From Candidatus Sulfotelmatobacter kueseliae (GTDB taxonomy: Bacteria > Acidobacteriota > Terriglobia > Terriglobales > Acidobacteriaceae): 64,000 nucleotides of DNA. This document shows positions 1 through 64,000 of this stretch, in pieces. The stretch spans positions 1-64,000 of the forward strand of contig OMOD01000142.1 in NCBI GenBank assembly GCA_900290255.1, in the 5' to 3' direction. The position numbers were made by a program, and so were the translations under genes. The notes under the pieces are model-generated. The model ran no database searches. It was not told the DNA's origin and was given only the letters and a program-made list of their open reading frames with translations. Every line of letters begins with the position of its first letter. The stretch's first letter is position 1.

Positions 1-72
1 AGGAGCTCGAGACCTCAACCACAACCGATTGGGGGTTGCTGAAGCAACCGGATAATCAGAAGTGATCTAGCT

Positions 73-93
73 CCAAGCCCAGGCTTGGTTTTT
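73..93 (+). terminator. Rho-independent terminator of an upstream gene
   Basis: CCAAGC and GCTTGG form a 6-bp stem around a CCAG loop and are followed directly by five T residues on the plus strand. It lies about 90 bp before uppS, so it probably ends the transcript of a gene to the left of the window, or attenuates read-through into uppS. Confidence 0.6.
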
Positions 94-184
94 CTCCCCT
101 CTTCTAGAATATGCTGACCGAAGGCAGACGGGCCACCTCCCAGTCATTGCCATCCCTTCCCCGCTGTGTTAGCCTCATATCGGG

Positions 185-1027
185 ATGACCACTTTGCACG
201 ACAAAGTAGCTTCACAGGTACCCCACGGGCTTGACCGCAAGGAAGCGGAAGTTTACCGTCATCTGGACCCAGCACGGCTCCCCCGGCACATCGCCATCAT
301 CATGGACGGCAACGGGCGCTGGGCCAAACGGCGCCACCTGCCGCGCGTCGCCGGGCATCGCGCCGGAGTCGCGGCTGTGCGTTCGACGGTCGAGACCGCG
401 GCACGCATTCACATTCCCGCGCTCACGCTCTACGCCTTCTCCGAAGAAAACTGGAAGAAGCGGCCCGCGAGCGAAGTCTCATTCCTGATGCGCCTGCTCA
501 GCCGCTACCTGAAGGCGGAAGTTCCCACGCTGAACCAGAACAATATTCGCCTGGAATACATCGGCCGGCAGCACGAACTGCCGGAAGACGTGCAGGAGCG
601 CATGCAGTGGGCGCGCGAGGCTACCGCGCGAAACTCCGGCATGGTGCTCACCCTGGCGCTCAACTACAGCGCCCGCAGCGAACTGGTGGATGCCTTCCGC
701 TCCATGCTCGATGCCGCCGCGCAGAATGGCGGGCTCGATCATCTGCGGATTGACGAAGACACGGTGAGCCGCCATCTGTACACCCGGCATCTCCCGGACC
801 CCGACCTGGTGGTGCGGACCTCGGGCGAGATGCGCCTGAGCAATTTCCTGCTGTGGCAGCTGGCTTATGCCGAGATTTATGTGACCTCGACGCTGTGGCC
901 GGATTTCCGCGGCGGTCATCTGCTCGAAGGCATCGCGGAGTACCAGAAGCGCGAGCGCCGCTACGGCGGGCTGAACCATGACGCGCACGGGGAGACTTCG
1001 TCGGCGATCGACGAGCGAAAGGCTTAA
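185..1027 (+). CDS. uppS: Isoprenyl transferase (undecaprenyl diphosphate synthase)
   Basis: Cis-prenyltransferase that condenses farnesyl diphosphate with isopentenyl diphosphates to make the C55 lipid carrier for peptidoglycan and other wall polymers, at the cytoplasmic face of the membrane. The 280-residue product has the family's hallmark motifs in order: MDGNGRWAK with the catalytic Asp near residue 41, the FSEENW segment near residue 90, and RTSGEMRLSNFLLWQ near residue 220. Family members are usually about 230-260 residues. The surplus here is an N-terminal lead of about 33 residues and a short hydrophilic tail. It starts an envelope/isoprenoid cluster with cdsA, dxr, rseP and ispG on the same strand, the usual bacterial order. 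The start at the ATG has only a weak GGG upstream. Confidence 0.95.
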   Translation: MTTLHDKVASQVPHGLDRKEAEVYRHLDPARLPRHIAIIMDGNGRWAKRRHLPRVAGHRAGVAAVRSTVETAARIHIPALTLYAFSEENWKKRPASEVSFLMRLLSRYLKAEVPTLNQNNIRLEYIGRQHELPEDVQERMQWAREATARNSGMVLTLALNYSARSELVDAFRSMLDAAAQNGGLDHLRIDEDTVSRHLYTRHLPDPDLVVRTSGEMRLSNFLLWQLAYAEIYVTSTLWPDFRGGHLLEGIAEYQKRERRYGGLNHDAHGETSSAIDERKA

Positions 1028-1093
1028 CCACAGAGGACACAGAGTACACAGGGGGAATCGAAATCCTCTGTGATCCCTGTGTCCTCTGTGGTT
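1026..1093. repeat. Palindromic intergenic repeat (17-bp arms)
   Basis: AACCACAGAGGACACAG (1026-1042) is repeated as a perfect inverted copy at 1077-1093 around a 34-base centre. The element begins at the stop codon of uppS and fills most of the uppS-cdsA gap. A degenerate half copy, CTCTGTGTCCTCTGCGGTTA, occurs at 47028-47047 after the PilZ gene, so it behaves as a dispersed repeat. The transcript could fold into a long hairpin between the two genes. Confidence 0.75.
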
Positions 1094-1148
1094 TATATTT
1101 TGAATTCGTGCAAAGATCGTAAGTGCGCAACTGGCGCGCCCACTTCCC

Positions 1149-2045
1149 TTGCTCAAACGCATCGCGACCGCGGTCGTACTGATCCCGATAGTGCTGGCGC
1201 TGATTTTGCGCGCGCCAGTTCCGGTCTTGGCGGTTGTAGCAGCGATCGTCGCCCTGCTCGCGATTCACGAATTTCTGAAGCTGACCGAATCGTATGGGGT
1301 TCAGCCGATAGGCTGGCCGACTTACCTGTTCAGCGTATTGTTCCTTCTCATGCTGGCCTTCAGCGCGGGAGGCGAGACGCCTCTTCTCTCGACCGGACAG
1401 TTTCTGGTCACGCTGGGATTCGCGGCGGCCATCGCGCCGTTCATTTTTCTGACCCGCGCCATGCGCGCTGAAGACTTGCGCAACGGATATCCCGCCGCAG
1501 CGGCGTCGGTCTTCGCGTTCACTTACATCGCCTTGCCAATGGGCATGCTGATTCAACTGCGCCAGCAGTGGGCGGGAGCGTTTTATCTGCTGTATTTGCT
1601 GCTGGTGGTTTGGGCGGGAGACATTTTCGCTTACTTCGTCGGTAAATCGATCGGGCGGCATTTGATGGCGCCGCGCATCAGCCCGAAGAAGACATGGGAA
1701 GGCGCGGCTGCCTCGCTCATCGCGAGCGTCGGCGTGGGGTGCTTGCTCTTTCATTATGCGCTGCCGGTAAGTTCGGCGCTGCTGCGCTGGGGCCTGATCG
1801 CGCGGCGTGACGGCAGGTTCGGACTGGAACAGCCGGCGATGGGGCCGGTCATCCTTCTCACAGTTATTCTGAACATCGCGGCGCAGCTCGGTGATCTGGT
1901 CGAGTCGCTGATCAAGCGCGGTGCAGGAGTAAAAGACTCGGGAGCGATTCTCCCCGGCCACGGTGGCATGCTCGACCGCATTGACGCCCTGCTCTTTGCC
2001 GCTCCAGTGCTGTGGTACTATGCCGCCTGGCGCGTGATGCAGTAG
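1149..2045 (+). CDS. cdsA: Phosphatidate cytidylyltransferase
   Basis: Integral membrane enzyme that makes CDP-diacylglycerol from phosphatidate and CTP, the branch point of phospholipid synthesis. The 298-residue protein is a run of hydrophobic helices. It ends with the CDP-DAG synthase signature: SLIKRGAGVKDSG around residue 255, then LPGHGGMLDRIDALLF. The reading frame opens with TTG; no convincing ATG lies nearby, and starting there gives a natural membrane-protein N-terminus (MLKRIATAVVLIPIVL). The gene follows uppS after a palindromic repeat and precedes dxr by 57 bp, the arrangement typical of uppS-cdsA-dxr-rseP clusters. Confidence 0.93.
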   Translation: MLKRIATAVVLIPIVLALILRAPVPVLAVVAAIVALLAIHEFLKLTESYGVQPIGWPTYLFSVLFLLMLAFSAGGETPLLSTGQFLVTLGFAAAIAPFIFLTRAMRAEDLRNGYPAAAASVFAFTYIALPMGMLIQLRQQWAGAFYLLYLLLVVWAGDIFAYFVGKSIGRHLMAPRISPKKTWEGAAASLIASVGVGCLLFHYALPVSSALLRWGLIARRDGRFGLEQPAMGPVILLTVILNIAAQLGDLVESLIKRGAGVKDSGAILPGHGGMLDRIDALLFAAPVLWYYAAWRVMQ

Positions 2046-2102
2046 CCCGCCAAGACTCTCCCTGACAGCCGAATAACCGCGTAAAATAAGAACTCTATCC
2101 TC

Positions 2103-3311
2103 ATGAAACGCATTGCCATCCTGGGATCGACAGGCTCGATTGGGCACAGCACGCTGAGTGTCGTTGAGTCCTATCCCGAGCGGTTTCAGATCGTAGCCCT
2201 AGCAGCCGGCGGCAATCTCGAAGCCGCCTTTGAGCAGGCGCGGCGCTGGCATCCGCGGGTGATTTCAATGGCGACGGAGGCTAACGCCGACACCCTGCGC
2301 TCCCGGCTGAAGAGGGAAGGCCTAAACGAGATCGAAGTCGTGCACGGCGCGGCGGGAACGGTTCGGGTTGCGACCCATCCCGAAGTTGACTTCGTGGTCA
2401 GCGCGATCGTGGGCGTGGCCGGGCTGGAAGCGACGTATGAAGCCGTGCGGGCCGGGAAGATTCTCGGTCTGGCCAACAAGGAATGCCTGGTCGCGGCGGG
2501 CGAGTTGATCACGGCCGAGGCTCGCAAGCAGGGAACACAGCTGCTGCCGATCGACAGTGAGCATAATGCCGTACATCAATGCCTGCGCGGTGGGCGCATG
2601 GAGGAAGTCGAGCGCGTCTGGCTGACGGCTTCTGGCGGGCCGTTCCTGAACACGCCCCGTGCGCAATTCGCTTCCATCACGGTCGAGCAGGCGCTCAATC
2701 ATCCCACCTGGAAGATGGGCCGCCGTATCACCATTGATTCGGCCACGTTGATGAACAAGGGCTTCGAGGTGATTGAGGCCTGCAGACTGTTTCACATTCC
2801 ACCGGAAAAAGTGGAAGTGATTGTTCATCCCCAGTCGACAATTCATTCCATGGTCGAGTTTGTGGACGGCAGCATCCTGGCTCAGGTCTCAGTGACCGAC
2901 ATGCGGCTGCCGATTCTCTACGCCCTAACATATCCGGAGCGGGTTTCGTCAGATATGCGCTTCCCGGTCAGTGACTTGCGTCATCTGGACTTCTGCCAGC
3001 CCGATCTGAAAAAATTTCCTTGTCTGCGTCTTGCCTACGAGGCGGTAGAGGCGGGTGGCGCTAAGACCGTGGCCCTGAATGCAGCTGATGAAGTCGCCGT
3101 AGCCGCGTTTCTGGAAGGCCGCATCCGTTTCGACCAGATTCCCAGGATTATTGAAGACGTTCTGGCTGCAACCAATTCTGGGAAACTGGAGTCTATTCGG
3201 GCAGTACTCGAGACCGACGCCGACGCCCGGCAGTGCGCCCACCGGCAAGTCGCGCTGTCGAACGCGGATGTAAAGAAGCCGAAACGGCCGCGGGCAACAT
3301 CATTGGCTTGA
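2103..3311 (+). CDS. dxr: 1-deoxy-D-xylulose 5-phosphate reductoisomerase
   Basis: First committed enzyme of the MEP isoprenoid pathway: NADPH-dependent rearrangement and reduction of DXP to 2-C-methyl-D-erythritol 4-phosphate in the cytoplasm. The 402-residue length is normal. Visible signatures are the N-terminal nucleotide-binding GSTGSIG at residues 8-14, the substrate/metal region DSEHNAVHQCL, ASGGPF, and the highly conserved WKMGRRITIDSATLMNKG stretch. A TAAAAT hexamer ends 15 bp before the ATG. A basic, lysine-rich tail of about 15 residues closes the protein. ispG of the same pathway lies two genes downstream. Confidence 0.96.
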   Translation: MKRIAILGSTGSIGHSTLSVVESYPERFQIVALAAGGNLEAAFEQARRWHPRVISMATEANADTLRSRLKREGLNEIEVVHGAAGTVRVATHPEVDFVVSAIVGVAGLEATYEAVRAGKILGLANKECLVAAGELITAEARKQGTQLLPIDSEHNAVHQCLRGGRMEEVERVWLTASGGPFLNTPRAQFASITVEQALNHPTWKMGRRITIDSATLMNKGFEVIEACRLFHIPPEKVEVIVHPQSTIHSMVEFVDGSILAQVSVTDMRLPILYALTYPERVSSDMRFPVSDLRHLDFCQPDLKKFPCLRLAYEAVEAGGAKTVALNAADEVAVAAFLEGRIRFDQIPRIIEDVLAATNSGKLESIRAVLETDADARQCAHRQVALSNADVKKPKRPRATSLA

Positions 3312-3350
3312 TTTTGGAATCTAATCAGGTGGAGAAAACGTACTTCGATT

Positions 3351-4697
3351 ATGTCTGATTTCCTGACCTCTCTCGTCGCGGTAGTTGCGGTCCTGGGTTT
3401 CATGATCCTGATCCACGAGTTCGGCCACTATGCCGTGGCCAAGTGGCTGGGTGTGCGTGTGGAACAGTTCGCCATTGGCTTCGGCAAGCGGTTGATCGGC
3501 TTCCGCAAAGGCGACACCGACTACCGGATCAATGCCATTCCCCTCGGGGGCTACGTCAAGATGAGCGGCGAGAACCCCATGGACGAGCCCACCGACGATC
3601 CGCGGGAATTCCTGAATCACTCCCGCTGGCACCGTTTCCTGATCGCGATCGCCGGGCCGACGATGAATATCCTGCTGGCGATCGTTTTGCTGACCGTGGT
3701 TTACATGGTGCATTACGAGTATCCCGTTTATCTCGACAAGCAGGCAGTCATTCAGGGCGTACGGAAGGATTCTCCGGCAGCCCGGGCGGGCATTCAGGCC
3801 GGCGACCGGATTGTGAAGATTGACGGCATCGACAATCCCACGTGGGAGCAGGTTCAACCGCGCATATGGCTCAGCCCCAACCAACCTCTGACGATCACAA
3901 TCCAGCGCGGAAATCAGGTCTTTCAAAAGACTCTTGTGCCCAAGGCGGTGACCACGTCAGAAGTGGGATCTGCCGGATGGTTTCCCGAGGAGCCAGTCGT
4001 CATCGGCCGGCTCGATCCCGACCTGCCAGCGGCCAAGGCCGGGATGAAAGAAGACGACAAGATCGTCGCCATGAATGGGCAGCCCATTCCCTCCATTGAA
4101 AGCATGATTGAGAACCTGCAGCAAACCAAGGAGCAGCCCGTCGATCTCACTGTCGTCCGCGGCGACCGGACCGTGAGTTTTCACTTGCAGCCGGTCTTGT
4201 CGTCGACCGAGGATCCCAAGGAGCAGCGGTACCGTCTTGGATTCGTCAACAAAGGCGTGACCAAGGTCAGCAAACTCCCCTTCCCCGCGGCTCTCCGTCT
4301 CTCTCTAGACCAGAATAAGAAGTATGGCTTCCTGATTCTCGAACTGGCCAAGAAGCTTGTGGAGAGAAAGATTTCTCTGCGCGCCATCTCAGGTCCAATC
4401 GGCATCGCTCAGGATGCCGGCTATGCGGCACAGCAAAAGGGCTGGACCCCGCTGATGGAACTGACCGCCGGAATCAGCCTGAACCTCGGCATCTTCAACC
4501 TGCTGCCGATTCCCATCCTCGACGGCGGCGTGATCATGTTCCTGCTGATCGAAGGGCTCATGCGCCGCGATATCAGCTTGACCATCAAGGAACGCGTCTA
4601 TCAGGCTGCATTCGTCTTTCTGGTGCTGTTTGCCGTCATGGTCATCTACAACGACCTGATGAAGACGATCCCCGGACTGGCGGACAGGCTGCCGTAA
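3351..4697 (+). CDS. rseP: RIP metalloprotease RseP (site-2 protease, M50)
   Basis: Intramembrane zinc protease that makes the second cut in anti-sigma factors and similar single-span proteins, typically in envelope-stress signalling. The zinc motif HEFGH is at residues 22-26 in the first transmembrane helix. The second conserved motif, [11 protein letters not shown], is near residue 385 in a C-terminal membrane segment. Two PDZ domains lie between them, roughly residues 125-205 and 210-295, each with an (A)RAGI/(A)KAGM-type ligand loop. The length of 448 residues matches E. coli RseP. It lies 39 bp after dxr. An ECF sigma factor is encoded in this window at 29974, but nothing links the two directly. 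Confidence 0.95.
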
Positions 4698-4746
4698 AAC
4701 AGCCCGCGTGGGAGCCGCATTTCCACGTGCTAAACTAGTAGTTCCC

Positions 4747-6000
4747 ATGGCTAATATCCAACGGCGAAAGACTGTTACGACCGTCGTCGGGGCTGTGCGC
4801 GTCGGCTCGGATGCACCGGTTGTGGTGCAATCCATGACCAATACCGACACCGCCGACGTCCCCTCAACCGTCCAGCAGGTCGCGGCTCTGGCCCGGGCCG
4901 GCTCCGAACTGGTACGGGTCACGGTCAACAACGACGAAGCGGCCGCGGCCGTGCCCCACATTGTCGAGCACCTCGATAAGCAGGGCGTGCGCGTGCCCAT
5001 CATCGGCGACTTCCACTACAACGGGCACATTCTGCTCACCAAGTATCCCGAGTGCGCCCGCGATCTGGCCAAATACCGCATCAATCCCGGCAACGCCAGC
5101 ATTGGAGCGAAAGGCGACTCGAATTTCCGCACCATGATCGAAGTGGCGGTGAAGTATCAGAAGCCGGTGCGCATCGGCGTGAATTGGGGATCGCTCGACC
5201 AGGCGCTGCTGACCCGCATGATGGACGAGAACTCACGCCTGGACGAACCGAAAGACGCGCGCGAAGTCACCATGGAAGCGATGGTCGTCAGCGCGCTGAA
5301 TTCCGCTGAGCTGGCTGAAAAATTCGGGCTTCGTCCCGACCAGATCATCTTGAGCGCAAAAGTCAGCGGGGTTCAGGACTTGATTGATGTTTACCGCGCT
5401 CTGGCCGCGCGCTGCAACTATCCCCTGCACCTGGGATTGACCGAGGCTGGCATGGGAGCCAAGGGTGTGGTCGCTTCCAGCGCGGCCATGGGCGTCGTAT
5501 TGCAGGAAGGCATCGGCGACACGATCCGCGTTTCGCTGACTCCTGCACCGGGCGGCGACCGCACTGAGGAAGTTCGGGTCGCGCAGCAAATTCTACAATC
5601 GATGGGCATTCGCAGCTTCACGCCGCAAGTTACGGCCTGCCCCGGTTGCGGCCGCACCACCAGCACATTCTTCCAGGAAATGGCCGAGCAGATTCAATCC
5701 CACCTGCGCGAGCAGATGCCCGCATGGAAAGGCCGCCATGTGGGCGTCGAAGAGATGAAACTCGCCGTCATGGGCTGTGTAGTCAACGGCCCCGGCGAAT
5801 CGAAGCACGCCAACATCGGTATTTCCCTGCCCGGCACGTTCGAGGAACCCAAGGCTCCGGTTTACGTGGACGGACGGCTCTTTACCACGCTAAAGGGCGA
5901 CCACATCGTCGCCGAGTTCATCAAAATTCTCGACCAGTACGTAGACTCACACTACGCCGTGAAGAGCAGCCCCAGAGAAGAAATCCCCGCCAAGGTTTAG
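4747..6000 (+). CDS. ispG: 4-hydroxy-3-methylbut-2-en-1-yl diphosphate synthase
   Basis: Penultimate MEP-pathway enzyme; a [4Fe-4S] protein that reductively opens methylerythritol cyclodiphosphate to HMBPP. The cluster ligands are visible in the C-terminal domain (CPGCG, then [10 protein letters not shown] with the conserved Glu). The N-terminal TIM barrel contains VQSMTNTDT near residue 30. The ATG at 4747 is preferred over an in-frame GTG at 4708, because [17 protein letters not shown] aligns with the usual start of the family and the 13 extra residues look non-conserved. A TAAACT hexamer at 4731-4736 would give a very short leader. The protein is about 417 residues. Confidence 0.95.
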
Positions 6001-6014
6001 GCCTTTGTCCGGGT

Positions 6015-8306
6015 TCACTGCCCGGTCAGCAGGAACAGCGGGCTCTGCAGCAGCGGCAATGGCAGCGCGGTTCCGGAGTCGGCGGTCAGGGGCACATTCG
6101 GGTTCGAAAAGCTGCATTCGAACTGCGCACTTGACAACCCTGACGCCAGGACGGCCAGGTTCTGCCCATCCAATAGCGTGCCAGTCGTGCTGCTCAGGCC
6201 CGAGATCACGACCCTCTGTCCGGCAACGAACGTGTTTGCCGCCTGGAACGTAACCACATTCGAAGTGATCGAAAACGCCGTAATGTAAGCGACGGGAGTT
6301 GCTGCCGCAGTCCCGAAATCGCTGGTAAGCGGGACGTTCGATTGAGAAGTGGGAAGATTCGATTCGAACTGGGACCCCGATAGCCCAGTCGCCAGGACGG
6401 TTAACGTCAGTCCGTCCAATTGGCTGCCCGCGGTGGTGGTCAAGCCTGCAATCGTGACCTCTTGTCCGGCAATAAAGCTGTTTGCCGCCTGGAAGGTAAC
6501 CACATTCGAAGTGATCGAAAATCCCGTAATGGTAGCGACCTTGCCGCAGGTTGCGCCGGAGCAGGCGGCAAAGGGAGTGGAAAGATCGGTGATCAGCGTA
6601 TCGGGACTGTTCGTGCCGGTGGAGATTGTGTCGGTGGTTGTGCTGACGTCGGCGATCGAGCCGGCGTCGCAAATGCTCACATACACGTGGCTGCCGTCGG
6701 AGGCGGCCGTGGTGAACATCCGGAATCGCGTTGCGCCGGGCGTGTAAGGTGTGGTCGTGCTGCAGGAAGATACAGGCGGCAGCGCGTATTGCGTGGGGGC
6801 AAACGGCGGCGAGGTGAGCAGGGACAACGATGGAACCGGTGCCAGCAAGGAAGAGGAAACCGGTTTCACGGTCATGCTGAGCGCGTCAAACACGGTGAGC
6901 ATGGGAATCATGCAGGACTCCGCCGCTCCGACGTTCGGATCAGGACAGGCCGGAGATATCTGATAGCTGGCTACGTAGAAACGAGAGCCGTCCGGTAGCG
7001 CCGCCACCGAAACCGGCGAGCATCCATTTGGGCAAGGTGGATTTGTGCCCTTGGTCATCGAAATCGTCGCCAGCAGCTTAGGCGTGTCGTTGGGGTTCCC
7101 TGAAAGATCCACGCCACCTGTGGTGGAGAACACGTACACTGCAGCATCCATGAAGTTCTGTGCGGCGGTGCCGGGGAACGGGACGTACAGCCGGTTCAGA
7201 TTAGAGTCGTACAGGATGAAACTCGCTCCCGGCCCGACGGAAAGATTCGTCTGACTGGGCAGGACGCTGTTGGTCGCGGTGTCGATCGGGTCGAGCACCC
7301 CGTCACCCTGCTCAAGTACGTAAACTCTGTTGCCGTCCACCCGCGATACCGCCCACACCGGCGGGCTTCCCACCGAAATAGTTGCGATCGTCGACAAGTC
7401 GATGGGGGACACATCCGTGACCGTGTTATTCCCCTGGTTAACGACATAGAGGTTCAGCGCGTTCGGCGTCTCGGCCATCGCCACCGGGTGCGAGCCTGGC
7501 GGCAGATACCCGATGTTGGTGATGCTGTTCACCGACGGGTTGAGCATGCCGACCGAATCGGTGCTGGCCAGGTTGCAATTCGGGCCGCTCTCAACTCCGT
7601 AGTTGGCAACGTAGACGACAGTGTTCTGCGTGGTTGCCACGTAATCCGGAAGGTATGAACAGGTCACCGGAACTGTGGCGATCCCGCCCGACGCTGCCGC
7701 CAGACCCGCGGTTGAATCCACGTACTGGATGGTGGTCCCGTTGACCGAGGAAATCAGAAAATTGCCGTTATAGCCCGCGACGTTCACGCTGGAAATGGAG
7801 ATCACCGCTCCCACAACCGCATTTGACAATGCAGCGCTGAGAGTCGCCGTCACCAGATTGCCGGTTTCGCTGAGCGTGACGATGGTGGAAGACTGGCCGG
7901 CACCCACGTTGGGGAAAGTGAATAACGTCAGCGTTCCCAGCCCCGTCGCGGTTCTGCTGTCGACCGCCGGAGTGAAAGCCGTGACCAAATCAGAATCCCC
8001 CAGGTACAGGCTGCCCGCGCTGGCCACAAACACCCGGGAATAATTCGGGAGGATCGCAGCGTGAGTCGGGTTGACCCCCATACTGGCCGCCCCGATGTCG
8101 CTGTCGCCCGAAACGTCAATCTGCAGCGCCGTGCCCTGACTGTAGGGGGCGTTGCCGTTAATGCCGAAGACTTCATGGAAGCTCGCCGGATTCGGCGGAG
8201 TCAGGGTCGTCGGAATCACTACCGGGCGAAACACCTCGCCGCATGACATCCACAGCAAAGTAGCCAGCGCCACCGCCAGCAGCCCGCCCAAACGTCGCAA
8301 ACTCAT
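6015..8306 (-). CDS. Secreted beta-propeller (YncE/NHL-like) lipoprotein with C-terminal 82-residue repeats
   Basis: Not a named family member. The ATG at 8306 is chosen because it is preceded by GGGAG and begins a lipoprotein-type leader (MSLRRLGGLLAVALATLLWMSC), with Cys about 22 residues in. The body contains repeated blades of the form VVYVANYG..., NLYVVNQGNNTVTDVSPIDLSTIATISVG and RVYVLEQGDG, as in YncE-like 40-residue propeller repeats. The C-terminus carries two near-identical 82-residue units (FSITSNVVTFQAAN...FVAGQ...), and a distant third copy interrupts the early blades. These units are also almost identical in DNA (6233-6284 and 6479-6530), suggesting recent duplication. The likely location is the outer membrane or cell surface; the ligand is unknown. 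It is transcribed convergently towards ispG. Confidence 0.7.
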   Translation of the reverse strand: MSLRRLGGLLAVALATLLWMSCGEVFRPVVIPTTLTPPNPASFHEVFGINGNAPYSQGTALQIDVSGDSDIGAASMGVNPTHAAILPNYSRVFVASAGSLYLGDSDLVTAFTPAVDSRTATGLGTLTLFTFPNVGAGQSSTIVTLSETGNLVTATLSAALSNAVVGAVISISSVNVAGYNGNFLISSVNGTTIQYVDSTAGLAAASGGIATVPVTCSYLPDYVATTQNTVVYVANYGVESGPNCNLASTDSVGMLNPSVNSITNIGYLPPGSHPVAMAETPNALNLYVVNQGNNTVTDVSPIDLSTIATISVGSPPVWAVSRVDGNRVYVLEQGDGVLDPIDTATNSVLPSQTNLSVGPGASFILYDSNLNRLYVPFPGTAAQNFMDAAVYVFSTTGGVDLSGNPNDTPKLLATISMTKGTNPPCPNGCSPVSVAALPDGSRFYVASYQISPACPDPNVGAAESCMIPMLTVFDALSMTVKPVSSSLLAPVPSLSLLTSPPFAPTQYALPPVSSCSTTTPYTPGATRFRMFTTAASDGSHVYVSICDAGSIADVSTTTDTISTGTNSPDTLITDLSTPFAACSGATCGKVATITGFSITSNVVTFQAANSFIAGQEVTIAGLTTTAGSQLDGLTLTVLATGLSGSQFESNLPTSQSNVPLTSDFGTAAATPVAYITAFSITSNVVTFQAANTFVAGQRVVISGLSSTTGTLLDGQNLAVLASGLSSAQFECSFSNPNVPLTADSGTALPLPLLQSPLFLLTGQ

Positions 8307-8400
8307 CGACACTCCCAGGGAAGAAGGAATTAGTTTTGAAGCGATGTATCGAGAAGCGTTTATTGTAACGATTGCCGGCCATCCGCGCCACACCAGCTGA

Positions 8401-8591
8401 CAGCCGTCAGCCATCAGCTTTCAGAAGTCAGGACCAGGCAACAGAGTCTGGGATGCCCTAACTCATAGCCAAGTTGGATGAACAGGGCAGTGGAATTTGC
8501 AGGAATCATCAGGGAGCAACGGCGAAATCGGATTTCGAGGATCAGATTGGGAGCTAAGAACTGCCCCCCGACAGCTGATGGCTGACGGCTG
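8401..8591. repeat. MITE-like inverted-repeat element
   Basis: CAGCCGTCAGCCATCAGCT (8401-8419) and its perfect reverse complement (8573-8591) bound a 153-bp core with no gene. The right arm ends at the base before the ku stop codon. The arms consist of GCTGATG/GCTGACG iterations. No transposase is present, so this is a passive element or a transcript-end structure. Confidence 0.65.
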
Positions 8592-9437
8592 CTATCCCCG
8601 CCCACGGCGCGATTTCGCCGCCGCGGCCCGAGGTTCTTCGACGTCGGCGGTGGCCGCGGGCTTTTTCTTGCCTTCCATCTGGGCCAGGCTTTCTTTGAGC
8701 GCTGCCATCAGATCGATCACCGGGGCCAGTTTCTTCGGCTTTTCGACCGCAGCCACTTCGCCGCCCTCCAGCTTGGTCTCGATCAGCTTCTTCAGGTTTT
8801 CCTGGAAAGTGTCTTTGTACTTTTCGGGGTCCCACTCGGCGGCCAGAGCCTCAATCAACTGGTGCGCTACTTTCACTTCCGCTTCCTTCAACTCCACGTC
8901 CGGCGCGCCGAAGCCCTCCATCTTGCGCACCTCTTCGGCGTAATACATGGTGTGCAGCATCATGCCGCCTTCGTGCGGGCGAAGGAACACGGTGTACTCG
9001 CGGTTGTGCATGGTGATCTTCGCGATGGCCACGTATTCGCTCTCTTCCAGCGCTTTGGTCAGCAGGGCGTACGGCCGGCGGCCGGCCTCTTCCGGCATCA
9101 TGTAGTACGACGACTCGAAGTACACCGGGTCCACCTCGCTCTCTTTGACAAACTCAAGGATCTCCATGGTCTTGGCGGTCTGCGGCTCGATCTTCTTAAT
9201 CTCGTCGGGTTCGATGATGATGTATTCGTCTTTGCGGAACTCGTAGCCTTTGACGGTATCGGCGCGGTCCACCACCTGACCGTCGGCCTGGCAGACATAT
9301 TGCTGCTTGAGGCGCGACTTGTCGGTGCGGTGCAGCATGTTGAAGGAAATCCCGCTGCTGCGCGCTCCAGAAAACAGGCGCACGGGCATAGAGATGAGCC
9401 CAAAGGTTAGGTGACCTGACCAGGTGGAAGACGCCAT
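8592..9437 (-). CDS. ku: Ku protein (non-homologous end joining)
   Basis: Homodimeric DNA-end-binding ring that recruits ligase LigD in bacterial NHEJ. The 281-residue protein has the characteristic bacterial Ku opening (STWSGHLTFGLISMPVRLFSG) and the core segments ISFNMLH, CQADGQVV, GYEFRKDEYI and LMAALKESL. Its C-terminal tail is rich in Ala, Lys and Arg and ends in SRRGRG, the kind of basic extension that modulates DNA binding. No ligD is in the window. It is divergent from the YfiT-like gene across a 307-bp gap. Confidence 0.95.
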   Translation of the reverse strand: MASSTWSGHLTFGLISMPVRLFSGARSSGISFNMLHRTDKSRLKQQYVCQADGQVVDRADTVKGYEFRKDEYIIIEPDEIKKIEPQTAKTMEILEFVKESEVDPVYFESSYYMMPEEAGRRPYALLTKALEESEYVAIAKITMHNREYTVFLRPHEGGMMLHTMYYAEEVRKMEGFGAPDVELKEAEVKVAHQLIEALAAEWDPEKYKDTFQENLKKLIETKLEGGEVAAVEKPKKLAPVIDLMAALKESLAQMEGKKKPAATADVEEPRAAAAKSRRGRG

Positions 9438-9690
9438 AATTGTGACCTGCCCCAGAAATGGTGCAATTGGCTTTGCACCCGCGAGTTTAGCCTACAACAG
9501 CCGCTTTGCCATGCCAAGCTGCGACCACGAACCCAAAGGCCAAGCCCCACCGGATGTACCGTGACCACGGTGGACGCAAGGGATAGTAGTTGCACAAGTG
9601 GGATTAGAGCTTTGGCTGAGTCATCTTTTCGTTGGCTGCCGGCCCCCTGGACGGGAGTCCACAGGATGGCACAGTTGCCGGTTGGGAGTT

Positions 9691-9720
9691 TTGCCAGCCA
9701 GTTCATATGCGGGCTAGAAT
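9691..9720 (+). promoter_or_regulatory. Sigma-70-type promoter of the YfiT-like gene
   Basis: TTGCCA (9691-9696) and TAGAAT (9715-9720) are each one mismatch from the -35 and -10 consensus and are separated by 18 bp. The predicted start of transcription near 9727 lies just upstream of a GGAG ribosome site and the ATG at 9745. The rest of the ku-yfiT divergent gap (9438-9690) shows no gene or clear structure. Confidence 0.6.
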
Positions 9721-9744
9721 TTGAAACTGCTCTCCGGAGACGCG

Positions 9745-10269
9745 ATGACTGATCTCAAATATCCCATTGGCAAGTTCAACTACGACGGGCCACTCACTGA
9801 AGAGAACAGACAACGACTCCTCGGCGACATCGCCCAGGCACCAGCTAACTTGCGCTCTGCCGTAAAGGGGCTTTCCGAGGCGCAACTCGACACGCCTTAC
9901 CGGCCCGACGGCTGGACTGTCCGCCAGGTCGTGCATCACGTGCCCGACAGCCATATGAACGCCTTCATCCGCTTCAAGCTCGCCTTGACCGAAGACGAGC
10001 CGACGATCAAGCCCTATGCCGAAGATCGCTGGGCGGAACTGGCCGACACGAAGGCGACTCCAATTGAAGTCTCTCTCACGCTGCTCGACTCACTGCATAA
10101 CCGCTGGGTGAGGCTGCTGCGCTCGCTCTCGCCGGAAGATTGGAAGCGCACCTTTCGTCATCCCGAACTGGGCGTGATGACCCTGGATAAAACCTTGGCG
10201 ATGTATGCCTGGCACGGCCGCCATCACGCGGCGCACATCACCAGCCTGCGGGAAAGAAACGGCTGGTGA
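9745..10269 (+). CDS. DinB/YfiT-family putative metal-dependent hydrolase or thiol transferase
   Basis: Four-helix-bundle DinB-superfamily protein of the YfiT type. Bacillus YfiT binds a divalent metal through three histidines, and relatives transfer bacillithiol or other thiols. The residues fit: VVHHVPDSH near residues 62-70 supplies the first His, and the C-terminal [13 protein letters not shown] supplies the other two. The protein is 174 residues, the usual length, and the N-terminal YPIGKF followed by [26 protein letters not shown]-like text is typical. The ATG at 9745 is chosen over the upstream in-frame TTG because GGAG lies at the right distance before it. The real substrate is unknown. 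Confidence 0.85.
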
Positions 10270-10300
10270 AAACCGGACTTCGGACTTCGGACTTCAGACT

Positions 10301-10431
10301 TCAGGCGTCAGACCTCAGGTCGCCAACAATCAGTCATCGCAGAGATAGAACTCTTCCGGTCCTTTTCCAGCAGATTAAGCGGAGACCTGAGTGGAAGGTC
10401 TGAGGTCCGACGCCTGAGGTCTGACGCCTGA
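10301..10431. repeat. Inverted-repeat element with 19-bp arms
   Basis: TCAGGCGTCAGACCTCAGG (10301-10319) pairs perfectly with 10413-10431 around a 93-base centre. Each arm is embedded in further degenerate iterations of the same text (CGGACTTC/CAGACTTC to the left, GAGGTCCGACG to the right). Related text (GGACCTCGGACGTCGGACCTCAG) occurs near 45286, so the unit is dispersed. It sits in the convergent gap between the YfiT-like and YdcF-like genes and could act as a two-way transcript end. Confidence 0.65.
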
Positions 10432-10447
10432 CGCCCGAGGTCCGATT

Positions 10448-11065
10448 CTAGATTCCTACGCGCCACAGCAGGTAGCTGGTGGCTTCGCGCAACACCGCCA
10501 CTACACGCTGCATCAGGCTGTGGGGGCGCGAGTCGGCGCGGGGCGCAACGTACACCGGACCGATGCCTTCGTGTTCCAGCAGTTTGCGGATGCGAAAAAC
10601 GTGATAGGCATCGCTGACCGCGACGCAACTGCGCAGTCCGTTCGTCCGCATGATGACGGCAACGCGCTCGGCAGATTCCGCGGTATCGGAGCTCTGGGTT
10701 TCGGCAATCAGCGCATTTTCCGGGACGCCGCGCTTGCGCAAGTACTCCTTGCCCACCCCGCCTTCGCTGAACTTGGGGTCAGCCGCCGCGCCTCCGGTGG
10801 TAATCATCACGGCTGCCATGTGGCGCTCGTAAAGATCGAAGGCATGATCCAGCCTCGCCCTCAGAACCGGCGAAGGATGCCCGGAGTACTCCGCTGCGCC
10901 GAAGACGACAATCGCATCGGCAGGATGAATTTCCTCGAGAGAGGCTGTGCGCACGATTTGAAATGAAGTAATCACGAGCAGCAGCGCGAGGACGGCCACA
11001 GCCAAGGCGAGCAGACGATGCCACCAGCGCCGTGGCCACAGCCGGTTGGCGATTCGGTGGTTCAT
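10448..11065 (-). CDS. YdcF/SanA/ElyC-family (DUF218) membrane-anchored protein
   Basis: DUF218 domain protein of the family that includes E. coli SanA, ElyC and YdcF; members affect envelope integrity and exclusion, but their reaction is not settled. One transmembrane helix at about residues 15-36 (WHRLLALAVAVLALLLVITSF) anchors the domain outside the cytoplasm. Family motifs are AIVVFGAAEYSG, SPVLRARLDHAFDLY, ITTGG, and AVSDAYHVFR near residue 155. The 205-residue length is normal. Its start overlaps the stop of the preceding tsaC-like gene by ATGA, indicating translational coupling. A second DUF218 protein is encoded at 53997. Confidence 0.85.
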   Translation of the reverse strand: MNHRIANRLWPRRWWHRLLALAVAVLALLLVITSFQIVRTASLEEIHPADAIVVFGAAEYSGHPSPVLRARLDHAFDLYERHMAAVMITTGGAAADPKFSEGGVGKEYLRKRGVPENALIAETQSSDTAESAERVAVIMRTNGLRSCVAVSDAYHVFRIRKLLEHEGIGPVYVAPRADSRPHSLMQRVVAVLREATSYLLWRVGI

Positions 11066-11709
11066 CCTTGGGCAAAGAAAGTGGAAATCTGGTCCGCGGG
11101 AATTGCGCCTTCGCGCAGGATGCGCCAGCGTGCGGTGTCATCGCTGAGATCGACAATGGTCGAAGCCACATCCCGCGGCGAAGGGCCGCCATCCACGATG
11201 ATGTTGATCCGCCCATGCAGTTGGTCGCGCACCTGCTCCGCGCTGGTGCATTCCGCGGCGCCGCTGAGGTTGGCGGAGGTCGCCGTGATGGGGATCGCCG
11301 CCGCCGTCACTACCGCCAGCGGAATCCTGGCATTGGGCACCCGCAGGGCGACGTTCCCGGTGTTGGCCGTCACTTTCAGCGGCAGGCGCGAGCCGGCCTG
11401 TACGATGACGGTCAGCGGCCCGGGCCAAAACTTCCGCGCCAGCGCATAGAATTCCTCGGGCAATTCCTTGGCCAATTCTTCCGCCTGGTCCACACTTGCG
11501 ATCAGCAAGGACAGCGGCTTGTGGCGGGAGCGGCTCTTGATGTCGTACACCTTGTCGACCGCGCGCAAGTTGAAGGGATCGGCGGCCAGGCCGTAAAACG
11601 TGTCGGTTGGCATGCCCAGCACTTCGCCGGACCGGATCTGATCGGCGGCGTACTTCACAAGGGATAATTCAGGGTTCTCACTACTGATTTTGACGATCTC
11701 GGCGCGCAC
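11062..11709 (-). CDS. tsaC: L-threonylcarbamoyladenylate synthase (Sua5/YrdC/TsaC family)
   Basis: Makes threonylcarbamoyl-AMP from Thr, bicarbonate and ATP, the first step of the t6A37 modification of ANN-decoding tRNAs. The 215-residue single-domain protein has MPTDTFYGLAADP near residue 33, the KSRSRHKPLSLL substrate motif near residue 58, the FWPGPLTVI segment and the SANLSG nucleotide-binding motif near residue 145. There is no C-terminal Sua5 domain, so it is TsaC-like. It is coupled to the YdcF-like gene (ATGA overlap) and diverges from the SpoU methyltransferase at 11865. An AT-rich TATCATAAT stretch at about 11768 lies in the shared control region. Confidence 0.92.
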   Translation of the reverse strand: MRAEIVKISSENPELSLVKYAADQIRSGEVLGMPTDTFYGLAADPFNLRAVDKVYDIKSRSRHKPLSLLIASVDQAEELAKELPEEFYALARKFWPGPLTVIVQAGSRLPLKVTANTGNVALRVPNARIPLAVVTAAAIPITATSANLSGAAECTSAEQVRDQLHGRINIIVDGGPSPRDVASTIVDLSDDTARWRILREGAIPADQISTFFAQG

Positions 11710-11864
11710 AGCGCCCCCTTCCTCATTGGCTTCTGGATCTGAGTTTTGTTTGTTTGGCCCGCAAACCTATCATAATACGGCAAAATGCCAGGGAGTGAGG
11801 CGTATCATGCGTGGGTACCCGCTTATTTGCTCACTCCCACGAGCAATCGGACGAACTCTGAGCT

Positions 11865-12716
11865 ATGATCCCCACTTCAGAACCCAAACCGCCATCCCAG
11901 AGCCGCCTTCGACAGATCGACGGCCGGCACAATCCTGCCTTGAAAACACTCCGCAATGCGTTCGCCCATGCCGAACTCACGGAAGATGGCTGCTGCGCCA
12001 TCGAAGGTGTGCGCATCGTTGAGGAAGCCATCCGTAGCGGCCTTCGCTTCCGCGCCGTCTTCTTCAGAAGATCGGCCGAGAATCAGGCCGAACGCATTCT
12101 GCCGCAAATCGGCGCCCACGTCGAAACCCTCCTCCTGCCGGATCGGCTTTTTGACGCAGCCGTTCCCAGCGAAACGCCGCAGGGCGTGGCCGCACTGGTC
12201 CGGTTGAAACAATTCTCCCTTGCAGACGTGCTCGAACGTGTGCCGGTCGGGCCCATCGTCGTGGTGGCCGGATTGCAAGACCCCGGCAACCTGGGGACGA
12301 TTCTTCGCTCGGCTGAGGCCTTTGGCTGCGCAGGCGTGGTGCTGGGCGAGGGAACCGTGAGTCCGTTCAATACAAAAGTGATCCGCGCCTCGGCCGGATC
12401 AGCTTTTCGTCTTCCCGTCGTGGTGGCGAAAAATGCGGGCGGGATCGAAGCCATCTCGGCGAAGTTCCACACCCACGGTGTGCGGATGATTGCGACCTCC
12501 TCCCACAAAGGCACTCCGATCGACCAGGCTAAGTTAGCGCCGCCTGCGGCAGTTTTCATCGGCAGTGAAGGCTCGGGCGTGCCGCGATCTCTGCTGGCGC
12601 AGGTGGATGAAACCATCGCCATTCCCCATTCTCTGCACGTCGAATCGCTCAACGCCGGCGTGGCTGCAAGCATCGTGCTCTACGAAGCGGCACGCCAAAG
12701 GCACTCCCAGGCCTGA
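11865..12716 (+). CDS. TrmH/SpoU-family RNA 2'-O-ribose methyltransferase
   Basis: SAM-dependent knotted-fold (SPOUT) methyltransferase acting on the 2'-hydroxyl of an rRNA or tRNA nucleotide. All three SpoU motifs are present in the last 150 residues: GNLGTILRSAEAFG, FIGSEGSGV, and IPHSLHVESLNAGVAASIVLYEA. The N-terminal 100 residues look like the RNA-recognition (SpoU substrate-binding) domain of RlmB/TsnR-like proteins (CAIEGVRIVEEAI). The 283-residue length agrees. The target nucleotide cannot be told from sequence. A second, TrmJ-like SPOUT enzyme is encoded at 18618. Confidence 0.9.
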   Translation: MIPTSEPKPPSQSRLRQIDGRHNPALKTLRNAFAHAELTEDGCCAIEGVRIVEEAIRSGLRFRAVFFRRSAENQAERILPQIGAHVETLLLPDRLFDAAVPSETPQGVAALVRLKQFSLADVLERVPVGPIVVVAGLQDPGNLGTILRSAEAFGCAGVVLGEGTVSPFNTKVIRASAGSAFRLPVVVAKNAGGIEAISAKFHTHGVRMIATSSHKGTPIDQAKLAPPAAVFIGSEGSGVPRSLLAQVDETIAIPHSLHVESLNAGVAASIVLYEAARQRHSQA

Positions 12717-12896
12717 TCCCCGGAAGGCTCCAAAGGCCGCGCCCAGCCTCAAGATTGCCTGCAATTCTTCCTTGCTCCGGCGTTCTTCCCATGAATGAGC
12801 GCCTCACCGCAACATCCCCCGAACGAAGTTGCGCATCGCCCGAATTGTTGGCATGAGGTTTCGTCAAAAGAGGGTTGAACTGGAGAGGGTTGAACC

Positions 12897-14933
12897 ATGA
12901 AAAACTCGATCTTCGCGGCGGTCTATCCGTTCAGACAATTTGCTCTGAAGCCGTTCTTTCCGTGCCTGTTGATCTTTTTTTTCTTCCCCGGAACGGAGCT
13001 CAGGGCCCAGGAAAAATCTGCAGAGTCCACGCATGTCGCGGGATGGGTCGTTATTCCGGTCGAGGAGTATCGCGTGCTGCGAGCCAAGGCGTACCCGGTT
13101 GAGCACGATCCCGAACCGCCTCCCGTGGATGCAACTCTGACGCGTGTCGAATACGATCTGCGAGTCGCGGGCGACGTCGCCGCTGGACGCGCCACGCTCA
13201 CGGTTGACGTCTTGAAAGACGGGTGGGTTCGAGTGCCCGTGCCTGCCGGCTTGCTCGTGCGCGAGGCCCAACTCGATGGCAAGCTGGTGTCGCTGGTACC
13301 CGGCGCGGCGGGCAAGGGTGGAGGGCATCTTTCGGCTCTCCTCTCACACGCCGGGCGCTCGGTGTTGTTGCTCGATGTGGACGTGCCCGTGACTTCCTCG
13401 GCGGGCGATGAAAGCCTCGCTCTTCCCGCGACGGAATCGGGCGTAACCCGAGCCGCGGTACAACTTCCGCGCCAGGGAATTGATTTGAGAATCGCCGGCG
13501 GACTGCTCTCGGAAAAGTCGGAATCTGCCGGTGAAACCAAGTGGCTGGCTTATGGTCGAGGAAACGAAGCGCTGACGTTCACCTGGCGCAAGAAGATCGA
13601 GGACCACCACATGGATCAGCCTCTGCGCCTGCGCGGATCCCTGACTCAGCTGACCAGTCTCGCTGAAGATTCGACTTCCATCTATGCCGAGGAGAATCTC
13701 GACGTGGTGCAGGGCGCGGCCCGCGAGGCGCGCATCGAGCTCCCCGAGAACGTCACCATTAATCAGGTTTCCGGGGCGATGGTCGCCGACTGGGAAATGA
13801 AGAATGGCGAGCTGGCCATAACCTTCCTCGAACCGGTCGAGCACAGCGCCCGTTTCGTGATCACAGGTGAGACCCGCCTGCCGAAAGACGGAATCATCAA
13901 CATTCCTCTGCTGCGGCTGTTGAACACGGAGCGCGACGATGGGGGCACTGCGGTGGAAGTTCTGGGCGCGGGTGAGATCAAAGGCCAGAAATCGCAGGGA
14001 CTGGAGGAAGCCGACGCCACCGATCTCGGCGAAATGATCGCGAGTCGGCAATCGCCGGCGCTGGTTGCGTTTCGCTCGCGCTCGGGCCCTTCGGGCGCGA
14101 CCCGCTCGTTGAGCGTCAACGTTGCGCGCTACGACCAGCAGGCCGTTCTGATGGCGAACGTCGAGGAGGCCCGTTACGCGGTCCTGATGAGCGTCGACGG
14201 CAAGGAGTTGGTGCAGGCGCGCTACGCGATTCGCAACAATCAGCGCAACTTCGTCAAGATCACGCTGCCCGCCGGGGCAACGGTGTGGAGCACTTCGCTC
14301 GGCGGGAAGCCGGTCCGGCCGGGACAATCGCCCGACGGCAGCCTGCTGTTGCCGCTCGAAAAATCGCGTGGAGGAGAAGACGAGCCTGCGTTCATGGTTG
14401 AGATTCTGTATCTCACCAAAGAACCCGCCTGGGCGGAGAAAGGTCAGGCCAGGCTCACGCTGCCGGCGCTCGATCTTCCCATCTCACGCACCGGACTGCT
14501 GCTCTACTATCCGCCGCTGTTCAAGGTCACGGCTGAGCCGGGAACATTTCGCACCCAGGAATACCAGAACGCAATTTCGGCGGCCCTCGCACCGCCTCCA
14601 CCGCCGCCTTCACCGACGTACGCGCCATCCGGGAACGTGATGGGAGGCACGATCGGCGGGCCGGTCCTGGCTGACAAGCAGTTCGATCGATTAGAGAATT
14701 TCGCCAAATTGCAATCCCCTGACGACAAGGAAAAGAAAGATTCCACCCAGGCTCTGCTCGAAACATTCCGGTCCAAGTCACTCGCCGGTAAAGTGACTGG
14801 AATTCTTCCCGTGAACGTTACATTCCCGGCATTCGGCCCTTCGATCTACCTTGTTTCCGAGCTCACGAGCGAGAATCAGGCTCCCGCCGCCAAGTTCAAT
14901 TTTCAGCGTGAAAAAAAGGGAGGTGCGCGATGA
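12897..14933 (+). CDS. Large secreted protein of unknown function, paralogue of the next gene
   Basis: No family recognised. Residues 1 to about 37 form a signal peptide with a very hydrophobic core (PCLLIFFFFPGTELRAQ). The 678-residue mature protein looks all-beta, with no transmembrane helix. The N-terminal region (WVVIPVEEYRVL..., EPPPVDATLTRVEYDL...) aligns in pattern with that of the gene at 14930 (VTLPLDEYNRL..., APPLAYSIKHADVKL...), and both later carry an FVKITLPAGATVWS / FLKVSLPAGATILS block. I infer a tandem duplication. A proline run (PPPPPPSPTY) and Gly-rich linker lie near residue 565. The ATG follows a direct repeat, AGAGGGTTGAAC twice (12869-12895). It ends in an ATGA overlap with the next gene. 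Confidence 0.75.
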   Translation: MKNSIFAAVYPFRQFALKPFFPCLLIFFFFPGTELRAQEKSAESTHVAGWVVIPVEEYRVLRAKAYPVEHDPEPPPVDATLTRVEYDLRVAGDVAAGRATLTVDVLKDGWVRVPVPAGLLVREAQLDGKLVSLVPGAAGKGGGHLSALLSHAGRSVLLLDVDVPVTSSAGDESLALPATESGVTRAAVQLPRQGIDLRIAGGLLSEKSESAGETKWLAYGRGNEALTFTWRKKIEDHHMDQPLRLRGSLTQLTSLAEDSTSIYAEENLDVVQGAAREARIELPENVTINQVSGAMVADWEMKNGELAITFLEPVEHSARFVITGETRLPKDGIINIPLLRLLNTERDDGGTAVEVLGAGEIKGQKSQGLEEADATDLGEMIASRQSPALVAFRSRSGPSGATRSLSVNVARYDQQAVLMANVEEARYAVLMSVDGKELVQARYAIRNNQRNFVKITLPAGATVWSTSLGGKPVRPGQSPDGSLLLPLEKSRGGEDEPAFMVEILYLTKEPAWAEKGQARLTLPALDLPISRTGLLLYYPPLFKVTAEPGTFRTQEYQNAISAALAPPPPPPSPTYAPSGNVMGGTIGGPVLADKQFDRLENFAKLQSPDDKEKKDSTQALLETFRSKSLAGKVTGILPVNVTFPAFGPSIYLVSELTSENQAPAAKFNFQREKKGGAR

Positions 14934-17173
14934 AAAGCAGATTCTTTGTGATGTTGTTGCTGTGCAGCGCGTGTGCGGCACGCCTGTTTGTGGGGGTTGC
15001 ACTTGCAGCCGACGAGAAATCTACTCTACCCTTGCCCAACTCCGGCAATGTCACGCTTCCTCTCGATGAATACAACCGGCTGGTCGAACTCGCGGCCAAG
15101 CCGCCGAAAACGCCGGATGCTCCGCCCCTTGCCTATTCCATCAAGCATGCCGACGTAAAGCTGCGGGTCGAAAACGACGGCGTGCGCGGCACGGTCGAAC
15201 TCGACGGAGAAGTCTTCCACAAGGGAGTAACCAAGGTTCCGCTGACCACAGGAATGACCATCCTCGACGCCCACCAGAACGGCAAAGGCGTTCCCTTGCA
15301 GCAGGAAAACGGCACGCATGTGGCCCTTCTGCCCGGGCCAGCCGAGTTTTCCGTCGCGCTTGAAACCGGTCTGCCGGTGCGCATCGAGGCTGGGCGGGCT
15401 TCCTTCACGCTGCCCGTGCCTGCCGCAGGCAGCGTGCAACTGGCGCTGGTGATTCCCGGCGACCATACCGTCGCCAACGTCAGCCCCGGTCTGATCACCA
15501 GCCGCAAATCGGAGACCGGACACACGGCCATCGAGGCCACTCTGGTTCCAGGCCAGACCGCCACCATCTGGTGGACAACCCGCGAAACCGCAACTCCCGC
15601 AGCGCCACGCGAAGTGCGCTTCCTGGCCGACGAAAAGACTCTTGTTTCCGTCAGCGAGGCCGAGATGCGCGTCGCCGTGCTCGCTGATCTCGCCGTCGTG
15701 CAAGGCGAACCGGCGCAATTCGAAGTGCAATTGCCGGAGGGCTTCGAGATCACAGGCGTGACTGGGGCAACGCTCGATTCGACGGAAAACCAGCCCGGTA
15801 TCTTAATCCTGAAAGTGAACGCTCCCAGCCAGCGCAATCACCAGTACCTGATCTCGATGGAAAAGGCCATCACCGGGGCCAAGGCCGATGCGCCGTTCGT
15901 TAGTTTTAAGGGTGCGCAGCGCGAGACCGGCGAGGTCCTGGTCGAAGGCGCCGGCACCATGGAGATTACCGCTACCGAAGGCGGGAGCCTCAAGCGCATG
16001 GACGTCAAAGAAGCGAATCCCTATCTGCGCTCGCTGGCCCACTTCCCGCCTCAAGCCGCGTTCCGCTATCACAAGCAGCCCAATGAGACGCCAACGCTCG
16101 CGCTCCAATGGGTGCGCTTCCCCGATGGCAGCGTGCTTGCGGCCGTGGCCGAAAGCGCCGAGGTCACAACGCTCGTTACCTCCGAGGGCAAGTCGCTCAC
16201 CGAAATCAAGTTGGTGGTCACGAACCAGGCCCAGCCTTTCCTCAAAGTCTCGCTTCCCGCGGGCGCGACCATCCTTTCGGCCGACGTTGCCGGCGAGCGC
16301 GTCAAGCCCGTGCAGGGCCCGGACGGAAGCCGCGTGCCGCTCTTGCGGCCGGGATTTCGCCCCACTGATTCCTACACTGTCTCGTTCGTGTTCCTGCACT
16401 CCGGAGCCCCGTTCGCAAAAAAGGGCGGAGCCGAGCTGAGCCTGCCAAACATGGACATTCCCATCAGCCTGCTGAACTGGGAAGTCTTTTTGCCCGAGCG
16501 GTACAAGGTGAAGGATTTCCGCGGCGACGTGATCGCAGCCAACCTGGTGCCCTCAGCGTTTCAGGAGCAATATGCCATCAGCGCGCCAGCGCCCCAAGTC
16601 GCGATGCCTTCCAACGCGAAAACACAAACTTTCCCCGGGCAGATGGGTGGTTATGTTGTGGATCCTAGCGGAGCCGTCATTCCTAATTCCCGTGTCACGG
16701 TTACATCCCAGGACACGGGCGCGACCAGAACTGCACTGACCGACTCGCAAGGGCGCTGGGTGCTGGCGGGCTTGCCGTCGGGGAACTACAAGGCGCAGGC
16801 CGACGCAACCGGCTTTAAGAGTAGTACATTCAACCTTCATTACGACGCCGACCAGCCATCGCTGTACAACTTCTCGCTCAGCGTTGGCGCCACAATGGAG
16901 ACGGTTGAGGTTACCGCGACATCGGTCCAGCTCCAAACTGAGAACGCAGAGGTGAGCATGATCGGTGGGCGCAATGTCAGTTCGTTAGTGAAGCTGGCTC
17001 CGGGGGCGGTCAGCCAGAATGCCTCCGCCAACGTGATGAACTTGCAGAAGCGGGTGGCTGGAGTGTTGCCCATACCCATCGACGTGCCGCGTGCGGGCAC
17101 CTCGTTTGCCTTCGTAAGGCCGCTGGTGCTGGATGAGGAGACCAAGGTAACGTTCAGTTATAGGAGCCGGTGA
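14930..17173 (+). CDS. Secreted protein with C-terminal carboxypeptidase-regulatory/plug-like module
   Basis: A 747-residue exported protein whose first 540 residues are a paralogue of the preceding product, followed by a domain foreign to it. After a signal peptide (VMLLLCSACAARLFVGVALA) come the shared beta-rich blocks. From about residue 565 there is a CarboxypepD_reg-like Ig domain (GGYVVDPSGAVIPNSRVTVT..., GRWVLAGLPSGNYK...), then text typical of the N-terminus of acidobacterial Oar-like TonB-dependent receptors (SVGATMETVEVTATSVQLQT, GGRNVSSLVKLAPGAV). There is no receptor barrel after it. A strong AGGGAGGTG site and ATGA overlap couple it to gene 12897. A pseudokinase-TonB gene follows, suggesting a joint surface function. 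Confidence 0.75.
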   Translation: MKSRFFVMLLLCSACAARLFVGVALAADEKSTLPLPNSGNVTLPLDEYNRLVELAAKPPKTPDAPPLAYSIKHADVKLRVENDGVRGTVELDGEVFHKGVTKVPLTTGMTILDAHQNGKGVPLQQENGTHVALLPGPAEFSVALETGLPVRIEAGRASFTLPVPAAGSVQLALVIPGDHTVANVSPGLITSRKSETGHTAIEATLVPGQTATIWWTTRETATPAAPREVRFLADEKTLVSVSEAEMRVAVLADLAVVQGEPAQFEVQLPEGFEITGVTGATLDSTENQPGILILKVNAPSQRNHQYLISMEKAITGAKADAPFVSFKGAQRETGEVLVEGAGTMEITATEGGSLKRMDVKEANPYLRSLAHFPPQAAFRYHKQPNETPTLALQWVRFPDGSVLAAVAESAEVTTLVTSEGKSLTEIKLVVTNQAQPFLKVSLPAGATILSADVAGERVKPVQGPDGSRVPLLRPGFRPTDSYTVSFVFLHSGAPFAKKGGAELSLPNMDIPISLLNWEVFLPERYKVKDFRGDVIAANLVPSAFQEQYAISAPAPQVAMPSNAKTQTFPGQMGGYVVDPSGAVIPNSRVTVTSQDTGATRTALTDSQGRWVLAGLPSGNYKAQADATGFKSSTFNLHYDADQPSLYNFSLSVGATMETVEVTATSVQLQTENAEVSMIGGRNVSSLVKLAPGAVSQNASANVMNLQKRVAGVLPIPIDVPRAGTSFAFVRPLVLDEETKVTFSYRSR

Positions 17174-17265
17174 AGTGCGCCAAGGATTGAACGGAAGCCG
17201 CGTGGAACTTCTGTGTGCTGCCAAACTTGCGCAGTAGCATAGAATGTTGCTCGCGGGAGCCGCTC

Positions 17266-18567
17266 ATGGCCAGCGCTGAGGCACGGAGAGTGTGGGAAGG
17301 CCGCGTGGTTGCGGGGAAATTTCCGCTCCGCGAGTGGCTGGGTGGAACCGAGCACGGCGCTGTCTTTCTCACCGAGCGGAAGCAACCGTCATCACCAGCG
17401 ACACAGAAAGCTGCCATTAAACTGATCGCGGCAGATGCCGGCAATGCCGAGCGTCAACTCTCTCGTTGGCGCGCTGCGGCACAACTTTCCCATCCCCATC
17501 TCATTCGCATTTTCGAAGCGGACCGTTGCCAGCTGAACGGCTCGCCGCTTCTTTATGCAGTCATGGAGTATGCGGACGAGGATCTTTCGCAGATTCTTCC
17601 GCAACGGCCGCTCACGCCCGAGGAAGTAGCCGATCTGCTTCCTCCGTCGCTGGAAGCACTTTCCTACCTGCACGGGAAGGGATTCGTGCATGGCGGCATC
17701 AAGCCCTCGAACATCCTGGCCGTAGGCGAGCAAATCAAGCTCTCCGCCGATCAGGTGACCTCCCTGGGGGAGATGCACTCCAGACCAAGGCGGGATGTTT
17801 ACGACCCACCCGAGAAGGAAGCAGGCATTGTCTCGCCCGCCGGAGACCTGTGGTCGCTGGGCATCACTCTCCTCGCCGTTCTCACGCAGAAGACACCTTC
17901 ATCTGCGGAAGAAGCGCAGGTCCCTGGTTTGCTGGAAAAAATGCCGGAGCCGTTCCGCGGCATAGCCCGCGAGTGCCTGCATCTCGATCCCAAGCGGCGA
18001 TGCTCGATTGCCCAGATTGAGGCCCGGCTCGCGCCCGCAGCGCGCTCCGTACCAGTTCAACCGCAACTGGCGCTTCCAGGCCCACAACGCTCCATGAACA
18101 AAGGGATGATCACCGTGGCCGTTGCGGTGGTGGCGCTCCTTATCGGACTGGTAGTGTTTTACCCTCGTGGAGAAAACACGCCCGGCCGTGAAAGTACATC
18201 TGAGCAGACGGCGCCGGTGACAAAGGCTTCAACTCCCCAACCGGGCGAGCCTTTGAAACAGGCAGTCTCCCAAGGCGAGGTTCTGCATCAGGTTCTTCCT
18301 GACATTCCCCAGAGCGCGATGGACACCATCACTGGAACCATCAAGATCAACGTCCTGGTGGAAGTGGATTCTTCGGGCAAAGTGACGGCCGCGAAGTTCG
18401 TCACTCGCGGCCCCAGCGAGTATTTTGCGGAACGTGTTCTGAAAGCCGTACAGGGCTGGGAATTCTCTCCACCCGAAGTTGCGGGGCAGCCTGCCCCGAG
18501 TGCGTGGGTGATTTACTTTCGCTTGCGCCGAGCCTCGATTCAGGCGTCAGCGGAAAAATCCCGCTAG
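17266..18567 (+). CDS. Membrane-spanning protein-kinase-like protein (pseudokinase) with periplasmic TonB C-terminal domain
   Basis: Two known folds are joined across the membrane. Residues 1 to about 270 follow the Ser/Thr kinase fold: glycine loop LGGTEHGAVF, AAIKLI with the ATP-binding Lys, and GDLWSLGITLLAVLT. The catalytic loop reads HGGIKPSNIL instead of HRDLKPxN, so the catalytic Asp is missing, and the DFG position reads ADQ. Phosphotransfer is therefore unlikely. A single transmembrane helix (MITVAVAVVALLIGLVVFY) near residue 285 leads to a Thr/Pro linker and a TonB-type C-terminal domain (GTIKINVLVEVDSSGKVTAAKFV...GWEFSPP). The ATG at 17266 with GGGAG upstream is preferred over a GTG at 17215. 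It follows the two surface-protein genes by 92 bp. Confidence 0.85.
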   Translation: MASAEARRVWEGRVVAGKFPLREWLGGTEHGAVFLTERKQPSSPATQKAAIKLIAADAGNAERQLSRWRAAAQLSHPHLIRIFEADRCQLNGSPLLYAVMEYADEDLSQILPQRPLTPEEVADLLPPSLEALSYLHGKGFVHGGIKPSNILAVGEQIKLSADQVTSLGEMHSRPRRDVYDPPEKEAGIVSPAGDLWSLGITLLAVLTQKTPSSAEEAQVPGLLEKMPEPFRGIARECLHLDPKRRCSIAQIEARLAPAARSVPVQPQLALPGPQRSMNKGMITVAVAVVALLIGLVVFYPRGENTPGRESTSEQTAPVTKASTPQPGEPLKQAVSQGEVLHQVLPDIPQSAMDTITGTIKINVLVEVDSSGKVTAAKFVTRGPSEYFAERVLKAVQGWEFSPPEVAGQPAPSAWVIYFRLRRASIQASAEKSR

Positions 18568-18617
18568 AGCTCGCGCAACCAATTGTTGCTGGATTTTCAT
18601 TCAACAATCAACAATCA

Positions 18618-19370
18618 TCAATCAACAATCCCTGCCCGTTGCCGCAGCTTCCACACAATCTGCCGAACCATGCCCAGCAGGACCTTCGCATCTCCCGCTT
18701 CCAGGCCGAGGCGAAGGACGAGCCGGCGAACCTTCTTTTCACTCACGGCGTCGTTGCCCGGTTTGACGTACCCGCTCCTGTGCAGAGCTTCCAGCAGGGT
18801 CTTGGTGATCTGCTCAGCCTCACCCGCGGTCGCCGATTTGAAATCCGGCGTTGCGCTCCCTGACGCCGTGCTGCGCGCGATTTCGTACAGGCACACCGCG
18901 ACCGCCTGTCCCAGGTTCATGGAAACATGTTCGCTGCGCGTAGGGATGTTCAGCAGCCAGTGGCAGTAGCTGAAATCTTCATTGGTAAGCCCGATTTTCT
19001 CTGAGCCAAACAGAAGAGCGATGCGCCCGGTTTCGATCTGGCTCCGAATCGTGCTGCCGGTTTCTTCCCCAAGCCGACGCAGAGGATGCTGTAAGGCTCG
19101 ATTCCGCACTGCGGTTGTTCCCACCACCACAGCGCAGTCCGCAACTGCCTCAGCGACTGTCTCGAATTCTTTTGCTTTGGCCAGCACGTCTCCGGCTCCG
19201 ACCGCCGAGCGCGCCTCGCGAAACGCCACCGAGTAGGGATTGACCAGCCGCAGGCGGTGCGCGGCGAAGTTGCTCATGGCGCGAGCTGCCGCGCCAATAT
19301 TGAGCGGATTTCGCGGGCGCACCAGCACAACTACAAGGCCGTCGAGTTCGGAGGAAGCAGGCAAGGGCAC
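18618..19370 (-). CDS. TrmJ-like tRNA/rRNA 2'-O-methyltransferase (SPOUT family)
   Basis: SAM-dependent ribose methyltransferase related to TrmJ (tRNA position 32). SpoU motifs appear near the N-terminus, as in TrmJ: VLVRPRNPLNIGAAARAMSNF at residues 14-34, then LLFGSEKIGLTNEDF near residue 118, and IPTRSEHVSMNLGQAVAVCLYE near residue 141. The C-terminal helical tail (residues 185-250) matches the length of TrmJ proteins. It is convergent with the pseudokinase gene, from which it is separated by 50 bp of simple CAACAATC/ATCAATC text. Its upstream flank carries the 8-bp tandem array. Confidence 0.9.
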   Translation of the reverse strand: MPLPASSELDGLVVVLVRPRNPLNIGAAARAMSNFAAHRLRLVNPYSVAFREARSAVGAGDVLAKAKEFETVAEAVADCAVVVGTTAVRNRALQHPLRRLGEETGSTIRSQIETGRIALLFGSEKIGLTNEDFSYCHWLLNIPTRSEHVSMNLGQAVAVCLYEIARSTASGSATPDFKSATAGEAEQITKTLLEALHRSGYVKPGNDAVSEKKVRRLVLRLGLEAGDAKVLLGMVRQIVWKLRQRAGIVD

Positions 19371-19392
19371 ATTCTACGACAGGGATAGGAGC

Positions 19393-19549
19393 AAGGTTTC
19401 AAGGTTTCAAGGTTTCAAGGTTTCAAGGTTTCAAGGTTTCAAGGTTTCAAGGTTTCAAGGTTTCAGAGTTTCAAGGTTTCAAGACCTCAGGTGCGCCTCA
19501 TTCTCGCCTTTGACTTTGAAACATTGAAACCCTGAAACTTTGAAACTTC
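19393..19549. repeat. 8-bp tandem repeat array with facing inverted array
   Basis: AAGGTTTC is repeated nine times without change from 19393 to 19464, followed by one variant unit (AGAGTTTC), one perfect unit and a degenerate unit to 19488. After 29 bases, four GAAACNNN units (starting at 19518, 19526, 19534 and 19542) repeat with the same 8-bp period but in inverse orientation. The two arrays can pair into a long imperfect hairpin. It lies between trmJ-like and the convergent end of the FecR/DUF6600 gene. Pure short tandem repeats of this kind commonly vary in copy number. Confidence 0.85.
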
Positions 19550-19561
19550 GGCATCCCCCGC

Positions 19562-19594
19562 AAAGAGAAAGGGCGTGCCGTTTAGCACGCCCTT
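19562..19594 (-). terminator. Rho-independent terminator of the FecR/DUF6600 gene at 19657
   Basis: On the minus strand AAGGGCGTGC and GCACGCCCTT form a 10-bp stem with loop TAAACG, followed by the pyrimidine-rich TCTCTTTG. It lies about 60 bp after the stop codon. Confidence 0.75.
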
Positions 19595-19656
19595 CCCGCC
19601 TCTGACCTTCACTTCGTTTACATCAAGTCGTTTCCACAACAATTCCGTCGTTGTGT

Positions 19657-21987
19657 TTAGCGATGACCACCGCCGCCGTGTCCGCCGCCACCGGCGTGGC
19701 CGCCGCCCCCACCAGAAGAGTGCCCACCACCTCCGCCACTGGCGTGCCCACCTCCGCCTCCAGAGGAATGTCCTCCACTGGGGTGCGAGCCGCCACTGGA
19801 GCTGCCGCGCGAGCCGCCGGGAGAAGTGCTGCGACCGCCGTAGCCGCGGGAATATCCGCCGTAAGACGGAGACCGTACGATGGGCTGCCTCATATCCAGT
19901 TGCGGACGGGAGTAGCCCCTCTCTGACCCACCATAGACCGAGCCGTTGTAGTGCGTCTGCGGGCTCAGCCCAGTCCGGTTCCAGTAGCTTCCACTGCCGC
20001 GCTCCGAAGATATGCCCGACTCGCCGCGAGAGGCTCCACTGCCAGAGGGCGGTGTGAACGGCCGGAATCCATCGCGGTTCCCCGCCGGGGAGGACTGGTT
20101 CGCACCACGTGGCTCGGAGCCGGACCCACCCTCCGGACGCGCATTGGAGTTATTCGGCGGCGTGAACGTACGGAATGCGCCGCGGTTCCCATTCGCCGTG
20201 GACGATGCCGCATTGCCTGCACTCCGGCTCGGGTTGTTCATCTCCCGTCCGCCTTGGAAGCCGCCCGTGCCTGCGCTCGGCTTTTGCATTGTGCCCGCCG
20301 TGGTATTACTGCGTCCAAAGCCTGATTCACCGCCACTCATGCGCCCGCCTGCAGAAATTGCGGAGACGTGGTTCTGCTGCATGCTCTGGCGCAGACCCGC
20401 CGTCTGCTGCTGGAACGATTCCGGATGCGCCACGTTGTTGTGCACCGATCCGAAGAAGCGCTCCGAACCGCTGTTGCGAACGGTTGACGGAGCCGCCGCG
20501 CGTCCGCTGGCCGACAGGCTCGCCCGCGATGGCACTACGGGCAGATTGCCCGCCATCATGCGCGCGCCGTTGATCTGCTCCCGCGTCGCTGCCAAGGGCG
20601 ACATCCGGCCCGCACCGAAGTGGCCTGCACTTACCGTGGACATGCCACGCGCAATGTGTTCGTTGTGGATGTTGTTCACGTTCGAGAACCGCGTTCCTCC
20701 ATGCAGAGGTGCGAAGCCGCCGAAACGATCAAATCCGCCACGGAAGCCGACCGCGCCAAACCGGCCGCGGTATCCACCCCACCACGGATGGAACCAGTCG
20801 CAAGGTCCGATCGGGAGCCAGCCGAAGCCGCCCCAACCACCCCAGCCCCATCCAAATCCAAAGCCAAAGCCGCCGCCCCAGAACGACACATACGCAGGGG
20901 CCCAGAACGGACGGTACCAGCCCCACGCCGGCCCCGGCCACCAGGCCCACGAGTTGCCGTACCAGAACCAGCGCCCGTAGTGATATGGCGCCCAGCCCCA
21001 AGGTTCGTAGCCCACCCAGGTCCAGCCATAGTAGGGCTCATAAGTCCAGTTGCCGTTACGATACGGAGCCCAGTCATCGGACTCGTTCGGAACCCATACA
21101 TCGCCGTAGTCGGGCACATTCTGCCAGCGCCCGTACGCGTCCAGATCCTGAGCACCGGTGTAATAGTGATTGGTGTGCCGCCAGGACTGCGCGTCACGGA
21201 TCATGTGGTCGCGGTCGGCATTCCAGCGATCCCAGTCGTCGGGATCGGGAGCATCGGAAATCTTGTACTGCGCCGAGTCAGTCGTGCCGCGCACAGTCGC
21301 CATCTGTCCGCTGCGCACTTCCGTGCTGCCCTGCGGAGTGGCAATCTGGGCCTCGCCCTTGCGCACGATCACGAGCGTGTCGCCGTCGGGCCGCACTTCG
21401 ATGCGAAACACGCCATCATGATGCGCGGGATGCACCGACACGTTCGGGGTATCGATCTCAGGCTCGGCCTCGCTGTCTTTCGAAACCGAGTAGCTCGCGA
21501 TACCCTGGCTCAACTGGATCTGGATGTCCTTCTGGGTGAAGGTCGCGATGTTGGCCTTGGTATTCGCGCCCAAGCGGAGAGTGTTGGCAAAATCGAGCTG
21601 CAGTTCCGCGCGAGCGTTGTCGCCGGTTGAGACCTTGTCGCCGCCCATGACCGGCTGATTCAACGTCGCCGCAGACCAGTCGCCGGAGTCGCCGCGCTGC
21701 GTCGAGACATCGCCATGAATCAGGCTGATGCGCGCCACACCCAAGTCGGTCTTCGCCGGCTCCTCACCTGAGGGCCCACCCGGTTGCGCCTCTGGGGGTT
21801 GCTGGTCCGAAGGTGGAGTTTGCGGGGGTTGCGCCGAAGGTTGCGGTTGCCCAACCTCCATCGGAGCGCTCGGCTGGTCCGAGGGCGCCGGACCTTCGTC
21901 CGTCGTCTGCGCATGCACACTCAAGCAGAGAGCGCCTGCCAGCATGAGAGCTAGAACCGCCAAACCTGCCAGAAGTCTGTTTTTCAT
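19657..21987 (-). CDS. Exported FecR-domain/DUF6600-like protein with Trp-Gly-rich and Gly/His-rich tail (paralogue A)
   Basis: The start at 21987 is set by a strong AGGAGG site. The earlier in-frame start would add 20 residues that overlap the sigma-54 promoter leader. A signal peptide (LLAGLAVLALMLAGALCLSVHAQ) is followed by a Pro/Gln-rich linker. A FecR-like beta domain lies at roughly residues 85-240 (GDVSTQRGDSGDWSAA, GDKVSTGDNARAELQL, GQMATVRG). A region of repeated aromatic motifs follows (GRWQNVPDYGDVWVP, WAPYRNGNWTYEPYYGWTWV, EPWGWAPYHYGRW), of the DUF6600/YXWGXW type. The last 300 residues are low-complexity and end in Gly/His/Ser repeats. The role is unknown; surface or periplasmic location is inferred. 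A paralogue lies at 25043, and a two-component system lies between them. Confidence 0.8.
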   Translation of the reverse strand: MKNRLLAGLAVLALMLAGALCLSVHAQTTDEGPAPSDQPSAPMEVGQPQPSAQPPQTPPSDQQPPEAQPGGPSGEEPAKTDLGVARISLIHGDVSTQRGDSGDWSAATLNQPVMGGDKVSTGDNARAELQLDFANTLRLGANTKANIATFTQKDIQIQLSQGIASYSVSKDSEAEPEIDTPNVSVHPAHHDGVFRIEVRPDGDTLVIVRKGEAQIATPQGSTEVRSGQMATVRGTTDSAQYKISDAPDPDDWDRWNADRDHMIRDAQSWRHTNHYYTGAQDLDAYGRWQNVPDYGDVWVPNESDDWAPYRNGNWTYEPYYGWTWVGYEPWGWAPYHYGRWFWYGNSWAWWPGPAWGWYRPFWAPAYVSFWGGGFGFGFGWGWGGWGGFGWLPIGPCDWFHPWWGGYRGRFGAVGFRGGFDRFGGFAPLHGGTRFSNVNNIHNEHIARGMSTVSAGHFGAGRMSPLAATREQINGARMMAGNLPVVPSRASLSASGRAAAPSTVRNSGSERFFGSVHNNVAHPESFQQQTAGLRQSMQQNHVSAISAGGRMSGGESGFGRSNTTAGTMQKPSAGTGGFQGGREMNNPSRSAGNAASSTANGNRGAFRTFTPPNNSNARPEGGSGSEPRGANQSSPAGNRDGFRPFTPPSGSGASRGESGISSERGSGSYWNRTGLSPQTHYNGSVYGGSERGYSRPQLDMRQPIVRSPSYGGYSRGYGGRSTSPGGSRGSSSGGSHPSGGHSSGGGGGHASGGGGGHSSGGGGGHAGGGGHGGGGHR

Positions 21988-22030
21988 AGCCAACCTCCTC
22001 TTAATCGGAGGAAATCCCGAGCTTGGTAAT

Positions 22031-22046
22031 GGCAACTGCCATGCCA
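22031..22046 (-). promoter_or_regulatory. Sigma-54 (-24/-12) promoter of paralogue A
   Basis: On the minus strand the sequence is TGGCATGGCAGTTGCC, against the consensus TGGCACGNNNNTTGCW. The invariant GG and GC are exactly spaced, and 10 of 12 informative positions match. The predicted transcription start near 22020 leaves a leader of about 32 bases containing the AGGAGG site before the ATG at 21987. The gene immediately upstream encodes an NtrC-type activator with GAFTGA, the class required by sigma-54. Confidence 0.8.
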
Positions 22047-22135
22047 AAGGGAGCGAAGCAGACGCGTAGCAACTCCTTTGTTTTCAATGTCAACGACGAT
22101 GGATTCAACAGTAGAAGGGAAGGAATCCAGGCAAA

Positions 22136-22153
22136 TTGGCCAACCTCGGCCAA
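22136..22153. promoter_or_regulatory. Candidate enhancer (upstream activator site) for the NtrC-type regulator
   Basis: TTGGCC-AACCTC-GGCCAA is a perfect 18-bp dyad centred about 105 bp upstream of the sigma-54 promoter, a usual distance for enhancer binding sites. A partial match, TCGGCCAGTTGACCG, follows at about 22167-22181. It lies between the regulator gene and its likely target. Confidence 0.55.
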
Positions 22154-22195
22154 GGGTGGTGGTTTTCGGCCAGTTGACCGTGGGGATACATACGA

Positions 22196-23566
22196 TTACC
22201 CATCTTTTTCCGGCTCATCCGCGATCCCGATCTTCGACAGCCGATAGCGCAGCGCGTTGCGTGAAAGCCCCAGCAGGCGCGCCGCCTGGCTCTTGTTCCC
22301 GTTGGCGCGGCGCAGGGCTTCCTGCACCATCTCGTCTTCCCACTGCTCCAGAGTCATGCCGTCGGGAAGAAATCCGGCCGCGCCATTGGCCGCTTTCGCG
22401 GGACGCAGGTCGAGATGAATGTCCGCCGCGTCCAGCACATTTCCTTTCGCCAGAGCACAACCGCGCTCAATCACGTTTTGCAGCTCGCGCACATTCCCCG
22501 GCCAGTGATAATTCACCAGAATCTGCATCGCCTCGGGCGTAATCGCCTCGACCGGCTTGCCGGAATCTCCGGCAAAGCGGGAGATAAATAGATTCACCAG
22601 ATCAGGAATGTCCTCCTTGCGCTCGCGCAGCGGCGCGATGTCAATGGGCACCACATTCAGCCGGTAGTAAAGATCTTCGCGAAACGTCCCTTCCTCGAGC
22701 GCGGCCCGCAGATCACGGTTGGTGGCGGCGATCAGCCGCACATCCACCTTAATCGTGCGGGTTCCGCCCAGCCGCTCGAATTCGCGCTCCTGCAGCACGC
22801 GCAGCAATTTCACCTGCGTGGCCGGAGGGACGTCGCCGATCTCATCGAGAAACAGCGTGCCCTTGTCAGCCAGTTCGAACTTGCCCGGCTTGCTGGTTGC
22901 GGCTCCGGTGAAGGCGCCTCTCTCGTAGCCGAACAACTCGCTCTCCAGCAGATTTTCCGGGATCGCGGTGCTGTTGATTTTCAGAAACGGCCCCCGCGCG
23001 CGCCGCGACTTTTCATGAATTGCGCGCGCAATCAGGTCTTTGCCTACGCCGCTTTCCCCGCCCAGCAGTACCGTCGAGTTGGTGGGCGCCACGCGCTCGA
23101 CGGTAGCCAGCACCTCCTGCATCTTGGGGCTGCGCGCCACCACGTTGGGATGTGCATAGCGCTTGCCCAGCGCCTCGCGCAGCTCCCGGTTCTCCTCGCG
23201 CAGATTGCGGACGTCCAGTTCTTTATGGATGACCATCCGCATTTCGCTCAGCGAGAAAGGCTTCAACACGTAATCGCTGGCTCCGGCTTTCATGGCCTCA
23301 ACCGCGGTCTCTACGCTGCCAAACGCGGTCATCACGACGACCGGCAACGCCGCATTCTGCCGCTTGACCGCCTGCAGGAACTCGAGCCCATCCAAGCCGG
23401 GAAGTTTCAGGTCGGTCAGCACCAGATCAATGGAATTCTCCCGCAGTAGCTTCAGGCCGGTCTCGGCGTCTCCGGCAGAAAACGTCGCAAAGCCGTCCTC
23501 GCCGAGATTCAACTCGAGCAACCGGCGCATCTTGGCTTCGTCTTCGACAATGAGTATCGCCGCCAT
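22196..23566 (-). CDS. NtrC-family sigma-54-dependent response regulator
   Basis: Three domains in the classical order. A receiver occupies residues 1-120, with the phospho-acceptor Asp in LVLTDLKLPG (about residue 52) and Lys in DYVLKPFS. An AAA+ domain occupies residues about 145-375, with Walker A GGESGVGKD, the sigma-54 contact loop ERGAFTGA, and Walker B FLDEIGD. A Fis-type helix-turn-helix ends the protein (GNKSQAARLLGLSRNALRYRL). The 456-residue length is typical. It lies 31 bp after the histidine kinase gene and is presumably phosphorylated by it. The sigma-54 promoter at 22031 and the dyad at 22136 directly downstream are its most obvious targets. Confidence 0.95.
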   Translation of the reverse strand: MAAILIVEDEAKMRRLLELNLGEDGFATFSAGDAETGLKLLRENSIDLVLTDLKLPGLDGLEFLQAVKRQNAALPVVVMTAFGSVETAVEAMKAGASDYVLKPFSLSEMRMVIHKELDVRNLREENRELREALGKRYAHPNVVARSPKMQEVLATVERVAPTNSTVLLGGESGVGKDLIARAIHEKSRRARGPFLKINSTAIPENLLESELFGYERGAFTGAATSKPGKFELADKGTLFLDEIGDVPPATQVKLLRVLQEREFERLGGTRTIKVDVRLIAATNRDLRAALEEGTFREDLYYRLNVVPIDIAPLRERKEDIPDLVNLFISRFAGDSGKPVEAITPEAMQILVNYHWPGNVRELQNVIERGCALAKGNVLDAADIHLDLRPAKAANGAAGFLPDGMTLEQWEDEMVQEALRRANGNKSQAARLLGLSRNALRYRLSKIGIADEPEKDG

Positions 23567-23597
23567 TAGCGAGCCTCTCTCGATCCGCCGTATTCCT

Positions 23598-25001
23598 TCA
23601 CGAGATCACTGCATGAGCCGGTTCCGCGACCGGCTTGCTTCCTTCCGCGGCGGGGAAAAACACCACAAAGCACGCGCCAGTTCCCTGCTTCCCGTCTCCC
23701 TGACTCGCGTCTTCAACCCGCATCGAGCCGTGATGTCCGTCGATAATCTTCGACACGATGGAAAGCCCCAGCCCGACGCCGTCTTTCTTCGTGGTCACAA
23801 ACGGATTGAAGATCTGTTCTCGCAACTCGCGCGGAATTCCCGGCCCGGTGTCTTCAATTCGCACTTCCACGCCCTGCCGCTCGCCGGCCTCCGACTTCGC
23901 AACTCTCACCTGCAGCCGTCCACCGTTCGCGCTCATCGCGTCGTACGCGTTCTTTATGAGATTAAGAAACGCCTGTTCGCACAGGCTTTCATCCAGTTCC
24001 ACCAGCGGCAAGTCCGGCTGATAGTGCTTCTCGACCTGTACCGTCGCCCCCTTCCACAAGGTGGCAACGTCACTGAGCGCCCGATCCAGAACCACCGTGA
24101 TGGCCTGTGGTGAAAGCTCGGCATGAAGCGGCCGGGCGAAATCCAGAAACCGGGTCACCAGCCCGCTCAGGCGATTGGTTTCGCTCGAGATGTATCCCGC
24201 CAGTTCCGTGGCCAGCGGATCGGATTGTCCGAGCTTCTGGCTCAGCATTTCGGCCGAGCCCTTGATCACGCCGAGAGGATTGCGAATTTCATGTGCCAGC
24301 CCGGCAGAAAGCTGCCCCAGCGCGGCCAGGCGCTCCGACCGCCGCGCCTCAGCTTGCGCCTGCTCGAGCTGCCGGTTGGTGACGGCTAGCGTCTCCGCTA
24401 GTTCCTGATAGCGCTGCGTCTGCCGTCGATTCTCAACCACGAAGCGGTTGACAACCATTGCAGCAAGATAGAAGAACAGAATGCGGATGGCGAGCCGGCC
24501 ATAGTCTTCTGCCGTAATCTCAAAGTCCTGCAGCGCCGGATAGAGGTAAGAACAGTAGGCCGCCGACGATAGCGACGTCCAAAACAACGTGGCCCACGGC
24601 CCGAAGTACTCCGCCGCAGTGAGAATCGGCAGAAAGTAGATGGGATAGTAGTAGCTGTTGATCGCGACCTCGCCCGTGTGATCCACCAGGATGGTCGCTA
24701 AAGCAATTTTCCAAAGCACGACGCATATCGGGCCCCGCGACGGCCAGCGCGCCACTAGCCATCCCTCCGCCAACTGGATCACACCGAAGCCCAGCAGAAT
24801 TTCCTGCTTATGCGTCTCTTCTATCGGCGGCAAAAGAGCCAGCCCTGCCAGAAAGGCCAGCCATAGCACGTCCATCCAGTTGATGGTGGACCGCTTCGCT
24901 TCCGTCTTTGCCCCGTTCATCGCTTTCGCCAGAAAAAGCTGCGCCGGGAGGTCGCCCGCTCCCGGCGTCAGTTCGATTGGTTGTCCGGTTCGCCGGCGCA
25001 T
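23598..25001 (-). CDS. Membrane sensor histidine kinase, partner of the NtrC-type regulator
   Basis: About 467 residues. The N-terminal half holds five to six hydrophobic helices (for example WMDVLWLAFLAGLALLPPI, ILFFYLAAMVVNRFVV) with no obvious large periplasmic sensor, so it may sense within the membrane. A coiled segment (RQTQRYQELAETLAVTNRQLEQ) leads to the HisKA H-box (GQLSAGLAHEIRNPLG). The ATPase domain has the N-box FLNLIKNAYDAM, G1 EDTGPGIP, F-box NPFVTTKKDG and G2 GLGLSIV. An alternative start at 24920 (MNGAKTEAK) lacks a clear ribosome site; 25001 is kept with reserve. The gene lies between paralogue B and the regulator, all on one strand with gaps of 41 and 31 bp. Confidence 0.93.
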   Translation of the reverse strand: MRRRTGQPIELTPGAGDLPAQLFLAKAMNGAKTEAKRSTINWMDVLWLAFLAGLALLPPIEETHKQEILLGFGVIQLAEGWLVARWPSRGPICVVLWKIALATILVDHTGEVAINSYYYPIYFLPILTAAEYFGPWATLFWTSLSSAAYCSYLYPALQDFEITAEDYGRLAIRILFFYLAAMVVNRFVVENRRQTQRYQELAETLAVTNRQLEQAQAEARRSERLAALGQLSAGLAHEIRNPLGVIKGSAEMLSQKLGQSDPLATELAGYISSETNRLSGLVTRFLDFARPLHAELSPQAITVVLDRALSDVATLWKGATVQVEKHYQPDLPLVELDESLCEQAFLNLIKNAYDAMSANGGRLQVRVAKSEAGERQGVEVRIEDTGPGIPRELREQIFNPFVTTKKDGVGLGLSIVSKIIDGHHGSMRVEDASQGDGKQGTGACFVVFFPAAEGSKPVAEPAHAVIS

Positions 25002-25042
25002 CTCATGCGAACCCTATCACAGTGCAAGCCAGCCAGTCAGCG

Positions 25043-27013
25043 TCAGTGGCTCTTTCTTGGCGGCTCCGATTTCGGCGGTGGCGCAGGCTTCGGTTGCGAC
25101 TGGTGCTCCGCCGGAGGTGGCGAAGCCGGCCGCTGTTGCTGCCACTGGTGGAACTTTTCGGCCTGTTGTTGTTCCTGCTGCTCGTTACGCGGCTGTACTG
25201 GTGGCGCAGGCCGCACCAGCGGATGCGTCTCCTGTGGTGTGGACTGCTGCTGCGGAGTACCGTACTCCTTCGCCCCTGTCTGCGCATTACGATTCCACAC
25301 CTGCCCATTGTGGTCGTCGCTCTGCCCCTGGACCTGCGAGCTTCCTTGCTGCTCCCACACTCGCGGCTGAGTCTGCGGTATCGGCTTCACTTGCGTATTG
25401 CCGCCAGCGGGCTGGCTGAATGGCTTGAAGCCCTCTTCCGACTTCTGCGGCTGCGTGCCTTGACCGGCCGGAGCAGGACGTGACGGGCCCGCCGGCCGCA
25501 CCAGCAACTGCTGGTTCAAGTGGCCGCCAGCCGCGGCCTGTTGCTGGGTGATCGGGCGCGGCGGAGGGAGTGGCGTGCGCACTGCGACCACCGGCCGGCT
25601 CATCACCGCCGCCGGCGGCCTCACGGAGACTGGCCGTCCAGCGCCCACCACGCTGGCCCGGACCGGCTCCGCCGTTACCCCATGCGAGACCGGCGCCGCT
25701 GCGATTTCCCGCGGGTCTACCTTCATCACGTTCTGCGCCACCGGGCGCGCATTCACAAACGTGTCGTGCGATACCACCGTCACTCCATTGTTTACGTGCT
25801 GGTTCACGTAGGTGATGTTATTGACGGTCGTCGTTTTGTTGATGATCACCGTGTTGTACACATTCGTGACTTTGGTGATATTCACCGAGGTGTTGGTAAT
25901 GTTCACGTTATTCACGTAAGCGCGGCTCACGTGATATCCGGGCACAAAAACCTCTCCTGGCGCCAGCGGGAACCATCCCACGCCCACACCTGCGGAGAAG
26001 CTGAATCCCGGGCCGCCACCCACGAAGGCCACCAGCGCCGGGGCCCATAGCGGGCGAACCACGACCGGTCCCGGCACCCAGAACCAGCCTCCGCCGACGA
26101 AGGCCCAGCGCCCGTAGTGGAAGGGAGCGAATCCCCATGGTTCGTCCTCAACCCAGGTCCAGCCAAATGGAGCGACCCAGACCCAGTGGCCGAAGCGATA
26201 CGGAGCCCACCCCATAACGACCGCGCGCGGCTGCCAGCATTGACCATAGCCGGCGACGTAGCTCCAGTTGCCGTAATCGTCCAGATCTTCGTAACCCGTC
26301 ATCTCGGTCGAAACGTAATTCGCCGAATCCGCACGGTCCTCGCGGGCGTCGCGATCAAACGCCCAATCATCGAACTGATCCTGGCCGGGCAGTTGCTCCA
26401 GATCGTAATCGAGGTGATCGCTGCCGGTGAATGTCGCCGACTGACCGGCAACCACGGTGTAGGTGAATCCACCGCCAGTCACCCGGCCGTGTCCGTGCCA
26501 CACCGTGGTGATGGTCTGGCTTCCGTCCTCGCTCACATCCACGCGGTATTCGCCGGGCTGCAGCAAAGTGAATGCGATGTTCGGCGTGTCAATCTCGTAG
26601 GTATCGTCGTCATCCACGTGGCGCACGCGCACAATCAGCGATCCCTGCGCCAGGCGGATTTGCGTAGTGCGGTCGTCGAGCGCGAGGAAAGTGATGCCGG
26701 TCTTCTCACCCAGTCGGAGCGCCGCCGAGCCGACGTTAACCTCGGCCCGCGAATTCGCGTCCGCCCACAGATCGTCGCCCGCCACGACCGGACGGTTGGG
26801 AACCGTTGTGACCCAATCGTCCTCTCCCGCCGGACGGAATGATACCGACCCCTCCGAGTAACTCATCCGGCCTACTCGGCCGGGAGGATCCTGACTCTGA
26901 TCCTGATCTTGATCGGGTGGTTGATCTTGCGCTTTCGCTGTGGTTGAAAGCGGCAATAGGAAGACAAAGCTTGCCAGCAGAACAATAGCGGCCCAGAATA
27001 CGCGTGTTTTCAT
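25043..27013 (-). CDS. Exported FecR-domain/DUF6600-like protein with Trp-Gly-rich motifs (paralogue B)
   Basis: The ATG at 27013 gives a signal peptide (FWAAIVLLASFVFLLPLSTTAKAQ). The in-frame TTG six codons earlier is less likely. A Gln/Asp linker is followed by a FecR-like region (GSVSFRPAGEDDWVTTV, GDDLWADANSRAEVNVG, IDTPNIAFTLLQPGEYRVDV). The DUF6600-type aromatic block comes next (YGNWSYVAGYGQCWQP, WAPYRFGHWVWVAPFGWTWV, EPWGFAPFHYGRW), then an Asn/Val/Thr stretch and a Gln/Pro-rich tail. It shares domain order with paralogue A but differs in the tail. No sigma-54 promoter is visible upstream of it. It may be the first gene of an operon with the histidine kinase and response regulator. 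Confidence 0.8.
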   Translation of the reverse strand: MKTRVFWAAIVLLASFVFLLPLSTTAKAQDQPPDQDQDQSQDPPGRVGRMSYSEGSVSFRPAGEDDWVTTVPNRPVVAGDDLWADANSRAEVNVGSAALRLGEKTGITFLALDDRTTQIRLAQGSLIVRVRHVDDDDTYEIDTPNIAFTLLQPGEYRVDVSEDGSQTITTVWHGHGRVTGGGFTYTVVAGQSATFTGSDHLDYDLEQLPGQDQFDDWAFDRDAREDRADSANYVSTEMTGYEDLDDYGNWSYVAGYGQCWQPRAVVMGWAPYRFGHWVWVAPFGWTWVEDEPWGFAPFHYGRWAFVGGGWFWVPGPVVVRPLWAPALVAFVGGGPGFSFSAGVGVGWFPLAPGEVFVPGYHVSRAYVNNVNITNTSVNITKVTNVYNTVIINKTTTVNNITYVNQHVNNGVTVVSHDTFVNARPVAQNVMKVDPREIAAAPVSHGVTAEPVRASVVGAGRPVSVRPPAAVMSRPVVAVRTPLPPPRPITQQQAAAGGHLNQQLLVRPAGPSRPAPAGQGTQPQKSEEGFKPFSQPAGGNTQVKPIPQTQPRVWEQQGSSQVQGQSDDHNGQVWNRNAQTGAKEYGTPQQQSTPQETHPLVRPAPPVQPRNEQQEQQQAEKFHQWQQQRPASPPPAEHQSQPKPAPPPKSEPPRKSH

Positions 27014-27146
27014 ATCTTCGCCCCAATACAACGGAAATACCTACATATTGATCTTACCTGCATCCCTGTAAACACAGAAGAGACGGTTTAGTTTCCCCCG
27101 GGGGCAGAAGTGGTTGGGTAGGATGGAGTTGCCCTACGGGGACGGC

Positions 27147-27257
27147 GTCATCCTGAGCGCAGCCGTTCTTCAGGCGGAGCGAAGGATCTCCCTTGCATGA
27201 GAATTCACTCGGGAGATCCCTCGTCCCGCTGGTGAAAACGCGGGACGTCGGGATGAC
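27147..27257. repeat. Nested palindromic element (three hairpins)
   Basis: Outer arms GTCATCC (27147-27153) and GGATGAC (27251-27257) enclose two further perfect inverted repeats: GGATCTCCC/GGGAGATCC (27184-27192 and 27211-27219) and CGTCCCGC/GCGGGACG (27222-27229 and 27240-27247). The layout is like a small cloverleaf. It lies between the peroxiredoxin stop codon and the start of paralogue B. Similar text (CGGTCATACTGAGCG) occurs near 53413. No coding sequence is seen in the 260-bp gap. Confidence 0.6.
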
Positions 27258-27273
27258 TGCCGCTGAAGATGAT

Positions 27274-27840
27274 TCAGTTCTTCATCTTTGGCCGTGCGCA
27301 CGCGTCCACGATCTTCTTTGGATCAATCGCATCCCGGTCGACCTGCTCTTCCATGATCTTTCCATCCTTGCCGATCAGGAAGTTCACCCGGCGCGGTGCC
27401 TGATATTCGTCTTTGTAGATTCCGTACTGGTGGGTGACTTTGCCGCCCCAGTCGCTCAGCAAGGGGAAGGTCACTCCAATCTGGTCGGCGAAAGCCTTAT
27501 TGGCGAAGGCACTATCCATGCTCACACCCAGGACCTGGGTGTCGGCTGCTTCCAGCGTTTTCAGATTCTGCTGGAAGTTTTTCATTTGCTGCGTTCAACC
27601 CCCGGTGAAGGCGAAGATATAAAACGCCAGCACGACGTTCTTCTTGCCGCGGTAGTCACTCAGCTTCACTTCTTTCTCGTCGTTGCCGTCGAAGTATTTC
27701 AAGGTGAAGTCCGGCGCCGCATCACCGACCTTTGGCATACTCGGGGCCTCCTTCTTCCCCTGTGCGAACAGCGCGGCGGACGATGTCAGCAAGCCGGCCA
27801 ACAACACGGCCGCCACAAGTTCGGAGCGTCTTCTATGCAT
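27274..27840 (-). CDS. Secreted peroxiredoxin (AhpC/TSA-like), probable selenoprotein with in-frame TGA at the peroxidatic position
   Basis: Reads as one 188-residue frame interrupted only by TGA at 27597-27595 (codon 82). A signal peptide ([21 protein letters not shown]) precedes the thioredoxin fold: [10 protein letters not shown], then [23 protein letters not shown], then [20 protein letters not shown], and [11 protein letters not shown]. In homologues the residue after FTGG is the peroxidatic Cys of the TxxC motif, so the TGA replaces exactly the catalytic residue (T79-G-G-X82). A SECIS-like hairpin follows at once (27549-27577), so selenocysteine insertion is the best reading. A disabling Cys-to-stop mutation is the alternative. 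A Cys near the C-terminus (DACARP) could be a resolving thiol. GGGAGGGG precedes the ATG. It would reduce peroxides outside the cytoplasm. Confidence 0.8.
27549..27577 (-). promoter_or_regulatory. Bacterial SECIS-like hairpin downstream of the TGA
   Basis: On the minus strand CTTCCAGC (27577-27570) and GCTGGAAG (27556-27549) form a perfect 8-bp stem with a 13-nt apical loop, AGAATCTGAAAAC. The loop begins 25 nt after the TGA at 27597-27595. This fits the published description of bacterial SECIS elements: loop 16-37 nt after UGA, 3-14 nt long, with a G within its first two bases, and a stem of 4-16 bp. SelB would bind here to deliver selenocysteyl-tRNA. Confidence 0.7.
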
Positions 27841-28020
27841 AAACCCCTCCCACGGAACTGTCGGCTAGCATATCCCGCCCCGGCTTTGCGGTAAACCCGA
27901 AAGTACCCTTATTTGCGATCTTTTGACATTGCCGAAACGAGTGGCAAAACAGTACAGTTCTGGTCGGAGCCAGCGACACGGATTTCCGGGCGTCCGCGTC
28001 ATGCTGGCTCGAACCGTGCG

Positions 28021-29820
28021 ATGGGCATTGCCACACTGAACGACATTTTCTTCGCCGCGGTCGAACGCAATCACGACCGCATGCTGCTGCACCGCGAAGC
28101 TGGGAAGTGGCTGACCATCACCTCCCGCGAGTTCGGCCAAAGCGTAGCCCGCACCGCTCGCGCGCTCCATGCCTGGGGCATTCGACGCGGCGACCGCATT
28201 GCCATCCTCAGCGAGAACCGCCACGAGTGGCCCATCGCCGACATGGCGAGCCTGCTTCTCGGTGCCGTCACCGTGCCGCTGTACACCACGCTCACCGCCG
28301 AACAGAACGCGTTCATGCTGAGGGACTCGGGCTGCAGCGCCATCTTCCTGTCGTCCGACCAGCATCTGCACAAAGTCCTTTCGATTCTTCCCCGGACTCA
28401 GATCGAGAGAATCATCGTCATGGACGCGATCGAATTCACCGGCGACCTCGCCCCCTTTGCCGGCCAATGCGCAACCATGCCCCAAGTCACGCGGCAGGGC
28501 CCGCTTGATCTGGGCCCCGAGATCGAGGCCCGGGCGCGCTCCATCGCAGCCGATGATCTGGCGACCATTGTCTACACCTCGGGGACAACTGGAACGCCCA
28601 AAGGGGCGATGCTCACTCACGGCAACCTGGTCTCCAACATTCAGTGCTCGATGCTTGGCTTCGACCTGCATGCCGGGCACATCAGCGTTTCGTTCCTTCC
28701 GCTTTGCCACATCACGGCCCGCCATGTCGATTTCGCGCTGCTCTACCATGGCGTGACACTGGCCTACTGCCCGTTCATTGACCGGCTGCCGGCGGCGCTA
28801 TTGGAGGTGCGGCCGACGATCTTTGTCGCCGTGCCGCGAGTCTACGAAAAAATCTATGCTCAAGCCCAGCAGAAAGCGAATGGATTTCCCAAGCGCGCGA
28901 TCTTCGACTGGGCCCTTTCTGTCGGACGCGAGCATAAGCCGCAAGTTCTCGCCGGAAAAACTCCCACATCGCCGAGCTGGAAATTAGCCAGCAAGCTCGT
29001 CTTTTCGAAGATTCGGGAAGGTCTGGGCGGCCGCGTCGAGACTTTCATCTCCGGCGGAGCGCCGCTGGGCCGCGAGCTGGCCGAGTGGTACGCGGCCGTC
29101 GGCATCCCCATTCACGAAGGCTACGGCCTCACCGAGACCTCACCTGTGATCGCAGTCAACACTCCCCGGAACCACCGCATCGGCACCGTGGGCAAGATTC
29201 TTCCCAACTTGGAGGTTCGTATTGCCGAAGATGGCGAAATCCTGGTGCGCGGTCCGTCTGTCTTCAAAGGCTATTGGAATCGCCCGGAAGAAACGAAGGC
29301 TGCCCTGGTGGATGGCTGGTTCCACACCGGCGACATCGGCGAAATTGACACCGACGGGTATCTCTCCGTCACCGACCGCAAGAAAGACCTGATCAAAACT
29401 TCCGGCGGAAAATTCATCGCTCCGCAGCCCATCGAAAACGCGCTCAAGCTCAATACCTTCATCGGAGTCGCCGCGATCCTCGGTGAAAAACGCAAATTCC
29501 CCGCTGTCCTGATCTCGCCCAACTTTCCGCTGCTCGAGGATTGGGCGGGCGCGAACGGCATCGCTTTTTCGTCGCGCGCGGAACTGATTGCGCATCCCAA
29601 GGTGCAAGCGCTGTACGACGGCATCATCGAAGGCATTAATCAGAATCTGGCTCGTTTCGAGAAGCTGAAACGGGTGCTGCTGGTGGCGGATGAATTTTCC
29701 GCTGGAAACGGCGTCTTGACACCGACGCTCAAACTCCGCCGCCGCGTCGTTGAACAGCGCTATCGCCGCCAGATTGATGAGCTTTACGCCGAGGCGGAAA
29801 CGGCAACCCTACCGCAGTAG
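28021..29820 (+). CDS. Long-chain acyl-CoA synthetase (AMP-forming)
   Basis: ANL-superfamily enzyme that activates fatty acids via acyl-adenylate to acyl-CoA. The phosphate-binding motif TIVYTSGTTGTPKGAML lies near residue 180. YGLTETSPVIAVN (A5) is near residue 365, WFHTGDIGEIDTDGYLSVTDRKKDLIKTSGGK (A7-A8) near 430, and the catalytic C-terminal Lys region is present. The length of about 600 residues matches FadD15/long-chain ligases of the kind common in Acidobacteria and actinobacteria. The ATG at 28021 (MGIATLNDIFFAAVERN) starts where homologues do; 36 in-frame upstream codons look non-coding. It is divergent from the peroxiredoxin gene. Confidence 0.92.
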   Translation: MGIATLNDIFFAAVERNHDRMLLHREAGKWLTITSREFGQSVARTARALHAWGIRRGDRIAILSENRHEWPIADMASLLLGAVTVPLYTTLTAEQNAFMLRDSGCSAIFLSSDQHLHKVLSILPRTQIERIIVMDAIEFTGDLAPFAGQCATMPQVTRQGPLDLGPEIEARARSIAADDLATIVYTSGTTGTPKGAMLTHGNLVSNIQCSMLGFDLHAGHISVSFLPLCHITARHVDFALLYHGVTLAYCPFIDRLPAALLEVRPTIFVAVPRVYEKIYAQAQQKANGFPKRAIFDWALSVGREHKPQVLAGKTPTSPSWKLASKLVFSKIREGLGGRVETFISGGAPLGRELAEWYAAVGIPIHEGYGLTETSPVIAVNTPRNHRIGTVGKILPNLEVRIAEDGEILVRGPSVFKGYWNRPEETKAALVDGWFHTGDIGEIDTDGYLSVTDRKKDLIKTSGGKFIAPQPIENALKLNTFIGVAAILGEKRKFPAVLISPNFPLLEDWAGANGIAFSSRAELIAHPKVQALYDGIIEGINQNLARFEKLKRVLLVADEFSAGNGVLTPTLKLRRRVVEQRYRRQIDELYAEAETATLPQ

Positions 29821-29973
29821 AAACAAGCAGGCCAGATAAAGTGACTGCGGCAACCCGCAGCCAAGAATGGAATTCTCCGGCTTTCTCGTCAGCCCCTACA
29901 ATATTCGCACCCCCCAATTCGTCTACACCCGTAGATGAAGGGCGCGGCGAGCGTAGCGCGGATAACCGAGCGG

Positions 29974-30531
29974 ATGAGCCTCGAACAGAACCGGCGGATC
30001 TCCGAGGTGGTCAAGCAGGAGCAGTCCCGGCTGCGCAACTTCATTCGCCGGCGGGTGCCTGACCCGCGCGATGCCGAAGACATCCTGCAGGAGGTCTTCT
30101 ACGAACTGGTGGAGGCGAACCGCCTGCTGATGCCGATCGAGCACGTGACGGGCTGGCTCTTCCGCGTCACGCGCAACCGCATCACCGATCTCTTCCGCAA
30201 GAAGACGCCGGAGAGTTTCAGCCATGCCGCCCTGGCCGACGACGAAGAAGAGTTGCTGCACTTGGAAGACTTGCTGCCTTCGCCCGATGCCGGCCCGGAC
30301 GCTCTTTACGCCCGCAGCGTGCTGCTCGACGAACTTGAGTCTGCACTCGACGAACTGCCGGACGAGCAGCGCGAGGTGTTTGTCGGCCACGAGCTCGAGG
30401 GACGCAGCTTCAAGCAGATGGCCGCCGAGACCGGTGTGAGCGTCAATACGCTGCTCTCGCGCAAACGCTACGCGGTGCTGCATCTGCGTGAGCGGTTACG
30501 AAGCATTTACGACGAGTTTACGAAAGCGTGA
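29974..30531 (+). CDS. ECF-type RNA polymerase sigma factor
   Basis: A small sigma-70-family factor of about 185 residues. Region 2 is visible as LRNFIRRRVPDPRDAEDILQEVFYELVE and the GWLFRVTRNRITDLFRKK promoter-melting segment. Region 4 is LDELPDEQREVFVGHELEGRSFKQMAAETGVSVNTLLSRKRYAVLHLRE. An acidic linker (DDEEELLHLEDLLP) joins them. The ATG at 29974 is preferred; an in-frame ATG at 29935 would add 13 residues with little support. It is followed after 10 bp by a small membrane protein gene, so the two are probably co-transcribed. No classical zinc-binding anti-sigma factor (HxxxCxxC) is seen. Confidence 0.9.
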   Translation: MSLEQNRRISEVVKQEQSRLRNFIRRRVPDPRDAEDILQEVFYELVEANRLLMPIEHVTGWLFRVTRNRITDLFRKKTPESFSHAALADDEEELLHLEDLLPSPDAGPDALYARSVLLDELESALDELPDEQREVFVGHELEGRSFKQMAAETGVSVNTLLSRKRYAVLHLRERLRSIYDEFTKA

Positions 30532-30541
30532 GGAACCGAAT

Positions 30542-30880
30542 ATGAGAAGGAAAATGTTTTTTATTGCTCCGCTGGCGATTCTGGCGATGCTGCTGTTTAT
30601 CGTGGCCGGCGGCGAGGTGGTGCTGCATCTGTGGAATTGGCTGCTGCCGCCTCTCTTCGGCTGGCATCAGATCACCTTCTGGCAGGCGCTTGGAATTCTG
30701 GTACTGTGCCGGATCCTCTTCGGCCGCATTGGTGGCCGCGGGTTTCACCGCTCTAACTTTCGCCGCCGCATGAGCGAGCGCTGGGAACACATGACGCCCG
30801 AGGAGCGAGAGCGATTCCGGCAAGGCATGCGCGGTCGTTGTGGCTTCGGCACGCCGGAGAGCGAGAGCAAGCAGCCATGA
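30542..30880 (+). CDS. Small membrane protein linked to the ECF sigma factor
   Basis: No family recognised. A 112-residue product with two probable transmembrane helices (MFFIAPLAILAMLLFIVAGG and FWQALGILVLCRILFGRIGG) and a basic/acidic cytoplasmic-type tail (FRRRMSERWEHMTPEERERFRQGM), a motif common in small bacterial membrane proteins of unknown role. The ATG has GAGGAA upstream and lies 10 bp after the sigma factor stop. The position suggests a modulator of the sigma factor, but nothing in the sequence proves it. Confidence 0.8.
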   Translation: MRRKMFFIAPLAILAMLLFIVAGGEVVLHLWNWLLPPLFGWHQITFWQALGILVLCRILFGRIGGRGFHRSNFRRRMSERWEHMTPEERERFRQGMRGRCGFGTPESESKQP

Positions 30881-30960
30881 GCCCTGAGATTGCTCTCGAG
30901 TGGCGGAGCGCTCGGAAGCGATTTGCTGCTGCGGTTCGTGCTCGCGCGCAGCACTTTCAT

Positions 30961-30966
30961 TACAAT
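30961..30966 (+). promoter_or_regulatory. TACAAT -10-like element before thiG
   Basis: TACAAT matches the -10 consensus at five of six positions and ends 7 bp before the thiG ATG, so a transcript from here would be leaderless or nearly so. No good -35 box is visible at 16-18 bp. The same TTACAAT heptamer lies just before the starts at 41906 and 45487, and 48 bp before 49426. Confidence 0.35.
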
Positions 30967-30973
30967 AGAGACT

Positions 30974-31747
30974 ATGTCGGATTCGTTAATCATCGCTGGA
31001 CGCTCTTTCCGCTCCCGGCTGATCGTGGGCACGGGAAAATACAAGTCCTTTCAGGAAACCGCACGTGCGCTCGAAGCCAGCGGCGCCGAGATGGTCACGG
31101 TCGCGGTGCGCCGCGTCAATCTGGACCGCAGCAAGGAATCGCTGCTCGACTACATTGATCCCAAGAAGTATTTTCTGCTGCCCAACACCGCGGGATGCTA
31201 CACGGCTGACGAGGCTATCCGCGCCGCACGCCTCGGCCGAGAAGTCGGCTTGTCCGATTGGGTCAAGCTCGAGGTCATCGGCGACCAGGCCACGCTTTAT
31301 CCTGACGTGCAGGCGACGCTCGAGGCGACGCGCACGCTGGTGAAGGAAGGCTTCACGGTTCTGCCCTACACCTCCGATGACGTGGTCTTCGCCAAACGCC
31401 TGGTCGAGGCCGGCGCGGCCGCCGTCATGCCCCTGGGCGCGCCCATTGGCAGCGGCATGGGCATTCAGAACCAGGCCCACATCCGCATTCTGCGGGAAAT
31501 GATCACGGGTGTGCCGTTGATCGTGGATGCCGGCGTGGGCACGGCTTCCGACGCCGCGATTGCCATGGAACTTGGCGCCGATGCGGTACTGATGAATACC
31601 GGCATTGCCAACGCGCAAGATCCTGTGCTCATGGCCCAGGCCATGCAGCACGCGGTGCTCGCCGGACGTCAGGCATATCTGGCCGGTCGCATGCAGAAGA
31701 AACTCTACGCCACGGCCAGTTCGCCCCTGGAAGGCGTGGTGCGGTAG
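30974..31747 (+). CDS. thiG: Thiazole synthase
   Basis: Forms the thiazole phosphate of thiamine from deoxyxylulose phosphate, dehydroglycine and the ThiS thiocarboxylate. The 257-residue TIM barrel contains [12 protein letters not shown] near residue 14, the catalytic Lys in [10 protein letters not shown] near residue 96, PLGAPIGSG near residue 155, and [30 protein letters not shown] near residue 180. The ATG at 30974 fits homologues; 28 in-frame upstream codons do not. No other thi gene is adjacent, and no TPP riboswitch is evident upstream. A terminator follows at 31819. Confidence 0.95.
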
Positions 31748-31818
31748 TGTGACTCGGTAGTGTGGCGCGGGCGCTCCCGGCCGCGAGGGGTCGCGGAGAG
31801 TTCCCGATGCAGAAACGA

Positions 31819-31846
31819 GAGGGCGACCCGCAGGCCGCCCTCTTTT
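31819..31846 (+). terminator. Rho-independent terminator after thiG
   Basis: GAGGGCG and CGCCCTC pair around a 10-base loop and are followed by TTTTC. It lies about 72 bp after thiG and 24 bp before the convergent gene's stop codon. Confidence 0.7.
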
Positions 31847-31869
31847 CTTGTGCCGTTTCCCCAGACGGT

Positions 31870-32199
31870 CTACAGCATCTTGGCACTGTCTACGTGGATG
31901 GAATCCCCCTTCATGGTTCCAGTCACAGCGACGTGATGCCCTTCGTGCCCCTTGAGAGCATCCGGATTTTCCACGGCCAGCACTTTTTGATCGCCATCGG
32001 TGACCACCACCATCTTTGCGCCGGCGGCCAGGCACTTCTTGGTGCACTCCTCGGCGCCCGCATGCGCGCCTTTGGCTCCGCATTTGTCATCGACAATCCA
32101 ACCGTTGACGGTTGTGCTCTTGCCCATGTCGTCGAACGCCAACGCCGACAGAGCAAACACGAAACACACCGCAAGACAAACTGCTGCTACTTTTCTCAT
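31870..32199 (-). CDS. Small secreted Cys-containing protein (resembles DUF5818-type)
   Basis: A 109-residue exported protein of unknown function. A signal peptide (VAAVCLAVCFVFALSALAF) is followed by TVNGWIVDDKCGAKGAHAGAEECTKKCLAAGAKMVVVTDGD and a C-terminal KGHEGHHVAVTGTMKGDSIHV block, a small beta-barrel-like pattern with three Cys. I recall this layout from secreted acidobacterial proteins annotated as DUF5818, but cannot confirm the match. The ATG at 32199 has AAAGGAG upstream; a longer in-frame opening (to 32376) has no leader-like text. It stands alone, convergent with thiG. Confidence 0.75.
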   Translation of the reverse strand: MRKVAAVCLAVCFVFALSALAFDDMGKSTTVNGWIVDDKCGAKGAHAGAEECTKKCLAAGAKMVVVTDGDQKVLAVENPDALKGHEGHHVAVTGTMKGDSIHVDSAKML

Positions 32200-32387
32200 G
32201 GCCGGTTTCTCCTTTTGGAAATTCGCTTTGCGGTCCCACGCACCGCAAACCCCACAGTGCAGCGAAAATGGCTTCGCTTCAGGAAGCCAATCCGCCGGAT
32301 TCTGAAATCTCGTAACGGAACTATACCACAGGGGAAAGCTGAAGTGGTCAAGGCGAGGCAACATCGGAACGGGCATGCCGCGAACGG

Positions 32388-32864
32388 CTACTTTCTTGCC
32401 GAGCGATTGGCCGGCGGCGCAGGTTTCGCGGGAACCGGGGCCGGAGCAACGTACACGTATTCTCCCGGTTTGGCGTAGCCTAACTGCTCCCGCGCTTCCT
32501 TTTCGATGGCCTTCTCGTCGCTCTGCAGGCCCTGAATCTGTTGCGTATAGCGATTATTATCCTGCTGCACTTTTTCGATCTGCTTCTGCAATGCTTCATA
32601 GTCGGCGCGCTTCTGCCGGTAAACCACCCATCCATTGGCGCCGAACATCACGTGCCCCAATAGCGACGCGGCCGCTACCGCCATGGCCGCGGTTACGATC
32701 CTCCGCCGCAAGGCATAGAGGCGCATGGCCGGCGGACGCAGCCGCTCCATCCAGGAGGCAGCCATCGCTCCCGCCTGCGGCGCGTGCTCGATCACAGCCC
32801 GCAGACCGTCCTCCGGTCGTGAAAGTTTCGTGATGTTGGAGAACCGCTTCACTCGAAGATCCAA
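32388..32864 (-). CDS. FtsB/DivIC-family septum formation protein
   Basis: Bitopic division protein that bridges FtsL and FtsQ/DivIB. The N-terminal cytoplasmic part (about 55 residues) is longer than usual. It is followed by one transmembrane helix (VTAAMAVAAASLLGHVMFGANG) and a coiled coil (VVYRQKRADYEALQKQIEKVQQDNNRYTQQIQ), then the family's LQSDEKAIEKEAREQLGYAKPGEYVYV motif near residue 120. A Pro/Ala tail ends the protein. The start overlaps the end of the phosphohexomutase gene by 16 bp; internal Met codons near residues 34, 39 and 47 are possible alternatives. Confidence 0.85.
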   Translation of the reverse strand: MDLRVKRFSNITKLSRPEDGLRAVIEHAPQAGAMAASWMERLRPPAMRLYALRRRIVTAAMAVAAASLLGHVMFGANGWVVYRQKRADYEALQKQIEKVQQDNNRYTQQIQGLQSDEKAIEKEAREQLGYAKPGEYVYVAPAPVPAKPAPPANRSARK

Positions 32865-34258
32865 TGCTGCGCCGCCGTGCTCAGCTTCTCCAGGCCTTTC
32901 TCGCTACGCGCTTCCGAGTACACGCGCACCACCGGTTCAGTTCCCGACAACCGGTAACACACCCACGATCCGTCACTGAACACGAGCTTCAATCCGTCGG
33001 TGCGGACGACCTGACTCACTGCATGTCCGCAGAACTCCCGCGGATCGGCCTTCAACTTTTCAGTGAACTTCTCCTTCACCGCCGGCGTCAATCGGAAGTT
33101 GTCGCGTCTTGGATAATAGGAACCAACTTGGTTACATAGCGCCTTCAGTTGTTCCCCCAGCGGCTTCGCTCGGCGTGCCACTGCCTCGCAGCACAAAAGC
33201 CCGGCCAGCAGGCCGTCTTTTTCCGGCACATGGTGCCGGATGGACAGCCCCGCGCTCTCTTCTCCGCCGATGGCGATTTTGTCCTGCATGATCAGTTCGC
33301 CGATGTACTTGAAGCCCACCGGGGTCTCATGCAGCTCCACGCTGTGTTTTTTGGCCAGCGCATTGATCAGATTTGTGGTCGCGACCGATTTCGCCACGCC
33401 GTTTTTCCAGCCCCGGCTCTCCACCAGGTAGTCGAAAAGCAGTGCGATCACGTAGTTCGGTTGCAGAAACGTGCCGTCCGCATCAACGATACCGAAACGG
33501 TCGGCATCGCCATCGGTGGCGATTCCGATTTGCGCTCCCGCTTCGTGCATTTTCTTCCGCAGACCCTCCAGCAAGTGGTCGTCAGGTTCGGGCGCGTGCC
33601 CGCCAAACAACACGTCACGGTAGTCGTGCACCGTTGCCACTTGCACTCCGGCGCTGCGCAGCAGTTCGTCGGAGTATCCCCGCGCCGCGCCCCACATGGG
33701 ATCAAACGCGACCCGCACGCCCGCTTTCCGGATCGCCTCCAGGTCAACGATCTCTCCCAGCCGCTTCAGGTACGCCGGCTTCGGGTCGAGCGCCTCTTTT
33801 CCGGCTGCCTTCGCCGCAACTTTTGCCGGCGGGAGCGAATCGCTGTCCTCTGCCGCAATTTCCGCCTCGATTTTCTTCGTGACTTCCGGCAGCGCCGGAC
33901 AACCATCCGGCGTCGAAAACTTGATTCCGTTGTACTCGGGCGGATTGTGCGAAGCGGTGAAGTTGATGACCCCGTCCGCTTTCAGCTGAATCACGGCGTA
34001 AGCAAACGATGGCGTAGGTGCAGGCTCGGCTACGACCAGCGGCGTGATGCCCTGCGCCGCCAGGATCTCGGCTGCCATGGAGCAGAACGTCTCGCCCAGA
34101 AACCGCGGGTCGCGTCCCACGATAACCCGCGCCCCTTGCAGCTTCTGCGAAACCACGTAGCGCGCGATCCCGCTCACCGCGCGCCGCACGTTGGCAAACG
34201 TGAACTCCTCGGCCATGACCGCCCGCCATCCTGATGTCCCAAACTTGATCTGCACCAT
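32849..34258 (-). CDS. Phosphoglucomutase/phosphomannomutase family protein
   Basis: Alpha-D-phosphohexomutase that moves phosphate between C6 and C1 of a hexose phosphate, feeding cell-wall or exopolysaccharide precursors. All active-site signatures are present: FGTSGWRA at the start, the phosphoserine loop TASHNPPEYNG near residue 100, the Mg-binding DGDADR near residue 240, the sugar loop GEESAG near residue 325, and the phosphate-binding RLSGTEPVVRVY at the end. The ATG at 34258 is preferred to one four codons earlier. Whether glucose, mannose or glucosamine phosphate is the main substrate cannot be told. It is coupled to the FtsB-like gene by overlap. Confidence 0.92.
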   Translation of the reverse strand: MVQIKFGTSGWRAVMAEEFTFANVRRAVSGIARYVVSQKLQGARVIVGRDPRFLGETFCSMAAEILAAQGITPLVVAEPAPTPSFAYAVIQLKADGVINFTASHNPPEYNGIKFSTPDGCPALPEVTKKIEAEIAAEDSDSLPPAKVAAKAAGKEALDPKPAYLKRLGEIVDLEAIRKAGVRVAFDPMWGAARGYSDELLRSAGVQVATVHDYRDVLFGGHAPEPDDHLLEGLRKKMHEAGAQIGIATDGDADRFGIVDADGTFLQPNYVIALLFDYLVESRGWKNGVAKSVATTNLINALAKKHSVELHETPVGFKYIGELIMQDKIAIGGEESAGLSIRHHVPEKDGLLAGLLCCEAVARRAKPLGEQLKALCNQVGSYYPRRDNFRLTPAVKEKFTEKLKADPREFCGHAVSQVVRTDGLKLVFSDGSWVCYRLSGTEPVVRVYSEARSEKGLEKLSTAAQHWIFE

Positions 34259-34360
34259 ATTCCGCCTCACACTACGCCCGCAAAGTGCTAATCTCTGGTC
34301 GACGTCCGAAAGCTGTTCCTAGCCTGCCTTGAGCCGAAAGGGCGAAGGGACTGATTTTAT

Positions 34361-34693
34361 ATGACTGACAAACGAATCGTCCTCTCTACTGCCGGGTCGA
34401 CAGAAGAATCACGCAAGATCGCGCGTTTCCTGGTCGAGCGCCAGCTCGCCGCCTGCGTCAACATCATCCCGCACATCGAATCCGTCTATCTCTGGCAGGG
34501 CAAGATCGAAGCCAGCCACGAATGCCTGCTGCTGATCAAGACCAGCGCCGACCAGTTTCCCGCCGTCCGCGATGCCATCTGCGAGTTGCATTCCTATGAA
34601 CTGCCCGAATGCCTCGCGCTCGGCGTCGAAGACGGCAGTTCCGAATACCTGGACTGGCTGGGAGACTCACTGGGTGGCGACGTGGCGCCCTGA
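34361..34693 (+). CDS. cutA: Divalent-cation tolerance protein CutA
   Basis: Small trimeric ferredoxin-like-fold protein of the CutA1 family, linked to copper and other divalent-cation tolerance in E. coli, though the biochemical role is still vague. The 110 residues show the family pattern: VLSTAGSTEESRKIARFLVERQLAACVNIIP at residues 7-37, VYLWQGKIEASHECLLLIKT, then the HSYELPECLAL signature near residue 80 and YLDWL near the C-terminus. Divergent from the phosphohexomutase gene. Confidence 0.93.
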   Translation: MTDKRIVLSTAGSTEESRKIARFLVERQLAACVNIIPHIESVYLWQGKIEASHECLLLIKTSADQFPAVRDAICELHSYELPECLALGVEDGSSEYLDWLGDSLGGDVAP

Positions 34694-34834
34694 ACCGCCG
34701 GGTTCTGGGCGCGCTCTATGACTTGAGGCGCGGAGAGGCGGTGATACACCGCGGAATTCCACTCGCGGGAGCCGGGCTGCTGTTCGTTGCTCACAAGAAA
34801 GGGTGGACGCAGAGAACTGGGATTCCTTAGGTCT

Positions 34835-34863
34835 ATCCGTGCGAATCGGTGCAAATCCGTGGC
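34835..34863. repeat. Triplicated 10-bp repeat in a convergent gap
   Basis: ATCCGTGCGA, ATCGGTGCAA and ATCCGTGGC follow one another in the gap between cutA and the convergent PLP enzyme gene. The same kind of ATCCGTG iteration is common as a dispersed intergenic repeat in bacterial genomes; only this copy is in the window. Confidence 0.5.
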
Positions 34864-34870
34864 AAGAATT

Positions 34871-36028
34871 CTAGATCGCGTTTAGCGCCTGATCCAGATC
34901 GTCGAGAATGTCGTCCACGTCCTCGATTCCCACCGAGATCCGCACCATGCCGTCGGTGATGCCAACCGCCGCGCGCCCCTCCGCCCCCAGGCCGGCATGT
35001 GTCATGGTGGCCGGATGCGAGATCAGCGTCTCCACGCCGCCCAGCGACTCGCCCAGCGAGCACACGCGCAACTTCTTCAGCATCTTGTTCGCGTTTTTCA
35101 GCGATCCAGTATCAAAGGTGATCATCGCTCCGAATCCGCTCATCTGGCGCTTGGCTAGCGCATGCTGCGGATGATCCGCCAAGCCGGGATAAAAAACCGC
35201 TTTCACCTTTTTGTGCTTGGCCAGAAAGTCCGCCACGATCCGCCCGCTGCGGTCATGAATTTCCATGCGCGCCGCCAAGGTCTTGACGCCGCGCAGCACC
35301 AGCCAGCATTCGAACGGGGAAAGAATCGCCCCGGCCGCTTTCTGCAGGAAGGCCAGCTTTTCCGCATGCTCTTGCTTCGCACAGACGACCACGCCGCCCA
35401 AACCGTCGCTGTGCCCATTCAGAAACTTCGTAGTCGAATGGACCACCAGGTCGGCGCCCAGCGCCAGCGGTTGCTGGAAGTACGGCGACATGAACGTGTT
35501 GTCCACCACCAGCGCGACTTTCTTTTGCCGGCAAATCTGGCTGATCGCCTTCAAATCGCTGATCCGCATCAGCGGATTGGTCGGAGTCTCCACGTACACG
35601 ATGCGCGAGTTCTTGCGCAGCGCGCGCTCAACGTTCTTTGCGTCGGTCGTGTCTACGTAGGAAAACTCCAGCCCGAAACCGGCCAGCACCTGGTTGAACA
35701 GCCGTGGCGTTCCCCCATAGAGGTCGTTCCCGCACACCACATGGTCGCCAGATTTCAACATGGTCGCGACCGCGTTGATTGCCGCCATGCCGCTCGCGAA
35801 CACGCGCGCGGCCACGCCGCCTTCGAGCGCCGCCAGATTCTGCTCCAGCCGCGTGCGCGTGGGATTCGACACGCGCGAGTACTCATATCCCTTGTGCTCG
35901 CCGATCCCCTGCTGCACGTAGGTCGAGGTCGCGTAAATCGGCACCGTGACCGCGCCCGTCAACGGGTCCGGTTCCTGCCCAGCATGGATGGCGCGAGTAG
36001 CAAATCCGAAGGTCTTGGTGGGTTTCAT
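34871..36028 (-). CDS. Cystathionine gamma-synthase/gamma-lyase family PLP enzyme
   Basis: Cys/Met-metabolism PLP enzyme of fold type I. The internal-aldimine Lys is in VVHSTTKFLNGHSDGLGG near residue 208. Other marks are TRAIHAGQEPDPLTGAVTVPIYATSTY at the start, YSRVSNPTRTRLEQNLAALEGG, and SLGGVETLISHPATMTHA near residue 340. The 385-residue length fits MetB/Mgl proteins. Synthase (O-succinyl- or acetyl-homoserine plus Cys) and lyase (cystathionine to Cys) cannot be separated by eye. The cysteine-synthase-like gene at 38518 supports a transsulfuration pair in either direction. Confidence 0.92.
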   Translation of the reverse strand: MKPTKTFGFATRAIHAGQEPDPLTGAVTVPIYATSTYVQQGIGEHKGYEYSRVSNPTRTRLEQNLAALEGGVAARVFASGMAAINAVATMLKSGDHVVCGNDLYGGTPRLFNQVLAGFGLEFSYVDTTDAKNVERALRKNSRIVYVETPTNPLMRISDLKAISQICRQKKVALVVDNTFMSPYFQQPLALGADLVVHSTTKFLNGHSDGLGGVVVCAKQEHAEKLAFLQKAAGAILSPFECWLVLRGVKTLAARMEIHDRSGRIVADFLAKHKKVKAVFYPGLADHPQHALAKRQMSGFGAMITFDTGSLKNANKMLKKLRVCSLGESLGGVETLISHPATMTHAGLGAEGRAAVGITDGMVRISVGIEDVDDILDDLDQALNAI

Positions 36029-36098
36029 GAGTTGGGTTTGTGCAGTTGTGCCGTTTCGTTATGCTAGCAGGATTATTGAAGGGACGTGTGGCGACAAG

Positions 36099-38354
36099 TT
36101 AGGCCGTCAGGCCTGCGACTTCGCCGCGCAAAACGGTGACGGAAGCTTTGGGGAGCGTGAACACAGTCTGTGCAGAGACGTCGATGGACGAAACCACAGG
36201 CGGCAGGTTTGGATCGGCGTGAGCGGTCGAGTCCGCGCCGTGCCAAACGTATTGTTCGCTGCCGAAGGTGACCATGCGAATTGTGCCGGAAAAGTGCCCG
36301 GTCCCGCCACCTTCAAAGGCGACTCGAACGGGATGCGCATTCTCTCGATCTTTATTGATGAGCAGCAAGGCCCACTGGCCGTCTGGCCGCCGAACGGCAT
36401 AGCTCGTGACAAGAGCATTCCCGGCGGGGTCTTCGATTCCGACATCGGCGGAATAGAGGTGATGGGTTCCGCTGCGATGCGTCACCCAATCGTTATTGAT
36501 CATGCGGCTGGCGTGGTAGAAAGCGGTATAGCCAATGAGCTTCTCATTGCGATCCCAAAGGGCGTTGCCCCAGATTGCCCAGCCCTGGCAGCCATGCTCG
36601 ATGCCGCTGGGTTCGATGGGCGAATGAATGTAAAGCGCGCCGCCCTCGGCGAAGAAACTGCCGACATTGTCGGCAAGCCACAGGGCCGAAAAAATGTCGG
36701 ACATGTAGCCAGACAGCGAACCGGAAAGATTGCTTTCGGTGTTCATGAGGGGAATTGAAGCAGGCAGTCCGTCATCGCGAAAGGCCTGCAGAGTCTTGCG
36801 CGTCAGCTCACGGTTACGGTACAAGTCGTCCCATTTCATGGTGCAGGCTTCGTAGGGATAAATTTCAAAAGAAGCGAACGACAAGTCCCCGTGACGATTG
36901 TGCGATTTCAGATAATCGTAAAAGCGGCCGAACCAGGACTTGTTTCCGCGCGCATCCGGCCAGACCGACACGTCCTGGTTAATGCCCTGGAACACGGGCC
37001 CGCCCAACTTACCCTTAAGGGTGGGATCGACTTTGAGCATTGCGTCGGCAAATTGAATGTAGAGTGAGGCGTAGTCCTCGGGCATGTAGTATTGCCCATC
37101 GGCTTCTTCGTCCATTTCGACCCAGCTGATGGGATACCCCCGCTTTTTCAGATACGCGACCATTGCGGCGGCGTCTTCGGGAACGCTGTAAATCAGAGGG
37201 ACGGTGATCAGAGCGGGCAGACCGTTGGTGATGCCGCTGGTGAAGAACAGGTCCCAGCCGGTCTGGTCTCCGCGTGGACTCAGGTCTGCGACGGTGTGCC
37301 ATGGGTCTGTAGAAGAGCAATACGTAGCGGTCTGCTGGCGACCGTCCGGCACGTGTTTGACGAAATCCGCAAACTTACCGTTGGCCTCTAATCTGCCCAC
37401 GTAAACTTCATAGATGGCGTATCCCACTCGGTGCCGCACATCATCGTTTCCGTGCGGCCCCGGCTGATTGGACGATTGCGTCATCAGGACGCGAACCCAG
37501 CGCGTCGAAATCAGATTGTCCGCCAGTTTGAGAGTTACGCTTCCGCCTTTGCCCTCGTGAACCGCACCGTTGGGGAAACGGACCCAGTTGCCCATGGCCT
37601 GATTGGCGACCGGAAGGTAGTCACCGCCCTGACCCGTGGAGTCCATGGCCGGCTCTTCCCAGTTCATGGGATCGGCTCCGACCCAATACTCGACTTCGTA
37701 CTCGCGGGCGCTGGGTTCGCACCAGTCGATGCGGATCGCGTTCACGTCGTAGTACTGGCCCAGGTCAACGATGATCCATTGCGGATGCAAAGAGTCGTCT
37801 TCGTGGGTGAACGCCTTGGCCAGGTATGGGTTGCTCTTCCAGAACGTTTTGGGATCACCATCCGTGAGGCGGGAATAGCCATACTCGGTACCGCCATTGT
37901 GGGTGCAGCCGCGGTGGGGCAGACTGTAGCCGAATGAATCGCGAATGGGTTCGCCCAATTCCGAGCTGCCCACGAAGTATCCGCGTTGGTTCGCTGCGTC
38001 GGTCCAACGGCCGTTGGGATTCCAGTGCCAATAATCGATGGTCTCCGGAGTATGCAGGCGATAGCTGATCGGACCCCAGCCCGCAGACAAGCAAAGGTTT
38101 ACGTTTTCGGGCGTGTAGAGCTTATTGATCGCCTCGCGTGACTGAATGTCCATCGAGGTCGCGAGAGCCTGATCGGGATCGAAGGAGTTCACGACCTGGG
38201 CGGGCGCTGCGTGTACCCGGACAGGCGCGGGAGTCGCCGTAGGTGAAGTTGCATTCTGATCAGACAGAACGAATGCGTCAGCCAGAGGGCGAACCATCGT
38301 CGACGCGGCCGCGCCGACGGTTACTCCCAAAAAAGTACGCCGCGAAGTAGCCAT
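36099..38354 (-). CDS. Tat-exported glycoside-hydrolase-like protein with discoidin (F5/8C) domain
   Basis: A 751-residue secreted protein. The N-terminus carries a twin-arginine signal (TSRRTFLGVTVGAAAS). A carbohydrate-binding F5/8-type C (discoidin) domain lies at about residues 130-290 (RLTDGDPKTFWKSNP, PQWIIVDLGQYYDVNAIRIDW). A TIM-barrel part follows, with candidate catalytic glutamates in WVEMDEEADGQYYMPEDY and, after about 130 residues, LMNTESNLSG, as expected for clan GH-A acid/base and nucleophile. A C-terminal beta-sandwich (WALLLINKDRENAHPVRVAF) resembles the domain after the barrel in GH39/GH44-like enzymes. The family and substrate are uncertain. It interrupts two sulfur-amino-acid genes. 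Confidence 0.75.
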   Translation of the reverse strand: MATSRRTFLGVTVGAAASTMVRPLADAFVLSDQNATSPTATPAPVRVHAAPAQVVNSFDPDQALATSMDIQSREAINKLYTPENVNLCLSAGWGPISYRLHTPETIDYWHWNPNGRWTDAANQRGYFVGSSELGEPIRDSFGYSLPHRGCTHNGGTEYGYSRLTDGDPKTFWKSNPYLAKAFTHEDDSLHPQWIIVDLGQYYDVNAIRIDWCEPSAREYEVEYWVGADPMNWEEPAMDSTGQGGDYLPVANQAMGNWVRFPNGAVHEGKGGSVTLKLADNLISTRWVRVLMTQSSNQPGPHGNDDVRHRVGYAIYEVYVGRLEANGKFADFVKHVPDGRQQTATYCSSTDPWHTVADLSPRGDQTGWDLFFTSGITNGLPALITVPLIYSVPEDAAAMVAYLKKRGYPISWVEMDEEADGQYYMPEDYASLYIQFADAMLKVDPTLKGKLGGPVFQGINQDVSVWPDARGNKSWFGRFYDYLKSHNRHGDLSFASFEIYPYEACTMKWDDLYRNRELTRKTLQAFRDDGLPASIPLMNTESNLSGSLSGYMSDIFSALWLADNVGSFFAEGGALYIHSPIEPSGIEHGCQGWAIWGNALWDRNEKLIGYTAFYHASRMINNDWVTHRSGTHHLYSADVGIEDPAGNALVTSYAVRRPDGQWALLLINKDRENAHPVRVAFEGGGTGHFSGTIRMVTFGSEQYVWHGADSTAHADPNLPPVVSSIDVSAQTVFTLPKASVTVLRGEVAGLTA

Positions 38355-38517
38355 AGTATGCCTCTGTCGCCGCAGTAGCTGCCGTCCAGTCCAATTGCCT
38401 CTGAACGAAGACGCAAACCGAATCCACCGCTGAAAGTCAACGTTGAAAGAACCTGATTACACTCATAACCGGGTTTAAATCCACCCTCGTGGGGCAGGGA
38501 AGGTTACTGTCCCCTGC

Positions 38518-39471
38518 CTAAATCCCGCCTTCGAAAATCTTCTTCGACAAATAACGCTCGGCCGAGTCCGGGATGATCGTTACCACGCGCTTCCCTGCTC
38601 CCAGCCTTTGCGCAATCTTGAGTGAGGCGAACACCGCCGCTCCACCGCTTGATCCCGAGAGTACGCCTTCCTGGGCCGCCAGCGCCTTCACCATGCCGAA
38701 TGCGTCGTCATCCATCACCATCATGACTCCATCGCACAGCGAACGATCAAACGTCCTTGGAATGAAGCTGACCCCGATGCCCTCTACCTTATGCGGCCCA
38801 ACTTCTCCACCGCACAGGATGGACCCCTGCGTCTCAACCGCGACCGCCAGCGCACGCGGCAATTTTTCTTTCACATAGCGTGCCACGCCGGTAAACGTCC
38901 CGCAGGTGCCGCAACCCAGCACAACCGCATCAATGCTGCCTTGCATCTGATCGAAGATTTCATGCGCCGTGGTTTCGTAATGGTAATCAGGGTTGGCAGG
39001 ATTCTCGAACTGCCCCGCCATAAACGCCCTGGAATCGCCCGCCACGAGTTCCTTGGCGCGGCGGATCGCGCCCTGCATACCCTCCGCGTCAGGAGTGCGC
39101 TCCACGTCGGCGCCCAGCGCCCGCATGATCGTCACTTTCTCCTGGGAAAAATTCTCGGGCACGAACAACTTCACTTTATAGCCACGGTTCACGCCGATCA
39201 GAGCCAGCCCGATGCCCGTATTCCCGGCAGTCGCTTCGACAATCGTTCCGCCGCGAGTGAGTTTTCCCTCCCGCTCCGCCCGCCGGATGATTCCAATCGC
39301 CGCCCGGTCTTTCAGACTCCCGCCCGGATTCAGATACTCCAGCTTGGCGAATACCTCCGCCGATCCGGCAGGAACTATCCTCTTCAATTGCAACATGGGA
39401 GTCTCGCCAACCAGTTGGGTAATGTCGTCGGCGACGCGCAGGCGGGACATTGCAGGATTTTTCGTCAGCAT
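38518..39471 (-). CDS. Cysteine synthase / cystathionine beta-synthase family PLP enzyme
   Basis: Fold-type II PLP enzyme that beta-replaces O-acetylserine or serine with a sulfur nucleophile. The PLP Lys is in LNPGGSLKDRAA near residue 50, the substrate loop is EATAGNTGIGLAL near residue 87, and the phosphate-binding loop is GVLSGSSGGAAVF near residue 275. The 317-residue length lacks a CBS pair, as in CysK/CysM. An in-frame ATG at 39450 is an alternative start. Taken with the MetB-like gene at 34871, a reverse transsulfuration route is plausible. CysK, CysM and CBS cannot be told apart here. Confidence 0.92.
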   Translation of the reverse strand: MLTKNPAMSRLRVADDITQLVGETPMLQLKRIVPAGSAEVFAKLEYLNPGGSLKDRAAIGIIRRAEREGKLTRGGTIVEATAGNTGIGLALIGVNRGYKVKLFVPENFSQEKVTIMRALGADVERTPDAEGMQGAIRRAKELVAGDSRAFMAGQFENPANPDYHYETTAHEIFDQMQGSIDAVVLGCGTCGTFTGVARYVKEKLPRALAVAVETQGSILCGGEVGPHKVEGIGVSFIPRTFDRSLCDGVMMVMDDDAFGMVKALAAQEGVLSGSSGGAAVFASLKIAQRLGAGKRVVTIIPDSAERYLSKKIFEGGI

Positions 39472-39525
39472 TTTACAGGGTACGGGGAGAGTGAAAAATC
39501 GTCAAACGGACCGCCGAAGCCGCTT

Positions 39526-40614
39526 CTACTTCCCGCTGCCCGCGGCCGGTTGCGGCCCCGCGTAGTAGCCGCTCTTGGTGCGCACCACCATCTTGCCGTG
39601 TCCCTTGGCCTTGGCCTCCACTCGCACCATGCGGAAACCGCCCGCTCCCCGCGGATTGGTGGGCTTGTAGCCGATCGTGTACTGATGGCGGATGTCGTGG
39701 GCTACGGTCTTGCTGATCTCATCCACTTCATCCAGCGTTTTCGGAAAGAACGCGATTCCACCGGTGCGCTCGGCAATGATCTCGAGCGCGCGCCTGGCCC
39801 GCTTGGGATGTTCTTCCTGGCCCAGGATTCCGATGGCATACACCTGAGGACCGTTTTCTTCCTGCAAGTGTTTCACCGCCTGCTCGAGATTCTCGTTGCT
39901 GGCATTGTCTTCGCCGTCGGTTACGACGAACAGCACTTTCTTATCCAGCCGCGCATTCCGCTTCAAATGTTCCGCCGACGCCACTAATGCATCGTAGAGG
40001 GCGGTTCCTCCGCGCGCGTCAATTTTCTCCAGCGCTTCCTTCAGCTTCAACAGGTCGTTGGTAAAGTCCTGGTCGAGATAATATTCGTCGTTGAAATTGA
40101 CGATGAACACTTCATCCCGCGGATTGCTCGACCGTACCAGATTCAATGCCGCCTGATTCACCTTGTTCCGCTTTTCCCGCATCGATCCCGAGTTGTCAAT
40201 CACGATGCCCATGGCTACGGGAATGTCCTCGTTGTGAAACGAGATGATGTTCTGCGGTTTGCCGTCTTCATACACGGTAAAAGCGTTACGGTCGAGATTG
40301 GTGACGATGTGCTGCTTGTCATCGACCACGCTGGCGTGCAGCAGGACTTCATCCACGTCTTTGTGGAAAACGAAGACTCCCTGATCAGCCAGTTTCTTTT
40401 CTTCCTGTTGGCTGTCATGGGCCGGAGGCGTGGCGGGCGTGGGGGAAGTCTGCCCTGCCGCCGAATCGGCAGCCGGCTTGCCTTCGTTCTGTGCAGGGGC
40501 AGTCTGGGACCGGGCCGGCATACCGGCGAGGATCGCGGCCCAGATCACAAGTGTGGAAAGAAACAGAACCCTCGCGGCCTTATTCTTGAGGCGCGTAATA
40601 TCCCGTCCTGGCAT
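39526..40614 (-). CDS. VWFA-domain secreted protein (acidobacterial VWFA-related type), second of a pair
   Basis: A signal peptide (VLFLSTLVIWAAILAGMPARSQ) is followed by a Pro/Thr/Gln-rich linker, then a short beta region ending in AFTVYEDGKPQNIISFHNEDIP. The von Willebrand A domain that follows has the intact metal-ion site: VIDNSGSM near residue 140, the Thr in GGTALYDAL, and the Asp in VVTDGEDN. This layout is that of the VWFA-related family abundant in Acidobacteria. C-terminal YTIGYKPTNPRGAGGFRMVRVEAK is shared with the preceding gene. The start lies 35 bp inside that gene. The ligand is unknown; the location is probably periplasm or surface. Confidence 0.88.
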   Translation of the reverse strand: MPGRDITRLKNKAARVLFLSTLVIWAAILAGMPARSQTAPAQNEGKPAADSAAGQTSPTPATPPAHDSQQEEKKLADQGVFVFHKDVDEVLLHASVVDDKQHIVTNLDRNAFTVYEDGKPQNIISFHNEDIPVAMGIVIDNSGSMREKRNKVNQAALNLVRSSNPRDEVFIVNFNDEYYLDQDFTNDLLKLKEALEKIDARGGTALYDALVASAEHLKRNARLDKKVLFVVTDGEDNASNENLEQAVKHLQEENGPQVYAIGILGQEEHPKRARRALEIIAERTGGIAFFPKTLDEVDEISKTVAHDIRHQYTIGYKPTNPRGAGGFRMVRVEAKAKGHGKMVVRTKSGYYAGPQPAAGSGK

Positions 40615-41590
40615 ACACCCGTAGAGGCGGTAGTCCTTTCGGCGGCAACAGCTTCACCTTTATCTTACGCCATTTGCCGTCGCGCACGACTTTGCTGGGA
40701 CGGTAGCCCAGGACATATTGATTGCGCAGTTCCACTCCGATCTTGGTCGCTACGTCGCCCAAGTCGTTGGGATTGTCAATGGTAAAGGCGCGCCCGCCCG
40801 TCAGTTCCGTGATGTCACTCAGCAGTTCCGGTCCCAGCCGCTCCTCAATGGCGGAGGCATAGCGATCGTAGATGCCAATGGCGTAAATCATCACGTCGGC
40901 TTCCTTGACCACCGATTTGATCTCGTTCTCGGTATAACGGCTGTGATTGTCGCCCCCGTCGGAGATGATGAGCAGCGCCTTCTTCGGGTACTTGGCCTGC
41001 CGCATTTTGTTCACGCCCATGTAAATGGCATCCAGCAGCGCGGTGCGATGCCGCGGCACCGCAAAGACCAGCTTGTTCTGGATTTCATCCACCGAACTGG
41101 TGAAGTCGCTCACCTCCTCCGGTTCGTCCGAGAAGGTGATCATGAAAAATTCGTCCTGCGGATTCGCGGTCTTGAAGAACTCCATCACCGCTTCTTTCGC
41201 CCGGTCCATCTTGCTGGTCATGCTTCCGCTGGAATCGAAGATCACTCCCAGAGAGACGGGAGCATCTTCGCTCGAGAACGTCCGGATGTCCTGAGCCGTG
41301 CTGCCTTCGAAGAGCTGGAAATTCTCCTTCTCCAGTCCGGTCACCAGGCGATTCATGGGGTCGGTAATGGTGACCGGAACCAGCACCAGGTCCACTTCCA
41401 CCTTCAGCGGACGCACGTGCGCACTCAGCCCCGAATTGGAAGAAACCAGATCCTGCTTGGGAGCGTCTTTCGGTTTCTCCATTTCTCGCGGCACAACGTG
41501 CACGTCATTCACATCGGTTTGTGCAAGCGCTGAAACCCCAAGGCAGACGATGGCACAGAGAGGCAGGACAATCCCTTTCCGCAGCCGCAT
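40580..41590 (-). CDS. VWFA-domain secreted protein (acidobacterial VWFA-related type), first of a pair
   Basis: The ATG at 41590 gives a signal peptide (GIVLPLCAIVCLGVSALAQ) with GGGGAA upstream; a longer opening to 41719 has no leader features. The pre-domain (LVPVTITDPMNRLVTGLEKENFQLFE) is the typical one before the A domain in this family. The MIDAS is intact (IFDSSGSM, HRTALLDAI, IISDGGDN), and the C-terminus (NQYVLGYRPSKVVRDGKWRKIKVKLLPPKGLPPLRVYARTGYYAP-like) matches the partner. The two genes overlap by 35 bp, indicating duplication and coupled expression. Confidence 0.88.
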   Translation of the reverse strand: MRLRKGIVLPLCAIVCLGVSALAQTDVNDVHVVPREMEKPKDAPKQDLVSSNSGLSAHVRPLKVEVDLVLVPVTITDPMNRLVTGLEKENFQLFEGSTAQDIRTFSSEDAPVSLGVIFDSSGSMTSKMDRAKEAVMEFFKTANPQDEFFMITFSDEPEEVSDFTSSVDEIQNKLVFAVPRHRTALLDAIYMGVNKMRQAKYPKKALLIISDGGDNHSRYTENEIKSVVKEADVMIYAIGIYDRYASAIEERLGPELLSDITELTGGRAFTIDNPNDLGDVATKIGVELRNQYVLGYRPSKVVRDGKWRKIKVKLLPPKGLPPLRVYARTGYYAPQE

Positions 41591-41905
41591 GGAATTCCCC
41601 AATGAATGATTTTTGCGCAACCCTGGTTTAGCCGGATTCCAGGCAGAATCGGCACGGACGCTTCGAACTAAGGCCTCAGGGCGGGATGACCGGCGCCCAT
41701 CACTAATTAGGCGGGCCATAGGTACCTCATTGTCGCGGATGTTACCACAGCTCTTGCCGCGCGGCGCAGGCTTTTTGTCAAAAAACGGTTAACAAAGTTC
41801 CAAATTGCACAAGCGCTTTTCCACAGCCGGAACGCCTGTCGGCGGGCTGGCTCCGAGGTTCTCGGCTGCGGTCCAGGGCTATCTTGTTACAATCAAACGT
41901 TTCCT
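41591..41905. other. Divergent intergenic region without a gene
   Basis: Separates the VWFA pair (leftward) from DUF1015 (rightward). It contains an AT-rich patch (TTTTTGTCAAAAAACGGTTAACAAAG region, about 41770-41800), the only strongly AT-rich text nearby, and TACAAT at 41888-41893, 12 bp before the DUF1015 ATG. No -35 box could be assigned with confidence, and no structured RNA is seen. Confidence 0.5.
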
Positions 41906-43207
41906 ATGGCCGACCTTCATCCTTTTCGCGCCCTGCGCTACGATTTGCGGCGGGTGACCGCAACCCAAGTCGTGACCCAGCCCTACGACAAAATCACTCC
42001 CGCCATGCAGGACGCCTACTACGCGGCCAGCCCGTATAACCTCGTCCGCATCATCCTCGGTCGCCACCAGCCTTCCGACGATGCCGCGCACAATGTATAT
42101 ACCAGGGCCGCAGCCTGTTCCCGCGATTGGCGTGCTCGGGGAATCCTGCTCCCGGATTCCCTGCCTTCATTTTACGTCTATTCCCAGGCCTTCATTGCCC
42201 CTTCGGGCAACCGTTTTGAGCGCCGCGGATTCATCGGCCTGGGCCGGGTCGAGGACTATTCCGCCAAGGTCGTCTTCCGCCACGAGCAGACGCTGGCCAA
42301 GCCTAAGGCGGACCGCCTCGACCTGCTCCGCGCCACCCGCGTTCATTACGAACAGCTTTTTCTGCTCTACGAGGATTCCGGCCAAATCGATTCCCTGCTC
42401 GCGCCCTCAACCCAGACCGCGCCCACGATCGACGTTGCCGACGAATACGGTGTCGCCCATCGCGTCTGGCAGATCTCCGATCCCGGCGTGATCGCGAGTG
42501 TCCAGGAAAAGATGCGCGACAAGAAGCTGGTCATCGCCGACGGCCATCATCGCTACGAAACCGGGCTCAGTTTCCGCGACGAATGCCGCGCCGCGTCCAC
42601 TCGCCCTGACCCGCAGGCTCCCCACGAATACGTCATGATGACCTTCGTCAACATGAACGATCCTGGGCTTCTCATCCTGCCCACCCATCGCGTGGTCCAT
42701 TCGCTTGCTTCATTTTCAGTGGACGACTTTGTCAACTCGAGCCGCGCTCTTCTTGCCGTGGAAGAGATCGACCCTGCGCTCGAAGGCACCGGTGCCACCG
42801 CACTCCTCCGTGAGCGGGGACGCGCCGGAACCGCTCTCGTGGCCGTGACCGCCAGCCGCGCTTTCCTTTTGCATTCGCCAAAGGCCGCCACAGCCCAATT
42901 CCTGTCCGGGCTCTCGGCTCGCCAGCAGTCGCTCGACGTCGTGCAGTTGCATAAATGCCTGCTGGAAGGAGTACTGAAGCTCTCGGAAGAATCCATCCGC
43001 AACCAGCAGAACATTTCTTACCTGCGCGAAGCTTCTGAGGCGCTGGCGCAGGTTCGCAACGGAAAGGCAAACATTGCCTTCTTGATGAATCCCTGCCGCG
43101 TACAGCAGGTGCGCGACGTGGCATTTGCCGGTGAAGTCATGCCGCAAAAAACCACCGATTTCTATCCCAAGCTTCTGAGCGGACTGGCCGCCTATGCCCT
43201 GGACTAA
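41906..43207 (+). CDS. DUF1015-family protein
   Basis: Cytoplasmic protein of about 433 residues in the conserved DUF1015 family, whose biochemical role is unknown in most bacteria; related proteins are sometimes annotated as HTH/kinase-like. Visible family signatures are the N-terminal PFRALRYD, VVTQPYDKI, SPYNLVRIILG, the central FRHEQTLAKPKADRLDLLRAT and the strongly conserved VIADGHHRYETGLSFRDE near residue 215. It overlaps the amidase gene start by 14 bp, so the two are probably translated together. Confidence 0.9.
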   Translation: MADLHPFRALRYDLRRVTATQVVTQPYDKITPAMQDAYYAASPYNLVRIILGRHQPSDDAAHNVYTRAAACSRDWRARGILLPDSLPSFYVYSQAFIAPSGNRFERRGFIGLGRVEDYSAKVVFRHEQTLAKPKADRLDLLRATRVHYEQLFLLYEDSGQIDSLLAPSTQTAPTIDVADEYGVAHRVWQISDPGVIASVQEKMRDKKLVIADGHHRYETGLSFRDECRAASTRPDPQAPHEYVMMTFVNMNDPGLLILPTHRVVHSLASFSVDDFVNSSRALLAVEEIDPALEGTGATALLRERGRAGTALVAVTASRAFLLHSPKAATAQFLSGLSARQQSLDVVQLHKCLLEGVLKLSEESIRNQQNISYLREASEALAQVRNGKANIAFLMNPCRVQQVRDVAFAGEVMPQKTTDFYPKLLSGLAAYALD

Positions 43208-44657
43208 CCGCTCTCGTAACGCGCCGTTATCCGTCGCCGCTGGCATTCTGTTGGCAGCGATCCTTTCTGGCGCAGTCCCCGAAAAACATCTCTCCGTCTA
43301 TTCGGTCGTGGCCAATTACTCGCTGACCCTGGTTCAGCGCAATGGCCACGACTACGTTGGCTTGCTCGAAGTGCTCGAACCTCTGGGCAAGGTCAGCGCC
43401 CGGACCGACGGCGCGCACTGGCGGCTCCGTTACAACAATGTCGAGGGCGACTTCCAGGAAGGCAAGACTCGCGCCCACATTCAGGGCAGCGACTATGAAC
43501 TTGGAGGAAGATTCCTGGTCGAGAACAGTCGCGGGCTCGTTCCCCTCTCTTCGCTCAGTTTCCTGCTTCCGCGCTTTCTGGGTGGACCGATCAACCTGCA
43601 CGAGGAGTCCGGCCGCCTGTTCATCGGCAACGTGGGCACTCACTTCACCGCATCGCTCTCCGCCGAGAAGCTGATCTTCAATTTCACTGCGCCGGTGAAT
43701 CCCACGATCGCCACTGCCCCGGGAACCCTGAGCATGACTTTCTCCCGTGAGCCCCTGGTCGCGTCCGCTTCATCCACGCTGACTTTCGGCAGCAAGACCA
43801 TCCCTTCAGCGAGCTACCGCGAGAGTAACGGTGCGGCCGTGGTCACGGTGAGTTCCACCATTCCCGTGATGGCCAGCTTCAGCAACGGTGGGCGCACGAT
43901 CACGATCTCTCCCGCCCCCGCCGCCGCTGCGCAAAATGCGTCTGCTCCCGCTCCCGGGTCCGCCTCGCCTGCTCCGGCCGCGCCTGGTCCGCCGCCTGCG
44001 TCCGGAACGCCGCCAGCCCCGCCGCAGCCGGCTATGGCAGTCACCAATCCACCGCCCCAGGGCCCGCGCCGTTACTTTGCCATCGTCGATGCCAGTCACG
44101 GCGGCGACGATCACGGCGAGACTCTCAGTCCCACGCAGCTCGAAAAGGATGTCACTGTCGCTCTCGCCCGCAGCCTGCGTCAGGAACTGGAAAGCCGCGG
44201 CATCACGACGCTGGTTCTGCGCGACTCCGATGCCAACCTCTCTCTCGACCAGCGCGCCACTTTCGCCAACGCCGATCACGCCACCATCTATGTTGCCCTG
44301 CACGCTGCCTCCAGCGGTCACGGCGTGCGCGTCTACACTGCCCTGCTTCCCTATGGCGAGGACGATCTCGGTGCCTTCCGTTCCTGGACGACCGCCCAGC
44401 GTGCCTGGCTGCCGCGCAGCCAGACGGCGGCCTTGGCGGTTGCAGCCGAAATGCAGAAGCGGCAGATTCCCGTCCGCACCCTGACCGCTCCGCTACGGCC
44501 GCTGAACAATGTGACCGCAGCCGCCATCGCCGTCGAAATCGCTCCCCAGGGATCGGATCTCTCGCAGCTCACTGCTCCGGACTATCAGCAATTGATCACC
44601 AGCGCGGTCGCTACCGCCATTGCCGCTACACGCGACCAGCTAGGAGTTGCACCGTGA
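43194..44657 (+). CDS. N-acetylmuramoyl-L-alanine amidase (Amidase_3) with N-terminal beta domain
   Basis: Zinc peptidoglycan amidase that cleaves the lactyl-amide bond between MurNAc and the stem peptide, exported by an N-terminal hydrophobic leader (VAAGILLAAILSGA). Residues 35-240 form a beta-rich region resembling the copper-amine-oxidase-like/AMIN-type domains that precede bacterial amidases. An Ala/Pro linker (about 245-290) follows. The catalytic domain has the Zn ligands: His in DASHGGDDHGE, Glu in LEKDVTVALA, and His in YVALHAASS. The catalytic Glu is in AIAVEIAP. It lies between DUF1015 and gerM-like genes, overlapping the first by 14 bp and 24 bp before the second. Confidence 0.88.
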   Translation: MPWTNRSRNAPLSVAAGILLAAILSGAVPEKHLSVYSVVANYSLTLVQRNGHDYVGLLEVLEPLGKVSARTDGAHWRLRYNNVEGDFQEGKTRAHIQGSDYELGGRFLVENSRGLVPLSSLSFLLPRFLGGPINLHEESGRLFIGNVGTHFTASLSAEKLIFNFTAPVNPTIATAPGTLSMTFSREPLVASASSTLTFGSKTIPSASYRESNGAAVVTVSSTIPVMASFSNGGRTITISPAPAAAAQNASAPAPGSASPAPAAPGPPPASGTPPAPPQPAMAVTNPPPQGPRRYFAIVDASHGGDDHGETLSPTQLEKDVTVALARSLRQELESRGITTLVLRDSDANLSLDQRATFANADHATIYVALHAASSGHGVRVYTALLPYGEDDLGAFRSWTTAQRAWLPRSQTAALAVAAEMQKRQIPVRTLTAPLRPLNNVTAAAIAVEIAPQGSDLSQLTAPDYQQLITSAVATAIAATRDQLGVAP

Positions 44658-44681
44658 GGTATAGAAGATGAGGTGCCAGGA

Positions 44682-45281
44682 ATGATCCCGCGCCATCTCG
44701 TCATCGGCTTGACCGTGCTGCTGGTGGTAGCGCTGGGCATGAGCCTTTACGCCTGGCACGTGCGAAAGACGGTCGTGACTTCAAACGTGGCCTCGACCGA
44801 TACTCGCCCCCTGGCGCCTCCCGTGGCCGGTCCAACCGAACAGGTCTTCCTCTTCGTCGCGCATGATGAGGACAGCAGTCTGCGCCCGGAGTCCACCCAC
44901 ATACCCATGCCTTCCGGGCGACAGCAGCGCGCCGAAGAACTGCTGCGCGCCCTGCTTTCGATCTACCTCGACAAATCCTCGCCTCACGTTCTCGGCCCGG
45001 GCTCCGACGTCCGCAGCGTTTTTCTGGTGGATCCCGGCGTCGCCGTCATTGATCTGAATGCTGCCTTTGCCGACACCCACCGCTCCGGCATCCTGGTCGA
45101 GGAGTTAACTGTCGCGTCATTAATCCACACTGTCTCCGCCAACACCCCCGGCGTTTTGAAAGTGCGAATTCTGGTGGACGGCCAAGAACGCGAAACGCTG
45201 GCCGGCCACGCTGATCTGACCGGCTACTACGACGTCTCCGCCGTCAACCAGCTCGCCACCCAGCTGCAATCAGCGCAATAA
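44682..45281 (+). CDS. GerMN-domain membrane-anchored protein
   Basis: One transmembrane helix (LVIGLTVLLVVALGMSLYAW) near the N-terminus anchors a periplasmic GerMN domain, found in Bacillus GerM and in LpqB and thought to bind wall peptides. Core text: EQVFLFVAHDEDSSLRPESTHI, AEELLRALL, VRSVFLVDPGVAVIDLNAAFAD and EELTVASLIHTVSANTPGVLKVRILVDG. The ATG at 44682 is chosen over GTG at 44673. Order amidase-gerM-rph recalls the gerM-rph neighbourhood of Firmicutes, where GerM has a cell-wall role. Confidence 0.88.
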   Translation: MIPRHLVIGLTVLLVVALGMSLYAWHVRKTVVTSNVASTDTRPLAPPVAGPTEQVFLFVAHDEDSSLRPESTHIPMPSGRQQRAEELLRALLSIYLDKSSPHVLGPGSDVRSVFLVDPGVAVIDLNAAFADTHRSGILVEELTVASLIHTVSANTPGVLKVRILVDGQERETLAGHADLTGYYDVSAVNQLATQLQSAQ

Positions 45282-45486
45282 ACCCCGGACCTCGGACGTC
45301 GGACCTCAGCAAGACACATTCAAGAAATTCTGAAGTCTGAAGCGGGCCGCGTGGTGCAAGCCTGCCCTGAGCAAGCACCGCCTCGAAAGGCGCTTCTTGC
45401 GACGAAATAATCGCGCGTTCGGCTCGCTTCCTTATCAACTGCGCCCCCGCAGTCCGCCACCACCTGCCAATCATTTACAATCCCGC

Positions 45487-46227
45487 ATGATGTTCTACCG
45501 CTCCGACAATCGCTCGCCCGCCCAGCTTCGCGCCGTCACCATCACCCCCGACTTCATCACCACGGCGGAAGGCTCGGTACTCATCGAGGTCGGCCACACC
45601 CGCGTCATCTGCACTGCTTCGATCGAAGAAACTGTCCCGCAGTTCCTGCGCAACTCGGGCAAAGGCTGGATTTCGAGCGAGTACGCCATGATTCCCCGCT
45701 CCACGCTGACCCGCACGCCGCGCGAACTCGCGAAGGGACGGCCCAGCGGGCGCACCCACGAAATCCAGCGCCTGATCGGCCGCAGCCTGCGCGCCGTAAC
45801 CGATCTCGCCCGCCTCGGTGAGCGCACCATCTGGATTGACTGCGACGTCATCCAGGCCGACGGCGGCACGCGCACCGCCTCGATCACCGGCGCCTTCGTC
45901 GCGCTCAGCCTCGCCCTCGAAAAGTTGGTGGAAGCCGGAACCCTTGCCGCCGTCCCGCTCAAGGATTTTGTCGCCGCGGTGAGCGTGGGCATTGTGGACG
46001 GAGAAATTCTGCTCGACCTCTGCTACGAAGAAGACTCGCGCGCCGACGTGGACATGAATTTCGTCATGACCGCCGGCCACAAGCTGGTCGAAGTCCAGGC
46101 GACTGCCGAACGCCAGGTGTTCGACGAGGCGCAACTCGAGAAAATGTTGACCCTGGCAAAGCAGGGCATCGAACAGCTGATTGCCAAGCAGCGAGCGGTG
46201 CTAAGCAAGCTGACGCTCGGACGATAG
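45487..46227 (+). CDS. rph: Ribonuclease PH
   Basis: Phosphorolytic 3'-5' exoribonuclease that trims tRNA 3' ends, as a hexamer in the cytoplasm. The 246-residue protein has [19 protein letters not shown] at the N-terminus, the [15 protein letters not shown] and [19 protein letters not shown] segments with the phosphate-binding residues, [21 protein letters not shown] near residue 115, and [14 protein letters not shown] near residue 180. The ATG pair at 45487/45490 comes directly after TTTACAAT, giving an apparently leaderless start. The longer frame to 45397 is not supported. No rdgB follows in this genome. Confidence 0.95.
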
Positions 46228-46279
46228 GAAGACCATGTGTGGACAGCCGCCCTCGGCTGTCCGGCCGGGAGCCGGGTGC

Positions 46280-46310
46280 CCCACTTCTCGCCGTCTTTGC
46301 GAGAAGTGGG
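46280..46310. repeat. 31-bp hairpin repeat, copy 1
   Basis: CCCACTTCTCGC-CGTCTTT-GCGAGAAGTGGG, a perfect 12-bp stem with a 7-nt loop, in the 416-bp gene-free gap between rph and the PilZ gene. A second copy with one loop difference lies at 48461-48491. The rest of the gap has another hairpin (GCCTGCCG-AATGC-CGGCAGGC, about 46558-46578) and no convincing gene. Confidence 0.8.
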
Positions 46311-46643
46311 AATCAAATCGACCGAGGTGGGGCCGGCCTCACTGTTCCATTTCGGTTTCTTCCCGAATCGGCATCTCGCCCCCGGCTTTGGCAATTAAAC
46401 CTCGCTGAGAAACCTTTACTCCCTTTCCCCTTCACGCTACCGTCAATGAAGATGGGCATTGCGAGTCCAGGCATCCAGAACTGAGCTGGACCACGCGCCG
46501 CTCCTACACCACGGCCTGGCTCTCGGCAACGCCCGCATCCGCAAGAACACGAGTTCCGCCTGCCGAATGCCGGCAGGCTAAGGCAGAGAAGCAACTCCGG
46601 CACAGAGGCTGGCCTCTGGCCTGTGTCCACGGGAGTCATGTGC

Positions 46644-46994
46644 ATGATCGAGCGCCGCAACGAACCTCGCACCAAGCTCGACCTCGCGCTGCGGGTGTGG
46701 GGTATTGACGGGAAAGGCGAGCAGTTTCTCCAAGAGGCCCGCGCCCGCGACATCAGCCTAAGTGGCGCTCTGCTATCCGGCCTCGATCTCAACCTCCACT
46801 CCGGCGACGTGATCGGAATTCTGTACGCGGGCAAGAGCGCCCGCTACCGTGTCGTCTGGGTTCGTTACGATGGAGCCGGCGAGAAGATGCAGGTGGCCGT
46901 GCACCGCGTCGAAGCCGATGCCTGCCCCTGGCTGGATCTGCTGGTAGAAGCGTCCGAGGCCGAGGCCGCGCCGGTTGCCACACAAGCCCCGTAA
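46644..46994 (+). CDS. PilZ-domain protein (possible cyclic-di-GMP receptor)
   Basis: A 116-residue single-domain protein. The two PilZ ligand motifs are present: RRNEPR (RxxxR) at residues 4-9, and DISLSGALL (D/NxSxxG) about 30 residues later, followed by a six-strand barrel pattern (GDVIGILYAGKSARYRVVWVRYDGAGEKMQVAVHRVE). With both motifs intact, cyclic-di-GMP binding is likely. ATG at 46644 is preferred over the nearby upstream Met codons. It stands alone; the effector it controls is unknown. Confidence 0.85.
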   Translation: MIERRNEPRTKLDLALRVWGIDGKGEQFLQEARARDISLSGALLSGLDLNLHSGDVIGILYAGKSARYRVVWVRYDGAGEKMQVAVHRVEADACPWLDLLVEASEAEAAPVATQAP

Positions 46995-47027
46995 CCGTAA
47001 CCGCCCTTCAGGTTCGACCACTGCGAC

Positions 47028-47047
47028 CTCTGTGTCCTCTGCGGTTA
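47028..47047. repeat. Half copy of the repeat at 1026-1093
   Basis: CTCTGTGTCCTCTGCGGTTA matches the right arm of the palindrome at 1077-1093 with one mismatch. It lies in the 61-bp convergent gap between the PilZ and aldehyde dehydrogenase genes. Confidence 0.5.
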
Positions 47048-47055
47048 GGACCTTC

Positions 47056-48420
47056 CTACGCGATCCACACTGTCTTGGCGTTCACGAACTCGCGGATGCC
47101 TAGCACGCTGAGTTCGCGCCCGTGGCCCGAGGCTTTCACTCCGCCAAACGGAATGCGCGGGTCGGAAGCGACCATCTTGTTGATGAACACCATCCCGGCT
47201 TCCAGTTCGTTGATGAAGCGCTCGCGTTCTTTCTCGTCGTTGGTCCAGGCGCTCGCGCCCAGGCCGAAGCGGACGTCATTGGCCAGCCGGATCGCCTCAT
47301 CCAGGTCCTTCACGCGAAATACCGAGGCCACGGGGCCAAACAACTCCTCGCCGTAAGCCGGCGAATTCTTCGGGATGTTGGTCAGCACCGTCGGCGCGTA
47401 GTAATTTCCCGGGCGCTTCAGCGGATGCCCTCCCGTCAATACCTTCGCGCCCGCCTTCACGGTTTTCTGCACGTCGGCGTCGAGGTCTTTCACCCCGTCC
47501 GGCGTGGCCAGCGGACCAAGCTCAGTCTTCTCGTCAAACGGATCGCCGATCTGCAGGCTCGCCATCTTGGCCACAAACTTGCGTTCAAACTCGCCCGCGA
47601 TCGGTTCGGCCACGATGAATCGCTTGGCCGCAATACACGATTGCCCATTGTTCTGCACCCGGGCCTGCACGGCCGTGGCTACCGCCGCGTCCAAGTCAGC
47701 TGAGGGCATCACGATGAACGGATCGCTGCCGCCCAACTCGAGCACAACTTTCTTGATGCGCTTGGCCGCGCCCACGCCCACCTGAATCCCGGCCTGCTCG
47801 CTTCCGGTGAGCGTTGCCGCCACCACCCGCGGATCGTTCAACAAAGCGTCCACTTGTCCCGAACCGATCAGCAGGGTCTGAAACGCGCCTTCAGGAAATC
47901 CAGCCTCCAGGAAAATGCTCTCAATCGCCAGCGCGCACTGCGGCACATTCGAGGCGTGCTTCAGCAGTCCGACGTTGCCTGCCATCAGCGCCGGCGCCGC
48001 AAACCGGATCACCTGCCAGAAGGGAAAGTTCCACGGCATCACCGCCAGAATCGGGCCGATGGGAAGATAGCGGATAAAGCTCTTCTTCGCGCCCGTCTCG
48101 ACCACTTCGTCAGCCAGAAAGCGCTCGGTATTCTCAGCGTAGTAGCGGCAAGCCGTGGTGCACTTCAGCGCCTCAGCCACGGCGGACTTGTATGTCTTGC
48201 CCATCTCGAGCGTCATCAGGTGCCCGAACTTGTCCTTGTCGCGTTCCAGAATCTGTGCCGCCTTGAGCATCCGCTTCGCGCGCACGGCATACGGAGTCTT
48301 GCGCTCGGCCCGGAAGACACTCACCGCCAGTTGCAGCTTTTTCTCGATCTCGGCTTCCGTCAACGGCTGAAATGTTTTGACGACTTCACCGGTAGCGGGA
48401 TTGATGGTTGCAATAGCCAT
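47056..48420 (-). CDS. NAD(P)-dependent aldehyde dehydrogenase (succinate-semialdehyde-dehydrogenase-like)
   Basis: Oxidises an aldehyde to the acid via a thiohemiacetal. The 454-residue protein has MPWNFPFWQVIRFAAPALMAGN (cofactor region) near residue 130, the catalytic Glu in VVLELGGSDPF near residue 228, the catalytic Cys in QNNGQSCIAAKRF near residue 260, and EELFGPVASVFRV near residue 360. It resembles short SSADH-like enzymes (GabD/YneI type). The ATG at 48420 begins the conserved AIATINPATGEVVKTF. A longer open frame to 49305 runs opposite to nothing real and overlaps the nitroreductase gene, so it is not used. Confidence 0.92.
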   Translation of the reverse strand: MAIATINPATGEVVKTFQPLTEAEIEKKLQLAVSVFRAERKTPYAVRAKRMLKAAQILERDKDKFGHLMTLEMGKTYKSAVAEALKCTTACRYYAENTERFLADEVVETGAKKSFIRYLPIGPILAVMPWNFPFWQVIRFAAPALMAGNVGLLKHASNVPQCALAIESIFLEAGFPEGAFQTLLIGSGQVDALLNDPRVVAATLTGSEQAGIQVGVGAAKRIKKVVLELGGSDPFIVMPSADLDAAVATAVQARVQNNGQSCIAAKRFIVAEPIAGEFERKFVAKMASLQIGDPFDEKTELGPLATPDGVKDLDADVQKTVKAGAKVLTGGHPLKRPGNYYAPTVLTNIPKNSPAYGEELFGPVASVFRVKDLDEAIRLANDVRFGLGASAWTNDEKERERFINELEAGMVFINKMVASDPRIPFGGVKASGHGRELSVLGIREFVNAKTVWIA

Positions 48421-48460
48421 GTTTGATGGATCCTCGCGCTCTCTAAGAAGTGTGGGGCGC

Positions 48461-48491
48461 CCCACTTCTCGCCGCCTTTGCGAGAAGTGGG
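48461..48491. repeat. 31-bp hairpin repeat, copy 2
   Basis: CCCACTTCTCGC-CGCCTTT-GCGAGAAGTGGG, identical in both arms to copy 1 at 46280. Here it is preceded by AGAAGTGTGGGGCGC, so a further palindrome centred on GGGGCGCCCC overlaps the left arm. It lies in the gap between the nitroreductase and aldehyde dehydrogenase genes. Confidence 0.8.
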
Positions 48492-48542
48492 AGACTAGCG
48501 TGGTGGCCACTATACCACTCACGCCCGGTGCAGTGACCCCGC

Positions 48543-49169
48543 CTACTTCTTCGGATAACCGACGGTCTGCGCCAGAATGATCTTCTGGTCCGGGCGCAGC
48601 TTCATCGCCTTGGCCAGAGCACCGCGGTCGATCGAGCCCCGGACAACGGTGGCCAAACCTTCCGACGCGCAATACAAGTAAACATTCTGGGCGATGAAGC
48701 CGGTGTCCGCCGCCGTGTACAAGTCCGCGTCCGGCTCCGAGCCAGCCTTGGCGAAATCCGCCACATAGACCAGACCCACTGGCGCCGTAGCCACGAACGG
48801 CTGCGTACCGGTAGCCGCACGAACGTCCTGCGCCAGCACCGGATCGAGCCGGTTTGCCTGGGCGTTGTAAACAAACAGCCCTTCGCCCGTTGCGACATAA
48901 ATATCCATCTCCTGCCGGTTCATCGCCGAAGGCGCTGTGCGCCTGCCATCCGGCCGGTTGACGCCGAACGCCGCCCACAACAGGTTCGAGAGAATTTGCG
49001 GCGGAAGCTTGTCGGCGGCGAACTCCCGCGTGGTTTTTCGGTCTTTGAGCACTTGCATCAGCGGCCGGCCACCGTCGGTCTGCGGCTGCGGCAGAGGAAT
49101 CGGTTTCAAATCCTGCGCCAGCAGGCAGCTGGCAGTCATAAGGGCGACAAAAAGCATTGATTTCCGCAT
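48543..49169 (-). CDS. Secreted SagB/ThcOx-type nitroreductase-family protein
   Basis: A 208-residue FMN-nitroreductase-fold protein of the SagB/ThcOx branch, unusual in carrying a signal peptide (MLFVALMTASCLLAQ). Family marks are LKDRKTTREFAADKLPPQILSNLLWAAFGVNRPDGRRTAPSAMN near residues 42-85 and the later AADTGFIAQNVYLYCASEGLATVVRG. Secretion suggests a periplasmic flavin reaction or a flavin attached in the periplasm; the substrate is unknown. The leader ends in SCLLAQ, so lipoprotein processing at that Cys is possible but not clear. It is divergent from lacD. Confidence 0.85.
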   Translation of the reverse strand: MRKSMLFVALMTASCLLAQDLKPIPLPQPQTDGGRPLMQVLKDRKTTREFAADKLPPQILSNLLWAAFGVNRPDGRRTAPSAMNRQEMDIYVATGEGLFVYNAQANRLDPVLAQDVRAATGTQPFVATAPVGLVYVADFAKAGSEPDADLYTAADTGFIAQNVYLYCASEGLATVVRGSIDRGALAKAMKLRPDQKIILAQTVGYPKK

Positions 49170-49425
49170 CAGGACCTCCTGCCGAAGAGCGCGTTGCGAT
49201 CTTCGGTGCAGATCGACCGTAGTTCGTTTCGCGACTCTTTTCAGTGATGCTGCTCACCTCCTGGCGATGCCCGGAATTCGACCGTTTGAGAACCACTCTC
49301 CGCACTTCCCGATAAGGAATCCCTGACGTTCAACGTCCGCGGTCCGGCGCCGCATTTCTCTCTCCCTTGGTTTACAATGAGTAGTTTCCCAGTCATTCAT
49401 CTTCATTCCTATCAGGAGGATTCTC

Positions 49426-50427
49426 ATGAAGCTCACCCCGGGCAAGCTTGCCGGTCTGAAAAAGGTTTCCAACGATCGTGGCATCATCGCGGCCGCTGCC
49501 ATGGACCAGCGCGGCTCTCTGCAGAAATCGCTGGCCAAGGAAAAAGGCGGCGAAGTCACCGACGCCATGATGGAAGAATTCAAGACTCTGGTCAGCGAGG
49601 TTCTGACTCCGCACGCTACCGCCATCCTGCTCGATCCCGAGTGGGGACTGCCGGCCTCAAAGCGCCGCGCCAAAAACGCCGGCCTGCTGCTGGCCTACGA
49701 AAAGACGGGATACGACAAGACCGGCCCCGGCCGCCTGCCCGACCTGCTCGACGTGTGGTCGGCACGCCGCCTGAAAGAAGCCGGCGCTGATTGCGTCAAG
49801 ATTCTGCTGTACTACACGCCGTTCGATCCCAAGCACGTGAACGAAATCAAGCATGCCTGGGTAGAGCGCATCGGCGACGAATGCCGCGCCAACGACATCC
49901 CGTTCTTCCTCGAGTTCGTCGGCTACGAGGAGGGTGCTGACGAGAAAGGCCTGGAATACGCCAAGAAGAAACCGCACATCGTCACCGAAAGCATGCGCGA
50001 GTTTTCGAAAGACCGTTATGGCGTCGACGTGCTCAAAGTCGAAGTGCCGGTGAACATGAAGTTCGTCGAGGGCGCGAAGTCATTCGGCGGGACCAAGGCC
50101 TATACGAAGAAGGAAGCCATTGACCTGTTCCACAAAGCGGCAAATGTCGCCACCAAGCCGTTTATCTATCTGTCGGCGGGCGTCAGCAACGCGGAGTTCA
50201 GCGAGACGCTCGAACTCGCCGGCGAATCCGGCGTGAAGTTTAATGGCGTGCTGTGCGGCCGCGCCACCTGGAAAGACGGCATTCCCATCTATGCCAAGCA
50301 GGGCGCAGCCGCCTTCCGCAAGTGGCTGGAAACCGAAGGCGTGAAGAACATCCACAACGTGAACGACAAGCTGAAGGCCGCGACCTCGTGGCACTCGATC
50401 TACGGGGTGGAGCTGGTACACGCGTAA
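49426..50427 (+). CDS. Tagatose 1,6-diphosphate aldolase (LacD-like)
   Basis: Class I aldolase of the LacD/DeoC-related family that splits tagatose 1,6-bisphosphate (often also fructose and related bisphosphates) into dihydroxyacetone phosphate and glyceraldehyde 3-phosphate. The 333-residue protein contains AAAMDQRGSLQKSL near residue 24, ILLDPEWGLPA near residue 66, KILLYYTPF near residue 124, and the Schiff-base Lys in DVLKVEVPVNMKF near residue 204. Perfect AGGAGG precedes the ATG, and a TTTACAAT element lies 48 bp upstream. It is monocistronic, ending in a clear terminator. The true sugar substrate is unproven. Confidence 0.9.
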   Translation: MKLTPGKLAGLKKVSNDRGIIAAAAMDQRGSLQKSLAKEKGGEVTDAMMEEFKTLVSEVLTPHATAILLDPEWGLPASKRRAKNAGLLLAYEKTGYDKTGPGRLPDLLDVWSARRLKEAGADCVKILLYYTPFDPKHVNEIKHAWVERIGDECRANDIPFFLEFVGYEEGADEKGLEYAKKKPHIVTESMREFSKDRYGVDVLKVEVPVNMKFVEGAKSFGGTKAYTKKEAIDLFHKAANVATKPFIYLSAGVSNAEFSETLELAGESGVKFNGVLCGRATWKDGIPIYAKQGAAAFRKWLETEGVKNIHNVNDKLKAATSWHSIYGVELVHA

Positions 50428-50466
50428 AGTGTGGCGCGGGCACTCTTGCCCGCGGGTGTTTTTCAG

Positions 50467-50493
50467 GGCGCGGGCGAATCACCCGCGCCTTTT
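50467..50493 (+). terminator. Rho-independent terminator after the LacD-like gene
   Basis: GGCGCGGG and CCCGCGCC form an 8-bp stem with loop CGAATCA, followed by TTTTC. It starts 40 bp after the stop codon. Confidence 0.8.
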
Positions 50494-50522
50494 CTTCTTA
50501 TTAGATTGTCCAAGTGCGTGCC

Positions 50523-51209
50523 ATGGTGAAACAAAGAATTCTTCTCTCCTGGAGCAGCGGCAAAGACAGCGCATGGGCCCTCCATATGCTTCGCCGGCGC
50601 GACGATGTGGAAGTGGTCGGACTGCTCACCACGATCAATACGCATTTCCAGCGCGTCGCCATGCACGGTACGCGCCACACTCTGCTAAAGGCCCAAGCCG
50701 ATGCAGCCGGGCTTCCACTCTGGGAAGTCCCTTTGCCTTGGCCGTGCAGCAACGATATCTATGAGCAAGCGATGTCCGCGGCCTGCACCTCGGCAGTTCA
50801 GCAAGGCATCGCGGCAATCGCGTTTGGCGACCTTTTCCTTGAAGATGTTCGTCGCTATCGCGAAGACCGCCTGCGCGGGACCGGTCTCGAACCCGTATTC
50901 CCTTTATGGGGACGGAACACAGGAGAACTGATTTCAGAGATGATCGATGGCGGCCTGCGTGCCCGCATTGTTTGCGTAGATCCCTTGAAGCTGCCCGCGG
51001 ATTTCGTCGGTCGCGATCTCGACTATGAGACATTGCGTCGCTTCCCCGCGGCAGTTGATCCCTGCGGCGAGAACGGTGAGTTTCATACTTTCGCCTACGC
51101 CGGACCGATGTTTCGTGAACCAATTCCGATCGAGGCAGGGGAATGCGTGACGCGCGACGGCTTTCTTTTTGCCGACGTCCTTCCCCGACTTCAAATAGCC
51201 GCACCATAG
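50523..51209 (+). CDS. DUF71/Dph6-family ATP-binding protein (PP-loop)
   Basis: ATP-pyrophosphatase-fold protein related to eukaryotic/archaeal diphthine-ammonia ligase; bacterial members act on unknown substrates, since bacteria lack diphthamide. The PP-loop SSGKDSAWALHML is at residues 10-22. The conserved middle is AIAFGDLFLEDVRRYRED near residue 100, and the C-terminal GENGEFHTFAYAGP near residue 185 is the family signature. The length of 228 residues is typical. The ATG at 50523 is chosen over a GTG three codons earlier. It precedes an SDR gene by 27 bp, perhaps co-transcribed. Confidence 0.88.
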   Translation: MVKQRILLSWSSGKDSAWALHMLRRRDDVEVVGLLTTINTHFQRVAMHGTRHTLLKAQADAAGLPLWEVPLPWPCSNDIYEQAMSAACTSAVQQGIAAIAFGDLFLEDVRRYREDRLRGTGLEPVFPLWGRNTGELISEMIDGGLRARIVCVDPLKLPADFVGRDLDYETLRRFPAAVDPCGENGEFHTFAYAGPMFREPIPIEAGECVTRDGFLFADVLPRLQIAAP

Positions 51210-51236
51210 GACGTAAAGACTAACGGAAGGAGCTCT

Positions 51237-52019
51237 ATGCCTGCTTCCACCGTACTCATCACCGGCGCCTCGGGCGGCATCGGATACGAACTGGCCAAAC
51301 TCTTTGCCCGCGACCATCACAATCTCGTCCTCGTCGCCCGCAGCGGAGACAAGCTCGCTCAAGTTGCCGCCGAGCTGCAACCGCAGGGCGTCAGCGTCAA
51401 GACTATCGCCCTCGATCTGGCTGCGCCGCCCGCAGCAAAGTTTCTTTTCGACCAGCTTCAGCGCGAGGGCCTGGCCGTCGACATTCTTGTCAACAACGCC
51501 GGCTTCGGCGCCTTCGGCGAATTCGCCACGATGCCGGAAGAGGAAATCCTCGGCCAGATCAGCCTCAACATCACCGCACTTACCGAACTCACGCGCCGGT
51601 TTCTGCCGCCGATGCTCGCCCGGCGCAGCGGCCGCATTATGAACGTCGCTTCCACCGCGGCTTTTCAGCCCGGCCCGCTGATGGCGGTTTACTACGCGAC
51701 GAAGGCGTATGTGCTGTCCTTCTCTGAGGCGATCGCCAACGAACTGCGCGGCTCCGGCGTCACCGCGACCTGTTTTTGTCCGGGAGCAACGCACACCGGC
51801 TTCGCCCGGCGCGCCGGCACGGAGAATTCTCGGCTGTTCAAGCAACTCGGCGCCATGAGCGCGGAAAAGGTCGCGCTCGATGGCTACCGCGCCGTGATGG
51901 AGGGCCGCACCACGGCCATCAGCGGCGCGCACAACTGGATCGTCGCCCAATCCACCCGCTTCGCACCACGCAGGATGGTAACCGCCGTCTCCCGCTGGGT
52001 TGCCGAAAAAGTCGAGTAG
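51237..52019 (+). CDS. Short-chain dehydrogenase/reductase
   Basis: NAD(P)-dependent oxidoreductase of the classical SDR family, 260 residues. The cofactor motif TGASGGIG is at residues 9-16, the structural NNAG near residue 88, the catalytic Ser in VASTAAF near residue 140, and YYATKAY supplies Tyr and Lys near residue 153. The Arg in LVLVARSGDKL suggests NADPH preference. AGGAGCTCT upstream supports the ATG. The substrate is unknown. Confidence 0.92.
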   Translation: MPASTVLITGASGGIGYELAKLFARDHHNLVLVARSGDKLAQVAAELQPQGVSVKTIALDLAAPPAAKFLFDQLQREGLAVDILVNNAGFGAFGEFATMPEEEILGQISLNITALTELTRRFLPPMLARRSGRIMNVASTAAFQPGPLMAVYYATKAYVLSFSEAIANELRGSGVTATCFCPGATHTGFARRAGTENSRLFKQLGAMSAEKVALDGYRAVMEGRTTAISGAHNWIVAQSTRFAPRRMVTAVSRWVAEKVE

Positions 52020-52246
52020 AGCAGTTGCGGGCAACGTCTCCGTGGGAACATTCAGCTTCTCACAAAGGACGCGAGAAACAGGCGGATCTCGGCCGATTCG
52101 GCAGATCCTGTCAAACTCCGCATCCCGCGCCTTTACAAATCCCTACGATCTCTTTGCAAACTTTTACTCGCCTGGATAACCTTTTCGGTGAATTCGCGAG
52201 TCCAACTGAATGACAGCGGGTTCTATTCACTGAGTCCGCTAGAAAT

Positions 52247-52272
52247 CGAAAGCGCCACTTGAAAAGCTTTCG
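52247..52272 (+). promoter_or_regulatory. Leader hairpin before the secreted protein gene
   Basis: CGAAAGC (52247-52253) and GCTTTCG (52266-52272) pair around a 12-base loop directly before the GGGAGGT ribosome site of the gene at 52286. It could modulate translation or stability; it may be chance. Confidence 0.35.
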
Positions 52273-52285
52273 AGGGAGGTGCCAC

Positions 52286-53395
52286 ATGCTGTGCAGTCTC
52301 CCCATTCGTCAAACCGCTTCATCCACCTCAACCTCTTTTGCCAACAACACAGCTCATCAGAAATGGATGCTACCGGCGATTGTCGCCGTCGTCTTGTTCG
52401 CTGCCCTCAACTGCCTCGCGCAGGACCCTGCGCAAGACCAAGACAAGGACCAACCGCAAGCCAGCCAGCAGCCAAATTCACAGCCGGCCCCGACACAGGC
52501 GGCAACCAACTTTTCCACCGTGACCATTCCCGGCGGGACCAGGATTGCTCTGGTGCTCACCCAGCCGATTCAGACCCGGTACATCCATCGCGGGGATGAT
52601 ATCTACGCGCAGATCAATTCCCCCGTCAGTTCCGGAAACGAAGTCGTGATCCCGGTCGGCACATTTGTTCAGGGCAAGGTAGACAAACTGGAACGCCAGG
52701 GCGGACGCGGGGAAATTCGTCTGCAATCGATGTCGATCACGTTCCCCGACGGCTACGTCATTCCCATCACCGATCCAGCACTCCTGGTAACCGATGAAGG
52801 CTATGCTCTGAAAGATCCCGGTAGTCGCCGGGCAGCTGGCGTATTTGCTCTGCCGGCGGCGGGCGCCGGTCTCGGCGCGTTGATAGGTTATGGCGTTGCG
52901 AACAAGCAGCCGGGTACCATTACCGCTTCAATTCCGTCCGGCTGCGTCGGCCCGCCTCCAGGTTGCGTGTCGTCCAGTATGACGGTTCCTGCACATCCCG
53001 GAATGAGCATCGGGATCGGCGCTGGTGTGGGTGCGGCCGCTGGTATGATTGCCTCGTTATTCGTCCTGACTGGCACACACAATTTTTTCCTCGATGTCGG
53101 AACGCCGGTTGAAATGACCCTGCAGCACTCGGTTTCGCTGCAGCAAAACGAGGTCGCGAACGCGGTGCAGCAGTCCGAGCAGCACCCCGTCGAGGAGCAA
53201 CCCGTCGCTCCTCGCCCGCTGCCGCCGTCTACGCCGGCAACGCCGACAGACCACGGCACCTGCTGGACACCCGGCACGCCGGGCACTCCTCCAACCGTGA
53301 TTCCCGGACCGCCTGGTCCTGATGGCATACCGGGACCTTCGACCATCATTCCGGGCACGCCCCCGACCCCAGGCACGCCATACCCGTGTCCGTAA
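52286..53395 (+). CDS. Secreted protein with TrbI/VirB10-like barrel segment and Gly/Pro-rich tail
   Basis: The ATG at 52286 has GGGAGGT upstream. A late hydrophobic segment (WMLPAIVAVVLFAALNCLAQ) near residue 35 serves as signal or anchor. A Gln/Pro-rich linker follows, then residues about 80-190 with the VirB10/TrbI-type pattern: TIPGGTRIALVLTQPIQTRYIHRGDDIYAQINSPV and NEVVIPVGTFVQGKVDKLERQG. Two Gly/Ala-rich hydrophobic stretches (GVFALPAAGAGLGALIGYGV, IGIGAGVGAAAGMIASLFVL) could insert in a membrane. The last 70 residues are PGT/PGP repeats of collagen-like type. There is no secretion-system context. The function is unknown. Confidence 0.7.
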   Translation: MLCSLPIRQTASSTSTSFANNTAHQKWMLPAIVAVVLFAALNCLAQDPAQDQDKDQPQASQQPNSQPAPTQAATNFSTVTIPGGTRIALVLTQPIQTRYIHRGDDIYAQINSPVSSGNEVVIPVGTFVQGKVDKLERQGGRGEIRLQSMSITFPDGYVIPITDPALLVTDEGYALKDPGSRRAAGVFALPAAGAGLGALIGYGVANKQPGTITASIPSGCVGPPPGCVSSSMTVPAHPGMSIGIGAGVGAAAGMIASLFVLTGTHNFFLDVGTPVEMTLQHSVSLQQNEVANAVQQSEQHPVEEQPVAPRPLPPSTPATPTDHGTCWTPGTPGTPPTVIPGPPGPDGIPGPSTIIPGTPPTPGTPYPCP

Positions 53396-53428
53396 GACCG
53401 CTCTCGCCTTCCCGGTCATACTGAGCGT

Positions 53429-53460
53429 CGTGGCTGCTTCCTCTCGGCGAAGCAGCCACG
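53429..53460. repeat. 12-bp-stem hairpin in a convergent gap
   Basis: CGTGGCTGCTTC (53429-53440) and GAAGCAGCCACG (53449-53460) pair perfectly around CTCTCGGC. No T run follows, so it may be a bidirectional transcript end or a dispersed repeat. Confidence 0.6.
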
Positions 53461-53996
53461 CTGTGGTAAGGAGGCGTTCCCGCCTCGCCTTGACTTCTGC
53501 CTCGCTGCTAAAACCCGCAACCGCCGCCGGAAGTCCGCGCGGGAGCGCTCGGGACACCTAAGAAGGCACTATGGAAAACTCGCCATCCCTTCCCCGTCCA
53601 ATGCTAAAATGGCGAACGGACTTTCCAGTTGCTCAGTGCGAGACAGTTCCCTGCGCGACGAACCAGCCTCTTCGACCCGGGACAAACGTCTACGTGTGCA
53701 GGAATGGCCTTGTTGGCCCTGGGAGCAGTTCCAGATTGGTTGAGGAGCAGGCATGGAATTCGGACCCCTAGTTCAGGCGAATAGCCCCATCGTTCGCGAA
53801 ATGCAGCAGGCTCAAGGCTTTGACCCCGGCCGACGCCCGCGAACCTTGCTGACAACCTTCTTCATTTCCGCCTGAATCTGCGAGTCTGGGAATCCTACCT
53901 TCCTGATCCTTGCCCGTCAATGGCTTTTGTGCTAGGTGCGGTGGAAAACTCATGCTGGACTTTAGGGCTGCATGCCGCGATGGGCGGGCGTTTAGG
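53461..53996. other. Gene-free convergent region
   Basis: About 530 bp between the secreted protein (rightward) and the second YdcF-like gene (leftward). Short open frames exist on both strands, but none has a ribosome site together with protein-like composition. I see degraded palindromic text near the left end and otherwise nothing recognisable. Confidence 0.5.
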
Positions 53997-54587
53997 TCAG
54001 CGCCAGCGGTCAACCGCCGTCCACCACAGCAGGCGCAACCACTCGTCCACAAGGGTTTTTGCCCACTGCCGATGCGTCCACCACCGGGTTCCGAACTGGG
54101 TGTCATCGTAGGCGGCGGCAACCGCGAACGACTTTCCAGGAATCTCATGGCGGAAAATGCTGAGGGCACGGCGGGTGTGGAAATCCGAGGTGACGATCAA
54201 GACCCGGCTGCCTTGCTCCTGGGCCAGGCATTTTTCGGCATCGTGGGCCTCGTCCCGCGTCGAAAGGCCGGCGATGGGACAGACTGCCACCGACGGGGCC
54301 TGCGGAAGATGTCGCACGTACTGCTCGGCTAACTCGATCTCATTGAATTGGTAAACCATGGCAGCCGCGGGCACATCTAACACCACGCGGCGGCCATAGC
54401 CCTGCCCAAGAAGCTCCAGGGCACGTGCCGGGCGAAGCTCGGTCTCCCCGGCCAGAACCAGAATCACGTCCGAACGCTGCGGCGAGTCGACCACCAGCAT
54501 CCGACCAGCGTTGGCCGCGAACACCACAAGGACGACGGCCACCATCAAAGCAAAAACCCAGACGCGCCTCTTCTTCAGGATTGCCAT
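53997..54587 (-). CDS. YdcF/SanA-like (DUF218) membrane-anchored protein, second copy
   Basis: About 196 residues. One N-terminal transmembrane helix (VWVFALMVAVVLVVFAANAG) precedes a DUF218 domain: SDVILVLAGETELRPARALELLGQGYGRRVVLDVP, SVAVCPIAGLSTRDEAHDAEKCL, VLIVTSDFHTRRALSIFRHE. It differs from the copy at 10448 mainly in the middle. The start at 54587 places the helix at the N-terminus; a longer opening from 54716 would overlap the control region of the divergent gene. It lies next to a nucleotide-sugar dehydrogenase, so a role in exopolysaccharide or envelope metabolism is possible. Confidence 0.8.
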   Translation of the reverse strand: MAILKKRRVWVFALMVAVVLVVFAANAGRMLVVDSPQRSDVILVLAGETELRPARALELLGQGYGRRVVLDVPAAAMVYQFNEIELAEQYVRHLPQAPSVAVCPIAGLSTRDEAHDAEKCLAQEQGSRVLIVTSDFHTRRALSIFRHEIPGKSFAVAAAYDDTQFGTRWWTHRQWAKTLVDEWLRLLWWTAVDRWR

Positions 54588-54746
54588 CACGTGTGTTTGC
54601 CGCCAAATATCAGTTCCCGTGCTATTCCCAACCGCGGAATCCAGCCCCTGTTCGGCCGTCCGTGAAGACTGCTCATTGTACCGTGCTAGAATTTGGACGG
54701 TTCTCTTGAGCTTCATCTCGAATCACTAATCAGTCCCGGAATTCTT

Positions 54747-56105
54747 ATGCCGCCTTACTCCCCCGCAGAGACCGCGCTTGACCAACTCGTGACCAGGATT
54801 CAGCAGCGTCTGGCCCGGGTGGGCATCATTGGCCTGGGCTACGTCGGGCTTCCCCTGGCCTTGCTCTACAGCGAGCAGAAATTCCCCGTCACCGGTTTTG
54901 ATATTGATGTCCGCAAAGTGCAGACGCTCAACCAGGGCGGCTCTTATATCTATCGCATTTCCGCCGGGGAAATCCAGGGGGCGCGGGCCCGCGGTTTTTC
55001 CGCCACCTCCGATTACTCGCAACTAGCCGCGATGGACGCCATCATCATCTGCGTTCCGACTCCGCTGAACGAGCACCACGAACCCGATCTCAGCTTCATC
55101 ACCGACACGACTCACTCCATCGCTCCCCATCTGCGCGCCGGCCAGTTGGTTGTGCTCGAGAGCACGACCTATCCCGGCACCACGGAAGAAGTAATGGTTC
55201 CGATTCTCGAGAAAGAAAACAAGGCAGGACTGCGAGCCGCACGCGGCGAGCAGTCCACCGGCAAAGAGTTCTTTGTCGCGTTCTCACCCGAGCGCGAAGA
55301 TCCGGGCAACACAACCGTGGCGCGCCGTGATATTCCCAAAGTCGTAGGCGGGCTGAACCCGCAGGCGTCGGAGCTGGCCCGCGCTCTCTATGGATCGATC
55401 TTCAACCGAACCGTCGGGGTGTCGTCGCCCGCCGCAGCGGAGATGACCAAGCTGCTCGAGAACATTTATCGCTGCGTCAACATCGCACTGGTCAACGAAC
55501 TCAAGCTGCTCTGTCTCCGCATGGGAATAGACATCTGGGAAGTCATCGAGGCGGCTTCGACCAAGCCTTTCGGGTTTCACCCGTTCTATCCCGGACCGGG
55601 CCTGGGCGGCCACTGCATTCCGGTCGACCCGTTCTATCTCTCGTGGAAAGCCAGAGAGTGGGACTTCCGCACCCGCTTCATCGAACTGGCCGGCGAGATT
55701 AACGTCAACATGCCCTATCACATCCTGTCGTCGGTGAGCAGCGCGTTGAACCGCCATAAGAAATCGCTCAATGGCGCGCGCATCCTGGTGCTGGGCGTGG
55801 CTTACAAGAAAGACATAGACGATCTGCGCGAGTCTCCAGCTCTCACCATTATCGAGCTCCTGCAGAAAGACGGGGCGCAAGTCAACTATCACGACCCCTA
55901 CTTCCCGTTCATCGGAAAAGGCCGCAAATACGATCTGCAGCTGAAGTGCACAGAGCTGAAAGATCTGGGGCGATACGACTGCGTGGTTATCGTGACCGAC
56001 CACTCCGATTACGACTACCGCCGCATCGTCGAGGAATCGCAGTTGGTGGTGGACACGCGCAACGCCACGCGGGGCATGGCAAGCGACAAGATTGTGCGCT
56101 GCTGA
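54747..56105 (+). CDS. Nucleotide-sugar dehydrogenase (UDP-glucose/GDP-mannose dehydrogenase family)
   Basis: Oxidises C6 of a UDP- or GDP-sugar to the uronate with two NAD+. The 452-residue protein has the NAD-binding GIIGLGYVGLPLALL near residue 28, CVPTPLNEHHEPDLS near residue 95, LENIYRCVNIALVNELKLL near residue 240, and the catalytic Cys in GPGLGGHCIPVDPFYLSWKA near residue 290. The closing VLGVAYKKDIDDLRESPAL is also standard. It is closest in style to WecC/WbpA-like UDP-N-acetyl-hexosamine dehydrogenases. The ATG at 54747 is preferred; TAGAAT at 54687-54692 may be its -10. Confidence 0.93.
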   Translation: MPPYSPAETALDQLVTRIQQRLARVGIIGLGYVGLPLALLYSEQKFPVTGFDIDVRKVQTLNQGGSYIYRISAGEIQGARARGFSATSDYSQLAAMDAIIICVPTPLNEHHEPDLSFITDTTHSIAPHLRAGQLVVLESTTYPGTTEEVMVPILEKENKAGLRAARGEQSTGKEFFVAFSPEREDPGNTTVARRDIPKVVGGLNPQASELARALYGSIFNRTVGVSSPAAAEMTKLLENIYRCVNIALVNELKLLCLRMGIDIWEVIEAASTKPFGFHPFYPGPGLGGHCIPVDPFYLSWKAREWDFRTRFIELAGEINVNMPYHILSSVSSALNRHKKSLNGARILVLGVAYKKDIDDLRESPALTIIELLQKDGAQVNYHDPYFPFIGKGRKYDLQLKCTELKDLGRYDCVVIVTDHSDYDYRRIVEESQLVVDTRNATRGMASDKIVRC

Positions 56106-56409
56106 GACCACGCCGCTCGGACCCAAGATTGGGCCCGCGAAAAGGAAATCTATCCCGCCAGGTGTAGCGTTTTTGCATGGCCTGCGCCCAGGGTTGGCTG
56201 CAGCTTCCGCAAGTCCCTTGTAAGACATTGACGCCTCGTGCTTTATCGCTTTATTCTCAACCGCAGGAGTGGTCTCTGTCGTGCATATATGGGGTCGTGG
56301 TAGTACACTTGGCATAAGCAACTCCCCCAGGATTTCCATTGGTTCAACAACAGGAAAGAAAAACTTTTGCAGGCTGGCCGTTGTTTGAACGGTACGGCCG
56401 GAATTGATT
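56106..56409. other. Intergenic region before tonB
   Basis: About 300 bp with no gene. A possible promoter-like TTGACG occurs near 56229 without a good -10 partner. A weak AGGAAAG-type purine stretch lies some 45 bp before the TonB start. No riboswitch or repeat was recognised. Confidence 0.4.
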
Positions 56410-57435
56410 ATGGGATCTTCGGTACCTGCACCCAACCTGTTCTCTTCACTTCCCAGGTGGAAAACGCCGTGGTCCGAGTTTGTCTTCGGCTATGGCGTGC
56501 AAGTCATCGCGATCGCGATTCTTGTCTGGATCCCGGTGCTCCATCCCGAAGTTCTTGATCCGCCGGCACGCGATTATCACGCCATCGAGCTAGTCCCCAC
56601 GCCTGTCCCGGTCAATCATGCGCCGCAGCAGCAACTGCCGAAGCCGGTGCTGGTGGCGGAAGTCGACCCTCCGACCGCGGCCCTGCGTCTGCCCGCGCCG
56701 CAGCCCAAACCGAAGGCGGCGGAAGATGCGCCCGCTCCCCAGGTGAAGATTCCAACCAGGAAGATGGAACCTCTGCCGCCGTCGACCGCGCCGGTCATTC
56801 CAAAAGCTGTCAGGACCAACGTGTTCTCGACTGGAAGTTCGGCGCCGCAGACCATTGAGCGCGCGGCAGAGCAGGTGCAGACCGGCGGATTTGGCGATCC
56901 GAACGGCGTCCCGGCGAAACTCAACACCGGAAAATCCCCCGTGAACATCGCGCAGGCGGGCGGCTTTGATCTGCCCACCGGACCGGGCTACGGCAACGGA
57001 ACCGGAGGCGCCAACGGCGCGCGCGGCGTGGTGGCCAGCGCGGGATTCGGAGGTGGCGCCGCCGTTCAGACTCCGTCTTCTCCCCGAGGCACGGTGCACC
57101 AGGCTGGCTTTGGCGATGCCGACGTTCCTGCTCCTCCTACGGTGCAGGCGCGTCCCGCGGTGGTGACAATGACACCGGCGGAAATCATCTCCAAGCCGAC
57201 TCCTGTCTACACGGCGGAGGCCCGCGCCAAGCGGATTGAGGGCGAGGTGCTTCTGGAAGTAACCTTTGAGGCGTCAGGGAAAATCGAGGTGTTGCGGGTC
57301 ATTCGCGGGCTGGGATATGGTCTAGATGATGCGGCCATACGGGCCGCCGAGCAGATTCGGTTCAAACCCGCGCTTCAGGATGGCCGGCCCTCGGACTCAA
57401 CCGCGGTCCTGCACATCATTTTCCAATTGACGTGA
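56410..57435 (+). CDS. Energy transducer TonB-family protein
   Basis: A bitopic inner-membrane protein of 341 residues that transmits proton-motive-force energy to outer-membrane receptors. One transmembrane helix (YGVQVIAIAILVWIPVL) near residue 30 is followed by a very long Pro/Ala/Lys-rich periplasmic spacer and a Gly-rich stretch (about 165-240). The TonB C-terminal domain occupies the last 90 residues: ISKPTPVYTAEARAKRIEGEVLLEVTFEASGKIEVLRVIRGLGYGLDDAAIRAAEQIRFKPA. ATG at 56410 is preferred to a TTG two codons earlier. No exbB/exbD are adjacent. The M48 protease gene follows after 25 bp. Confidence 0.92.
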   Translation: MGSSVPAPNLFSSLPRWKTPWSEFVFGYGVQVIAIAILVWIPVLHPEVLDPPARDYHAIELVPTPVPVNHAPQQQLPKPVLVAEVDPPTAALRLPAPQPKPKAAEDAPAPQVKIPTRKMEPLPPSTAPVIPKAVRTNVFSTGSSAPQTIERAAEQVQTGGFGDPNGVPAKLNTGKSPVNIAQAGGFDLPTGPGYGNGTGGANGARGVVASAGFGGGAAVQTPSSPRGTVHQAGFGDADVPAPPTVQARPAVVTMTPAEIISKPTPVYTAEARAKRIEGEVLLEVTFEASGKIEVLRVIRGLGYGLDDAAIRAAEQIRFKPALQDGRPSDSTAVLHIIFQLT

Positions 57436-57460
57436 TCGCAAAAACAAGAAGAAGGATCTT

Positions 57461-59236
57461 ATGCGAATGGTGCGGTTCGGCGCAGTAATGTTGCTCGTGT
57501 TGCTGGCGTGCTTTCTGCCGGCAGCTTCTCAGGATTCGCCTGCCGCTGCAGCGCCGTCTGCGCAAGGTTCGAGCCCAATTTCCGGCGCGCCCGCCCAGAG
57601 TGGGGCGCCGATGCCCGCAGCCAGTCTGACCTTGAATGACGTGATCGACCGAGTCGTCCAGCGAGAACATCTTTTTCTGGCGCAGATGCGCCATCTGCAT
57701 CCCCTGGTCGAGACCTACCTGCAGGACCTGAAGAACGACGGCTCGGGAAATCCTGTCCCCGTCAAAGACAAGTATTTTCTCGGCCGCCTCGACATGTCCG
57801 AGGGTCCGGAAGACACTTCCTTTGTGGGCCAGCCGGGATTCGGCCATCGGCTGGTCACCAAGCTGACCGGGATTTACTCCTTGCACTTCCTTCCTTTGGG
57901 TTTCGCTCAGATGGTCGTGCTCGACACCGATTTTCAAAAGCGGTATTACAACTTCAATTTCATACGCCGCGAATTTCTCGGTGACGTCCGCTGCCTGGTC
58001 ATCGATGTGCAGCCCAAAGAGGGCGATAAGATTCCGCGATTCATGGGCAGGATCTGGGTAGAAGACCAGGATTACAACATCGTTCGCTTCAACGGAACGT
58101 ACACCCCCCATCCCAAGATCAATTTCTTCTTCCACTTCGACAGCTGGCGCCTGAACCTGCGCCCGGGAACGTGGTTGCCGGCGTACATCTACACCGAGGA
58201 GTCGGACCTGAAAACGGGTCTGACCAAGACGCTGCATTTCAAGGCGCAGACGCGGCTGTGGGGATATGACCTCAAAGGATTGAGCAAGACGGAGGAGTTT
58301 ACCCAGATCCTGGTGGATTCGCCGCAGTCGGTGAAGGATCAGAGCGAGACGGCGGCCGACGCGACTCCGGTGGTGGCCGAGCGCATGTGGGAGAAGCAGG
58401 CCGAAGAGAACGTGGTTGAGAGGCTGTTAAAGATCGGTCTGCTTGCGCCTCCGGGAGAGGTGGACAAGATTCTGTGCACCGTGGTGAACAATCTGCTGCT
58501 CACCAACAACATTGACCTGCAGGGCGACCTGCACTGCCGTGTGTTGCTGACCGCGCCGCTGGAATCGTTCACCATCGGCCACACCATCGTCGTAAGCCGC
58601 GGCCTGCTCGACGTGCTTCCCGATGAAGCCTCACTGGCCATGGTGCTGGCTCACGAACTCAGCCACATCGTGCTGGGGCACCGTCTCGATACCACTCTCG
58701 CCTTCGACGACAAGATGTTTTTCCCCGATGAGGACTCGTTCCAGCGGCTCGATTTCAAGCGCAGCACTGCGGATGAGGAAGCAGCCGACAACAAGGCTTT
58801 GGAATTGCTGAAAAATTCGCCGTACAAAGACAAGCTGGGCAATGCGGGCCTGTTCCTGAAGGCGCTGCAGCAGAAGGCGCCCGACCTGCCGAATCTAATT
58901 CGCCCTCACCTGGGCAACAGCCTGTTCCAGGGCAAGGGCGTCCGCATGTCGAGCCTGCTGGCAGCGGCCCCGGCGCTCGACGAAAAGAAGCTCGACCAGA
59001 TTGCGGCCCTGCCGCTCGGCGGTCGCCTCAAGGTCGATCCCTGGAGTGATCAGGTGGAACTCTCCAAGGCCAAAGCCGTCGCGCTGAACTCAGCGAACGA
59101 GAAGATGGAGTTCGAGATCACTCCGTTTTTCCCCCACCTGGCTCGGTTGTCCACCGGAGGCCCGGAGAAGATGGCACTCACTACGTCCTCGCCCGTTACA
59201 CCGCCGGCCGCGCCGGCAACACCTGAGCAAAAATAG
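57461..59236 (+). CDS. Secreted M48-family metalloprotease with large N-terminal domain
   Basis: A 591-residue exported protein. After a signal peptide (MLLVLLACFLPAASQ) residues about 55-310 form a beta-rich domain recalling outer-membrane lipoprotein-sorting (LolA-like) folds (YFLGRLDMSEGPEDTSFVGQ, VIDVQPKEGDKIPRFMGRIWVEDQDYNIVRFNGTY). A zinc peptidase domain of the M48/BepA type follows: SRGLLDVLPDEASLAMVLAHELSHIVLGH with the HELSH zinc motif near residue 405, and the third ligand in DEEAADNKALELL about 45 residues on. BepA-like enzymes act on outer-membrane assembly. It is probably co-transcribed with tonB. The fusion of the two parts is unusual. Confidence 0.85.
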   Translation: MRMVRFGAVMLLVLLACFLPAASQDSPAAAAPSAQGSSPISGAPAQSGAPMPAASLTLNDVIDRVVQREHLFLAQMRHLHPLVETYLQDLKNDGSGNPVPVKDKYFLGRLDMSEGPEDTSFVGQPGFGHRLVTKLTGIYSLHFLPLGFAQMVVLDTDFQKRYYNFNFIRREFLGDVRCLVIDVQPKEGDKIPRFMGRIWVEDQDYNIVRFNGTYTPHPKINFFFHFDSWRLNLRPGTWLPAYIYTEESDLKTGLTKTLHFKAQTRLWGYDLKGLSKTEEFTQILVDSPQSVKDQSETAADATPVVAERMWEKQAEENVVERLLKIGLLAPPGEVDKILCTVVNNLLLTNNIDLQGDLHCRVLLTAPLESFTIGHTIVVSRGLLDVLPDEASLAMVLAHELSHIVLGHRLDTTLAFDDKMFFPDEDSFQRLDFKRSTADEEAADNKALELLKNSPYKDKLGNAGLFLKALQQKAPDLPNLIRPHLGNSLFQGKGVRMSSLLAAAPALDEKKLDQIAALPLGGRLKVDPWSDQVELSKAKAVALNSANEKMEFEITPFFPHLARLSTGGPEKMALTTSSPVTPPAAPATPEQK

Positions 59237-59253
59237 TTTTGTGAAAAAGAGAA

Positions 59254-59276
59254 TGCGCCGGGTGGCGCAAGTTTTC
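59254..59276 (+). terminator. Possible terminator after the M48 gene
   Basis: TGCGCC and GGCGCA pair around GGGT and are followed by AGTTTT. It starts 18 bp after the stop codon. Confidence 0.5.
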
Positions 59277-59429
59277 AGGTCTGCGGTAGCAGTTGCCTGG
59301 ATTCCTAGGCGTTAGCCACCGAAGTACATGCCGGACTGCAGGCGGCTGGGGCAACCCCAGGTTGCCTTCGCGCACACCACGGCGACACGTATTCTCTGCC
59401 ACCTGTCTTTCGGGGATTTTACGAAGTAG

Positions 59430-59594
59430 TTACTGGATGGCACTACCCACTTGCGAGAAAACGTTGTTGGCATTGGAACCGATGAGCCGCACCGTGCCGA
59501 TAACAATCACCAGAATCACCGCCAGCATGACGGCATATTCGGCGATATCCTGACCGCGCTCGTCATTCCACAGTTGCTGCAGCAGTTTTGCCAC
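59430..59594 (-). CDS. Flp/Fap-type pilin
   Basis: A 54-residue pilin-like protein. It opens with GTG after a GAGGAG site (spacing about 6), then reads AKLLQQLWNDERGQDIAEYAVML followed by the hydrophobic AVILVIVIGTVRLIGSNANNVFSQVGSAIQ. The short leader, Glu at position +5 of the mature chain (QDIAEYAVM) and single hydrophobic helix are the hallmarks of Flp pilins of tight-adherence (tad) systems, processed by TadV-type peptidase after Gly. No other tad gene is in the window. It lies 168 bp downstream of a NarL-type regulator on the same strand, with its own promoter between. Confidence 0.85.
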   Translation of the reverse strand: MAKLLQQLWNDERGQDIAEYAVMLAVILVIVIGTVRLIGSNANNVFSQVGSAIQ

Positions 59595-59685
59595 GGGGGC
59601 TCCTCGTTTCTGGCCAGATCCAACGACACGGAATTACGCCCGCTCTAATTCCACACCCTGATTTTCAGGCTGGTCTAGCTCGATA

Positions 59686-59714
59686 ATAATAATGGCCGGA
59701 ATGCGTCTCGCCAA
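59686..59714 (-). promoter_or_regulatory. Sigma-70-type promoter of the Flp pilin gene
   Basis: On the minus strand TTGGCG (59714-59709), a 17-bp spacer and TATTAT (59691-59686) match the -35 and -10 consensus at four and five of six positions. The start of transcription near 59679 leaves an 85-base leader before the pilin GTG. Confidence 0.6.
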
Positions 59715-59730
59715 TGGCACAAACGTGCCA
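59715..59730. promoter_or_regulatory. Palindromic operator abutting the pilin promoter
   Basis: TGGCAC-AAAC-GTGCCA is a perfect dyad directly next to the -35 box, centred about 44 bp before the predicted transcription start, where activators that touch sigma-70 usually bind. The neighbouring LuxR-type response regulator is the obvious but unproven candidate binder. Confidence 0.5.
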
Positions 59731-59762
59731 GCGGGTCGCCATGGCAGCCGTCAACCCGGAAT

Positions 59763-60452
59763 TCAGGCAATACTCTTGAGCGGCAAGGCTTGGTTGACTG
59801 CAAACAAAGCCAGTTCCAGCCGGGTCGAAACCCCTAGTTTGTCGAAGATGTTACTCAGGTGATGTTTGACCGTGTCTTCGCTGATCTTGAAATACTCTGC
59901 GATCTCCTTGTTGGCGTATCCGGCAACCACCGCCGAAACAATCTCCAATTCGCGCGGCGTCAGCCCGAATTTTTTCTGCCGCGCCTCGTCGACCGAAGAC
60001 TGCATCAGGGTGCGCAGGTACTGCACCAGGTTCGACACGCTCTCGCGTCCCACCCAGTATTCTCCCGCCATCACGGTGTGAATCGCTTTCAGCAGCAGTT
60101 GCGTGGCCGAATCCTTGAGCACTACGCCGCGGGCGCCCAACTGCAGCGCCTCCACGATCTGGCTCTTCTCGGCCGCCGCGGTCAGCAGAATAACCCGCAC
60201 CGGAGAAGCGCCGGGCACGACACTGAGATCGCGCAGGGCCTCCAGCCCCGGATGCTTGGGCATGGCCAGATCGAGCAGCAGAATGTCCGGCTTCAGTTGT
60301 CGCGCCAGCTTCACCGCCTCGGCACCGTCGGCAGCTTCGCCCAGGACTTGGAGGTCTGCTTCGGCTTCCAGCAACCGCCGCAGACCATCGCGGAAGATGG
60401 GGTGGTCATCGGCGATCAGAATGCGAACGGTTTGCGCTTTCCTAAAATTCAT
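59763..60452 (-). CDS. NarL/FixJ-family response regulator
   Basis: A 229-residue two-domain regulator. The receiver has ILIADDHPIFRDGL, the phospho-acceptor in DILLLDLAMPKHPGLEAL near residue 62 and the Lys in GVVLKDSA. The LuxR-type helix-turn-helix covers residues 165-220 (FGLTPRELEIVSAVVAGYANKEIAEYFKISEDTVKHHLSNIFDKLGVSTRLEL). The start overlaps the kinase gene by 11 bp, so the pair is translationally coupled. Its nearest downstream gene is the Flp pilin. Confidence 0.94.
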   Translation of the reverse strand: MNFRKAQTVRILIADDHPIFRDGLRRLLEAEADLQVLGEAADGAEAVKLARQLKPDILLLDLAMPKHPGLEALRDLSVVPGASPVRVILLTAAAEKSQIVEALQLGARGVVLKDSATQLLLKAIHTVMAGEYWVGRESVSNLVQYLRTLMQSSVDEARQKKFGLTPRELEIVSAVVAGYANKEIAEYFKISEDTVKHHLSNIFDKLGVSTRLELALFAVNQALPLKSIA

Positions 60453-62259
60453 GGGGCACTTCCTCGCGCGGTAGGGTAATCTCCAGGCGCGTTCCTTTTC
60501 CGGGAGTTGATTCTACCGTGAGTTCGCCGGCAATCAAACGCACCCGTTCCTTAATGATCATAGGTCCTTTGCCCACGCTTTCCATTTGATCGTGGTTGAG
60601 CCGCCCAGCGAAGGGGAACCCCTTGCCGTCGTCTTCAATCGTAAGATTCCACTGGTCGCGGCTGCAGCCAAGCCGCACCAGGGCGTGACGCGCGCCGCTG
60701 TGCTTTCTAACGTTGACCAGTCCCTCCTGCACGATGCGGAGTACTTCCCGGCACACGCGCTGCGGCATGTCCAGTTCCTCGACGTCGGTAACGAAGCGGG
60801 CGCTGATGCCAGTCTCGCGCTGGAAGCGCTCGACCGCATCGCTCAAAACGCCCAGCAGCCGTTGCGCATCCACGTCGATGGCTTTCATCTGTTGCATCAG
60901 CTCGCGCAGCTTGAGCACCTCCTCGCGGAGCAGTCCCTGGATGCGCCCCAATTCTTCGCTGATGGGCCGCTTGGCCTCGGCCTGGCGGCGCAACACATCG
61001 ACCTGCATCTCGACCGCGATCAGCGACTGCACTGCGCCATCGTGCAGTTCGCGCGCCACGCGGGCGCGCTCGGCCGCTCCCGCCCGGCGGCGCAGCCGGT
61101 GCAAAAGGTAAACGTTGTAGATCGCCGGTCCCACCTGCTGTACCAGATTCAGCAGAAAGCGAAGTTCCTCCTGCTTCTCGCCTTGCCAGAAGGGGTCGAA
61201 CAGGAAGACGCGCCCTCTCCATTCTTCTCCGAACAGGAATGCCACCGTAATCAGCGAACCGAACGTCTGCGCATCGCGCACGCGGGAAATGGACGATGGG
61301 TCAGCCGCGGGCAATGGGTTGCCGTCGCGATCGAGCGCCAAGATGAACCAGCGACCCTTCTTGCTTGCGGCATGGCAGACTTCTCCCGGGAAATCGTCCA
61401 GATAAGTGCTCGCGTCCGCCGGCTTCGAATCCAGCCAACGAAACTCGCCAAACGCTCCGTCGCTGGCCTTGTTCAGTTCCCCCAGAAAAACCCGGTGGCT
61501 GTGAGATTCCTGCGAGGCTACCAGCAGGCGCGACGCGCCATACATGGCCGCGGTTTCCTGGAAGATCCGCTGCATGGTTCCGGTCAGCCCATCTTCCACC
61601 CGCACTCGGGACAGAAAGCGGGTAATCACCGTTTTTTCGGCTCGCAGGCTTTTTTGCTGCTCGGCCAGATAGCCCAGCAGCAGCCCCATCACAATCAGGT
61701 AGACCGAGAGCATGAACAGACGCTCGGGTTCGAACTCAGGCAGGTTCACGCGTAAACCGAGGAACTGCCTCAGCGCCGGCGAACCACCCGGACCCAGCCA
61801 GCCGTGGAGCAGCACAAAACCTCCCATCCACAGCAAGGCCACTTCGGCAGCAGCCGTGCCCAGCGTCTCCCAGAGACCCCAACGGTAGGCGGCCGCGGCC
61901 AACACGAAAAAGAAAAACAGAAAGAAGGGGCTTCGGGGTCCTTCGGCGAAAATCGAAATCAAGGCGGGCCATACGATATCTCCCGCATGCACCAGGACGC
62001 GAAAAGCAGCGGTGGACTGCTGCCGCCGCCGCAGCAGCATCATGATGAGAATGCCGTTGGCCAGATAAAACACGAACAGACCGTAGGCCGCCCACGAATG
62101 GCCCAGTTCGGTTGGGTCCATGCGGATGGCTGCCAGCGCCGCAGCGGCCAGGAACACCCGGGCGGTCGCCAGCCAGCGCTCAACCCGGCGGGTCTCGCTC
62201 GGGTCTGGCGCAATTTGCAATCGCCACGACTGTCGGTAGCGTTCAGCGTAGGAAGGCAA
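60442..62259 (-). CDS. NarX-type sensor histidine kinase
   Basis: A 605-residue membrane kinase of the HisKA_3 class that partners NarL-like regulators. Six hydrophobic segments occupy residues about 28-220 (for example VFLAAAALAAI, WAAYGLFVFYLANGILIMMLL, LFMLSVYLIVMGLLLGYL). A GAF-like region lies at about 235-385 (AAMYGASRLLVASQ, RWFILALDRDG). The dimerisation motif with the phosphorylated His is RARVARELHDGAVQSLIAVEMQ near residue 405. The ATPase domain has LVNVRKHSGARHALVRL and IEDDGKGFPF, and ends at GKGTRLEITLP. It is coupled to the NarL-like gene and divergent from another histidine kinase at 62452. Confidence 0.93.
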   Translation of the reverse strand: MPSYAERYRQSWRLQIAPDPSETRRVERWLATARVFLAAAALAAIRMDPTELGHSWAAYGLFVFYLANGILIMMLLRRRQQSTAAFRVLVHAGDIVWPALISIFAEGPRSPFFLFFFFVLAAAAYRWGLWETLGTAAAEVALLWMGGFVLLHGWLGPGGSPALRQFLGLRVNLPEFEPERLFMLSVYLIVMGLLLGYLAEQQKSLRAEKTVITRFLSRVRVEDGLTGTMQRIFQETAAMYGASRLLVASQESHSHRVFLGELNKASDGAFGEFRWLDSKPADASTYLDDFPGEVCHAASKKGRWFILALDRDGNPLPAADPSSISRVRDAQTFGSLITVAFLFGEEWRGRVFLFDPFWQGEKQEELRFLLNLVQQVGPAIYNVYLLHRLRRRAGAAERARVARELHDGAVQSLIAVEMQVDVLRRQAEAKRPISEELGRIQGLLREEVLKLRELMQQMKAIDVDAQRLLGVLSDAVERFQRETGISARFVTDVEELDMPQRVCREVLRIVQEGLVNVRKHSGARHALVRLGCSRDQWNLTIEDDGKGFPFAGRLNHDQMESVGKGPMIIKERVRLIAGELTVESTPGKGTRLEITLPREEVPHEF

Positions 62260-62377
62260 TTAGATCAATCTCCGCGCGGCAGGGCAGGCTGTGACCCATA
62301 GGATTGAACCAGAAACGATTACCGACCAGCAACGCTTTCGGTGTGCGCCGCCCATCTACCACGGACTCCTTTAGACT

Positions 62378-62404
62378 TTGACACGCTAGGTTACTACAGT
62401 AACC
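62378..62404. promoter_or_regulatory. TTGACA box and adjacent perfect dyad in the divergent kinase region
   Basis: A consensus -35 TTGACA (62378-62383, plus strand) is followed after five bases by GGTTACT-AC-AGTAACC (62389-62404), a perfect 7-bp inverted repeat lying where RNA polymerase would bind. No good -10 sits at 17 bp; the TAGAAT at 62428-62433 is too far for this -35. The dyad could be a repressor site for the rightward kinase gene. Confidence 0.4.
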
Positions 62405-62451
62405 ACGATCGCTCCACTTCCCCGGTCTAGAATGGCTGCGGAGGCCATGGC

Positions 62452-64000
62452 TTGAGCAAACTCTCCAAAGTGTGGCTGGCCGCGCTCATAGCGGCACTGG
62501 CCACAGCCGTATCGGCAGCCCTCTTTCTGCCCCAATCCTTCCGCCTGAGTGCCCTGAGCGATCTGATCCAGTGCTTTCTGTTGCTCTCTGGTGCTGTCTC
62601 GTTCGTACCCCTGGCACTGCGTTCGCGGGGACGCATGCGGCTGTTCTGGTCGCTGGTTACTCTGGGCATTGGTTTCTGGTTTTCCTATCAACTGCTGTGG
62701 ACTAACAACGAGGTTGTGCTGCGCCGTGACGTGCCCGACCTTTACGCCGGCGACATCATTCTCTTCCTGAACCTGGTTCCCTTGATGGCGGCGCTGGCTT
62801 TGCGTCCACATGTGCCGCAGGATGAATATGCCGCCCGTCTCAGACGTCTTGACTTCGCACTCCTGCTGGTGTGGTGGTTCTATCTTTACGTCCTGGTAGT
62901 CATTCCCTGGCAATATGTCGTGCCGAACGTAACGGCGTACGATCACAACCTGGACGCGGCCTACAACGCGGAGAAGTTGGTCGTCCTCACTGGCTTGGCA
63001 GCCTGTTGGCTGACCAGCAAAGGTCATTGGCGCAGGCTGTATGCCAGTTTGTTTTGCGTGAACCTCAGCTACTCCGCCGGTTCTACCTTTGCAAACTGGG
63101 CTATCGAGCGGAAGACGTATTACAGCGGCAGTCTTTATGACATTCCGCTGGTGATTGCCATGGCTGGCCTTACCTGGGTTGGCTTGTCGACCAAGGCCGA
63201 CACGCCCGAGGCCGAGGGCAAAGTATCAACCGTGTATGGCGTGTGGGTCGCCCGCTGCGGCATGATTGCCGCGTTCTCCCTGCCTCTATTGGCAGCCTGG
63301 ACTCTTTCCGATACAAGGATTCCTTCGCGCATCCGCATGTTCCGGCTGGCACTGACTCTGGTTGCCGCATTGGCGATGGGCATCATGGTGTTCTTCCGCC
63401 AGCATCGTCTCGACCGCGAATTGATGCATCTGCTCGACCACTCGCGGAAGTCTTTTGACACTCTCAAACATCTTCAGGCCCAGATCCTGCAATCGGAGAA
63501 GCTGGCTTCGATCGGGCAACTGGTCGCGGGTGCGGCGCACGAACTCAATAATCCGATCACCGCCATGCTGGGCTATTCCGACTTGCTGCTGAGTACGCAG
63601 CTCACAGCCGAACAGGAACCTCTAGCGGCAAAGATCGGCCAATACTCCCGCCGTACCAAGGCGCTGGTCGCCAGTCTGATCAGCTTCGCCCGGCAGGCGC
63701 CTGCGCCGAAGATGCTGATTGATCTCAACACCCTGGCGCGCACCGCCGTCAAACTGGCACAACCGCAATGGGAGCCTCTCCACATCGAAGTACGGGTCCA
63801 GTTCGACGCCGCCCTGCCGAAGGTGCTGGGAGACTCCAATCAGCTGCTTCAAATGTGCCTGCAACTGGTGGGAAACTGCCTTCATATCATGAGCGAGAGG
63901 GGCGGCAAGATCCTGACCGTCAGCAGCCAGCGGCAGGCCGACACAGCCGTGCTGCAGATTTCCACTGGCTCCGCTCCTTCCCCCTCATCGGCGGGCCTGC
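62452..64000 (+). CDS. Sensor histidine kinase, truncated by the window end
   Basis: The frame is open to the last base (about 516 codons). It starts at TTG preceded by GGAGG; the ATG five bases earlier is out of frame and closes after two codons. About nine hydrophobic segments up to residue 320 (for example VWLAALIAALATAV, DIILFLNLVPLMAALAL, LALTLVAALAMGIMVFF) form an integral-membrane sensor. A coiled linker leads to the H-box LVAGAAHELNNPITAMLGYSDLLL near residue 365 and the beginning of the ATPase domain, whose N-box (CLQLVGNCLHIM) departs from the usual NxxxNAxxA. The remaining ATPase motifs lie outside the window. It is divergent from the NarX-type kinase. Confidence 0.88.
   Translation, partial: MSKLSKVWLAALIAALATAVSAALFLPQSFRLSALSDLIQCFLLLSGAVSFVPLALRSRGRMRLFWSLVTLGIGFWFSYQLLWTNNEVVLRRDVPDLYAGDIILFLNLVPLMAALALRPHVPQDEYAARLRRLDFALLLVWWFYLYVLVVIPWQYVVPNVTAYDHNLDAAYNAEKLVVLTGLAACWLTSKGHWRRLYASLFCVNLSYSAGSTFANWAIERKTYYSGSLYDIPLVIAMAGLTWVGLSTKADTPEAEGKVSTVYGVWVARCGMIAAFSLPLLAAWTLSDTRIPSRIRMFRLALTLVAALAMGIMVFFRQHRLDRELMHLLDHSRKSFDTLKHLQAQILQSEKLASIGQLVAGAAHELNNPITAMLGYSDLLLSTQLTAEQEPLAAKIGQYSRRTKALVASLISFARQAPAPKMLIDLNTLARTAVKLAQPQWEPLHIEVRVQFDAALPKVLGDSNQLLQMCLQLVGNCLHIMSERGGKILTVSSQRQADTAVLQISTGSAPSPSSAGL

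Follow-up and report, generated by a model that had tools for sequence, protein, structure and literature searches.

Introduction

Peroxiredoxins that carry selenocysteine (Sec) in a T/SxxU motif were already counted in a survey of 2006, at a time when four selenoproteins of three families were recorded for the Acidobacteria, and the organisms named there for the Sec peroxiredoxins are, in the passages concerned, mostly anaerobic (PMC1794560). In later reviews, peroxiredoxins with TxxU appear under PF00578 or COG1225 (PMC13188914, PMC9312934), and the peroxiredoxins are described, in the section available, as acting on intracellular H2O2 (PMC13188914). Upregulation of a Sec peroxiredoxin, PrxU, has been described for Sulfobacillus thermotolerans (PMC7409299), and a paper from 2025 mentions three known selenoprotein genes in one Acidobacteriota genome, which are unnamed in the relevant passage (PMC12013277). 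Within the open-licence literature, which leaves most subscription journals outside, no report was found of an exported or periplasmic Sec peroxiredoxin, nor of selenocysteine in Sulfotelmatobacter.

Here we analyse a peroxiredoxin (Prx) gene of Candidatus Sulfotelmatobacter kueseliae, located in a stretch of 64,000 nucleotides that is referred to below as the window. An initial annotation, made from the sequence alone, had proposed that the gene encodes a selenoprotein of a kind already known, and TxxU peroxiredoxins are in fact a listed selenoprotein family (PMC1794560, PMC13188914). The gene very probably encodes an exported peroxiredoxin with selenocysteine as peroxidatic residue.

Results

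A peroxiredoxin frame with TGA at the catalytic position

A frame of 189 codons on the minus strand, with TGA at codon 82 as its sole break, was confirmed as initially annotated, the 189 codons corresponding to 188 residues and a stop codon (Table 1). The gene begins with ATG and comprises 81 sense codons ahead of the in-frame TGA, 106 sense codons after it and a terminal TGA (27276-27274). Sequence and alignment also agree with the earlier placement of the TGA directly after FTGG, at the position of the peroxidatic Cys in TxxC. Peroxiredoxin sequence lies on both sides of this codon, as had been claimed: the read-through protein reached 125.3 bits with Pfam AhpC-TSA (PF00578, cut-off 26) and the part 3' of the TGA alone reached 68.1 bits. 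A mechanical gene call returned two fragments, in keeping with the prediction that ordinary gene finding would split the gene. The observation of a peroxiredoxin frame with TGA at the catalytic Cys is confirmed, and selenocysteine is almost certainly the active-site residue specified by codon 82.

Table 1. Features of the peroxiredoxin gene, with positions in the window.
Feature	Position	Strand	Evidence
Prx gene, complete selenoprotein peroxiredoxin frame, 188 residues and stop (TGA)	27274..27840	minus	frame, Pfam score, genus orthologues
Putative signal peptide, residues 1-26, LFA|Q	27763..27840	minus	11-residue hydropathy maximum 2.95; cleavage site inferred
Ile75, at the Pro position of the Prx motif PxxxTxxC/U	27616..27618	minus	alignment
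Thr79 of TxxU	27604..27606	minus	T in 73 of 74 rows, S in 1
Codon 82 (TGA) at the peroxidatic Cys column, taken to encode selenocysteine	27595..27597	minus	sequence, genus orthologues, Cys homologues
Candidate SECIS stem-loop, 8-bp stem, 13-nt apical loop, G at loop position 2	27549..27577	minus	folding, pair counts, recoding controls
Arg151, invariant	27388..27390	minus	R in 74 of 74 rows
Cys181, sole cysteine of the protein and candidate resolving residue	27298..27300	minus	C at this column in 63 of 74 rows

Selenocysteine machinery and tRNA-Sec halves

The host genome assembly amounts to 5.39 Mb in 198 contigs (96.1% complete, 8.46% estimated contamination). The initial annotation had proposed a search of this genome for selA, selB, selD and tRNA-Sec, and all three protein-coding genes are present. 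SelA (526.6 bits) and SelB (375.6 bits, full length) are uninterrupted, and SelD (C155:14928-15911, L026) contains an in-frame TGA of its own. The Prx protein was used to search 101 genomes, consisting of the host, 44 others of its genus and further members of the family, order and class. SelA was above the cut-off in 87 of them. A TGA-containing Prx match of more than 100 bits and SelA occurred together in 59 genomes, Prx alone in 2, SelA alone in 28 and neither in 12 (Fisher p = 2e-4, calculated over related and hence non-independent genomes). The two genomes with Prx and without SelA (G031 and G032) are 78% and 82% complete.

For tRNA-Sec the outcome was divided: an intact gene was not found in the host assembly, and two halves were found on different contigs. 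When the assembly was searched with RF01852, the best 8 of 13 matches were other tRNAs according to ARAGORN and the other five scored lower; ARAGORN also detected no tRNA-Sec in the 19, 18 and 19 kb around selA, selB and selD, respectively. With the tRNA-Sec of a relative as query, the 3' two-thirds were located at C9:369-435 (L228; 67 of 98 nt, 93%), with unrelated sequence on the 5' side, and a pattern search with one mismatch located the 5' half at C150:45089-45127 (L239), followed by unrelated sequence. Both halves break at the anticodon loop. A split, trans-spliced tRNA-Sec assembled from the two halves was considered and rejected, as by eye the flanks contain no complementary stretches.

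Such an arrangement would also be seen if the Prx gene were a selenoprotein gene by descent, but the tRNA-Sec of this host had been split by insertion or rearrangement, in which case UGA would terminate translation and the enzyme would not be made. The unrelated sequence at both breaks favours this explanation, as do the chromosome-type genes that flank both halves and the lack of an integrase among the eight neighbouring proteins scanned. It is nevertheless improbable, as the SelA, SelB, SelD and Prx frames are free of decay apart from the catalytic TGAs of SelD and Prx, and as the distribution of tRNA-Sec in the genus points elsewhere. A tRNA-Sec match of at least 64 bits was obtained in 36 of the 45 genus genomes, and a strong match was absent from nine (the host, G000, and G001, G008, G009, G016, G019, G028, G035 and G039), with the same outcome when seven of the nine were searched again with fuller scoring. 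All nine have selA above the cut-off, which fits a systematic assembly loss at a recombination-prone site. One of them (G016) retains a 25-nt 3' remnant of tRNA-Sec, and at that search sensitivity none was detected in the seven others besides the host. Furthermore, in two relatives (L094 in G020 and L101 in G022) a phage-integrase gene lies just 5' of a tRNA-Sec whose 5' half is unlike the genus norm, suggesting elements that insert at the anticodon loop of tRNA-Sec. The likeliest reading is that tRNA-Sec serves as an integration site and that the assembly lacks an intact copy which the strain possesses. In a published benchmark, the selenoprotein-containing genomes without a predicted tRNA-Sec were, in the part reporting them, all cases in which the gene was missing from the assembly (PMC5330540).

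Among relatives, ARAGORN identified 45 tRNA-Sec genes in 43 of the 50 loci scanned, and the anticodon was UCA in all of them. Two complete tRNA-Sec genes are present on a single contig in L098 (G034), about 12 kb apart, and in L087 (G079), about 3.6 kb apart.

The TGA is conserved and its flanks are constrained

Intact orthologues (at least 279.8 bits) were found in 32 of the 45 genus genomes, the host included, and each of the 32 has exactly one TGA and no other stop. In one further genome (G042) the orthologue lies in two contig pieces, one of which contains the TGA. The other 12 genus genomes have weaker matches only; for 10 of these the best among the matches listed scored 71.7-99.1 bits and is stop-free. 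Over the whole set, 61 of 101 genomes, with G042 excluded from the count, contain a match of more than 100 bits in which a single TGA is the sole stop.

For comparison of residues, 74 proteins, that of the window included, were aligned. Preference was given to high-scoring and TGA-bearing matches, few of the stop-free paralogues that score near 100 bits were taken in, and one Cys paralogue beside L145 was left out. At the column of codon 82, TGA occurs in 71, TGT in 2 and TGC in 1, proportions that do not constitute an unbiased rate because TGA-bearing matches were preferentially chosen. A pattern scan of named genomes, built from this alignment, yielded at least 535 confirmed candidates, of which the best 80 were kept. 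Among these best 80 of at least 535 loci, codon 82 is TGA in 68, TGC in 9 and TGT in 3. In the alignment check that the initial annotation had proposed, the catalytic column of the homologues holds either Cys (3 of 74 and 12 of 80) or TGA. By their record titles, the same best 80 belong mostly to Acidobacteriota, with TGA forms also in Planctomycetota, Verrucomicrobiota, Sulfobacillus, Litchfieldia and others, and the nearest named relatives among them ('Candidatus Sulfotelmatobacter' and 'Terriglobia bacterium') are 82-86% identical. On a quick tree of 154 rows, the catalytic residue must have switched between Sec and Cys at least 10 times, and 7 or more changes are needed at the Pro column. 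In L093 (G099) and L121 (G085), two Sec peroxiredoxin genes lie in tandem, each of them with a catalytic TGA.

Selection was estimated by comparing the window gene with 31 orthologues, the 32 genes consisting of 30 loci from the protein search together with L104 and L108. Upstream of the TGA (45 codons, 22 of 31 pairs usable) the median dN/dS was 0.08, and downstream of it (105 codons, 30 of 31 pairs usable) the median was 0.05. In all 496 pairs of the set taken together, differences gather at third codon positions on both sides of the TGA, and no second stop occurs within the 105 codons after it in any of the 32 genes. By these measures both flanks of the TGA are under strong purifying selection. 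An ordinary Cys peroxiredoxin altered by a sequencing error or a fresh nonsense mutation might come to mind, given that TGA is one base away from TGC and TGT and that Cys homologues exist, but the retention of one TGA throughout the genus orthologues together with selection on both of its sides excludes a sequencing error or a fresh pseudogene, and this explanation, already refuted by conservation, has next to no probability. On this comparative evidence the Prx gene is a genuine selenoprotein gene by descent.

Equally negligible is a reading of UGA as Trp or a general reassignment in the lineage, under which the frame would likewise be open, because the terminal stop of the 32 genus genes is TGA in 22, the window gene among them (TAA in 6, TAG in 4), so that UGA is not globally reassigned, and because all 15 relatives seen without TGA at the catalytic column have Cys there and none has Trp. 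UAG as a Sec codon was also considered, as several matches contain one TAG, and was rejected after examination of the loci of G079, G094, G076, G052 and G099. The loci of G079, G094, G076 and G052 align with Cys at the catalytic position, and their alignments show no stop other than one upstream of the domain (L090); in the second of the two tandem genes of G099 the TAG is near the C-terminus; moreover, all tRNA-Sec anticodons seen are UCA.

A putative signal peptide, a missing proline and a C-terminal cysteine

The signal peptide proposed in the initial annotation is supported by a hydropathy heuristic and is regarded here as putative. With the same heuristic, and with start codons assigned by a simple rule, a hydrophobic N-terminal stretch was present in 68 of the 74 proteins; four of the six that lack it (L142-L145) form a group that looks cytoplasmic. 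The enzyme, predicted to destroy peroxides, is probably exported.

With the Sec-containing peroxiredoxin family (TxxU, PF00578) the window protein has in common the AhpC/TSA domain, the TxxU motif, which was rightly recognized in the initial annotation, and UGA at the peroxidatic position; it also has the invariant Arg, which we take to be the active-site Arg of peroxiredoxins. It differs from that family in its putative signal peptide, in Ile at the Pro position of PxxxTxxU, in the C-terminal Cys181 and in its score of 88.7 bits with the NCBIfam PrxU equivalog NF040737, which is below the cut-off of 270. A PrxU-type enzyme was reportedly described from Eubacterium acidaminophilum by Sohling et al. 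in 2001. The best match by sequence to a solved structure is the mycobacterial Rv2238c (PDB 1xvw and others; residues 35-165, E 3e-20), presumably AhpE, a Cys enzyme. This match covers the peroxiredoxin part only, and the N-terminal signal and the C-terminal end with Cys181 lie outside it.

The Pro of PxxxTxxC/U has been called highly conserved (PMC13188914, in the section on this motif). In the alignment of 74 proteins a residue other than Pro occupies this column in 62 of the 71 rows with Sec and in 1 of the 3 with Cys; for the best 80 of at least 535 named loci the corresponding numbers are 37 of 68 (Sec) and 2 of 12 (Cys). An association of Sec with loss of this Pro was considered and dropped: raw counts over the 154 rows are 99 for Sec/non-Pro, 40 for Sec/Pro, 12 for Cys/Pro and 3 for Cys/non-Pro, but they contain only 5 independent pairs on supported branches. 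As Cys181 is the only Cys of the protein and its column is widely occupied by Cys, we infer a Sec-Cys catalytic pair.

A candidate SECIS element with a large loop

The bSECIS model, as given in a figure legend (PMC13188914, Fig. 2), has a loop of 3-9 nt, a stem of 4-16 bp, a G in the first two loop positions, a spacing of 16-37 and an energy of -7.5 or lower. In the window gene a hairpin occupies the region 18-46 nt after the UGA, with 25 nt between the UGA and the loop; its energy is -12.1 kcal/mol (z -2.18) and 6 of 200 shuffles were as good. Stem length, loop G, spacing and energy agree with the model, and the hairpin departs from it in loop size only, with 13 nt instead of 3-9 nt. No Rfam family reached its gathering score anywhere in the 64-kb window.

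The 74 rows were divided into 39 of the window family (type B), 22 small-loop rows of other families (type A), a rest of 10 TGA rows and 3 Cys rows, a grouping that is not blind because it was made after viewing the folds of all rows. In type A, the more distant relatives, a 7-bp stem carries a 3-nt loop, GGC in most, and 89.0% of cells are paired. Compensatory changes occur in 4 of its 7 pairs, a number reached by 2 of 500 shuffles, and the outermost pair is open in 11 of 22 rows. A loop of at most 9 nt on a stem of at least 5 bp is found in all 22 rows, as against 21% of protein-preserving recodings (judged by stem, loop, G and spacing alone). The prediction that RNAalifold itself makes for the type A alignment has 4 pairs at -0.43 kcal/mol and is weaker than the count on the named structure.

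The type B alignment contains 38 rows, L114 being left out as the codon is missing there. It has 93.9% of cells paired, which none of 500 shuffles matched, and a single covarying pair, C-G to G-C in 5 rows, a number reached by 377 of 500 shuffles. Only 2 of 39 rows have a loop of at most 9 nt, fewer than the recodings (17%), whereas a loop of at most 14 nt on a stem of at least 6 bp is present in 34 of 39 rows as against 20% of recodings (maximum 31%). Energies relative to recodings have a mean z of -1.47 and are negative in 38 of 39 rows; in individual rows the signal is weak, with a median p of 0.08 by energy and 0.19 by pairs, and it is weak for the window gene alone under synonymous recoding (energy p about 0.07; all 8 pairs in 21.6% of recodings). 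RNAalifold predicts 6 of the 8 pairs at -8.24 for this alignment. Among 13 rows scanned, the lowest values (to -1.65) belong to segments that start 0-48 nt after the UGA, with a further dip (-1.59) about 200 nt downstream. The stem-loop of the Prx gene is supported as a property of the group. In the rest group 6 of 10 rows pass each hairpin test, and among the Cys rows 1 of 3 passes the test with loops up to 9 nt and 2 of 3 the one with loops up to 14 nt, so that the latter are no clean negative control.

The selD gene of the host has a canonical bSECIS hairpin, GUCCAGC[GGC]GCUGGAC, with a 7-bp stem and the GGC loop 20 nt after its UGA. It has UCCAGC/GCUGGA in common with the stem of the window Prx hairpin, which may be chance. 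A tentative interpretation, which we hold to be possible though somewhat short of probable, is that the SECIS architecture has changed within one orthologous gene, from or to a short stem closed by a 3-nt loop (GGC as a rule) in most of the more distant relatives of the class, and a near-invariant UCCAG/CUGGA stem whose loop measures about 13 nt in the window family. On this interpretation, given the GGC loop of selD in the same genome, both architectures would need to be recognized by a single SelB, and the exported Sec peroxiredoxin would function without the active-site Pro.

Discussion

The interpretation of the gene as a selenoprotein gene, put forward in the initial annotation, is supported. 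In the proposed mechanism, the downstream stem-loop would direct SelB and Sec-tRNA(Sec) to UGA codon 82, the ribosome would insert Sec there, and translation would terminate at the final codon of the gene, a second UGA. In the exported enzyme, the selenolate would attack hydroperoxides outside the cytoplasm and be converted to the selenenic acid, which would probably be resolved by the conserved Cys181; re-reduction could be provided by an extracytoplasmic thiol partner.

The kind of enzyme is already known, and it is the putative export, the missing Pro, the C-terminal Cys, the large-loop SECIS candidate and the split tRNA-Sec that are worth following. The loss of the active-site Pro prompts the question of whether a constraint on Cys peroxiredoxins is eased when the chemistry relies on Sec. 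Searches based on SECIS elements could overlook genes of this type, whose large-loop stem does not fit the published model, and the difference between the Prx and SelD loops in one genome makes the recognition rules of SelB directly testable. This group of Sec peroxiredoxins looks exported and is widespread in Acidobacteriota genomes, in contrast to the mostly anaerobic and intracellular picture given by the literature in the passages cited above.
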